In this document: positions 1-40,882 of the stretch, piece by piece | Position numbering within the stretch: the stretch's first letter is position 1 | How the letters are laid out: each line of letters starts with the position of its first letter | Origin: an uncultured Fibrobacter sp. | GTDB taxonomy: Bacteria; Fibrobacterota; Fibrobacteria; Fibrobacterales; Fibrobacteraceae | Assembly (NCBI GenBank): GCA_946407235.1 | Contig: CAMJNF010000005.1 | Location: forward strand, 1 to 40,882 | Reading direction: 5' to 3' | DNA: 40,882 nt | Notes under the pieces: generated by a model | The model's input: the letters and a program-made list of their open reading frames with translations, nothing else | Told to the model about the DNA's origin: nothing | Database searches by the model: none | Position numbers and translations under genes: made by a program

Positions 1-356
1 AAACAAGCAACGACGTTGACTCCAAAGCCATAGCAAAAATCCAGACGTTCTACAGTAAGCATATCTTCGGAAACGAGTTCGCGAACGATTCCGTCATGGC
101 AAAGTATTGCACAAAGAGTCTCGCCCAAGAGCTTTCAAAAGCTTACGACAACGAATTCGTCGATGGCGGCGGCTACGCCGTCTGGAAGTTCCGCAGCAAC
201 GCCCAAGACGGCGAGGACATCCAAGAAGTCGAAAAGATCGAGCCTCTAGGCGATGGCAAATACCTTGTCCATTACAACGACATGGGCAACAAAGGAACGC
301 ACACCATCACAATCGTTCAACAAGACGGCGAGATTTTCTTTGACAAGCTAGATTAA
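1..356 (+). CDS. C-terminal part of an unknown protein (possibly DUF3828-like)
   Basis: The reading frame is open from base 3 to the TAA at 354-356, so the gene begins upstream of the window and about 117 residues are visible. The visible part starts with a helix-like stretch (KIQTFYSKHIFG) and then alternates charged and beta-rich segments, ending in ITIVQQDGEIFFDKLD. This resembles the small DUF3828/YbjP-like fold of exported or periplasmic proteins, in which a short helix precedes a curved sheet. The resemblance is from memory and weak. An internal ATG at 96 opens the same frame but the homologous-looking region begins before it, so it is unlikely to be the start. No function can be assigned. 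The next gene follows after about 50 bases on the same strand. Confidence 0.6.
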   Translation, partial: TSNDVDSKAIAKIQTFYSKHIFGNEFANDSVMAKYCTKSLAQELSKAYDNEFVDGGGYAVWKFRSNAQDGEDIQEVEKIEPLGDGKYLVHYNDMGNKGTHTITIVQQDGEIFFDKLD

Positions 357-408
357 TTTATATTAGTCTTTGATGGGCATTCATAAAGAAAAAATGCTTG
401 GAGGATAT

Positions 409-1329
409 ATGCAAAAAAAGCATTTCACAATTTCGCTCTTTGCAACTTTTGTCGTAACTTTTGCCATAATAGCCTGTAGCGACGAAAATCCAAACACAAT
501 CCCTTTGGATTCAAGCGAGACTTCGTCAAGTTCAAACGAAGAAAATTCCAGCTCAAGTATAAAGCTTCCGGATCCTTGCCCTGACAGCCTTATCTGCGAC
601 ACGACCTATGTTGACAAGAAAGCATACAGTTTTATCTATTATTCCGGTCCTCAAAAATTAGATATAGTAACAGCTTCTGCAGCAGACATGTCCTGCTTCA
701 TTAACGAAAATACATTTTCCTGCAAATTGGAAGAAAGTTACAGAAGCACTAATTCCGCAACGAATGAACGGATCGATAAAGACTATATAGCTCCACCTAA
801 AATCGTAATCGAAGCAGATTCTTTAAAGCACTTGAAAATCAACATCAAACGCGTCGACACGACTTATATCAATTATGGCGAACAGCGGCTGATGGACTAC
901 ATCATGCCCTATATCGAAACACCCAAATTAAATGTAGATGAATTGCAGGCAGCCATGGATACAGTCACCGTAGAGTACCACCTTCTTCAATACAATGAAA
1001 TAAATTCGTATTACGCAGGCAATGCCAAATACATGAGTCCCTATGAATTCGAAGAATGGACAGCCAACGGGTTACCCGATTGGGTCCACATAGATGCCGA
1101 TAGTTATACAAACTGGAGTGGATTTTGTCTAGACGATCTTGAATATTACTGCGAGGATACATACACCACTTATTATCCGTCAACACTCAAGCAGCTCAAA
1201 TTTCAAATTTATTTAATGGTGTCCAAACCAATCAACGACACGACAGTCACTTGGACGGCCTACTACAAGGACTTGTACGGATCTAGGGATTCGGTTGAAA
1301 TAACGACCCACTTCATGATGAAACAATAA
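409..1329 (+). CDS. Fibrobacter-type lipoprotein with serine-rich linker
   Basis: A 306-residue predicted lipoprotein. The ATG at 409 is chosen because GGAGG lies at 400-404 just before it; the upstream TTG at 370 would add 13 residues ahead of the signal peptide. The N-terminus is Lys-rich, followed by a hydrophobic stretch (FATFVVTFAIIAC) ending in a lipobox with Cys at about residue 23. Then comes an acidic and serine-rich linker with repeated SSSS runs, which is the usual spacer after the lipid anchor in Fibrobacter surface proteins. The remainder (about residues 60-306) is rich in Tyr, Asp and Thr with many beta-strand-like stretches and several Cys (for example CPDSLICD and CLDDLEYYC) that may form disulphides. 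I recognise no catalytic motif; a cell-surface role is inferred only from the anchor and linker. Confidence 0.8.
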   Translation: MQKKHFTISLFATFVVTFAIIACSDENPNTIPLDSSETSSSSNEENSSSSIKLPDPCPDSLICDTTYVDKKAYSFIYYSGPQKLDIVTASAADMSCFINENTFSCKLEESYRSTNSATNERIDKDYIAPPKIVIEADSLKHLKINIKRVDTTYINYGEQRLMDYIMPYIETPKLNVDELQAAMDTVTVEYHLLQYNEINSYYAGNAKYMSPYEFEEWTANGLPDWVHIDADSYTNWSGFCLDDLEYYCEDTYTTYYPSTLKQLKFQIYLMVSKPINDTTVTWTAYYKDLYGSRDSVEITTHFMMKQ

Positions 1330-1481
1330 CAATTATCGCAGAGGCGAAAATCGTTGTGATTAATAACCAGGATATCTTCGCAAGAATGTGATTCGAATCT
1401 CATTTGCACGTTTTAGAACATAAAAAAGCCCTCAATTTGCAATTCCATTTCGGAATTCAAGTTACCAAAAGCGTTTTTTTA

Positions 1482-1512
1482 TATAATTTTCTATAAGAAC
1501 GCTATCGGGAAG
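1482..1512 (+). promoter_or_regulatory. Probable promoter -10 box and weak RBS for the EAL protein
   Basis: A perfect TATAAT lies at 1482-1487, about 29 bases before the ATG at 1517, and a weak Shine-Dalgarno-like GGGAAG at 1507-1512. No convincing -35 box is seen. The rest of the 187-base gap (1330-1516) contains an AATTCC/GGAATT hairpin at about 1440-1456 but no U-tract, so no terminator is claimed there. Confidence 0.45.
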
Positions 1513-1516
1513 CAAT

Positions 1517-3811
1517 ATGAGAGCAACATTTGCAATTATATACATATTCCTAATTTTAGTACTTGCTTTATGCGGAGTTCTTTCTCAGCGATCTAACAGG
1601 CGTGTGGCACAATCGGTTTCGAACCTATTGTTCTCTCTTATTGTACCCATTATCGGCAACTTGGTACTTGTAATCTCCGAAAACGAATTTATTTCAACCA
1701 TCGGCATCTATACGTTTTTCTTGGGCATGGACATCACGGTCATAGCCCTCATGTATTTCACGTTCACTTACTGCAACATTTCGTGGACCAAGAAATGGCA
1801 TAAAAACCTTTTTTGGGGAGCGTTCCTCGTCGATGCGATACAATACTTGTTAAATACCATCTTTGGTCAAGCATTCGAGGTCGAACAGATTTTAGTCGAT
1901 AACACGGCATATTATAAATTCATCCCCGACATCGGACAAACATACCACCGCATCATCGTCTACACCGTATTTTTCGTCTGCATAATTACGTTCCTCACCA
2001 AGACTATTCGCACGCCCAAGGTTTATGCCGAAAAATACTACATCATCCTCCTTACCTTGATTGCCGCGGGTATTTGGCAATCCTTCTATATTTTCTCAGG
2101 AACACCCATCGACCAATCCATGATTGGTTTTGCCATTTCCGGAATCCTCATTTTCTACTTCTCGCTGTATTTCAGGCCTCTCAAATTGCTAGACCGCATG
2201 CTCGCCAAAATCGCATCTAAAATTCCGGAAGCGGTATTCTTCTTTGACGCCTCCAACCGTTGCATTTGGGTAAACGGCAATGGATACCAGTTGTTAAACA
2301 CCGATGACAAAAAGCTCGAAGATATTCCACAGAAGCTTGATGCTTTATTCAACGATTGGGGGAAAGACCAAGAAAACTGGTCCCATAAGCTGTCTACGCA
2401 ATGGGACAACGAGACCCGATTCTTCGAGCTCGAAAAGCGCACGGTCACCGATTCCAAGAACCATAAAGTCGGTTCGTTCTTGAGCATTTACGACAACACC
2501 CAGGAAGTCAAGCGCCACCAACGTGAAATCTACAAGGCAACGCACGACAAGCTGACAGACCTTTATACAAAAGAATTTCTTTTTGATAAAGTTCATAACC
2601 AGATAACCCAAGATCCAAACAACCAGTATTGGATAGCCTACTTTGACATCAACGATTTCAAGCTCATCAACGATATTTTCGGAAGTGCTACCGGCGATGA
2701 TGTCCTAAAACGAGTCGCCAGCTGGGTTAGAGAGAACGCAACCCCCACTTGGGTTTACGGACGACTTTCCGGCGATGCTTTTGGCGTTTGCTTTGCCAGC
2801 GAAAATCCGCGTATAGACCTCATCGAAAACCGACTCAGCAAGCTTGTCATCAAAAAAGAAAACTTTAATCAAAAGATATTGATGCACCTCGGACTTTATA
2901 AAGTCACCGATCCAGAAATCGATGTTTCCATCATGTTCGACCGAGCGCACATAGCCCTTACGACAATCAAGCACGAATACAACAAGCATGTCGCTATTTA
3001 CGACGACAATATGCGAGACCAGGCTATTTGGGACAAGAACATTTCTTCACAGCTTGAACGAGCGCTTGAAGAAAAGCAGATCTGCCCATACCTACAGCCG
3101 ATTGTAGACAATTCCGGGAAGATAATCGGTTCCGAAGCACTTGTCCGCTGGATCCACCCCGAAGAAGGATTCCTCCCACCGATTAAGTTCATTCCAGTAT
3201 TCGAAAAGAACGGCATGATTGCCGAAGTCGATAAATTCATCTGGCGTTCCGCCTGCGAAATTTTAGCCTCTTGGAAAACGCAGCCCGATAAAAAGGACTT
3301 ATTCATATCGGTAAACATCTCGCCCAAGGACTTCTATTTCATGGACGTGTTTTACGTTATCCAAAACTTCATCATGGAATACGACATCGATCCCAAAAAT
3401 CTGCGAATCGAAATTACTGAAACAGTCATGATGAACGAATCCGAAAGCAGAATGGCTATTTTGAACAAATTCAGAAAAGCAGGTTTCATCGTCGAGATGG
3501 ATGACTTCGGCAGTGGTTATTCTTCGTTGAACCAGCTCAAAGACATGCCTCTTGACGTTCTCAAGATTGACATGAAATTCCTTGGAAAATCCGAGGACGA
3601 CAAGAGAGCGACCACCATTTTGCGTAATGTCATTCGACTCTCGGACGACCTTGGACTTACATCGCTCACCGAAGGTGTCGAAACGGAAAGCCAGTACAAG
3701 ATGCTTTTGGAAATGGGATGTCACTTATTCCAAGGTTACTTCTTTGCAAAGCCGATGCCCGTAAAAGACTTTGAAGAACTTTGCGCCAAGCAAGCTAAAG
3801 ATTCAAAATAA
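1517..3811 (+). CDS. Membrane-anchored cyclic-di-GMP phosphodiesterase (7TM-PAS-degenerate GGDEF-EAL)
   Basis: A 764-residue signalling protein. Residues 1-230 hold about seven hydrophobic segments, like the 7TM sensor module of histidine kinases. A PAS-like segment follows (about 235-340, FFFDASNRCIWVNGNG). Next is a GGDEF domain (about 350-500) whose signature reads LSGDAF near residue 419 instead of GG[DE]EF, so cyclase activity is unlikely. The C-terminal EAL domain (about 515-755) looks intact: EALVRW at 540, the NIS asparagine, EITE, DDFGSGYSS at 662, LKID, EGVE at 719 and QGYFFAKP. It should therefore hydrolyse c-di-GMP at the inner membrane in response to an unknown signal, with the GGDEF-like domain possibly sensing GTP. 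It stands alone, with its own promoter-like region and a terminator 5 bases past its stop. Confidence 0.9.
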   Translation: MRATFAIIYIFLILVLALCGVLSQRSNRRVAQSVSNLLFSLIVPIIGNLVLVISENEFISTIGIYTFFLGMDITVIALMYFTFTYCNISWTKKWHKNLFWGAFLVDAIQYLLNTIFGQAFEVEQILVDNTAYYKFIPDIGQTYHRIIVYTVFFVCIITFLTKTIRTPKVYAEKYYIILLTLIAAGIWQSFYIFSGTPIDQSMIGFAISGILIFYFSLYFRPLKLLDRMLAKIASKIPEAVFFFDASNRCIWVNGNGYQLLNTDDKKLEDIPQKLDALFNDWGKDQENWSHKLSTQWDNETRFFELEKRTVTDSKNHKVGSFLSIYDNTQEVKRHQREIYKATHDKLTDLYTKEFLFDKVHNQITQDPNNQYWIAYFDINDFKLINDIFGSATGDDVLKRVASWVRENATPTWVYGRLSGDAFGVCFASENPRIDLIENRLSKLVIKKENFNQKILMHLGLYKVTDPEIDVSIMFDRAHIALTTIKHEYNKHVAIYDDNMRDQAIWDKNISSQLERALEEKQICPYLQPIVDNSGKIIGSEALVRWIHPEEGFLPPIKFIPVFEKNGMIAEVDKFIWRSACEILASWKTQPDKKDLFISVNISPKDFYFMDVFYVIQNFIMEYDIDPKNLRIEITETVMMNESESRMAILNKFRKAGFIVEMDDFGSGYSSLNQLKDMPLDVLKIDMKFLGKSEDDKRATTILRNVIRLSDDLGLTSLTEGVETESQYKMLLEMGCHLFQGYFFAKPMPVKDFEELCAKQAKDSK

Positions 3812-3816
3812 ACATT

Positions 3817-3845
3817 AAGCACCCAAGAAAACTTGAGTGCTTTTA
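3817..3845. terminator. Bidirectional terminator between convergent genes
   Basis: AAGCACCCAAG pairs with CTTGAGTGCTT around an AAAA loop, with one internal mismatch, followed on the plus strand by TTTT. It separates the stop of the EAL gene (3811) from that of the convergent PH-domain gene (3848). Confidence 0.75.
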
Positions 3846-3847
3846 TC

Positions 3848-4477
3848 TTATCCTCTATACTTTGTATTGTACCCATGATTGCTTTTAGGCCTTAAATCGT
3901 TCGGATACATCACATCGGTATATATATCTTGCTGTAACTTTTTCACGATGTTATAGACCTCTATGTAATTCGAAATGCTATCGATTGAAATACCCGCGTT
4001 AGTAGAAGTCATTCTCCCGTGTCCCGACGCAGGATTGGACTGAGCGGAAGTCGTGATAACATCACCCACGTTAAACCACTGATCGAATATGCCGCGATGT
4101 AAATCGACATGCGAAAGCTCCGCAAACGGTTTCGATTTAAAACGTTTGCTAAAAGCCCCTTCGGATACATAAATAGCCTTGTCCGTAATGATATAGTTTG
4201 TGTTCTTGTACCGCCTCATGGTCAGCAAGGCACCGCCTAAATAAATCCATACCGGCATCAGATGGAGCAACATAAAAGGCACAAGGAAAAATGTAACATT
4301 GCCATTTTTGGACGAAAGCGAAGCTCCGATAAAGCCAAAATCAATCACAGCCCATATCAACGCAAACGGGAGCAATGGATTGAAAAGACTTTCAAATATA
4401 AAGCACTTTTTATTGGGCTTGCCCGTATATATGATTTTTTCGTCATCACCGATCATTAATTTCAGTTCATTATCCAT
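3848..4477 (-). CDS. Bacterial PH-domain (bPH2/DUF304-like) membrane protein
   Basis: A 209-residue protein. The start at 4477 (MDNELKLMIGDDEKIIY) is chosen because GGAG lies about 7 bases upstream of it on the minus strand; a 30-residue longer frame has no ribosome site. Residues about 25-100 contain two hydrophobic segments (SLFNPLLPFALIWAVIDFGF and TFFLVPFMLLHLMPVWIYLG). These are followed by a segment of the YdbS/YdbT PH-like type: YIITDKAIYVSEGAFSKRFKSKPFAELSHVDLHRGIFDQWFNVGDVITTS. In the family this compact beta-barrel domain sits on the cytoplasmic face of the membrane; its ligand is unknown. The last 60 residues hold a helix (YIEVYNIVKKLQQDIY). It is divergent from the DUF2798-like gene and convergent with the EAL gene. 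Confidence 0.8.
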   Translation of the reverse strand: MDNELKLMIGDDEKIIYTGKPNKKCFIFESLFNPLLPFALIWAVIDFGFIGASLSSKNGNVTFFLVPFMLLHLMPVWIYLGGALLTMRRYKNTNYIITDKAIYVSEGAFSKRFKSKPFAELSHVDLHRGIFDQWFNVGDVITTSAQSNPASGHGRMTSTNAGISIDSISNYIEVYNIVKKLQQDIYTDVMYPNDLRPKSNHGYNTKYRG

Positions 4478-4594
4478 AATTACTCCATAACAAAAATTTC
4501 TCCTAGTCTTATTCAATATAATTCTTTTTGTGCAACCATGCGAAGAAAAATATCTTGAGAAAATCACATAACACCAGAGCCGTTTTACAAAATT

Positions 4595-4625
4595 AGGGTA
4601 TATTTAAAGATATAGAATATACCCT
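4595..4625. promoter_or_regulatory. Perfect 10-bp palindrome, candidate operator
   Basis: AGGGTATATT at 4595-4604 and its exact reverse complement AATATACCCT at 4616-4625 are separated by 11 bases that contain TATAG, part of a possible -10 region. It lies about 20 bases before the start of the DUF2798-like gene and in the divergent gap with the PH gene. The spacing suits a dimeric repressor; no adjacent regulator gene is present. Confidence 0.5.
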
Positions 4626-4643
4626 CAGTGTATGGAGACTTAT

Positions 4644-5162
4644 ATGGAACAGCAAAACAACCGTTCGGTAGAAACCGAAGCGCAAATGCGCAAAATAGGC
4701 TTCAAGGTCGCTTTGTTCATGGCTATCCTGATGAGCTTTGGACTTTCGCTGACAGGAACTCTGATGGCAGAACGCCCTCCCGAAACTCCCGTAATCGCCT
4801 CAGTCATCGGTTTCTTGGAATGTTTTGCATTGAGTTTTGCCATAAGCTTCACTATCGGCATACTCGTTCCAATACCGAAGGTGAACGCCGCACTCGCCCG
4901 CAAGTTCCACTTGCAGCCGCATACGCCAAAGGCGCATTTCGTGGAATCGCTCGCTTCTAACTTGATTTACACGCCGCTTATCACGACTGCCATGGTCTGC
5001 TTCGTGTACTTCACAATGATTCCCGAAGGACACAAGCCGCCTTTCTTGCCGATGTTCCTCTTCTCGCAAGTCGTTTGCCTAGTCGTAGCGCAAGTGCTGA
5101 TCATGGTATTCGTGCCGATTATCATAAAGCTTGTGCTGCCGAAAATGCCGCCGCAACAATAA
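4644..5162 (+). CDS. DUF2798-like four-helix membrane protein
   Basis: A 172-residue membrane protein. The ATG at 4644 has GGAG six bases upstream (4634-4637), which favours it over the in-frame ATG at 4632. The sequence falls into two similar halves, each with two membrane helices: residues about 20-85 (FKVALFMAILMSFGLSLTGTLM, then IGFLECFALSFAISFTIGILVP) and about 100-165 (FVESLASNLIYTPLITTAMVCFVYF, then FLFSQVVCLVVAQVLIMVFVPIIIKLVLP). This internal repeat matches the DUF2798 family, small integral membrane proteins of unknown function. It is a single-gene unit behind the palindrome at 4595-4625 and ends in a strong terminator. No catalytic residues stand out. Confidence 0.7.
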   Translation: MEQQNNRSVETEAQMRKIGFKVALFMAILMSFGLSLTGTLMAERPPETPVIASVIGFLECFALSFAISFTIGILVPIPKVNAALARKFHLQPHTPKAHFVESLASNLIYTPLITTAMVCFVYFTMIPEGHKPPFLPMFLFSQVVCLVVAQVLIMVFVPIIIKLVLPKMPPQQ

Positions 5163-5178
5163 TAATTGAAAATGGAGA

Positions 5179-5197
5179 TTCCCGCTCAAGGCGGGAA
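5179..5197. repeat. REP-like palindrome
   Basis: TTCCCGC and GGCGGGAA-type arms (TTCCCGC/GCGGGAA, 7 bp) around TCAAG, followed by CAACAA. It belongs to the same family as the palindromes at 5965, 28409, 34598, 36479 and 36621 (arms of CCCGC or CCGGC type, flanked by GAT and by GACAA or CACAA). Confidence 0.6.
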
Positions 5198-5200
5198 CAA

Positions 5201-5242
5201 CAAGTAAAAACGCACGGGATAACCCGTGCGCGTCTTGTTTTT
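5201..5242. terminator. Rho-independent terminator, convergent genes
   Basis: CGCACGGG and CCCGTGCG form a perfect 8-bp stem with an ATAA loop (5211-5230); an outer ACAAG...CTTGT pairing and GTTTTTA follow on the plus strand. It lies between the stop of the DUF2798-like gene (5162) and that of superoxide dismutase (5253) and can serve both. Confidence 0.8.
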
Positions 5243-5252
5243 ATGAAATGTT

Positions 5253-5852
5253 TTACCCGAGGCGTTTGTTCACTTCATCCCAATTGACGATGCTCCACAG
5301 CGATTTAAGGTAATCCGGGCGACGATTGCGATAGTCAATGTAGTAGGCATGTTCCCACACATCAAATGTCAAAAGCGGTTTAAGCCCCTTCGTTATCGGG
5401 TTCTGTGCATTGCCCTCTTGCGTAATTACAAGCTTACCGCTATCGGTCAAGGAGAGCCACACCCAACCAGAACCGAAAAGTCCGGCACCTTTTGCCTGAA
5501 ACTCATTTTGGAAATTTTCACACGATATAAAATCACGATCAATGAGTTTTGCAATTTCGCCCGTCGGAGCATTCCCCATTACCGGAGTCTTAAATTGCAA
5601 GAAATACATTGCATGATTCAAAATCTGCCCAGCGTTATTGAACACGCCTCCATCAGAAATTTTCACGATTTCTTCAAGTGATTTACCTTCAAATTCGCTT
5701 CCAGGCAACGCGGCATTCAAATTATTCACATACGTTTGCAAATGCTTACCGAAATGAAATAGCATCGTTTCTTGGCTGAGTACCGGAGCGAGATCCGCCA
5801 TTCCATACGGTAGCGACGGCATTTCAAATTTCCCATTAACAGGCTGAAACAT
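5253..5852 (-). CDS. sodB: Superoxide dismutase, Fe-type (possibly Fe/Mn cambialistic)
   Basis: A 199-residue enzyme that converts superoxide to oxygen and hydrogen peroxide, protecting an anaerobe during oxygen exposure. The start at 5852 (MFQPVNGKFEMPSLPYG) has a strong AAGGAGG about 9 bases upstream; the longer frame from 5906 lacks support. The metal ligands are visible: His33 in LFHFGKH, His80 in GQILNHAMYF, and Asp164 and His168 in FDVWEHAYYIDY. Gln76 occupies the second-sphere position typical of Fe-type enzymes, and GSGWVWLS plus KGLKPLLTFDVWEHAYY resemble the Bacteroides/Porphyromonas group, some members of which accept Mn too. No signal peptide, so cytoplasmic. It is monocistronic and convergent with the DUF2798-like gene. 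Confidence 0.95.
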   Translation of the reverse strand: MFQPVNGKFEMPSLPYGMADLAPVLSQETMLFHFGKHLQTYVNNLNAALPGSEFEGKSLEEIVKISDGGVFNNAGQILNHAMYFLQFKTPVMGNAPTGEIAKLIDRDFISCENFQNEFQAKGAGLFGSGWVWLSLTDSGKLVITQEGNAQNPITKGLKPLLTFDVWEHAYYIDYRNRRPDYLKSLWSIVNWDEVNKRLG

Positions 5853-5964
5853 AGGGAGTCCTCCTTTGATAGTCTTTATCATTGCTCTAAAAAGAAATAT
5901 ACACAATCATGCGCAAAGGAGCATCAAAAAAAATTTCATAAACTATTCCATATTAAACAAGAAA

Positions 5965-5983
5965 TGCCCGCCAATGGCGGGCA
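5965..5983 (-). terminator. Palindrome that may end the 7075-6009 operon
   Basis: TGCCCGCC and GGCGGGCA form a perfect 8-bp stem around AAT. On the minus strand it is followed by the imperfect U-tract TTTCTTGTTT and lies 26 bases beyond the stop at 6009. The same sequence is also a member of the REP-like family, so terminator and repeat roles may coincide. Confidence 0.55.
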
Positions 5984-6008
5984 CAACAAGATCGAGCTTG
6001 ACAAAGCG

Positions 6009-6503
6009 TTATTCTTCGTCAGCGCCTTCTTCATCGGCACCTTCGTCGGATTCCGCAGAAGCGACGGCCTTACCGAGCAAGACACTTACATCGACAGACT
6101 GGAGGCCAGCAAGGCTCTTCACGCCCGTTTTCTTGTCTTCTTCGACCTTAGCGAATGTAGACACAATGACATTGGCAGAGCTAGCTTCAAAGCGACGCGT
6201 CTTGTTTGCGATGCTGTTGGAACCCTTGGTGGCCGGGAAGAACTTGGCTTCGAGCCTTGCCATATCCTGAGAATTCTTGACAGTTTGGAGAGCTCCGCAA
6301 GCAATAGCCCAAGTCTGCTTGTTCATTTCAATGCCATTATTGACAAGTTCAAGGACCATCGAATTACCCTTGAAGGACTTGGCCGTTGTAGCATCGTAAT
6401 GTTCTTTAGCCTGGTTGACATAGTTACCCTTCTGCATGAAAAGCATGGCGATAACGCCAAAGACGAGAACGGTAAGTGCGATAGAAATATTCTTTAAATT
6501 CAT
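6009..6503 (-). CDS. Single-pass membrane protein of unknown function (paralogue of the upstream gene)
   Basis: A 164-residue protein with one N-terminal membrane segment (ISIALTVLVFGVIAMLF, residues about 6-22) and a polar exported or periplasmic part. GGGAG about 7 bases upstream supports the start at 6503. It ends in a strongly acidic tail (SDEGADEEGADEE). It is the second gene of a two-gene unit, 11 bases after the 7075-6515 gene. Both share the layout: membrane segment, then KGxYxxQAK, a helical stretch with N-xx-VL, and a central Trp, which suggests an old duplication. I recognise no family; a helical sensor- or chemoreceptor-like periplasmic region is possible but not shown. Confidence 0.75.
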   Translation of the reverse strand: MNLKNISIALTVLVFGVIAMLFMQKGNYVNQAKEHYDATTAKSFKGNSMVLELVNNGIEMNKQTWAIACGALQTVKNSQDMARLEAKFFPATKGSNSIANKTRRFEASSANVIVSTFAKVEEDKKTGVKSLAGLQSVDVSVLLGKAVASAESDEGADEEGADEE

Positions 6504-6514
6504 GACGTTCTCCC

Positions 6515-7075
6515 TTATTCGAAATGGTATTCAGCCGGTTTTTCAATCTTGAGGCTATTTGCAAGGTTGTACTGGACAAGAGCGCTATAGTCGACGTTCT
6601 TGAGTTTGCCCTTGGCAAAGCTGAACTTCACAACGCAATTCTTACCGCAAGCCACATCCTTCACATTCTTGTCGTTTTTGACAAGAATTGAACCTTCAGC
6701 AAGGCCAGCCTTCTGGAAGATGCCGTTTTGCACAGCATCATTGATGCCAGCACCAGTGTAAAGGTGAGAAATCTGTTTGAAGCGGGCATCCTTGTCCCCT
6801 TCGATTGCGGCAAGGTTCGAATTAAAAGCAGCTTCGGTCTTTGCACCGGAAAGCATCGAATACACAAGCTTCCAAGCCATGCTATACTGGTCAACAGAGC
6901 GCCACTGTTCCACGAGGACCTGACTATTCTTCTCCAAATAAGCCGATTCCTGTTCGTTCGCAGTGCGTTTAGCCTGTTCCTCATAACCGCCCTTGAGCGA
7001 CATCAGGATAATGATGAGGGCGACGAGGATGACAACGTCAACCACGACGAGAATCTTCATTTTCTTTTTATCCAT
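6515..7075 (-). CDS. Single-pass membrane protein of unknown function
   Basis: A 186-residue protein beginning MDKKKMKI, then a single membrane helix (LVVVDVVILVALIIILMSL, about 9-27) and a polar extracytoplasmic part. AAAGGA sits about 6 bases before the start at 7075. After the helix comes KGGYEEQAKRTANEQESAYLEKNSQVLVEQW, predicted helical. Two Cys in a CGKNC motif (about residue 143-147) precede a short beta-like end (VVKFSFAKGKL), and could form a disulphide. It is the first gene of an apparent operon with the similar 164-residue protein. The function is unknown. Confidence 0.75.
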   Translation of the reverse strand: MDKKKMKILVVVDVVILVALIIILMSLKGGYEEQAKRTANEQESAYLEKNSQVLVEQWRSVDQYSMAWKLVYSMLSGAKTEAAFNSNLAAIEGDKDARFKQISHLYTGAGINDAVQNGIFQKAGLAEGSILVKNDKNVKDVACGKNCVVKFSFAKGKLKNVDYSALVQYNLANSLKIEKPAEYHFE

Positions 7076-7177
7076 AGTATTCCTTTAAAAAAAGACGTTT
7101 CAAAAACAATCTAAACTTTAATTTAAAAAAAACAAGAAAATTTAAAGTAAAATTCAGGAACAAACACGCCTATTTTT

Positions 7178-7183
7178 TATATT
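7178..7183 (+). promoter_or_regulatory. Candidate -10 box close to the start codon (leaderless)
   Basis: TATATT at 7178-7183 lies 8 bases before the ATG at 7192 and no Shine-Dalgarno sequence is present. The -35 match is poor (CAGGAA at 7155-7160, spacer 17). The spacing equals that of clearer examples at 20082 and 36913. Confidence 0.4.
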
Positions 7184-7191
7184 CTTCACGT

Positions 7192-7719
7192 ATGAGCGAA
7201 GATATTTCCAAATTACCGTCCCAAATTATCTACAACAACCTTAAAGAACTGATTCGCGCCAAGAATACCGCGCACGAATCCATTTTCAAGTTCCACTGGA
7301 AAAAAATGTGGCCGTTCAGCCTGATTTGGCCGCAAGTGGATTTTGTCCGCATTGTCCGCCTCATGGATGAATTGCGGAAGAACGTTGTTTCGCAGAAAAA
7401 ACTGGTCAACGAAGCGAAGTCCAAGGCCAAGCCTTACGAAAAGACATTCCTCAATGCCGTGCCCACCTACTTGGGCTGCTTTGACATATCTTGCAAGTAT
7501 CTAGCCGATGTCGCCCAATGGAAGCAAAATTTACTGGAAAAGAAGGTGCGCCACGAAGTCAAGATGATGCGTGACGTATCCGAATACAACCAAATTCTCA
7601 AGAACTACGAAGAAGCACAAAAAAACTTGGTTGAAGCAGGCGCATTTGTCCGTGCAGGCTGGATCGAGGCTCTTAATGGTTTTCTGGACGAGACCGCCAA
7701 CGAAACAGAAATCAAATAA
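7192..7719 (+). CDS. Unknown helical protein heading a glycosyltransferase operon
   Basis: A 175-residue soluble-looking protein with no signal peptide. It is largely helical and highly charged (RLMDELRKNVVSQKKLVNEAKSKAKPYEKTFLNAVPTYL, then WKQNLLEKKVRHEVKMMRDVSEYNQILKNYEEAQKNLVEAG), with two probable coiled-coil segments. A Trp/Pro-rich patch (FHWKKMWPFSLIWPQ, residues about 39-53) might touch a membrane. Its TAA overlaps the ATG of the following glycosyltransferase by one base, so the two are translationally coupled. This suggests a role in surface glycan assembly, for example as an accessory factor. I recognise no family. Confidence 0.75.
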   Translation: MSEDISKLPSQIIYNNLKELIRAKNTAHESIFKFHWKKMWPFSLIWPQVDFVRIVRLMDELRKNVVSQKKLVNEAKSKAKPYEKTFLNAVPTYLGCFDISCKYLADVAQWKQNLLEKKVRHEVKMMRDVSEYNQILKNYEEAQKNLVEAGAFVRAGWIEALNGFLDETANETEIK

Positions 7720-8681
7720 TGCCAGCCATCAGCATCATCATTCCCATGTACAATACCGAGGCATTCATCAAGGATTGCCTCAATAGCCTTGTTGCACAGA
7801 CGTTCTCCGATTTTGAGGTCATCATCATTGATGACGGATCCACAGACGAAAGCGCAAGAATCGCCGCTAGTTTCGCCTCATCTGACGCACGTTTCAGATT
7901 GATCGGTCAACCGAACAAAGGCCTATCCGAAGCCCGCAATACAGGGCTCAAGATTATGCGTGGCGACTACGTTATATTTATCGACAGCGATGATTGCGTT
8001 GCTCCAAATTTCCTTGAAACATTGTATTTCATCGCCCAGTTACACATGGCCGATATCGCCTGTTGTTCCTTCCAAAATATCGATGAAGAATATAAGGCAG
8101 ACGGAAGCACCCCAAGCATTGCTGTGTCTAAAGTTTTCTCTGCCGAAAAAGCAGCGCAAATCGCACTTTACCAAGATTCCTTACCGGACTATTCTGCTTG
8201 GAATAAATTGTACAAAGCAAGCCTCTGGAAAGAACGTCGATTCCCTGCAGGAATGCTATTCGAAGACTTAGCAATAATTCCAGAAGTCTTGTTGAATGCA
8301 AATAAAGTCGCAGTAACAAAATCCAAACTTTATCTATACCGCAAACGTTCAACAAGCGTACTCTCCTCATATTTTTCTATCAAGAATACGGTTCTGCTCG
8401 ACATTGCCGAAAACGTTCTAGAGAAAATGAAGCAGGAATCAAGACCGCTTTACAAGGCCGCAAGGAGCATGCTCGTAAGCGCAAGTTTCAGCATTTTGAT
8501 GCGCAGCAAAGACTCAGAAGAATTCGCTGACTGCCGCAAAAGAGCTTTTGCAAACATCCACAAGTATCGTTTGAGCACATTATTCGACTTGAAAATCCGC
8601 ATGCGAAACCGCATAGCGATTTTGCTTTCATACCTCCCCCGCTTTCTGTTTCTCAAATTTTTGAAGAAAGGCATTTCGTGA
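7719..8681 (+). CDS. Family 2 glycosyltransferase
   Basis: A 320-residue GT-A enzyme expected to move a sugar from a nucleotide-sugar donor to a glycan or lipid-linked acceptor at the cytoplasmic membrane face. The N-terminal domain has SIIIPMYNTEAFI (5-17), IDDGST (37-42), a QPNKGLSEARNTGL stretch (64-77) and the metal- and nucleotide-binding DSDD at 89-92. A segment with the acidic LFEDLAIIPEVL motif near residues 180-195 is where the catalytic base usually lies. The last 100 residues are basic and helical. It starts at the ATG overlapping the TAA of the previous gene and its own stop overlaps the GTG start of the next gene by 4 bases. The acceptor and sugar cannot be told from sequence. 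Confidence 0.92.
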   Translation: MPAISIIIPMYNTEAFIKDCLNSLVAQTFSDFEVIIIDDGSTDESARIAASFASSDARFRLIGQPNKGLSEARNTGLKIMRGDYVIFIDSDDCVAPNFLETLYFIAQLHMADIACCSFQNIDEEYKADGSTPSIAVSKVFSAEKAAQIALYQDSLPDYSAWNKLYKASLWKERRFPAGMLFEDLAIIPEVLLNANKVAVTKSKLYLYRKRSTSVLSSYFSIKNTVLLDIAENVLEKMKQESRPLYKAARSMLVSASFSILMRSKDSEEFADCRKRAFANIHKYRLSTLFDLKIRMRNRIAILLSYLPRFLFLKFLKKGIS

Positions 8682-9718
8682 TTCCATTGACCCCCAGAGA
8701 AGTCCTTATCCGCATCGCGCGCCGCGTTCTCGGAGAGAATGGCGTTTACGATTATTTGATCCGGCGCGGAATCGCATTAAGGCACTTGCAAGACGGATAT
8801 ATCGAGAAATGTGACGGAGAAAGTCTTGGCGGCGAAAGTGGCGCTGACCGCAATGGGAACGGCAGCAAAGTCCATCAAACACTAGTATTCATGGCCGATG
8901 GCAAATGGATGCACGGAGGCCTTACCGACAGATTGCGAGGGATGACAAGCGCATACAAATTCGCAATCGAGCATAACCTTGATTTCAAAATTTATCACAC
9001 ATCGCCATTTGACCTTCAAGAGATTTTGCAACCGAACAAAATCAATTGGATCATTGAAGAAAACGAAATTACACACGACAGCAAACGCGCAAAGCCAGTA
9101 CTGCTATACCGTGAAGATTTCGATAACGATTTCGCTTTGGAACGACAGCTCGACACAAGCCATGAACAGTTCCATTTGTATTCCTGCATAGATACGGTCA
9201 ACGATGATTTTCCCAGATTTTTCAACGAGCTATTCAAGCCTTCGGCTATTCTAGAGAAAGAGCTTGAGCATTACGGCAAACTACTAGGAGAAAACTACAC
9301 CGCAATTTCATTCCGTTTTCAAAACAAGCTCGGTGATTTTAAGGAATTCACGTTCAAGGAATTGGCCGCGAGAGACAAGCAAGATCTTCTAGAAGCATCC
9401 ATGAACGTGCTTAAACACGTTGCGGAACAAGCGCAGGCCACACAAAAAATTCTCGTAACAGCAGACAGCCCGACATTCCTTGCCGAAGCCGAGAAATTGC
9501 CGCAAGTAGTCACAGTCAAGGGGAAAAGCATCCACATCGACTTTAACAACTCTAAAAATGCCGCAGATTACCTTAAAGCATTTACAGAATTTTTCTTGAT
9601 TTCCAAAGCATCAAAAGCAAAGCTCTACCACAATCGCAAATACAAGACATACCCTTCAAATTTTCCCAAATACGCAGCTTTGCTCGGGAATGTTCCGTAC
9701 GAAACTATAGAACAATAA
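8678..9718 (+). CDS. Possible fucosyltransferase-fold protein (tentative)
   Basis: A 346-residue protein starting at a GTG that overlaps the upstream stop (GTGA). After a variable, glycine-rich N-terminus it has HGGLTDRLRG (79-88). This resembles the GLGDRLR-type loop of NodZ and other fucosyltransferases, where it helps bind the GDP-sugar. Further on, YTAISFRFQNKLGDF, KILVTADSPTFL and AFTEFFLISKASKAKLYHNRKY.YPSNFPKYAALLG resemble the C-terminal nucleotide-binding half of that fold. Together with the coupled family 2 glycosyltransferase this points to sugar transfer in surface glycan synthesis. The assignment rests on motif resemblance only; it might instead belong to an uncharacterised family of the same fold. 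Two hairpins follow its stop. Confidence 0.55.
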   Translation: MIPLTPREVLIRIARRVLGENGVYDYLIRRGIALRHLQDGYIEKCDGESLGGESGADRNGNGSKVHQTLVFMADGKWMHGGLTDRLRGMTSAYKFAIEHNLDFKIYHTSPFDLQEILQPNKINWIIEENEITHDSKRAKPVLLYREDFDNDFALERQLDTSHEQFHLYSCIDTVNDDFPRFFNELFKPSAILEKELEHYGKLLGENYTAISFRFQNKLGDFKEFTFKELAARDKQDLLEASMNVLKHVAEQAQATQKILVTADSPTFLAEAEKLPQVVTVKGKSIHIDFNNSKNAADYLKAFTEFFLISKASKAKLYHNRKYKTYPSNFPKYAALLGNVPYETIEQ

Positions 9719-9719
9719 A

Positions 9720-9786
9720 CCCCGCAACACGTGCGGGGCGATAAAGCTTCAGAAAATCATGCCGGCTTTTGCCGGCATATTTTTCG
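9720..9786. terminator. Two tandem terminator hairpins between convergent genes
   Basis: CCCCGCA/TGCGGGG (9720-9738) follows the stop of the 8678 gene at once. A second hairpin, ATGCCGGC/GCCGGCAT with a TTTT loop (9759-9778), is followed by ATATTTTTCG on the plus strand and by GATTTTC on the minus strand, so it can also end the giant gene whose stop is at 9794. Confidence 0.75.
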
Positions 9787-9793
9787 AACAGCG

Positions 9794-12700
9794 CTATTTC
9801 ACAAGAATTTTGGAAATTTTCTGTGTAGATCCTGCGCGGACGCGGAGCAGGTAGAAACCGGCCTGCGGAGCGTCCAGCACCAATGCGTTCGTGCCATAGA
9901 GCGCCTTTGCAGAACCACTAGCCTTCACAACGCCATTCACATCCAAAAGCTCCACGCGCGCATTGGTGCCCGCAAGGCTTTCAGAAGCGTCAAACGACAC
10001 ATGCAGCTTATTGCCAAGCCTTGCAGAGCGCAAGCCCTTGATAAGAGCATTCTTCGCCGCAACGACAGGAGCCCCCTTGGAGACTTGCACCGTAGCCGTT
10101 TTAGAGCTCGATTTCAAGCGAACCTTCAACGGAGAGCCTTCCTGCATTTCAGTCGTTTTTCCATCAACAGTCACATAAACTTGATAGCCAAGCGCATTCA
10201 CGCTTTCGATACCTTCGATTTCAAAGAAACCATCTCGGTCGCTCGAAGCCGAAAGAGCAACAGTCCATTCCATATTCTCGCTAGGAGCCTTGATAGACTT
10301 TGCCAAAGCACGCTTTCCATCAACAATCGAAAGATTCACATGGTCACCCATGGCAGCAGGCGGTTCATCAGCCACAAACGGACGATCGCTTACACCCAGC
10401 AAATTCCTGGAATCGCGCTTGCCCTTGCCATCAGAAAGCGCAAGTTGCAATGTCCATTTATTTTCCGTTGAAGATTTTGCGGCTTTGTGTAACAAGGGAT
10501 GTTTATCCCAATCATGAGCCAAGTCTTCAAACACCGGTTCTGCAGAAACTTCCCACTTTGTTTTCTTCGAAACCTGAACCCACACTGCTTCATAAGGTCC
10601 AAGGACATCAATAGTGTCATCATATGCGCCCGTTTCGGAATTATAACGCCAGAACTTCACATCGGATTCTTCGTCTGCAGAATGCCTTTCATTATTGGAA
10701 TACAAATTCACAGCCCAGCCATGCGGATTTGCGACCAAATTCCAGCCAGAGTTTGCACATTCGAGATTCCAAACGATGTCCTTTCCATCATCCACAAAAT
10801 CTTTACGCAATACAAGAGGTTCTTCGTTCTGTGACGAGTACCAGACACCACGGGAGGCATCCAGTTTATCACCTGGACGGACAGAATTGTACTGCCAAAA
10901 TTCACCGATTCCCCCTTCATTCCACCAATAAGCATGAGTTTCATCCCAATTGAGAGCCTTTGTGTCAACAGCTGCAAACGAAACCATCTGCCAACTACCA
11001 TTTTCTACAGGCTTAAACGGAGATTCAACCATAAAATCTTCAAAGCTTTCAACTTTTACTATGCCATCCGTAAGAATGATAATCACCTTGTATTCGCCCG
11101 GTTTATTCACGCGAACAAGCACCTGATCCGTAGAAGCCGACTTCACGGTTTCTCTAAACAGAGAATCGACAACTTTGTCCGTATTTACATCTACAATTTT
11201 AATGAAAGCAGATACTTTGCGAGCAGCATCAAATGCACTTGTCGAAAATTCAAGTTGCATCGTATTTCCACTTTTCTTGGATTGCGTATTCACAATTTCA
11301 ATCTCTGTTTTATTCTTCTTGCCAAAGAATGTAGTCAGAACAACATTGTCCATATTCTTCGGTAATTTATCGCCTTCATGGAGCACAGCAACAACTTTAT
11401 CGTTTTGAGTTACGACAAGAGAATCCAACACAAAGCTAGAATCAGGAATAGCTCGCAAAGTCCAATCACTGCCATCGAGAACACTCGGCAACATCATCTG
11501 CCCATTATCATCAAACTTATGGACCATAGTTTTATCGCCAGTCTTTTCGACAAGTTCAATACGACCATGAGCCACATCTGCCGTAACACGAACAAGTTCT
11601 CCAGCGCAGCCATCGACATTGTCCGTCCAACGAGGATACAACTTGATTTTAGTCGTTTCTTTTAAATCCGGATAAGCCGCATATATTTCTTCGACAAGTT
11701 TTTCATTCATTTCCTTGTAAATAGCCCCGTCCTTGGTAACGCTCCATCCCGCAAGGCACTGCTCTGCGCTATAAGCCATTGTCGGGAGAGTCGTAGAGGC
11801 ATCGCTAGAAACGGTCACATTGTCAAGATCTTTTGCCCAATCGTTACCAAAGAACAGCGTTTGATCTGTAGACAAATCAAGCGTAAAAGTGAAATCCATT
11901 TTTTTCTTGGCTAGCGGAGCCTTGATATCCGTGTTCTCTTTTACAGTAAACAAGCCCGAAAATTCTTTCCATTCACCGTCACTGCCATGTGTTCTGTACA
12001 CATAAGTTGCATTTTTATCCTCAACATAATTGGCATCAGCACTGATCTTGAACAAAATTTCCGTAAACGAAATATCTTCGTCATTTGAAGGAATCTTCAA
12101 GCCCGCGGCTTTAACTTCATAAGAACGCTTCACAGTTTTTTGGTCGCCAAGCTCAAACGTTCTTGTAAGCGTAAGCGAGCCCTTATCGCCATCTACAGAA
12201 TATACGGTAAAGCCTTCATCGCAATCGTCCCAATAGGCGTACATTGTGACCGGAGCAGTGGTTCCAAGCGCCGTATATTTCTGCATGAAGGATTCATCCA
12301 CTTCCGTAAACAGACCACCCGTCTTATCGTCCTTTTCAAAGGTATATCCAAGCACGCAAGAACCATCACGATAAATAGCCTTCGGGAACTTGCGATCTTT
12401 GCGTTCTACGTTGTAGCGCTGCTTGACGGTCCAATTACCAGAAGCATCTGTAGCAAATGTCTCCGTTGTCAAATATTTCTCCCAAGAATCACCAAAGAAC
12501 GATTCTCCACCACCATTATTTTCATTGAATACAACATCATATCTCACCAATTCCACCGGTCTTATAAAGGAATAAGAATGCTGCAAAAAGCCATCATATT
12601 CCACACGCCAAGCATTATTCACAGGCATTACAGTTGTTCCAATTTTCTGATCAGGGAAATCGAAGTAAGACACTTCATAATCAGAGCTCGTGAAAACATA

Positions 12701-15700
12701 GCCCAATTTCGGGACACTACGTTCTGTATCGACATAAAAGTCGAAAGCATCGCCTACAAGGGAAATTCCATTGGAGGGAACTTCATGACGCAAAACAGCA
12801 TTGCCAAACTTTTGGTAAAGCACAAGCGTTGCATTCGAGCTGCCATTTTTCACGCTGATTGTCGGTTCGGGATTTGTCGCACAGTCATTCCAAATCGCGT
12901 ACAATTTCGTAGGCTTTGTTTCGTCCTTGCTAAAAGCATTGTAAACATTAGGACTAGCATCAATTTCATTGTAAACGGCATCTGCAGCAATACGTTCCGC
13001 AGCGGTCTTGAGAGACCATCCACCAAAGCACTTGTCGGTGCGATAAGGAGCCCAAAGCTTGTAGCTATCTGCATCCGATTTAAGGGTAATCTTTTCCGAT
13101 ACAACAGCATTCGTAGGCACAAATGTTTTGGATGTATCCGCCGCTGTTTTTGCCAAATCCAAATTGTAAGTAACAAACATGGGTTCATAAAGCGGAATAA
13201 AATTGACAGTCAATTCCATATCGCTATTGACGACAATTTTATCTCCAGGAACAAACGTCGTCGTTACAGAGCCTTTCTTGGAAGTTACTCTATCAGATTT
13301 GTAGCCATTCTCAGGAGATGGATCCATCGAGAACGAAACACTTGTTGCTCCACCATTATAGAACGCCTTTGGAACTTCAAGCTCAAAAGCATCTCCCTTA
13401 GCTGTAAAATCATGAGCTATTACAACATCGTCTATTTTTTGCAACAAACGGAAAGAACCTTTACCGTTGATATTCATTGTAATCTTATACGAACCTTTGT
13501 AAGTATCACACTGAGGGTTATCTACATCAGGAACAAGCTTATTGACATCGGTATTCGTATTGGCGGGAACCATATATTGCAATTCATCAGACAACACGGT
13601 TGCATTGTGTTCAGGCACACCTTCACCAGCGACTTTCCAACCAATCAGGCAGCCCTTAGAATTGAAAATTGTCGGTGCAACAATGTTTTTTACAGTAACA
13701 TTTTCTTTATTTGCAAACCAATCCATCTTCGTGCTAGTAACATTGGCGACAAAGAAGTCTTTTCCCTTCACCGTTTGTGGGATAGTGAAGTTTACATTGT
13801 AATGCAACAAAGCATACTTGACTGTAAATTTGGAATTTTTCATTTTAACGGGTCTATATTTCAACTCTCCCTTAGATACGTCATAGCCCCAATTTTCACT
13901 AGCAGGAGCTTCACTCCATGTATTTTCAAATCCAATGGACATGGTATAACCCGGATCCGGAATTTCAGAAACTTTAAATATCAAAGTGTCTTCCGTTTCC
14001 GGAACATAAAGACGATGGTTGTAGTTCGTTACATCACCCGATGTGTTATAACTGAAAAGCACGGATGACTGCTTAAAAGAAGTTCCGCCAACAGTCTGTG
14101 AAAGAACAATCTTTCCGTGATAATCGTCGCTAGTTTTCAGTTCCTTGTTCGCATCATCAATAGCGTAAATATCAATCGGAGACAACGAGAATGGATCACT
14201 GGTGCGTCTTTTGGGATAAAGAACAATGCTCCCACCCGTTGAATTGCCACCCGAAGCTTTATTCAAAAGCTCCGTAGACAAATAATCATCAAATACATCT
14301 CCAGATAAACTATACCCCCAATCAAACATATAGAAGCTTTTAGGGCCTGTCCTAGGAGTCACCAAGACATAGGCTTTGGGGAACTTATCTTCGCTGTCAA
14401 TGGCTTTCATCTTCTTGGTATTTTTCCAATCATTTTCAGCCCAAGCGTTACCAAACACAACATCAGAACTTCCAGATAAACTATTCAAGTTAAAGGTAAC
14501 ATCGTAATAAGTCTGAGCAGCATATCCATTTGGATCTAATGAAGGCACATCATACACACCACCATCACCATATACCCAATATAATATTGTCGAGTTTCCA
14601 CTATTCAAGACATCAACAAAGTCGTGAGACTTCATTTCATCATAATCAATAACGCCGTTGTAATAACTTTTTGAAGCCGCAGTATTCTTTATCGGTTTAG
14701 TTTCGTTTACCAATACACCATCTGCATCCAAACCACTTACTGCATTACGGAAATTATGGCTAACATTAACATGTTTACCATTCATTGATCCATTAAGCCA
14801 ATTGCCATCGCCATTAAACGAACCTATACCAATCTTGGTTTCATCAGACGTCCCGTAATAGAAGTTGTACTGCACGCTTTTAAAATCGACATTTTTACAA
14901 TCCGTACTACCAACAAGATAACCCACCTTATCAGTTGAACCATCGGAAACACTATTAGTGATTTTGTTGTAATTGATAGTTAAGCCCAGTTTTTCAATCG
15001 ATGAAAAATGAATAAAGCCAATTAAACCGCCAACATAGGAATTACCACTTGTTCCTCCACCTCGTATAGAGGCTCGAACACTATTTTTTGTCACCGACAA
15101 AGCCGTATAAGCACAATCTTCAACTATATAACCAACAAGTCCACCCGCATATTTAGATGCAATAATAATTGAATTTGTTTTACTACCAACATCTATTTCA
15201 GAATATTTAGTTTCTTCTGCAGCAGATACAGATTGGGAATGATTTACCATGCCCAAAAGACCGCCCGCATAAGAAGCATTTTGAATATCCAAACCAGCCA
15301 AACTGGATTTAGCCCACACCACCTTTTCATACTGCATCACAAAACCAGCAATACCTCCAAAATAGGTATCACCTCCAGTTTTTCCATTTAAAGAACGTAT
15401 TCTTAAAGATTTAACATCGAACCCGCTATAAACATTATTAACGGAACCATCATCATTTTCCTTTAAATTCGTCAGTAAATAGCCAACAACGCCACCGCCA
15501 TAATTTCCACTAGTAATCGTATCATCCGTTAAAGAGATGTTACTGATGTAAGCGGCACCATTACCTAAGACAGCACCAACATCGTATCCAGTGAAACTAG
15601 AGTTTTTGACATGAATGTTTTGATAGACATGCTCATCGCTCTGACTATTGTTGGCAACGATACCAACCTTGGAAGTTGTCTTTACCGATTTAAAAAACAC

Positions 15701-16222
15701 CTTCTCAAAATCGAGGTTTTCGACCCTTTTAGCCCCTTTTACAAAACCAATTTCATCAACATTGGCTATATAGCAAAGCCCAGAAATCTTATAACGTGAA
15801 GATCCCGATGAGCCAACAAGGGCAATTTTATCGTTTAAGTCAAGCATTTTGCCATCAAAAGCATCGCTACCAGTCTTACAAGACTCGTCATCCACATTTT
15901 TACCAGCAAACTTCAGGTCCGATGTAATTTCTATATAGGAACCTTCAAATTGATTTGCGGTATTAGAAGTCCAATCACTAAGCCATTTATAAGTTTGAGC
16001 CCAAGTATCGTAACAAATTTCATTACTAGTTGCAGGTGTATAAGAGGACGCCACTTGTTTAAGCTTTACACTACTAATTTTAGTTCCACCACCATTTTCT
16101 CTATCATAAATGCAAAATTTACTCGCACTTCCCGTGGCTTGCGCATGAGCCGGAACAACAGCCATCGAGGCGCCTACAAGTACAAAAGCTAAAAACGTAT
16201 AAAAAGCCGAAATTTTCTTCAT
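9794..16222 (-). CDS. Giant exported surface protein: GLUG-like repeats, Flg_new/InlB-like repeats, type IX-like C-terminal sorting domain
   Basis: A 2142-residue protein. The start at 16222 (MKKISAFYTFLAFVLVGASM) is chosen for GGGAG upstream and because it gives a normal signal peptide ending near PAHAQA. Residues about 100-450 carry repeated GGLxGY/GGxVGF units (GGVVGYL, GGIAGFV, GGLLGMV, GGLVGYI, GGLIGFI), like GLUG motifs of adhesins. From about 590 to 1530 there are several Listeria-Bacteroides (Flg_new)-like units that end in LYAIWNDC, MYAYWDDC or LYPRWTDN. Near 1730-1830 comes a GWNLVANPHGW segment, common in type IX cargo. The last 75 residues (VELLDVNGVVKASG...AGFYLLRVRAGSTQKISKILVK) match the type A sorting-domain pattern. 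Secretion to the cell surface by a type IX system is inferred; adhesion to substrate or host is a guess. Confidence 0.85.
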   Translation of the reverse strand: MKKISAFYTFLAFVLVGASMAVVPAHAQATGSASKFCIYDRENGGGTKISSVKLKQVASSYTPATSNEICYDTWAQTYKWLSDWTSNTANQFEGSYIEITSDLKFAGKNVDDESCKTGSDAFDGKMLDLNDKIALVGSSGSSRYKISGLCYIANVDEIGFVKGAKRVENLDFEKVFFKSVKTTSKVGIVANNSQSDEHVYQNIHVKNSSFTGYDVGAVLGNGAAYISNISLTDDTITSGNYGGGVVGYLLTNLKENDDGSVNNVYSGFDVKSLRIRSLNGKTGGDTYFGGIAGFVMQYEKVVWAKSSLAGLDIQNASYAGGLLGMVNHSQSVSAAEETKYSEIDVGSKTNSIIIASKYAGGLVGYIVEDCAYTALSVTKNSVRASIRGGGTSGNSYVGGLIGFIHFSSIEKLGLTINYNKITNSVSDGSTDKVGYLVGSTDCKNVDFKSVQYNFYYGTSDETKIGIGSFNGDGNWLNGSMNGKHVNVSHNFRNAVSGLDADGVLVNETKPIKNTAASKSYYNGVIDYDEMKSHDFVDVLNSGNSTILYWVYGDGGVYDVPSLDPNGYAAQTYYDVTFNLNSLSGSSDVVFGNAWAENDWKNTKKMKAIDSEDKFPKAYVLVTPRTGPKSFYMFDWGYSLSGDVFDDYLSTELLNKASGGNSTGGSIVLYPKRRTSDPFSLSPIDIYAIDDANKELKTSDDYHGKIVLSQTVGGTSFKQSSVLFSYNTSGDVTNYNHRLYVPETEDTLIFKVSEIPDPGYTMSIGFENTWSEAPASENWGYDVSKGELKYRPVKMKNSKFTVKYALLHYNVNFTIPQTVKGKDFFVANVTSTKMDWFANKENVTVKNIVAPTIFNSKGCLIGWKVAGEGVPEHNATVLSDELQYMVPANTNTDVNKLVPDVDNPQCDTYKGSYKITMNINGKGSFRLLQKIDDVVIAHDFTAKGDAFELEVPKAFYNGGATSVSFSMDPSPENGYKSDRVTSKKGSVTTTFVPGDKIVVNSDMELTVNFIPLYEPMFVTYNLDLAKTAADTSKTFVPTNAVVSEKITLKSDADSYKLWAPYRTDKCFGGWSLKTAAERIAADAVYNEIDASPNVYNAFSKDETKPTKLYAIWNDCATNPEPTISVKNGSSNATLVLYQKFGNAVLRHEVPSNGISLVGDAFDFYVDTERSVPKLGYVFTSSDYEVSYFDFPDQKIGTTVMPVNNAWRVEYDGFLQHSYSFIRPVELVRYDVVFNENNGGGESFFGDSWEKYLTTETFATDASGNWTVKQRYNVERKDRKFPKAIYRDGSCVLGYTFEKDDKTGGLFTEVDESFMQKYTALGTTAPVTMYAYWDDCDEGFTVYSVDGDKGSLTLTRTFELGDQKTVKRSYEVKAAGLKIPSNDEDISFTEILFKISADANYVEDKNATYVYRTHGSDGEWKEFSGLFTVKENTDIKAPLAKKKMDFTFTLDLSTDQTLFFGNDWAKDLDNVTVSSDASTTLPTMAYSAEQCLAGWSVTKDGAIYKEMNEKLVEEIYAAYPDLKETTKIKLYPRWTDNVDGCAGELVRVTADVAHGRIELVEKTGDKTMVHKFDDNGQMMLPSVLDGSDWTLRAIPDSSFVLDSLVVTQNDKVVAVLHEGDKLPKNMDNVVLTTFFGKKNKTEIEIVNTQSKKSGNTMQLEFSTSAFDAARKVSAFIKIVDVNTDKVVDSLFRETVKSASTDQVLVRVNKPGEYKVIIILTDGIVKVESFEDFMVESPFKPVENGSWQMVSFAAVDTKALNWDETHAYWWNEGGIGEFWQYNSVRPGDKLDASRGVWYSSQNEEPLVLRKDFVDDGKDIVWNLECANSGWNLVANPHGWAVNLYSNNERHSADEESDVKFWRYNSETGAYDDTIDVLGPYEAVWVQVSKKTKWEVSAEPVFEDLAHDWDKHPLLHKAAKSSTENKWTLQLALSDGKGKRDSRNLLGVSDRPFVADEPPAAMGDHVNLSIVDGKRALAKSIKAPSENMEWTVALSASSDRDGFFEIEGIESVNALGYQVYVTVDGKTTEMQEGSPLKVRLKSSSKTATVQVSKGAPVVAAKNALIKGLRSARLGNKLHVSFDASESLAGTNARVELLDVNGVVKASGSAKALYGTNALVLDAPQAGFYLLRVRAGSTQKISKILVK

Positions 16223-16248
16223 AAAAATTTCTCCCATGTTTGTACATA

Positions 16249-16278
16249 AATATAGCATACTTACAGAAATCTTACAGA
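16249..16278 (-). promoter_or_regulatory. Promoter with 11-bp phased direct repeats for the giant surface protein
   Basis: Read on the minus strand, TCTGTAAG occurs twice, 11 bases apart (plus-strand 16271-16278 and 16260-16267). Five bases later comes TATATT (16254-16249), and the start codon lies 26 bases beyond that with GGGAG between. Direct repeats one helical turn apart, replacing the -35 box, are typical of OmpR/PhoB-type regulators. A third CTGTAA is near 16333-16338. Confidence 0.45.
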
Positions 16279-16401
16279 TACGCGTCATAAAAAGCGTTCC
16301 TGCTGTGAAATAAAGCACACAAAATCAATCTGTTACAGCTAAGTTTTTCCCCATTCTGGGGCAAAATGAAAGCTATATCACACTAAACTTGTAAACGTTT
16401 T

Positions 16402-17274
16402 TTAGAATGGCAATAGCTTTTTAGGAACAAACAATTTTGGAATGCGCAACCAAAAACGTGGCGAAATTGAAATCACCTTCGGAATTAACCGAATAGCCTC
16501 CAGTTTGCTTTGGGCTGCAACAGCCGAAAACCAGTTTGCCTTCCAAGCTCGTACCGCCTTTTTGTACAACGGATGCGATTTATAGTTGTCAGCAATAATG
16601 CGCAAGATTTCACTATAGATGCGGTCATGATTCGTGTGTAAATTTTCACCATGTTCGCGGTAATAGCAACACACAAAGTCTTTTGAAGCCGGTTGCGGTC
16701 CGTAATGATAAAGAATTTTCAAGTAAAGCGGATAATCCTCAAAGAAATAGCGTTCGTCATAACCGCCAATTTCCAAAATTTTCTCGCGCACAAACATTTC
16801 GGCACAACCATGCAAGGCTTTTTTCCCAAGGAACGACTCTTCGAAAGACACCTGCGGAACACTGCGGAGATACCGCACGTCCATCGGCCCTAGCGATCCA
16901 TCATCATACAGCGGAACAACTTGGCCAAAGCAAGCCACCGCATCTGGATGCGCATCTAAAAAATCACTCTGTTTTTTGAGCCTGTCTGGTGGCATAATAT
17001 CATCCGACGAGAACGAACAGACATAACGGCCACGAGCAAGCAAAAGCGCTTCCATAAGCGTTGCAGTCACGCCCTTGTTCGGACGATGAACATAAACAAA
17101 ACCAAATTCATCCGAAAGGCGTTTTAAAATTTCAGGAGAACGGTCCTTGCTCCCGTCATCAACTACAATCAATTCAAAATCGACGCCAGTCTGCTCCAAT
17201 ACAGAACGCACAGCCGCTTCGACGAACTGTTCATGATTATAGCTTGGCAAGATTACAGATACTTTCGGACTCAT
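16402..17274 (-). CDS. Family 2 glycosyltransferase
   Basis: A 290-residue GT-A glycosyltransferase. The ATG at 17274 (MSPKVSVILPSYNHE) has a weak GGAA upstream; a TTG at 17286, directly after the flippase stop, would add four residues. Motifs: VSVILPSYNHEQFVEAAVRSVLEQT (5-29), VVDDGSKDRS (38-47), HRPNKGVTATL (63-73) and SSDD at 89-92 in the DXD position. FFEDYPLYLKI around 190-200 holds the usual acidic residue of the acceptor site. It is the last gene of the minus-strand aminotransferase-flippase-transferase unit and so probably adds a sugar to the same lipid-linked glycan. Donor and linkage are not predictable. Confidence 0.92.
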   Translation of the reverse strand: MSPKVSVILPSYNHEQFVEAAVRSVLEQTGVDFELIVVDDGSKDRSPEILKRLSDEFGFVYVHRPNKGVTATLMEALLLARGRYVCSFSSDDIMPPDRLKKQSDFLDAHPDAVACFGQVVPLYDDGSLGPMDVRYLRSVPQVSFEESFLGKKALHGCAEMFVREKILEIGGYDERYFFEDYPLYLKILYHYGPQPASKDFVCCYYREHGENLHTNHDRIYSEILRIIADNYKSHPLYKKAVRAWKANWFSAVAAQSKLEAIRLIPKVISISPRFWLRIPKLFVPKKLLPF

Positions 17275-17286
17275 TGCGCGTTCCAA

Positions 17287-18555
17287 TTATTTGTTCCACT
17301 TCAAACTTCTAACAATAAGGGCAGATGCGACCAGCGTAAGAAAATTTTCAAGGGCATAAGCCATCATCGGGCCATTAAATTCATAGAGATTTACAAAAAT
17401 ATAAGTTGCAAAGGCAAGGACGAATTGCGAACAAACTTCAAGTATCAAGAATTTTTTTGTTTCACGGCGAGCAATTAAAACAAGCCCAAGCGCCCAGCCC
17501 CCTACGCGGAAAAAATCACCTACAAGTTGCATCGGAATATAATCAATTGCGCCTGTAAATTCCGACGAAAGCATCACAAGGACAAGGAGCGAACGCCCCA
17601 AATAAAGCGACACAACAGCAGCAAGCGCAAGCAACATCGTCTTTGCAAAAATCGGTCGAAACATTTTAGAGAATTCGGACTTAGTCATCTGCGCAGAAAC
17701 CTTTGGCAAAATGATTACGCCAAGAATCGCGGAGAAAAAGGCCGTCAGGAAGTCTGAAATTTTCCAAATGCCCTGCCAAATACCAGCCGCATTCCAGCCC
17801 AAATTTTCGCCAATCGTCATTCGCATAAATGTCAAAACCATCGGAGACAGCACCATCGGTACAATTCCCATCAACGCATACGAGAACCATGGTGCACGAA
17901 TATCAAGCGCCGTTTTTCGAATTTCCTTGAGGCTAAACCCAGCACGAGCTGCAATTTGCGCGGCAAAAATACCGGCAATAACAGACTGCGTTGCCACAAT
18001 AGAAAGTACGCTCAACCGCCCAGAATAAAGGAAAAACGCCACCCAAAGCATTTGCCAAAGCGACGAGACCATGTTGATCAAAGCCCAACGGCGATAATGC
18101 CCAAGCCCATTCATCACGGAGGCGGCAATCGTAATAATATTCGTAGCAAAGACGCCAGGCAACGCAAAGATAATAGCAGCCTGCACAAGACGCGGATGAA
18201 TATCCGGAAAGAATTTTTCAAGCGGGACCGTAAAGCAGAGAACAAGCGCAACGGCAAAAGTCACGATACTCGCAAAAGTCGTCAAACGGAAACCACCCCG
18301 CCACATTCCCTGCAACTTTTCCAAATTATTCTTGTTCTGCGCGGTCAGGCTCACCCAGCCATTCTGGAGAGCAAGCGAAGACGTAGCCTGCCCCATCGTC
18401 ATGAAGTTCATGAACTGTCCAACACACGCAAATACGCTCGGCGAAAGGTACACCGCGAGCAGCTTGTTCACAACAAACACGCGTAAGGCGTTCAAGAACG
18501 TCACCATTCCAGAACCTAAAAACGCTTTCCAAAAATTCACAGAATCAGACTTCAT
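17287..18555 (-). CDS. Polysaccharide flippase, WzxE-like
   Basis: A 422-residue integral membrane protein of the MOP/Wzx superfamily with about 12 hydrophobic helices. It would flip an undecaprenyl-linked oligosaccharide across the inner membrane. ATG at 18555 is preferred to the TTG at 18558; no good Shine-Dalgarno sequence is seen. The N-terminus (NALRVFVVNKLLAVYLSPSVFACVGQFMNFMTM) and ALQNGWVSLTAQN resemble the lipid III flippase WzxE of enterobacterial common antigen. The gene order, sugar aminotransferase then flippase then transferase, is like wecE-wzxE-wecF. Whether the substrate is related cannot be told. It is followed 12 bases later by the glycosyltransferase. Confidence 0.88.
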   Translation of the reverse strand: MKSDSVNFWKAFLGSGMVTFLNALRVFVVNKLLAVYLSPSVFACVGQFMNFMTMGQATSSLALQNGWVSLTAQNKNNLEKLQGMWRGGFRLTTFASIVTFAVALVLCFTVPLEKFFPDIHPRLVQAAIIFALPGVFATNIITIAASVMNGLGHYRRWALINMVSSLWQMLWVAFFLYSGRLSVLSIVATQSVIAGIFAAQIAARAGFSLKEIRKTALDIRAPWFSYALMGIVPMVLSPMVLTFMRMTIGENLGWNAAGIWQGIWKISDFLTAFFSAILGVIILPKVSAQMTKSEFSKMFRPIFAKTMLLALAAVVSLYLGRSLLVLVMLSSEFTGAIDYIPMQLVGDFFRVGGWALGLVLIARRETKKFLILEVCSQFVLAFATYIFVNLYEFNGPMMAYALENFLTLVASALIVRSLKWNK

Positions 18556-18573
18556 CAAATTTTACCATGTATA

Positions 18574-18606
18574 GATTGCTTCGTCACTTCGTTCCTCGCA
18601 ATGACG
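18574..18606. repeat. Dispersed intergenic repeat (GATTGCTTCGTCACTTCG type)
   Basis: In the 87-base gap between aminotransferase and flippase lies a sequence starting GATTGCTTCGTCACTTCG and ending CTCGCAATGACG, with ATTGC/GCAAT ends that pair. From memory, near-identical elements are scattered between genes in many bacterial genomes. Only one copy lies in this window. Confidence 0.55.
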
Positions 18607-18645
18607 TTTAAAGAATTAGTTGCGCACGTCACGTTGATTTCATCC

Positions 18646-19758
18646 CTAAAATTCATTAATTGCGCCAATCACTTCAGAAACTTCTTCATCCGTTAGCACC
18701 GGACTCATGGGAATACTGAGAATCGTTTTCGCCATTGATTCTGCAATCCGGTAATCACCACTGAATTCGTGAGCGTAAGCCTCCTGCAAATGCGGTGGAA
18801 TCGGATAATGAATGAGAGTTTCGATGCTTCGCTCTTTGAGGAACGTCTGCAACGCATTGCGAGATTCTTCGCTTTTAAGACGAATCACAAAAACATGCCA
18901 AACATGTTCCGATGCCGTCTGCGGAATCTCGGGCAATAGAACTTTGGCATTCTTGATTTCAGAGCAATAACGAGCCGCAATTTCTCGACGACGTTCGTTT
19001 GACGATTCCAAATCGGGAAGTTTAGCAAGCAACATCGCCGCCTGTATTTCGTCCAATCGGGAATTTACACCTTTAAACTTGTTCACATACTTACGTTCAG
19101 AGCCATAGTTTCCAAGGGCTCGCACCATATTCGCCACAGATTCATCGTTTGTAAGCACAATGCCTGCATCACCCAGCGCGCCCAAATTTTTTGTCGGATA
19201 AAAGCTGAATGCAGCCGCAAAGCCAAACGAGCCAGCTTTACGGCCATCTTTCAAACGAGCACCATGAGCTTGCGCACAATCTTCAAAAAGGAGCAAGCCA
19301 TGCGAACTTGCAAATTCACAAATTTCATCCATTGCACACAAGCGCCCGTACAAATGCACAACCAAGATCCCTCGAGTACGAGCACCAACGGCACGTTCTA
19401 AAAGCTTCGGATCCATATCGTAACTATTTTCGGCAGGTTCCACAAGCACAGGCTTAAGTCCTACAGCGCTAACCGCAAGAACGGTCGCGATATATGTATT
19501 GGCAGGCACAAGAATTTCATCACCCTCATGCAACCGGCCAAGTTCCATCGAAGCACGCAACATGAGAGAAAGCGCATCAAGTCCATTCCCAACGCCCACA
19601 GCGTATTTTACACCACAAAAATCAGCAAAAGCGCGTTCAAAACGCTCGCAGAAATGACCGCGAATATACCAACCAGATTCCACAACATCAGCCGCAGCAT
19701 TCTTGAGGGAATCCATATAAGGAGCGTTCAATCGTTTTAAATCAAGAAAAGGAACCAT
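18646..19758 (-). CDS. PLP-dependent sugar aminotransferase (DegT/DnrJ/EryC1, FdtB-like)
   Basis: A 370-residue enzyme that transfers an amino group, normally from glutamate, to a keto-deoxysugar nucleotide such as dTDP-3-oxo-6-deoxyhexose. The N-terminus [13 protein letters not shown] fits the family and fixes the start at 19758, although no Shine-Dalgarno sequence is visible. [37 protein letters not shown] (27-63) and [14 protein letters not shown] are the cofactor-phosphate region. The PLP-binding Asp160 is in [10 protein letters not shown] and the Schiff-base lysine is Lys190 in [15 protein letters not shown]. The best recalled match is FdtB/QdtB. It starts the polysaccharide unit, 90 bases ahead of the flippase, so an amino-deoxyhexose is likely in the surface glycan. 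No dTDP-sugar synthesis genes are in the window. Confidence 0.92.
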
Positions 19759-19862
19759 TATTGCAAACTATTAGTTGTTAGTCAAGTGCCTGTGGTCGGT
19801 CGTTTCTGGTTACTAGTCAGAATTTACTAGTGACTGGAAACTAGCGAGTTTTCAAACAATAT

Positions 19863-19893
19863 AAAAAAATCGGTTCCGTTAAACGAAACCGAT
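19863..19893 (-). terminator. Terminator of tRNA-Lys
   Basis: On the minus strand, TCGGTTTCG pairs with CGGAACCGA (one U-G pair) around a short loop, followed by a run of seven T. It begins 4 bases beyond the tRNA 3' end. Confidence 0.85.
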
Positions 19894-19896
19894 TAC

Positions 19897-19969
19897 TGAG
19901 CTACGAAGGGCTCGAACCTTCGACCCACGCCTTAAAAGGGCGTTGCTCTACCAACTGAGCTAGTAGCCC
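19897..19969 (-). tRNA. tRNA-Lys (anticodon UUU)
   Basis: A 73-base cloverleaf on the minus strand. The acceptor GGGCTAC pairs with GTAGCTC (one G-T). The D-arm contains AGCTCAGTTGGTAGAGC. The anticodon stem ACGCC/GGCGT closes the loop CTTTTAA with anticodon TTT. The T-arm contains GGTTCGAGCC, with discriminator A. CCA is not encoded and must be added afterwards. Confidence 0.97.
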
Positions 19970-20058
19970 GAGCAGGTGCAAATATACAAAAACATTTTTA
20001 TATTGTAAAGGCTTAAGAATGACAATTAAGTAAAAAAATCATACTTAATGTGCATTTA

Positions 20059-20087
20059 TTGGAAAAATCTCTCTGACTTTTTATAAA
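20059..20087 (+). promoter_or_regulatory. Sigma-70-like promoter, leaderless geometry
   Basis: TTGGAA (20059-20064), a 17-base spacer and TATAAA (20082-20087). The ATG at 20096 begins 8 bases after the -10 box, so the transcript should start at or next to the AUG. No Shine-Dalgarno sequence is present. Confidence 0.65.
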
Positions 20088-20095
20088 TTTACACC

Positions 20096-21109
20096 ATGGA
20101 TTTATTGAAGAAACTTTCAGCAATTGCAGCGCTCGCTATAGCATGTCCGGCATCTAACTTTGGTTATTTCACTAAGCACGATGCGGGACAAGAAGTTTTT
20201 TCATTTATATCGACGTTTGACAGCCCGCGTAATGCGGCGCTCGAGAAATCGGCATCAGCTCTTCCATCAACAGATCCGTCTATTGTGCAGTTAAATCCGG
20301 CAGCAGTCATCATCGCCGATGGCAAAAAACGTGTTGCCGAAGCACACTGGCAAACAAGCGAATTCGCCGACAATCAAGGAACACTTTCGTTCACAACGCA
20401 ATACCAGAAGTTCATCCTGCAATTCTCGTACAACTGGCTGTCCTATGGTACCATCGAGGGTTACGACCAATACGGCGAACTGAACGGTAGTGAATACAAG
20501 CCTTTCAGCCAACTCGTAACTGCAACTGTAGCCTATCCCATGAAACATATCCGTGTGGGCGCAACAATCAAGTTCGCCTCCGACAAGCTGACTGGGGATG
20601 CCACAGACCAAACCGCAATGGCAGCAGCATTCGACTGGGGCTTGACCTGGATGTCCGACAGCAAAAACTACGGTTTTTCATTTGTTGCAAGAGATTTCGG
20701 TGCGCAGATTCGCGGTTACCTCAAAGACGGCTCCGATGACTCCTACCCGCTGTCGCAGACTTTCGCCATCGGCGGTTTCTTCAAGCCCCGTAGCGCACCA
20801 CGTTTGACCCTCTTGGCAGAAACGGACTTTCCGCGCTATGCAGAACCGGACCTGAACCTCGGTGCAGAATACGCCCTCGGCGAATTCTTCCGCATTCGCG
20901 CTGGTTTCTCCCGCACATGGCTCGACATTTCTCGCGACTTCAAGCAGTTAGCGTCATCCTCTAGCAGACCTGACGAGACCAACAAAGCACGCCTGTTCAG
21001 CCTCGGTCTCGGCTACAATTCAAGCCTGTTCGCCTTCGACTATGCATTCTCTTACCTAGCAACAGAAATAGGCTACGAACACAGGCTCGGCCTCCGAGTT
21101 GAATTCTAA
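20096..21109 (+). CDS. PorV/PorQ-like outer-membrane beta-barrel protein
   Basis: A 337-residue exported protein with a signal peptide (LLKKLSAIAALAIACPASNFGYF). The region STFDSPRNAALEKSASALPSTDPSIVQLNPAAVI follows the pattern of PorV/PorQ-type barrels (small residues, D-x-S, NPA near residue 70). The remainder alternates polar and hydrophobic residues in strand-length blocks with many aromatic residues, ending in a terminal strand (HRLGLRVEF) with C-terminal Phe as in outer-membrane barrels. PorQ and PorV help release or modify type IX secretion cargo in Bacteroidota, so a link to the type IX-like cargo encoded at 9794-16222 is plausible but inferred. It has its own strong leaderless-type promoter and is followed after 14 bases by the next gene, probably co-transcribed. 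Confidence 0.7.
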   Translation: MDLLKKLSAIAALAIACPASNFGYFTKHDAGQEVFSFISTFDSPRNAALEKSASALPSTDPSIVQLNPAAVIIADGKKRVAEAHWQTSEFADNQGTLSFTTQYQKFILQFSYNWLSYGTIEGYDQYGELNGSEYKPFSQLVTATVAYPMKHIRVGATIKFASDKLTGDATDQTAMAAAFDWGLTWMSDSKNYGFSFVARDFGAQIRGYLKDGSDDSYPLSQTFAIGGFFKPRSAPRLTLLAETDFPRYAEPDLNLGAEYALGEFFRIRAGFSRTWLDISRDFKQLASSSSRPDETNKARLFSLGLGYNSSLFAFDYAFSYLATEIGYEHRLGLRVEF

Positions 21110-21123
21110 TTTTTGGACACTTA

Positions 21124-21930
21124 ATGCGGCAGTTCGACGTTTTTGTTTTTGACGAGAACTTTGACGAAGCGCAAGGAAACCTCCCCCAACCACCATTCAC
21201 GGACCCCGAACTCGGCTGGTTCTATACAAATGATTGGAACAAGCACCTTGAAGAAATCGAGGGCGAATGGGTCGTATTCACGCACCCAAGCATCAAGATT
21301 GATCGCGACTTTTTGAACAACGTTGCAGAAGTCACAGACGGATTTCCAATGGTCGATGCCTTCGCACCACGCATCCGTACATTACCTAGCAGCAAAGCAA
21401 CAGAAAGCGCCATTACAAACAAAAGAAAATTCTTGAGTGGCTTTTTACTGAAGCGATGGACAAAAGGTTCCGGTTTCATAGAAATCGACGAGAACGCTCC
21501 AATGTGTTACGTTGCGATTCCGCACCCATTCATAGCCATTTACGCGAGAAGAATCATCCAGCGTACCGGCGCTTTTGACACAACGCTCCCGCCAGCCTCA
21601 CGCCTCGCAGACTTTACACTCCGCATGATGCATGCCGGCGGCAAGATGTTCTCCGTCCCTTATCTCGTCACTCAAGCAACAACGGACGAAGCAGAAAGAA
21701 TCGTCGGGATTACCGCGAAAAATGCGCAAGCAACAACGCCATACCTAAAATCAACAGCACTCGTTTTATCGAAAGCATTCGGAATCGAAGCATCTCTGCC
21801 GTTTGCCCTCCACCATCCATCCGTAATCCCCACCCTATTACGCAACAGGGGCGCCCTCAAAGAAAAGCGCAAAGCAGCAACACTCCTCTCAAAGCTGAAA
21901 GCAGACTTCTTGACAGAAGTGACGTTGTGA
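21124..21930 (+). CDS. Unknown protein, possible degenerate GT-A glycosyltransferase
   Basis: A 268-residue protein without a signal peptide, 14 bases after the PorV/PorQ-like gene. WVVFTHPSIKIDRDFLNNV (about 49-67) looks like the strand, DXD-like turn and helix of a family 2 glycosyltransferase, with THPS in place of a DXD. IYARRIIQRTGAFDTTLPPASRLADFTLRMMHAGGKMFSVPYLV (about 139-182) recalls the acceptor half (GxFD....D.xLxxRxxxxGxk). The usual N-terminal nucleotide loop is missing, so an active transferase is uncertain. The C-terminal 60 residues are basic and helical. The neighbourhood suggests a role in envelope glycans. Confidence 0.6.
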   Translation: MRQFDVFVFDENFDEAQGNLPQPPFTDPELGWFYTNDWNKHLEEIEGEWVVFTHPSIKIDRDFLNNVAEVTDGFPMVDAFAPRIRTLPSSKATESAITNKRKFLSGFLLKRWTKGSGFIEIDENAPMCYVAIPHPFIAIYARRIIQRTGAFDTTLPPASRLADFTLRMMHAGGKMFSVPYLVTQATTDEAERIVGITAKNAQATTPYLKSTALVLSKAFGIEASLPFALHHPSVIPTLLRNRGALKEKRKAATLLSKLKADFLTEVTL

Positions 21931-22082
21931 TTCATCACAACGCCATCCCTGATATAGAATTGTTGGCATTTTAATGCCTTACAATTCTTAGGTTCGTAGG
22001 AGCAGGATCCAGTAAAATCTAAACTTAGCAGGATTCCTCATCCCTTCGGTCTTCGGGATAACAGCTGGGGTAACAAAGCACA

Positions 22083-22113
22083 AAAAAAGGCCCCGCCGAA
22101 GCGGAGTCTTTTC
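22083..22113. terminator. Bidirectional terminator downstream of gap
   Basis: AGGCCCCGC and GCGGAGTCT pair around CGAA. On the minus strand (the gap side) this is followed by TTTTTTTG, on the plus side by TTTTCTG. The rest of the 262-base gap from 21931 shows only a small ATCCC/GGGAT hairpin near 22038-22060; no gene is seen. Confidence 0.75.
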
Positions 22114-22192
22114 TGTAAAATTTTTAGCGGAGGCGTGGGAATCTAAATTGCCTTAGGCTGTTGCGCCCACACCACTAACACTATTTAAAATC

Positions 22193-23659
<1,467 letters not shown>

Positions 23660-26600
23660 ATGCGTTATTCGTTTGTCAAAAAAGAGAATGTGCTTGCCCG
23701 TCTGACAGTTGCATTCGGGCTTTTTTTCCTGTTTTCTTGCGCGGGTAACACGCCCGATGTAAACACCTCCCCCGCAACAGAAGTTTCGGATTCCGCAGAA
23801 GCGGATTCTTACGATGAGGAATCCTCCGACATCGATTACACGTCCGAAGAAACGGTCGCCCCCAAGGCTACCGGCGGCACCATCGAAACGAGCGGCTACA
23901 CGTTTACCGCACCCGACAACGGATGGACAATCATCGGCGGCGAAGACAACGCCCCTTACGAATTCTACAACCCAAAGACTGGCCGTCGTGCAGTCCTCGT
24001 CGAAGTGACACTCCCCGAAGGCGAGCCCATTCGACTGATGGACCGCGCCCAAATCGAAATGCAGTCCTTCGAATCGAGCGGTAAAAAGGCAACGCTCGCC
24101 GAGACTTACCCCGAAGAAGCTTTCGGTACAACAGGCGCATTCTTTGATGTGGCCGGCAAACGCTACGACACGCCATACGAAGCAGTCGGCATGGTCATCA
24201 ATGCAGGCAACCATGTCTTTACGCTCACGCTCTCGGCAAACGATGCTCAGCTTCCCACAGGCGCCCTCAAACAAGAATGGAAGGATTTTTTCGCCACATT
24301 CAAGCTCAAGGATATCGTCAAGGAATCCGTTCCGGAACTTTCTGCCGAACGAATCATGCAGCATACAAGCATTGACCTTGGATATACTTGGAGCACCACC
24401 GATACTCTTTGGCACAACTGGACTGGAGTCGCACGCCAAAACGAAGATCCAGATCTAGTGCTTAGCGACAAGAAAGAAGACATCTCTTTATTCGTGTACG
24501 GCGCCATCGTCCCCAGCGAAGAAGTCAGCCAGCAGGATATGTTCAAGGTTCTTCTCAGCCGTATCGGACTTTCCTTAAACGAATCGAACATAGAAGTCCA
24601 GCGAGTAAAGGTCGGCGACCGATATGCTCAAGAATTCACACTCACCCGAGTCGTCAACAAGTTCGACTTCTATTATACTGGTAGATTCTTCTATGACAAC
24701 GGCCGTGGAATTCTCATCGCCACATGGACACAGGGCATCAACAAGAAGAAATACGCATCGGTGATGAAAAATGCGCTCGCAGGGCTCAAAGTCGGAGCCT
24801 TACCGCAACAAGCAACCGATGAAGCCTCTCGCCAGAAGCAGAACAAGTTCAACGCCTCGGTCATAAGCCAAGTGGGTATTCTCCGTTTGCTCGAAGACCA
24901 GCCATTTGTAGCCCTCAGCTACTTTGAACGCGCCAACAAGATGGACCCGGAAGAACCGCTTTACCTGATCAACTGCGGTTTTGTGTACCAGATGAAGGAA
25001 CTTTATGGTCCAGGCATCAGCTACTTTACAAGCCAGATGGAACTCGTCCGCAAGAATGGCAAGCTACTCTCGATTCTCGGCGAAATGTACGAAGCGTTGT
25101 TTGATTATGGACACGCCCGTGAATGCGCCGAAGGAGCCTTGCGTTACACGCCCAACAATCCTGAATACGTCATCAACTTGAGCGATGCGCTCTGGGGCTT
25201 GGGACAGCGCCACCAGTCTCTCATTGTTGTGCAACGCCTCTTTGACACGCAGCCAAGCTCCCGCTTGGGCGTTTACCTCGCCAAGACTTACATGGGACTA
25301 GATCAGTACGCCGAAGCTGTCGACATTCTTTACGGTATACGCGGACGTTTTGGCATGAGCAAGGATCTCGGCGAAACGCTCATGGACGCCCTCATGTTCC
25401 TCGGCCGTTACGAAGAAGCACGCGCCATCAGCGAAGAAACGCTCGCTAAGGCTAAGAACGACTATAAAATCTGGACGATGCACGGCAAGATTCTCTTCTA
25501 CAGCCGCAACTATCGCGATGCAGAAAAAGCCCTCACCAAGGCACTCGCCCTCCGCCCGGATAACGAAGACGCCAAGAGTTTCCTCTCTGCCACCAAGGCA
25601 TATCTCGGCAAGGCAGACAACCGCACACTCCAAAAGCCGATTACACCCGTCGAAGATCGCACCGCTGACTTGAAGACTCTTCTCCGCCCGCAAGCCAAAC
25701 AGACTGCCGTCGAAGGAGACTTCCCCGCTGTTATCCATTATCAAAAAGAAGCCCTCAAGGCAGAAAAAGGCGCCAACTGGGTCCGTAGCGAAGAAATGCT
25801 CCTCGAAGTTTTGGACCAGCGTGGAGCCGCCATCTATCGCGAATTCACGTTCGACTTCTTGCCGGGCTTTGACCGCATTTATTTAAACGCACTCGAAGTC
25901 TACGATAGCAATTGGAAACTCAAGCAGAAGGCAACGCTCAACGGAGCCTACATCACCTATGCCACAGAAATTGGCGGCGGTAACGAATCGCAGACAGCAC
26001 ACTTCCCGCTTTCGGAAATTGCACCGGGTGACTACATCTACATGCAATTCAGCCGCACGAACCTCCAGAACAAGGGCATGATTCCGTACACCAATTACGA
26101 AAGCAGCCGCGATGTGCCCGTTGGAGAATCCATCTTCCGCATTTACGCCGACACAACACGCTTTGTCACCGAAGAATACGGACCGCTCCAAAAGACAGCA
26201 ATCAAGGGTGGCATTGAATGGAAGATTGAAAATCCGGTTATCGTGCGCAAGGAACTTTACATGCCGGTTTATCGCGACTTTGGCGCAGGCCTCATGCTCA
26301 CGGGTAAGCAAGAATGGCGTGATGTCGGCGACGATTACCAGAACCTCATCAGCCATCAGTTCAAGCAAGCCGTCAAGGTTCGTGAGCAAGCGTTCGAAGT
26401 GCGCGGCAACAAGATTGGTGACGAAGCCGTCAAGGCAATCATCAACTTTGTCCGTCATGACATCCGCTACCGCGACGTACGATTCGGCGGTCACAGCCTC
26501 ATTCCGCAAACGGCAGAAGTCACCCTCAAGGAACACCGCGGCGACTGCAAGGACATGGCACTTCTCTTGAAGGACATGCTCGAAGCCATCGGTGTGAAGA

Positions 26601-27469
26601 GCTACCTCACGGCAATACATCTCACCGAAGAAGGATTCTCGCACTTGCCGACCATCCAGCAGTTCAACCACATGATCCTCTACATTCCGAAGCAGGGTAA
26701 GATTAGCGAACGCTGGGTTGACGCTACCGACAAGACAGGTAATGACCGCCCGGTACCGCTCGACATGGAAGGCAAAGTCGCTCTCGTCATCGATGGGGAC
26801 CAAAGCCATGTTGTCACAACTCCGATTCTCGAAGACAATCAGGAACATCAAATTGCCATCCAGCACGATTTGTTCATCGGTGCTAACGGTGAATGCGAAT
26901 TCCGCGATTCCGTACAGCTCCAGGGCAAGTTTGCAAGCGCCATCCGCAATAAGTTCTTCGGACGCGACATTAAAGATCAGGAAAAGCTCCTTGAACAGTT
27001 CCTCGCTGCAGGCGTACCTGACGTAAGCATCGGCAACATCCGTATCGAGAACCTCGACCAGTTCAACAAGCCGCTCATCATCGTGAACACATACCTTTCC
27101 AAGGGATACTTCGGCCAAGGCGGTTCCGAACTCAAGGGACGCTTCCCGAACGTGTGGGAACGCAGTCTCTTCAAGCTTCCGAAAGTTGCAAAGCGCCACC
27201 ACCCCATCCGCATGCCGCACGAGACCATTTTCAGCTTCAAGCTCAACATAAAGACTGCAAGCGGTCACTCGGTTACGCTCACCGAAGCCAAACCGCTCAA
27301 CCGCACAGCAGACTACGTGAGCTTCGAAAAAGCACCGAAATCCAAGACCTCTAGCGGAATCAAGTGGACCACGTTTGCGCTCTACGCCGACCCAAGCGAA
27401 TACGACAAGATCCGCGAAGAATGGAACTACCTCCTGAGCGAAACAAGCCCGATGATTACGGTGAGGTAA
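23660..27469 (+). CDS. Large TPR lipoprotein with DUF3857 and transglutaminase-like domains
   Basis: A 1269-residue predicted lipoprotein: hydrophobic LTVAFGLFFLFSC with lipobox Cys27, then an acidic Ser/Glu linker. Residues about 75-395 form an unassigned double domain with two similar PsbP/MlaD-like beta segments. From about 405 to 660 there are TPR-like helical repeats (VALSYFERANKMDPEEPLYLINCGFVYQ, DAEKALTKALALRPDNEDAKSFLSAT). A DUF3857-like region (about 695-900) leads into a transglutaminase-like core with the triad Cys963 (HRGDCKDMALLLKDML), His1004 (FNHMILYIP) and Asp1021 (WVDATDKTG). Such DUF3857-transglutaminase proteins are common in Bacteroidota and Fibrobacterota, but the substrate is not known; peptide cleavage or cross-linking is possible. 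It stands alone. The start lacks a good ribosome site. Confidence 0.85.
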   Translation: MRYSFVKKENVLARLTVAFGLFFLFSCAGNTPDVNTSPATEVSDSAEADSYDEESSDIDYTSEETVAPKATGGTIETSGYTFTAPDNGWTIIGGEDNAPYEFYNPKTGRRAVLVEVTLPEGEPIRLMDRAQIEMQSFESSGKKATLAETYPEEAFGTTGAFFDVAGKRYDTPYEAVGMVINAGNHVFTLTLSANDAQLPTGALKQEWKDFFATFKLKDIVKESVPELSAERIMQHTSIDLGYTWSTTDTLWHNWTGVARQNEDPDLVLSDKKEDISLFVYGAIVPSEEVSQQDMFKVLLSRIGLSLNESNIEVQRVKVGDRYAQEFTLTRVVNKFDFYYTGRFFYDNGRGILIATWTQGINKKKYASVMKNALAGLKVGALPQQATDEASRQKQNKFNASVISQVGILRLLEDQPFVALSYFERANKMDPEEPLYLINCGFVYQMKELYGPGISYFTSQMELVRKNGKLLSILGEMYEALFDYGHARECAEGALRYTPNNPEYVINLSDALWGLGQRHQSLIVVQRLFDTQPSSRLGVYLAKTYMGLDQYAEAVDILYGIRGRFGMSKDLGETLMDALMFLGRYEEARAISEETLAKAKNDYKIWTMHGKILFYSRNYRDAEKALTKALALRPDNEDAKSFLSATKAYLGKADNRTLQKPITPVEDRTADLKTLLRPQAKQTAVEGDFPAVIHYQKEALKAEKGANWVRSEEMLLEVLDQRGAAIYREFTFDFLPGFDRIYLNALEVYDSNWKLKQKATLNGAYITYATEIGGGNESQTAHFPLSEIAPGDYIYMQFSRTNLQNKGMIPYTNYESSRDVPVGESIFRIYADTTRFVTEEYGPLQKTAIKGGIEWKIENPVIVRKELYMPVYRDFGAGLMLTGKQEWRDVGDDYQNLISHQFKQAVKVREQAFEVRGNKIGDEAVKAIINFVRHDIRYRDVRFGGHSLIPQTAEVTLKEHRGDCKDMALLLKDMLEAIGVKSYLTAIHLTEEGFSHLPTIQQFNHMILYIPKQGKISERWVDATDKTGNDRPVPLDMEGKVALVIDGDQSHVVTTPILEDNQEHQIAIQHDLFIGANGECEFRDSVQLQGKFASAIRNKFFGRDIKDQEKLLEQFLAAGVPDVSIGNIRIENLDQFNKPLIIVNTYLSKGYFGQGGSELKGRFPNVWERSLFKLPKVAKRHHPIRMPHETIFSFKLNIKTASGHSVTLTEAKPLNRTADYVSFEKAPKSKTSSGIKWTTFALYADPSEYDKIREEWNYLLSETSPMITVR

Positions 27470-27678
27470 GACGAAAGAACGCCGCTACGCGGCTACAGAC
27501 GAGAGACGAAAGATTATATTTCCTCTCTCGTCTTTGCACTCCATGCAAGACGTTTCGGCTCAGTTATGAAATCAAGTAAACTTGCTTTCGCAACATTCGC
27601 CTCTCTCGTCTTTCGTCTACCAGCGAAGCGATCTCTCGTCTAATACAACCATTGACTAATAACCATTGACCAATAACT
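27470..27678. repeat. Intergenic repeat cluster (AGACGAGAGACGAAAG words and TTGAC/AATAAC words)
   Basis: The gap begins with AGACGAAAGA at the stop codon, a GCCGC/GCGGC hairpin (27481-27493), and AGACGAGAGACGAAAG (27497-27512). The latter's inverse follows as CTCTCGTCTTT (27524-27534), CTCTCGTCTTTCGTCT (27603-27618) and CTCTCGTC (27633-27640), giving several alternative 9-11 bp stems. At 27649-27678 come CCATTGACTAATAA and CCATTGACCAATAAC, ending exactly at the yfcE start codon. No gene and no Shine-Dalgarno sequence are seen. Confidence 0.65.
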
Positions 27679-28320
27679 ATGAAAACTCTAATCCTCTCCG
27701 ATATTCATGGTTCGGCCTTGGCAGCAAGGCAAGCCCTTTCATTCTTTGAAAAATTCAACTGCGAGAAGATTTTCTTGCTGGGCGATACGCTTTACCACGG
27801 TCCAAGAAACCCACTCCCCATAGGCCACGGCCCTATGCAGGTTGTCGAGGCTCTAGCCCCATACAAAGACCGCATTGTAGCTGTCCGCGGGAACTGCGAT
27901 GCCGATGTCGATTTGATGATGCTCGATTTTCCGATTGAAAACGAATACAAGGTCATCGATGACAACGGTCTGCACATGTTCTTGAGCCACGGGCACATCT
28001 TTATGCCAGATTGCTTCCCCAAAACAGCCCTAGAATCCATTGAATCAACAGGATTCACTCCGGTAAAAGGCGCTCTCGAACAGAAAAAGCCTCTCATTGA
28101 TGTCTACCTGTACGGCCACACACACGTTTGGAAGCTCGAAAAAAACTTTCGCGATGTGCTTCTCGTGAACCCCGGCTCCACAAGTCTCCCCAAAGGCGGC
28201 AACCCGCCGACATTCGGACTGTACGAAAGCACCCCCGCCAATGGAAACGAACCGGCACACGCCAGATTCAGCATCCACAAACTTGACGATGGAGAGGAAA
28301 TTAAGGCTGTAACTATATAG
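27679..28320 (+). CDS. yfcE: YfcE-type metallophosphodiesterase
   Basis: A 213-residue calcineurin-like phosphoesterase, about 30 residues longer than the E. coli protein. Metal ligands in order: Asp8 and His10 (LSDIHGS), Asp36 (LLGDTLYHGPRN), Asn72 (VRGNCDADVD), His104 (SHGHIF), and His147/His149 (YGHTH). LYHGPRNPLP and NPGSTSLPKGGNPPTFGLYE are specific to the YfcE group, manganese-dependent phosphodiesterases with activity on artificial diesters and an unclear natural substrate. Cytoplasmic. The extra length is an insertion after the GH motif (MPDCFPKTALESIESTGFTPVKGALEQKK). A second copy of its last coding segment lies 220 bases downstream. No ribosome site; the start codon directly follows a repeat word. 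Confidence 0.93.
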   Translation: MKTLILSDIHGSALAARQALSFFEKFNCEKIFLLGDTLYHGPRNPLPIGHGPMQVVEALAPYKDRIVAVRGNCDADVDLMMLDFPIENEYKVIDDNGLHMFLSHGHIFMPDCFPKTALESIESTGFTPVKGALEQKKPLIDVYLYGHTHVWKLEKNFRDVLLVNPGSTSLPKGGNPPTFGLYESTPANGNEPAHARFSIHKLDDGEEIKAVTI

Positions 28321-28333
28321 TTATACAAGAAGG

Positions 28334-28430
28334 CGACCCCGTCCCCATTCGCGGATCAAGACTACTAGTGCGGGGTGACAAAGTGAAAGGGAATGTCTTT
28401 TTGCTGTCATGCCGGCCATAGTGCCGGCAT
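28334..28430. repeat. REP-type repeat module between yfcE and its 3'-end copy
   Basis: Contains CCGTCCCCATTCGCGGATCA (28335-28354), nearly identical to 36527-36546, then GGGGTGACAAAGTGAAAGGGA, whose CAAAGTGAAAGGGA also occurs in ligA at 34584-34597. It ends in the palindrome ATGCCGGC/GCCGGCAT (28409-28430), in the opposite orientation to the units at 36479 and 36621. Confidence 0.65.
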
Positions 28431-28450
28431 CGCCTATTATACCATATAAG

Positions 28451-28564
28451 GCCCCCGCCAATGGAAACGAACCAGCATACGCAAGATTCAGCATCCACAA
28501 ACTTGACGATGGTTCTGTTATAAAAATGTGGTATTATGAAATAGCAACACGAGCCTCATTCTAA
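28451..28564 (+). pseudogene. Remnant of a second yfcE 3' end
   Basis: Bases 28452-28512 match 28232-28292 inside yfcE at about 58 of 61 positions (three differences). Read in the same frame this gives PANGNEPAYARFSIHKLDDG, then SVIKMWYYEIATRASF and a TAA at 28562 that falls inside a different repeat element. The true yfcE ends LDDGEEIKAVTI, so the similarity of xxIK after LDDG hints at a diverged tandem copy rather than a simple recent duplication. There is no start codon or upstream part, so it should not be expressed as a protein. Confidence 0.6.
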
Positions 28565-28600
28565 GTTCTAAGAGCGTAGCGGGCTAAGTTCTGCCAACTA
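28558..28600 (+). repeat. CTAAGTTCT repeat element, copy A
   Basis: Two CTAAGTTCT words flank an AGAGCGTAGCGGG core and are followed by GCCAAC. The same 38-base element occurs inverted at 33413-33450 and 34145-34182 with one to three differences. It overlaps the possible -35 of the SpmA-SpmB gene (CTGCCA, 28591-28596). Confidence 0.7.
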
Positions 28601-28619
28601 CTTACATTTTTACTACTTT
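28591..28619 (+). promoter_or_regulatory. Possible leaderless-type promoter inside a repeat
   Basis: CTGCCA (28591-28596), 17 bases, TACTTT (28614-28619), then 7 bases to the ATG at 28627. Weak boxes but the same geometry as the trp, GTPase and barrel promoters; no Shine-Dalgarno sequence. Confidence 0.35.
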
Positions 28620-28626
28620 AAAAGCT

Positions 28627-29874
28627 ATGGTTTTAAATGTAATTTGGCTCGTATTTTTCTTTGGTGCATTTATTGCATGCATCGTCCAGTGGCTCGCATT
28701 CGGTGACACCGGCATTTTCAACAAGGCTATTCTCGGGGCATTCGACATGTCCAAAACCGCTTTCGAAATCGCCATCGGCCTTACAGGCATTTTAAGCCTT
28801 TGGCTTGGCATTTTAAAGATTGGCGAAAAAGCAGGCGCAGTCCAGTTGCTTGCCAAAATCGTCCAACCGCTCTTTTCGAGACTTTTTCCGCAAATTCCGA
28901 AAGGCCACCCCGTCGTGGGCACCATGCTCATGAACATCAGCGCGAACATGCTCGGCCTCGATAACGCAGCAACTCCGATGGGCCTCCAAGCGATGAAGCA
29001 GTTGCAAGAGCTCAACCCGAACGAAGACAAAACCGTTGCAAGCGACTCGCAAATCATGTTCTTAGTCCTTAACGCAAGTGGACTTACATTGATTCCAGTG
29101 AGCATCATGACATACCGCGCCCAGCTCGGCGCCACAAATCCAAGCGATGTTTTTTTACCACTCTTGCTATCCACTTTTTTCAGCACCATCGCAGGCATTT
29201 TTGCTCTGAGCTTTTTTCAGAAAATCAAGCTTAAAGATCCCGTAACAGTTGCATGGCTCGGCGGCATCAGCGCTTGCGTCATCGCCATCATGTTCTATTT
29301 TAGCCACCTCACTGCAGAAGCTCTCGGCACCACAAGCCTTTTCATCAGCGGCATCGTTCTATTCGGAATCATCGTTGCATTCCTCGGCCTCGCCTGCTAC
29401 AAAAAAGTCCAGGCATACGAAGCATTCGTCGAAGGCGCTAAGGAAGGTTTCAACACAGCTGTGATGATTATCCCGAACCTCGTTGCGATTCTCGTAGGTG
29501 TCGCCGTGTTCCGTGCCAGCGGCGCGATGGACTTGGTCATGAACGGAATTTCCGCATTACTCGGCCTTATCGGTGTCGGAAACGATATCGTTCCGGCCCT
29601 CCCCACCGCCCTCATGAAGCCCCTCAGCGGAAGCGGTGCTCGTGGCATGATGATCGATGCCATGAAGAACTTAGGCCCGGATAGTTTTGCCGGTCGCCTC
29701 AGTTGCATGTTCCAAGGTGCAGCCGACACGACATTCTATATAATAGCGGTTTACTTCGGTTCCGTCGGCGTGAAAAAAACTCGCCACGCAGTCACCTGCG
29801 CCCTCATCGCCGATGCAGTTGGTGTAATTGCCGCTATCATAATAGCTTACATATTTTTCCCCCCGATTCACTAA
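28627..29874 (+). CDS. Fused SpmA-SpmB (nucleoside-recognition/Gate domain) membrane protein
   Basis: A 415-residue membrane protein with about ten helices. The first half (1-195) resembles spore maturation protein A: IWLVFFFGAFIACIVQW, MSKTAFEIAIGLTGILSLWLGILKIGEKAG and NISANMLGLDNAATPMGLQAM. The second half (about 225-415) resembles spore maturation protein B: FVEGAKEGFNTAVMIIPNLVAILVGVAVFRASGAMD, LMKPLSGSGARGMM and GAADTTFYIIAVYFGSVGVKKTRHA. Both halves carry the Gate domain. In spore formers the two are separate proteins of spore-cortex maturation; in non-sporing bacteria the fused form is widespread and its role is unknown, perhaps transport. The gene is monocistronic and preceded by repeat copy A. 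Confidence 0.88.
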   Translation: MVLNVIWLVFFFGAFIACIVQWLAFGDTGIFNKAILGAFDMSKTAFEIAIGLTGILSLWLGILKIGEKAGAVQLLAKIVQPLFSRLFPQIPKGHPVVGTMLMNISANMLGLDNAATPMGLQAMKQLQELNPNEDKTVASDSQIMFLVLNASGLTLIPVSIMTYRAQLGATNPSDVFLPLLLSTFFSTIAGIFALSFFQKIKLKDPVTVAWLGGISACVIAIMFYFSHLTAEALGTTSLFISGIVLFGIIVAFLGLACYKKVQAYEAFVEGAKEGFNTAVMIIPNLVAILVGVAVFRASGAMDLVMNGISALLGLIGVGNDIVPALPTALMKPLSGSGARGMMIDAMKNLGPDSFAGRLSCMFQGAADTTFYIIAVYFGSVGVKKTRHAVTCALIADAVGVIAAIIIAYIFFPPIH

Positions 29875-29891
29875 ATTTTAGTGCAAGCCCC

Positions 29892-29976
29892 AGTGTTCTA
29901 ATGTAGAATAAAAATAAGATTATATATTAATTTTTTTTTACCTCCTCCAAAAGTTTTTATTTACATTTAGAACACT
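29892..29976. repeat. Spaced inverted repeat before the second EAL gene
   Basis: AGTGTTCTA-ATGT (29892-29904) is mirrored by ACATTTAGAACACT (29963-29976), with 9 bp perfect at the ends plus 4 bp after a one-base bulge. The 58 bases between contain a run of ten T (29931-29940). It fills the 140-base gap and might be an operator pair or a long hairpin. Confidence 0.4.
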
Positions 29977-30014
29977 AATTTGGTGTTGATAGAGTGGTCA
30001 TTTAAGGGGCGTAA

Positions 30015-31709
30015 ATGGATTACATCATATTCTGTAGCGCATACAAAGACTTCAGGGATGCGATATTAGATAATATTCCCGACATAATGGTTGTGATGAA
30101 ACGCGTCAGCGGCGCGATTTCTCCAATCTGTAATATTCTAAATATCGGCTACATCAAGCTCAAGATCATAGCCCCAAGATCAATCATTGCAAAGAACGGC
30201 TTAAACGACGAAAAAATCATTTACGAAGATCCAAACGGATACGAATCAGTCCCTGTAATTCAGACCTACAGAACTGGCGAAAACGGCATTGTCACCATCG
30301 AAATCCGCGCCAAAAAAAGTCACAAATTTACAAATCCCGAACTCCAGGCGGTAAAGCTCATCTGCGATGACATGTTTATCATTCTCGGCAGATCACGACT
30401 CATGAGCGCCATCCATTATGCAAGTCAAACAGACACAATGACAGGCGTCCCCAATACCGCACAACTCGTACATCATAGCATTGAATTGAAAGCACAAAAC
30501 AAGCTGCATAATTTCAGCGGGCTTTTCATCAATCTAAAAAATTACAAGTATATCAATCAGTCAAAAACCCCCGCCGTTGGAGACAAGGGGATTATCGCCT
30601 TTACACATACCATCATGGCCATGTGCCACGATGACGAAATGATAGCCAGGCTTGGCGGTGACAACTTCTTAGTTCTTGTAAAAAAAGAAAACAGGGAAAT
30701 GTTCATCAAGAACTTGACATCCGTTCAAGTCAACATTCCTATACCGAATGCGCCTGCAATTTCTCTAAAAATTCAAAGCCGCATAGGTGTTTACGACATC
30801 CAGCCACAAGATTCCATGAACGAAATCATGCATTGCAGTTCCGTGGCTCTGAACGAATCTAGAATTCATCCCGGAAACGATGTCGTTTACTTTACCAAGC
30901 GCATGCTCGACGAAGTCTATCGCGCAAAAGAAGTTTCTTCACTTTTCCGCGAAGCGCTGCAGCATGGAGAATTTATCGTTTACTACCAGCCAAAAGTTTC
31001 TGTCAAGGAACAGGAACTTTGCGGTTGCGAAGCGCTCGTCCGCTGGAAACGCCATGGACAGATTATACCTCCTAGCGATTTCTTACCAATTCTCGAAAAA
31101 GAGGCTTCCATCTGCCAGCTGGACTTTTTCGTTTTCCGCAAAGTCTGCGAAGATATCCGTTCTTGGCTTGATGCAGGCATTGAACCCGTCCGCGTATCGT
31201 CTAATTTCTCCAGGCTCCATTTCAGGAACCCGCATCTTACCGAAGATGTCTTGAATATCATGAAGGAATACAACATTGATAGCAAGTACATCGAAATAGA
31301 ATTGACCGAAGCATCGGATTTCGATGACAAAGTCGCCATGCAGAAGTTCGTGAACAGCCTTCGCGAAAACAACATTTCCGTTTCAATTGATGACTTTGGT
31401 ACAGGATATTCCACATTTAACGTCATCAAGGATTTGAACGTCAACGTCATCAAGCTTGACAAATCGCTTCTCGACCATATCGGTGACAACACGCATCACG
31501 ACGAAGTTGTTATCAAGAACATGGTCAACATGATTAACGAGCTCCATCTCGAAGTCGTTGCCGAAGGCGTTGAAAACAGCAAGCAGCTGGATTTTTTACA
31601 AAACGCCAATTGTTCTATCATTCAGGGATTCATTTTCGACAAGCCTCTTTCCAAAGAAGATTTCGAAAAAAGACTTTCCAAGCAAGTGACGTACGAGAAT
31701 ATTACCTAG
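30015..31709 (+). CDS. Cytoplasmic cyclic-di-GMP phosphodiesterase (degenerate GGDEF-EAL)
   Basis: A 564-residue protein without membrane segments. AAGGGG lies 5 bases before the ATG. Residues 1-140 form an unassigned, GAF-like sensor region (VTIEIRAKKSHKFTNPELQAVKLICDDMFIIL). The GGDEF domain (about 145-300) has GGDNF at 214-218 and lacks the usual nucleotide and metal residues around it, so it is probably inactive. The EAL domain (about 315-555) keeps its catalytic set: EALVRW at 339, the Asn of SSNFS, IELTEAS, DDFGTGYST at 459, IKLDKS, AEGVEN and QGFIFDKP. Hydrolysis of c-di-GMP is predicted. The tail overlaps the convergent membrane-protein gene by 4 bases (CTAG). With the 1517 gene it is the second enzyme of this kind in the window. 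Confidence 0.9.
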   Translation: MDYIIFCSAYKDFRDAILDNIPDIMVVMKRVSGAISPICNILNIGYIKLKIIAPRSIIAKNGLNDEKIIYEDPNGYESVPVIQTYRTGENGIVTIEIRAKKSHKFTNPELQAVKLICDDMFIILGRSRLMSAIHYASQTDTMTGVPNTAQLVHHSIELKAQNKLHNFSGLFINLKNYKYINQSKTPAVGDKGIIAFTHTIMAMCHDDEMIARLGGDNFLVLVKKENREMFIKNLTSVQVNIPIPNAPAISLKIQSRIGVYDIQPQDSMNEIMHCSSVALNESRIHPGNDVVYFTKRMLDEVYRAKEVSSLFREALQHGEFIVYYQPKVSVKEQELCGCEALVRWKRHGQIIPPSDFLPILEKEASICQLDFFVFRKVCEDIRSWLDAGIEPVRVSSNFSRLHFRNPHLTEDVLNIMKEYNIDSKYIEIELTEASDFDDKVAMQKFVNSLRENNISVSIDDFGTGYSTFNVIKDLNVNVIKLDKSLLDHIGDNTHHDEVVIKNMVNMINELHLEVVAEGVENSKQLDFLQNANCSIIQGFIFDKPLSKEDFEKRLSKQVTYENIT

Positions 31710-32149
31710 AAGAACATCCAGACGGCCATCCACAACACGATAAGACCGAACTCGATTTCTTTTGAAATTCGAGCCATAAACATGCAGCCGAACGCAATTC
31801 CGGCAATAGCGGCCAAACGCAGCCAAGGCGTTTCTTCGCCCGTCTGATACAGCGATAGACACCCGAGAAGTTCCACCCAAAGCCAAAACGTTTGGGCCAA
31901 TACCATAAAACGCCTGCGATTTTCGCGAAGCCCCGTTGTAAAAACGCAAAGCGTAAGCGCCAACATGCGAAACGGATAGACTTCCAAAACGGGAAATGCA
32001 ATGTTCCCGGCAAAGGCCGTGTAAAGGCAGTTCGACAAAACAATCAAGAACATGACAAGCGTTATGCGGTACAGGCCCTTGATTTTCCAAATAAATGCAG
32101 CGAAAATCAAGCACAGCAGACACGCAACAGCATTTGCAAACATGCTCAT
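31706..32149 (-). CDS. Small integral membrane protein, unknown
   Basis: A 147-residue membrane protein with about five hydrophobic helices (ANAVACLLCLIFAAFIW, ITLVMFLIVLSNCLYTAFAG, FRMLALTLCVFTTGL, FWLWVELLGCLSLY, FGLIVLWMAVWMFF). GGAGG lies 6 bases before the ATG at 32149. The start overlaps the stop of the larger membrane protein upstream by ATGA, so the two are coupled and probably form a complex. Its stop shares CTAG with the stop of the EAL gene on the other strand. I recognise no family or catalytic residue. Confidence 0.75.
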   Translation of the reverse strand: MSMFANAVACLLCLIFAAFIWKIKGLYRITLVMFLIVLSNCLYTAFAGNIAFPVLEVYPFRMLALTLCVFTTGLRENRRRFMVLAQTFWLWVELLGCLSLYQTGEETPWLRLAAIAGIAFGCMFMARISKEIEFGLIVLWMAVWMFF

Positions 32150-33393
32150 TTGCGGCCTCCTTTACCTTTTCTTGAAAGCCAAACATGTGCGAACGGTTGC
32201 AAACAGACTAACAAACAACCGACGTAAGCTCCAAACGGCCCCGCAAGATGCACCCAGTCCGAAGTGAAATAGCCATACGTCACAGCAGCCAATACGCCAC
32301 AAAGCACCGGTAAGCGCACCACCTTGAATTCCGGAGCGGAAAACGGTGCGTAATATTTCCGTTCTTCAGCATCAGGAATTTCTCCGTCCGAGCTATCACT
32401 CTCCTCCCCCATCAAGATTTCATCGTTTTCAAAGAATCGCGAAAGAAGGATTCGCACACCAAAGAAAAAGAAAACAAAAAACACTCCGCCAGCAAACATA
32501 AGACTTACATTGGCCAAAGAGACGTTCGAAACCAAATGAAAATCATCGAGATACAAGACAAAGTCACACTTGAGAAGCACGCCAAAGAAAATGCACAAGA
32601 CGACAATCAGCCGTCCCCAAAGGCTTTCGCGCACAGCCTCAAATAACAGTAGCTGCGGAACAACGCAGGCAAAAATAAAAGCAATAATGCTCCCGCTATC
32701 TTTGATAAGCATAAGCCACAAAAACAGCAACGACATAAACCAGCTACAAAGCAAGATAAACCGTTCGATTAAGCGGTTATAATAATTCTCGAACGAGAGG
32801 AGAGCAATTGTACTTGCAAGCCCCATGTAAAAAACGCAAGCGACCACGTATAACGGAAAGAATGCACCCTGCCATAGCGAATTTTCAAATTGAGCAAAAT
32901 CAAGGGCAAATTCAGACACCACCCAGAACACCGTCGGGAGGATAAAACATGCTAGTGGTCGTCGGATCTTAGCAAGATTTTTGCAAAGCGAAACATCTTC
33001 AGCACTATCCGCAGCAACAAGATGCGTCACAAAAAACAAGAGCGATATGAACCCGACAATGCCAATATTATAGATATCGCTATTCAATTTAATGGAATTT
33101 GAATAAAGCAACGACAACGCAATGGCCACAACATAACTGCACAGCGAACAGAGTTCAAGCAAAAGCGATGTACGGCGATGAATTTTCACCTTCATTACAA
33201 GCAGGAACGCCGAAAGGAGAACACCCGCCTGAGACATCCCGATCCAAAAAATAAAAAGCGTTTTAGGGAATTTCCAATTTTCGCTATTATGCAAAAGCAA
33301 ATCAAAGGAACCATCCCAAAACGAGCCTCCGACCGAAAGCAGAAGCAACAAGCACAACCCAATAAAAACTATAGTAACGACTTTACTGTTCAA
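32146..33393 (-). CDS. Polytopic membrane protein, tentatively NrfD-like
   Basis: A 415-residue protein with about ten hydrophobic helices and one acidic cytoplasmic-type loop (NDEILMGEESDSSDGEIPDAEERKYY, about 325-350). The start is a TTG at 33393, supported by GGAGG 8 bases upstream and the lack of any nearby ATG. TLFIFWIGMSQAGVLLSAFLLVMKVKIHRRTSLLLELCSLCSYVVAI (about 45-92) resembles the first helices of NrfD/ActC-type quinol-binding subunits, which anchor iron-sulphur oxidoreductases in the membrane. No iron-sulphur or molybdopterin partner is adjacent, so the call is uncertain and it may be an unrelated membrane family. It is coupled to the 147-residue protein through an ATGA overlap. 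Confidence 0.5.
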   Translation of the reverse strand: MNSKVVTIVFIGLCLLLLLSVGGSFWDGSFDLLLHNSENWKFPKTLFIFWIGMSQAGVLLSAFLLVMKVKIHRRTSLLLELCSLCSYVVAIALSLLYSNSIKLNSDIYNIGIVGFISLLFFVTHLVAADSAEDVSLCKNLAKIRRPLACFILPTVFWVVSEFALDFAQFENSLWQGAFFPLYVVACVFYMGLASTIALLSFENYYNRLIERFILLCSWFMSLLFLWLMLIKDSGSIIAFIFACVVPQLLLFEAVRESLWGRLIVVLCIFFGVLLKCDFVLYLDDFHLVSNVSLANVSLMFAGGVFFVFFFFGVRILLSRFFENDEILMGEESDSSDGEIPDAEERKYYAPFSAPEFKVVRLPVLCGVLAAVTYGYFTSDWVHLAGPFGAYVGCLLVCLQPFAHVWLSRKGKGGRK

Positions 33394-33412
33394 AGTTCGC
33401 GCCTCCGGCGCA

Positions 33413-33485
33413 GTTGGTAGAACTTAGCCCGCTCCGCTCCTAGAACTTAGTTGGCAACTCTAAGCTCTAAGTTCTATGTTCTGCC
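33413..33485 (-). repeat. CTAAGTTCT repeat element, copy B, with extra words
   Basis: Read on the minus strand, the 33450-33413 part matches copy A: CTAAGTTCTA, GGAGCGGAGCGGG, CTAAGTTCTACCAAC. A further run of related words (AGAACATAGAACTTAGAG) extends to 33485. It lies between the divergent NrfD-like and mntP genes. The adjacent GCGCCTCCGGCGC hairpin (33400-33412) also supplies the GGAGG used by the minus-strand gene. Confidence 0.65.
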
Positions 33486-33554
33486 ATCTAATAACTACAA
33501 TATATTTTTTTATTTTTGCGCTCGAAGATTCAAATGAAAAAAAAATAACACAAA

Positions 33555-34103
33555 ATGACCACCCTAGAAATTATCATTATAGCCATTGTCGAAGCGATGG
33601 ACTGTTTTGCAGTCGCCATTTCAACTGGACTTTGCAAATCGGGCATCCGATACAGCAGCGCATTTTTACAGGCCGTGAGCTTTGGAGTTTTTCAGGGTGG
33701 CATGACGCTCCTCGGTTATTTCCTGGGCAGTTTTGCCGAGCGCTGGTTCAATGCGGTAGGCACACCGATCGCCTGCGCAATTCTCTGCATTTTGGGCGGG
33801 CGCATGATTTGGGGCGCCATCAGGGGCTGCGACGAGGTCGTATCTTGCAAACGTTTGAGCCTCATGAACATTTTGCTGTTGTCGGTCGCCACGAGCATTG
33901 ATGCCTTCGCGGTCGGGATTTCGTTCGCATTCCTGAATGCCAACATGGTTTTTGCCACCTCCGCCATTGCAATTGCAAGCTTTGTGATGGGCATTCTCGG
34001 TTTTGAAATCGGGCGCCACGCCTCCAAGCGATTCAAGACAAAAATCCCGGAGATTATCGCCGGGATTATCCTGATTGCCATAGGCGTGAAGATGTTCATA
34101 TAG
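33555..34103 (+). CDS. mntP: Manganese efflux pump MntP
   Basis: A 182-residue membrane protein with six helices in two similar halves, as in the MntP (YebN) family, which exports Mn(II) to prevent toxicity. The two family signatures are visible: AIVEAMDCFAVAISTGL near residues 9-25 (Asp16) and VATSIDAFAVGISFAFL near 114-130 (Asp119). These Asp residues are needed for transport in characterised homologues. FQGGMTLLGYFLG and FVMGILGFEIGRHASKR are also typical. The first signature has AMDCFAV instead of the commoner DAFAV. No Shine-Dalgarno sequence precedes the ATG, and no manganese riboswitch was recognised upstream. Repeats flank the gene on both sides. Confidence 0.93.
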   Translation: MTTLEIIIIAIVEAMDCFAVAISTGLCKSGIRYSSAFLQAVSFGVFQGGMTLLGYFLGSFAERWFNAVGTPIACAILCILGGRMIWGAIRGCDEVVSCKRLSLMNILLLSVATSIDAFAVGISFAFLNANMVFATSAIAIASFVMGILGFEIGRHASKRFKTKIPEIIAGIILIAIGVKMFI

Positions 34104-36454
<2,351 letters not shown>

Positions 36455-36463
36455 ATTTTTTTG

Positions 36464-36646
36464 CAAAACAAGATGGCGATCCCGGCACAAGGCCGGGATG
36501 ACAACGTGCAAAACAAGATGGTGATGCCGTCCCCATACGCGGATCATGACCACTAAGCCGCAAGCTGCAAGTGGCCAAAGAGAACAAATCCGGGATGACA
36601 ACGTGCAATACAAGATGGCGATTCCCGCTCGGTGGCGGGAATGACA
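36464..36646 (+). repeat. Tandem array of three REP-type units
   Basis: GCAAAACAAGATGG (36463-36476, 36507-36521) and GCAATACAAGATGG (36605-36618) each start a unit. Unit 1 holds ATCCCGGC/GCCGGGAT (36479-36499) then GACAACGTG. Unit 2 holds GCCGTCCCCATACGCGGATC, a variable middle and CCGGGATGACAACGTG. Unit 3 holds ATTCCCGC/GCGGGAAT (36621-36642) then GACA. The array lies directly after ligA, where it may also act as its transcription end. Confidence 0.75.
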
Positions 36647-36649
36647 TAT

Positions 36650-36676
36650 AAAAAAGGCGCCCCACAACGGACGCCC
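36650..36676 (-). terminator. Minus-strand terminator without an obvious gene
   Basis: On the minus strand, GGCGTCC and GGGCGCC (one G-U pair) flank a short loop and are followed by TTTTTTAT. No minus-strand gene precedes it; the 36677-36889 stretch has no convincing coding frame or recognised RNA on either strand. Confidence 0.5.
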
Positions 36677-36889
36677 GAACGGCTTCAATATCAAGATTTA
36701 GCACAGCGAAGCTACAATCTACATCCTCATAAAAGGACTGGCATCAAAGCAGCTCTTTTTGGAATAAAACTCGGCTCAAAAGCCCTCATTTCAATCCCTG
36801 GCGCCAAATGTATAAAAATTTTAACACAGTGGCAAGATATTTCATGAAGAAAAACTGAACTAGCAGCAAATGGTCGTTTTGGGGCTAGA

Positions 36890-36918
36890 TTGCCTAAATC
36901 ACCATATTTTAGTAAATT
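36890..36918 (+). promoter_or_regulatory. Promoter of the COG0523 GTPase, leaderless geometry
   Basis: TTGCCT (36890-36895), 17-base spacer, TAAATT (36913-36918), then 7 bases to the ATG at 36926. No Shine-Dalgarno sequence. No Zur-type palindrome was recognised. Confidence 0.5.
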
Positions 36919-36925
36919 TGCAGCC

Positions 36926-38242
36926 ATGAAATCAGTACCTATAACGCTCCTCACCGGTTACCTGGGAGCCGGCAAAACAACTCTCCTCAACTACGTTCTC
37001 AACAATCAGCAGGGCTACCACGTCGCCGTTATCGTAAACGACATTGGCGAAGTGAACATCGACCAGACCTTGATTGAAAAGGGCGGAAACATCACGAAGG
37101 AAGATTCGGGCAAGGTCGTCCCGCTTTCGAATGGCTGCATTTGCTGTTCTCTCAAGACCGACTTGATCGAACAAATTGCCGAACTTTTGGAAATGGGCAA
37201 GTTCGACTACATCCTCATCGAAGCGAGCGGCATTTGCGAACCCATTCCTATCGCACAGACCATCAGCTTTGCCGGAAGCCAGCTCCGCAGCAAAGACGGT
37301 CGCCCTCTCCCCTGCCATTTGGACAACATTGTGGCTGTCGTTGACGTGCTCCGCCTCGCTGACGAATTTGCCGGCGGCGAAAAGCTCCTCGACGAAGACC
37401 TCGAAGAAGAAGACATTGCAAACTTGCTCATCCAGCAGATTGAATTCTGCAACACGATTATTTTGAACAAAGTCGATGCTTTGAGCAAGCACGATTTGGA
37501 ACATGTGAAGGCCGTCGTGAAGGCTTTGCAGCCGACCGCCAAGATGATTGAAACGAACTACGGCAAGGTCGAAATGAAGGACATTCTCGACACGAAGCAG
37601 TTCGACTTCAACAAAGTCGCTGAATCGAGCACTTGGGCTATCAAGCTCAACGAAGAAGGTCACGATAACCACGACGACGATGATGATGATGATCATGACG
37701 AACATGAACATCACCACCACGACCATGACGATGACCACGACGAGCACGAACATCATCATCACGACCATGATGAACACGATCATGACCACGATGATGAAGA
37801 CCACAGCCATTGCGACCATGAACATGGTGTTTGCCACTGCGGCCACCACCACGACAAGGATCATCCGCACGGCGACGAATATGGCATCAGCACGTTTGTC
37901 TACGAAGACCATCGTCCCTTGAACCGCGAAAAGTTCGAAGCCTTCCTCGATGACTATCCGACGAGCATCATCCGCACGAAAGGTCTCATCTGGTTCAGCG
38001 ATGAACGCAGCGAAAGCTACCTGTTCGAACAGGCAGGCAAGCAGGCCTCCGCCCAGAATTTTGGACGTTGGTTCGCTGCCGAAAGCGAAGCCGAACAGAA
38101 GCGTATCCTCGCCGAAAATCCGCAACTCCAGAAAATCTGGGACGAAAAGTACGGTGACCGCATCATTCGTTTGGTATTCATTGGCCAGCACATGGACAAG
38201 AAGAAGATTATCCAAGTGATGAACGACTGCTTGGATGACTAA
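36926..38242 (+). CDS. COG0523/CobW-family GTPase, putative zinc chaperone
   Basis: A 438-residue P-loop GTPase of the G3E family. ATG at 36926 is chosen because the protein then starts MKSVPITLLTGYLGAGKTTL, as homologues do. Walker A GYLGAGKT is at 11-18, VNDIGEVNID is the Mg/switch region, the metal-binding CICC of the family CXCC motif is at 71-74, and the base-recognition NKVD near 192-195. Residues about 246-318 are an extraordinary run of His, Asp and Glu with two Cys near the end (HCDHEHGVCHCGHHHD), clearly a metal-binding store or sensor. The C-terminal CobW_C domain follows (ISTFVYEDHRPLNREKFEAFLDD). Relatives (ZigA, ZagA, YeiR, ZNG1) deliver zinc to client proteins. The client here is unknown. 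Ended by a strong terminator. Confidence 0.92.
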   Translation: MKSVPITLLTGYLGAGKTTLLNYVLNNQQGYHVAVIVNDIGEVNIDQTLIEKGGNITKEDSGKVVPLSNGCICCSLKTDLIEQIAELLEMGKFDYILIEASGICEPIPIAQTISFAGSQLRSKDGRPLPCHLDNIVAVVDVLRLADEFAGGEKLLDEDLEEEDIANLLIQQIEFCNTIILNKVDALSKHDLEHVKAVVKALQPTAKMIETNYGKVEMKDILDTKQFDFNKVAESSTWAIKLNEEGHDNHDDDDDDDHDEHEHHHHDHDDDHDEHEHHHHDHDEHDHDHDDEDHSHCDHEHGVCHCGHHHDKDHPHGDEYGISTFVYEDHRPLNREKFEAFLDDYPTSIIRTKGLIWFSDERSESYLFEQAGKQASAQNFGRWFAAESEAEQKRILAENPQLQKIWDEKYGDRIIRLVFIGQHMDKKKIIQVMNDCLDD

Positions 38243-38272
38243 TTATTGGTCAATAGTCATTAGTTATTAGTA
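38243..38272. repeat. TTATTGGTCAAT word repeat
   Basis: TTATTGGTCAATAGTCATTA and a further GTTATTAG follow the GTPase stop codon directly. TTATTGGTCAAT also occurs, inverted, at 27663-27675 just before yfcE, and related ACTATTAGTTGTTAGTCAAG at 19768-19787 before the aminotransferase gene. Confidence 0.5.
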
Positions 38273-38283
38273 TGTTATACGAG

Positions 38284-38316
38284 AATCCCCGCGAACGTTC
38301 GCGGGGATTTTTTTTC
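38284..38316 (+). terminator. Strong rho-independent terminator
   Basis: AATCCCCGCGAAC and GTTCGCGGGGATT form a perfect 13-bp stem followed by a run of T to 38315. It ends the GTPase gene and lies before the convergent rmuC stop at 38335. Confidence 0.92.
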
Positions 38317-38334
38317 AACGACGGAGTTAAGCCG

Positions 38335-39573
38335 TTAATTATCTCCAATTTTTTGTATTTCTATCCCGTCGATTTCTGCTGGGAGCGGATTTCTGGAGTC
38401 CTGTTTTGCACCGAGCTGTTCTAGCTTGCGGCATGTCACGACAATACTTTGTCCACGATCACCCAACCTCTGCATTCCCTTGCCATAAGCTTCTTGAGCT
38501 TTACCAAGAGCAGTCCCAATTTCATCCATGTTTTTCACGAACATGCCCACGCGTTTGAGCATTTCATTTGCGAGGTCAAAGACTTTCTGCTGATTTTGCG
38601 CCTGTTGCACTTGGCGCCAAGTCATTTTCACCATGCGGAGCATCGCATAAAGAGACTGTTCGTCAGCGATATAGACGTTCTTTTCAAAAGCTTCGCGCCA
38701 AAGCGAATGGTCTTCGGCTAGGGCCGCCCAAAGAGCGGCCGCACGCGGCACGAACATCACGACAAAATCCATTGATTTCTTAGGAGCCTTGACATAGCTC
38801 GAATAATCCTTTGTCGAAAGTTCATTCACATGCTTTCTGAGACTATCGATATGCTTTTTCAAAAGCACTTTGCGCTCGTCCGGATTTTCCGCCTGCATAT
38901 AATCCATAAAAGCAGTCATCGAAACTTTCGAATCGACAATAACTTCTTTGTACGGATCCAAATGCACAATAACATCAGGGCGTAACATGGAATTAGAGTT
39001 ATCCGCATGCACAATAGCTCCGTTGGCATCGCGAAGCGTTGTCTGCACGTCAAAATGCTTGCCTTCTTCAAGGCCGAGCGATTCCAAGACTTCTTCGAGA
39101 ACGCGTTCACCCCAATCCCCTTGAATTTTACTGTCATGTTTAAATGCACGAACAAGTTCATTCGCTGCATTTTTCGTTTTATCGTTAGCATCGATGGACT
39201 GTTTTAGAACTTCCTTAAGCGAGGAATTCGCCTCCGTCTGCGCACGAGTCGTATCGTTCATGGTCTTTTCCATCTTGGCGATGGTTTCCTTGAGCGGGTT
39301 CACGAGCTGTTCCATGGTCGCGTGTCCCGATTCCGAAAGTTGCTTTTCGCGCTGTTTGAGCATCTCTTCGGTGGCGTTTTTCGCTTCGGCAACTAGACGT
39401 TTCGAGATATCATCGAAGCGAGCTTTTTGCTCTTCAAAAGCTCGAGCCGCCTCGGCTTTTGTCATTTCAAGTTGGCTTTTCAATACAGCGACTTCTGTTT
39501 TTGCACCATGTCCCAATAAATAACCAATTGCGATCCCTAAGACAGCGCAAATAATGGCGACGGCAATTATCAT
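38335..39573 (-). CDS. rmuC: DNA recombination protein RmuC
   Basis: A 412-residue protein. The ATG at 39573 has AAGGAG 6 bases upstream; a TTG at 39576 would add one residue. An N-terminal membrane helix (IIAVAIICAVLGIAIGYLLG) is followed by a long coiled coil (about 28-135, Glu/Lys/Ala-rich). The nuclease-like RmuC core comes next: KIQGDWGERVLEEVLESLGLEEGKHFDVQ, LRPDVIVHLDPYKEVIVDSKVSMTAFMDYM and MDFVVMFVPRAAALWAALAEDHSLWREAFEKNVYIADEQSLYAMLRMVKMTWR. The Asp of RPDVIV and the DSKVS motif correspond to the PD-(D/E)XK-type active site. RmuC limits inversions at short inverted repeats, which fits the repeat-rich surroundings, though this is only a suggestion. Monocistronic and divergent from trp. 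Confidence 0.95.
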   Translation of the reverse strand: MIIAVAIICAVLGIAIGYLLGHGAKTEVAVLKSQLEMTKAEAARAFEEQKARFDDISKRLVAEAKNATEEMLKQREKQLSESGHATMEQLVNPLKETIAKMEKTMNDTTRAQTEANSSLKEVLKQSIDANDKTKNAANELVRAFKHDSKIQGDWGERVLEEVLESLGLEEGKHFDVQTTLRDANGAIVHADNSNSMLRPDVIVHLDPYKEVIVDSKVSMTAFMDYMQAENPDERKVLLKKHIDSLRKHVNELSTKDYSSYVKAPKKSMDFVVMFVPRAAALWAALAEDHSLWREAFEKNVYIADEQSLYAMLRMVKMTWRQVQQAQNQQKVFDLANEMLKRVGMFVKNMDEIGTALGKAQEAYGKGMQRLGDRGQSIVVTCRKLEQLGAKQDSRNPLPAEIDGIEIQKIGDN

Positions 39574-39817
39574 CAAGAACTCCTTTTAACGTTCTAGCAA
39601 TATATCGTAATCACATTGAAATCTGTAAAATAAAACTAAAAAACTAGCGATTTGAATACGTGACATTATATGACATTTTAAAATGGGGCGCGCAAATTTC
39701 TGGTCCGATATATAGTTTTTAATTATATAAATCAACATTAAAATAGCCATTAATTATAACAAGGCCCTGTTTCAGAGTAGTTTAATAGGATTTTTTAAGA
39801 AAATTCAGACCAACCCC
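39574..39817. other. Divergent gap rmuC / trp leader
   Basis: An AT-rich stretch without a gene. The only structure noticed is a tandem 10-mer, TGACATTATA TGACATTTTA (39661-39680), which could be a regulator site for rmuC. No recognised operator for a Trp repressor was found. Confidence 0.4.
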
Positions 39818-39846
39818 TTGCCATGCGCCATTGGGATTGATATTTT
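39818..39846 (+). promoter_or_regulatory. trp promoter, leaderless geometry
   Basis: TTGCCA (39818-39823), a 17-base spacer and TATTTT (39841-39846). The first ATG of the leader peptide lies 6 bases later (39853) and a second directly follows (39856), so transcription should begin at or next to AUG. No Shine-Dalgarno sequence precedes it. Confidence 0.7.
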
Positions 39847-39852
39847 TGTGGC

Positions 39853-39909
39853 ATGATGAATTTCGTAACAAATGCAACTCTCAACCGTCGTTGGTGGCGC
39901 GGACTCTAA
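39853..39909 (+). CDS. trpL: trp leader peptide with tandem Trp codons
   Basis: An 18-residue open frame, MMNFVTNATLNRRWWRGL, ending at TAA 39907-39909. Two adjacent TGG codons at 39892-39897 make Trp 2 of 18 residues, a strong enrichment for the rarest codon. Downstream lie the attenuator stems and then trpE. The role would be to measure charged tRNA-Trp: the ribosome stalls at the TGG pair when tryptophan is short. The peptide itself needs no function. Either the ATG at 39853 or at 39856 could be the start; neither has a ribosome site, but the promoter position suits leaderless initiation. The arrangement is that of the classical E. coli trpL; I did not expect it in this phylum, and whether it is described there I cannot check. 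Confidence 0.85.
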   Translation: MMNFVTNATLNRRWWRGL

Positions 39910-39987
39910 CATAGAGCCCGGTATTTGTTACAAATCACCCAAGATTTTTAAGCAAAGGCTTCCGGACTCACGGAGGCCTTCCTTTTT
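39900..39987 (+). promoter_or_regulatory. trp attenuator: alternative antiterminator and terminator stems
   Basis: Strand 1 CGGACTCT (39900-39907), just after the Trp codons, pairs with strand 2 AGAGCCCG (39913-39920). Strand 2 (GAGCCCGG, 39914-39921) can instead pair with strand 3 CCGGACTC (39962-39969). Strand 3 is part of the terminator stem AAGGCTTCCG/CGGAGGCCTT (39955-39980, 10 bp with one G-T pair), followed by CCTTTTT. Thus stalling at the TGG codons would hide strand 1, let 2 pair with 3 and allow read-through. Completing the peptide would cover strand 2 and let the terminator form. A further perfect 9-bp pair, GTAACAAAT (39865-39873) with ATTTGTTAC (39923-39931), encloses strands 1 and 2. 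Confidence 0.85.
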
Positions 39988-40074
39988 ACCGAAAATTGAC
40001 GAAATCCTCCGGGACTTAAAGCCTTTGTGAACCTTAAACGAAAAGGCAAACAAGTTTTAAACTAGAGGATTAAA

Positions 40075-40882
40075 ATGACTAAGATTACTCACATCACCGA
40101 TCGCCCGGGTTACGCTCCACGTACAGACAGCATTTACGTTGCACTCCCCGGAGAACGTTACACCCCGTTTTCACTTGCCAAGAAGCTCGGCGCAAAGGCA
40201 ATTTTTGAATCCGCCAGCTTTGACCACGGTCGCAGCCGCTATTCCACTTTGATGGTGGACGAAGGTTTCCGCCTGCGCCAGAACGACAAGAACGTAAGCA
40301 TTGTCGTGGACGGCAAGGAAAGCGAATTCTTGGCTGAAGGAGATGGCGATATTCTCGACGCACTGCTCAAGATTTCTGCAGAAAACACGGTGCCGCCCAA
40401 CCAGATTCCGATTCCGTCTTCGGGCGTGGGCTACCTCGGCTACGAATTCTGCGCCCGCTGCGATACCATTCGCCTCGCCCCGCAGGTGGACGAACTCAAC
40501 ATTCCCGAAGCAGAATTCTTGGTGGGTCACATTTACATTGTGTTTGACCACTTCACCGAAAAGCTTCATTTGTTCGCACTGAACTACGAAGAACACCAGA
40601 TTGACTTGAAGGCCGCCATTGAAAAGGTGAAGGCACGCCTCGCCGACTTGGACTTCAGCTACCTCGCCCCGGAACAGCAGTACGGCAAGGGCATCACGAT
40701 GACGGACCTGGAACAGTCCCGCAAGGAATACGTAGAGAAAGTCGCCGCCTTGCAAAAGCACATCATCGCCGGCAATATCGTGCAGGCCGTGCCATCCCGC
40801 CGCATCCAGTTCGCAAGCGACATCGCAGCGCTGGATATTTACCGCAGGCTCCGCACGGTGAACCCGTCTCCGTACATGTTCT
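40075..40882 (+). CDS. trpE: Anthranilate synthase component I, N-terminal part (cut by window end)
   Basis: 269 residues are visible; the gene continues past the window. GAGGA lies 5 bases before the ATG at 40075. TrpE makes anthranilate from chorismate and ammonia (supplied by TrpG), the first step of tryptophan synthesis. FESASFDHGRSRYSTLMV (about 43-60) is the region that binds feedback-inhibiting Trp in homologues (LLES motif). SSGVGYLGYEF (about 116-126) and the start of the chorismate-binding core are clear: YVEKVAALQKHIIAGNIVQAVPSRRIQFASDIAALDIYRRLRTVNPSPYMF. The gene lies 88 bases beyond the attenuator and so should be controlled by both enzyme feedback and transcription attenuation. 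Further trp genes probably follow outside the window. Confidence 0.96.
   Translation, partial: MTKITHITDRPGYAPRTDSIYVALPGERYTPFSLAKKLGAKAIFESASFDHGRSRYSTLMVDEGFRLRQNDKNVSIVVDGKESEFLAEGDGDILDALLKISAENTVPPNQIPIPSSGVGYLGYEFCARCDTIRLAPQVDELNIPEAEFLVGHIYIVFDHFTEKLHLFALNYEEHQIDLKAAIEKVKARLADLDFSYLAPEQQYGKGITMTDLEQSRKEYVEKVAALQKHIIAGNIVQAVPSRRIQFASDIAALDIYRRLRTVNPSPYMF

Follow-up and report, generated by a model that had tools for sequence, protein, structure and literature searches.

The 3' end of the window, that is, the whole stretch of 40,882 nt of DNA that was analysed, carries trpE, coding for anthranilate synthase component I, preceded by a promoter, a short leader ORF with two adjacent Trp codons, a set of competing RNA strands and an intrinsic terminator (Table 1). 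The trpE product, read from the ATG at 40075, matches PF04715 (E 4.9e-17) and PF00425 (E 2.7e-8); the gene is incomplete because contig C5 of this 245-contig assembly ends there. Full-length TrpE proteins of relatives have TIGR00564 as their best match and, in a relative, a gene for a TrpG-TrpD fusion (trpGD, NF011201 over cut-off) follows directly 3' of trpE. The TrpE relatives with 82-99% identity are Fibrobacter records, and the genome itself is assigned to Fibrobacter by its close relatives.

The original prediction had described a complete trp attenuator at this place, and its promoter, leader ORF, TGG pair, strands 1 to 3, terminator and trpE were all located, at most one base away from the positions given there. 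Strand 1 is CGGACTCT(A), its first base lying two bases past the Trp codons, and strand 2 is (T)AGAGCCCG(G), of which the prediction had listed AGAGCCCGG (39913-39921). Helices 1:2 and 2:3 contain one A-C mismatch pair each. The terminator stem of 10 bp, including one G-U pair, encloses the loop GACTCA and is followed by CCTTTTT. Three short ATG ORFs with tandem Trp codons were found on the two strands of the window, and trpL alone sits upstream of a trp gene.

Table 1. Features of the trpE leader region, in positions of the window.
Feature	Position	Strand	Description
Promoter TTGCCA-N17-TATTTT	39818..39846	+	TTGCCA 39818-39823, 17-nt spacer, TATTTT 39841-39846
Leader ORF trpL	39853..39909	+	18 codons, MMNFVTNATLNRRWWRGL, and stop TAA 39907-39909
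Helix A, 5' strand GTAACAAATGC	39865..39875	+	Within leader codons 5-8; pairs with 39921-39931
Tandem Trp control codons TGG TGG	39892..39897	+	Columns invariant in 27 diverse sequences
Strand 1 CGGACTCTA	39900..39908	+	Overlaps leader stop codon; pairs with strand 2
Strand 2 TAGAGCCCGG	39912..39921	+	Common to 1:2 and 2:3
Helix A, 3' strand GTATTTGTTAC	39921..39931	+	Adjoins strand 2 on its downstream side
Intrinsic terminator	39955..39987	+	Stem 39955-39964/39971-39980, T-run to 39987
Strand 3 CCGGACTC	39962..39969	+	Antiterminator partner of strand 2; within terminator stem
Terminator complement AAGCCTTTGT	40019..40028	+	Complementary to terminator 5' flank and arm (39952-39961); 10 bp in main Fibrobacter group
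SD-like AGAGGA of trpE	40064..40069	+	From sequence; leader ORF without such a motif
trpE, anthranilate synthase component I	40075..40881	+	Incomplete at contig end; PF04715, PF00425

The terminator complement was rejected as a general element, as it is not kept in other genera. The longer stretch at 40007-40028 (CCTCCGG...AAGCCTTTG) complements the terminator arms and could form a structure after readthrough; it is confined to the main group of the genus.

Conservation and covariation of the leader

A match to the TrpE of the window was found in 87 of the 111 genomes of the family. Loci with the same TrpE type and sufficient upstream DNA were compared and, with duplicates removed, 70 distinct leaders from Fibrobacterota were obtained, in which promoter, WW or WWW, strands and terminator are all present. 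Such a WW or WWW leader was seen at every inspected locus of this kind, except for two with trpE directly behind trpA. In one of these (G080), trpE-GD is joined to trpBA, and the apparent loss is explained by a copy that precedes trpB and thus the whole merged operon; in the other (G061), the covariance model R1 described below finds one at a distance of 2.4 kb on the upstream side of trpE. The leader peptides differ outside the Trp codons (MMNFVTNATLNRRWWRGL, MNYTIITLNGNNWWWRTSKSEYAC, MNFICTNNNWWWQTQ and others), with N-terminal residues that vary. Within the genus, the C-terminus RRWWRGL and the strand sequences are strongly kept, and across genera Trp codons and base pairing alone are. The TGG pair and the pairings, whose absence from relatives had been named as evidence against an attenuator, are retained in the family genomes, including 1:2, 2:3 and the terminator, and this conservation in related genomes places the trpE attenuator beyond chance.

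Covariation was analysed in an alignment of 27 sequences, in which the TGG TGG columns are invariant. The terminator-state structure was paired in 75.9% of the cells, versus 45-52% at one-column slides, and both-side changes amounted to 55 cells versus 33±4 in shuffled alignments, a value reached by none of 500 shuffles. In the terminator stem, 88.9% of the cells were paired, with both-side changes in 5 of the 10 pairs, and in the 2:3 helix 81% were paired, with 7 both-side cells (4/500 shuffles). Covariation is strongest in 1:2 plus the terminator and modest in 2:3 alone. Conserved parts, covarying helices and mutually exclusive strands are all evident in the aligned sequences.

The conservation within the genus, both of RRWWRGL and of the strands, would also be expected if attenuation were secondary to an action in trans, either of the leader peptide or of the short RNA left by termination, as shown for rnTrpL/peTrpL in Sinorhizobium meliloti (PMC7298713). 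However, across genera nothing but the Trp codons and the base pairing is kept, and each of the strong-scoring extra copies inspected lies directly upstream of a trp gene, which makes a principal action in trans improbable. An even smaller chance is given to a sensor of Trp or tRNA that dispenses with translation (T-box, TRAP-like or aptamer) and in which the ORF is accidental. The leader is structured, as such a sensor would be, but the tandem TGG stays invariant in a peptide that otherwise varies, leaders of like design that are rich in Leu or Ala lie upstream of leuA and of an aminotransferase gene, respectively, and neither a T-box nor another Rfam family matches at gathering. Specifically, T-box RF00230 gave no covariance match in the window, Trp_leader RF00513, which has the same role, gave no hit on the leader of the window, either at gathering or with the limit set to E<=10, and other Rfam families had no match on the leader.

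The leader has an additional helix, called helix A, between its first codons and the sequence behind strand 2. The helix finder picks stems for each sequence and thereby favours pairing, a bias controlled, for helix A alone, by a partner-swap test in which the 5' part of each leader was scored against its own 3' part and those of other species. Own partners summed to 343.6, versus 261.2±12.5 for swapped ones, and 0 of 20,000 swaps were as good. The sequences change from genus to genus (GCACAAA/TTTGTGC, ACGATCA/TGATCGT, AAACACAA/TTGTGTTT, AAGTACAGTA/TACTGTATTT) and the pairing is retained; judged by these comparisons, helix A covaries across genera. In the partner test, a small number of lineages (L066, L126) had a weak helix A or none, and in column counts, where it is misaligned, 57.8% was paired. 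Its 3' strand lies 23-28 nt past the last TGG in most lineages (range 21-42). The likely role of helix A is to lengthen the 1:2 hairpin, keeping strand 2 from strand 3 unless a ribosome is at the Trp codons.

Outside the family, 30 trpE loci of other Fibrobacterota families were scanned; most were without a Trp-rich leader, and two (G166 and G167) have differing Trp-rich leaders followed by a terminator. The leader L209 of G166 reads MKTSNNKVLMWWWQGN..., L210 of G167 has a GTG start and contains ...GRPWWRWC..., and the terminators of both, located before trpE, are GC-rich. It had been proposed that an attenuator in Fibrobacterota would be an independent or ancient case. The attenuator is there, but the claim on origin exceeds the evidence: with two differing leaders and most loci having none in the other families, the attenuator may have been inherited or have arisen independently. 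Upstream of the trpE of Treponema, whose TrpE is the nearest outside the phylum (55-62%), tandem TGG was absent in all but one case. In 32 of 38 of these Treponema loci (L074-L112), GTTACT/AGTAAC motifs occur within 150 nt upstream, often as a near-palindrome like GTTACTGTAAATAGTAAC, a possible repressor operator in place of an attenuator.

Leader initiation and ribosome-dependent folding

In the 70 distinct loci, the promoter hexamers are kept and the spacer is of 17 nt in 68 cases and of 18 nt in 2. The chosen leader AUG is found 6-10 nt after the -10 hexamer (6 nt in the window), and the larger values mostly correspond to the second AUG of an ATGATG whose first AUG is at 6-7. An SD-like motif precedes the leader AUG in 4 of the 70 loci, and the window leader is without one. 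Since the AUG falls at the predicted transcription start and SD motifs are this rare, the leader mRNA is probably leaderless. We also considered that this is a classical attenuator whose leader follows a short 5' UTR and is initiated in the ordinary way, in which helix A is a by-product lengthening the pause hairpin. The attenuator logic requires neither a leaderless start nor helix A, and E. coli manages without them: in its trp leader, a sequence checked against 5371 genomes, nothing resembling the helix A pairing is seen (p about 0.42). However, the distance between -10 and AUG is near-constant in the trpE, trpBA, trpCF and trpB-like leaders, as well as in those of leuA and the aminotransferase gene, there is no SD in 66 of 70 loci, and helix A covaries. 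Thus, we regard this alternative as unlikely, albeit the most serious of those weighed here.

Counted over whole genomes, a promoter directly before an ATG was commoner than in the reversed control in all 8 genomes tried, with 20 versus 5 occurrences in the own genome of the window. Promoters ending at the ATG were observed at L281 (metG-like), L282 (ispG-like), L284 (prfA-like) and L277 (metF-like), named by N-terminal sequence. As these are ordinary genes, leaderless mRNAs may be common in the genus.

When full leaders were folded at equilibrium, the terminator was favoured in nearly every lineage at any ribosome position. Because these folds did not discriminate between ribosome states, nascent RNAs ending before the 3' arm of the terminator were used, with the bases under the ribosome blocked, in 20 lineages; the outcome of the equilibrium folds suggests that the switch depends on co-transcriptional order. 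Blocking was applied also to the bases on the 5' side of the stalled ribosome, an assumption made because helix A was argued to be unable to close around the ribosome. P(2:3) was 0.98-1.00 in 20 of 20 lineages when the A site held the first Trp codon, and low, near 0, in 18 of 20 when it held the stop codon. In L068 and L139, the stop is located so far upstream that a ribosome standing on it does not block 2:3. A switch-like pattern was also produced by 16% of shuffled tails in the control of these nascent folds. In this model, the position of the ribosome decides between antiterminator and terminator.

The transcription start, leaderless initiation, Trp response and default-off lock by helix A that we infer would operate together as follows. 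Transcription would begin at or beside the leader AUG, and a ribosome would probably load on the leaderless mRNA. When charged tRNA-Trp is low, this ribosome would wait on the Trp codons, covering strand 1 and opening helix A; strand 2 would then pair with strand 3, the terminator would not form and trpE-trpGD would be transcribed. When Trp is plentiful, the ribosome would move on to the stop codon, which lies within strand 1, and cover strand 2, allowing the terminator to form. With the ribosome absent or gone, helix A and 1:2 would constitute one long hairpin holding strand 2, and termination would be the default. Ribosome-mediated trp attenuation with the logic of E. coli, as originally predicted, is supported by the conserved parts, the covariation and the ribosome-blocked folds. 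As 70 leaders share these parts with base-pair covariation, the reading is well supported, and we assign a probability of about 0.92 to the element upstream of trpE-trpGD being a ribosome-mediated transcription attenuator for tryptophan. The prediction was right on the strands, the terminator and the TGG pair, and it had missed the leader-closing helix, the further copies of the element and a start that is probably leaderless.

Further trp copies and candidate leaders for other amino acids

The covariance model R1, built from the 27 sequences and giving rough E-values, detected the element at E<=0.01 in 98 of 168 Fibrobacterota genomes, nearly all of these 98 belonging to the own family and two to a sister family. 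In related genomes the same element is also found upstream of trpBA, trpCF and a TrpB-like gene (NF009057), and in the own genome a copy for trpBA (G000:C82:7577-7698) exists besides that of trpE. On these sequence matches, the trp genes appear to form one regulon of separate attenuators. No Trp repressor scored above cut-off in Fibrobacter. Upstream of some trpBA attenuators, a second leader-like element lies in tandem (L199, G076:C9:35443-35571; G030:C9:36971-37099; G077:C170:2623-2750). It is without tandem Trp (MKLAIRFDACAACDEV...) and has its own terminator, and may be a decayed copy or a different sensor.

Probably leaderless, Leu-rich leaders (MRKTLNLLLLLSIATEARF and variants) followed by a terminator, often with a start-proximal helix, were found upstream of leuA (loci L296 and L327-L349; own-genome promoter at G000:C176:254-292). 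Likewise, probably leaderless, Ala-rich leaders (MNKIFGQNIAAKAAIAASPAAARAIVGLSKETKICKA) with a terminator precede the gene for a class I/II aminotransferase (NF005334 over cut-off), and these have a start-proximal helix of 11 bp, TCTTTGGACAG/CTGTCCAAAGA. The loci are L279, L291 and L297-L326 (among them G064:C1:616786 and G060:C1:495013), and the own-genome gene is at G000:C28:16324-16503. Several aminotransferase loci, among them the own-genome locus L309, yielded no leader. The Ala-rich leader is a candidate alanine attenuator; if true, Ala would be, to our knowledge, new among the regulatory amino acids of leader-peptide attenuation. Upstream of hisG and pheA, a search for His and Phe leaders gave no convincing case.

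Together, these leaders could represent a distinct design of amino-acid attenuator in Fibrobacteraceae, leaderless and with first codons that pair with the bases behind strand 2, so that the RNA would be off by default, perhaps with one ribosome per transcript. It would serve trpE-GD, trpBA, trpCF, the trpB-like gene, leuA (Leu codons) and the aminotransferase gene (Ala codons). We put this forward tentatively, at somewhat less than even odds.

Comparison with known attenuators

With this element, textbook trp attenuation reaches into Fibrobacterota, cellulose degraders of the rumen in which gene regulation has been little studied. It also provides a large natural alignment, with dozens of species and several operons per genome, for reading and testing attenuation rules, and leaderless initiation together with a start-proximal helix would offer a testable explanation of what keeps such a switch from leaking while it carries no ribosome. 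A search of the open-licence literature returned nothing joining Fibrobacter with leader-peptide attenuation; an earlier prediction may exist in subscription papers.

As in E. coli trpL, a short ORF containing tandem Trp codons, exclusive 1:2, 2:3 and 3:4 pairings and a terminator come before trpE, and the stop codon stands beside strands 1 and 2. The E. coli trp leader has a 5' UTR with an SD sequence, and TrpR is also present in that bacterium, where its Pfam family scores. In contrast, Fibrobacter has probable leaderless starts, several attenuated trp operons and no TrpR that we could find. The trpL of S. meliloti is leaderless, its RNA beginning at the ATG, and it contains consecutive Trp codons, with no repression of transcription (PMC7298713); of the three trp operons, trpE(G) alone is attenuated. 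In Fibrobacteraceae, unlike S. meliloti, trpE-GD, trpBA, trpCF and the trpB-like gene can each carry an attenuator. In Actinobacteria (Corynebacterium, Streptomyces), trp leader peptides that contain 2-3 UGG codons are described, along with terminators, as is the attenuation of two separate trp operons in C. diphtheriae (PMC1262725). The fibrobacterial attenuators differ from these in phylum and sequence, and neither a helix A nor a leaderless start is described in the account used here (PMC1262725). Such leaders had been said to be best known from Proteobacteria and Actinobacteria; they are already described in both (PMC1262725), and for this reason, as well as for the classical logic, the novelty is reduced. 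From the sequences compared, the mechanism would be the classical one, and the features that appear new are its occurrence in this phylum, a probably leaderless design, the covariation of helix A and the use in multiple operons.
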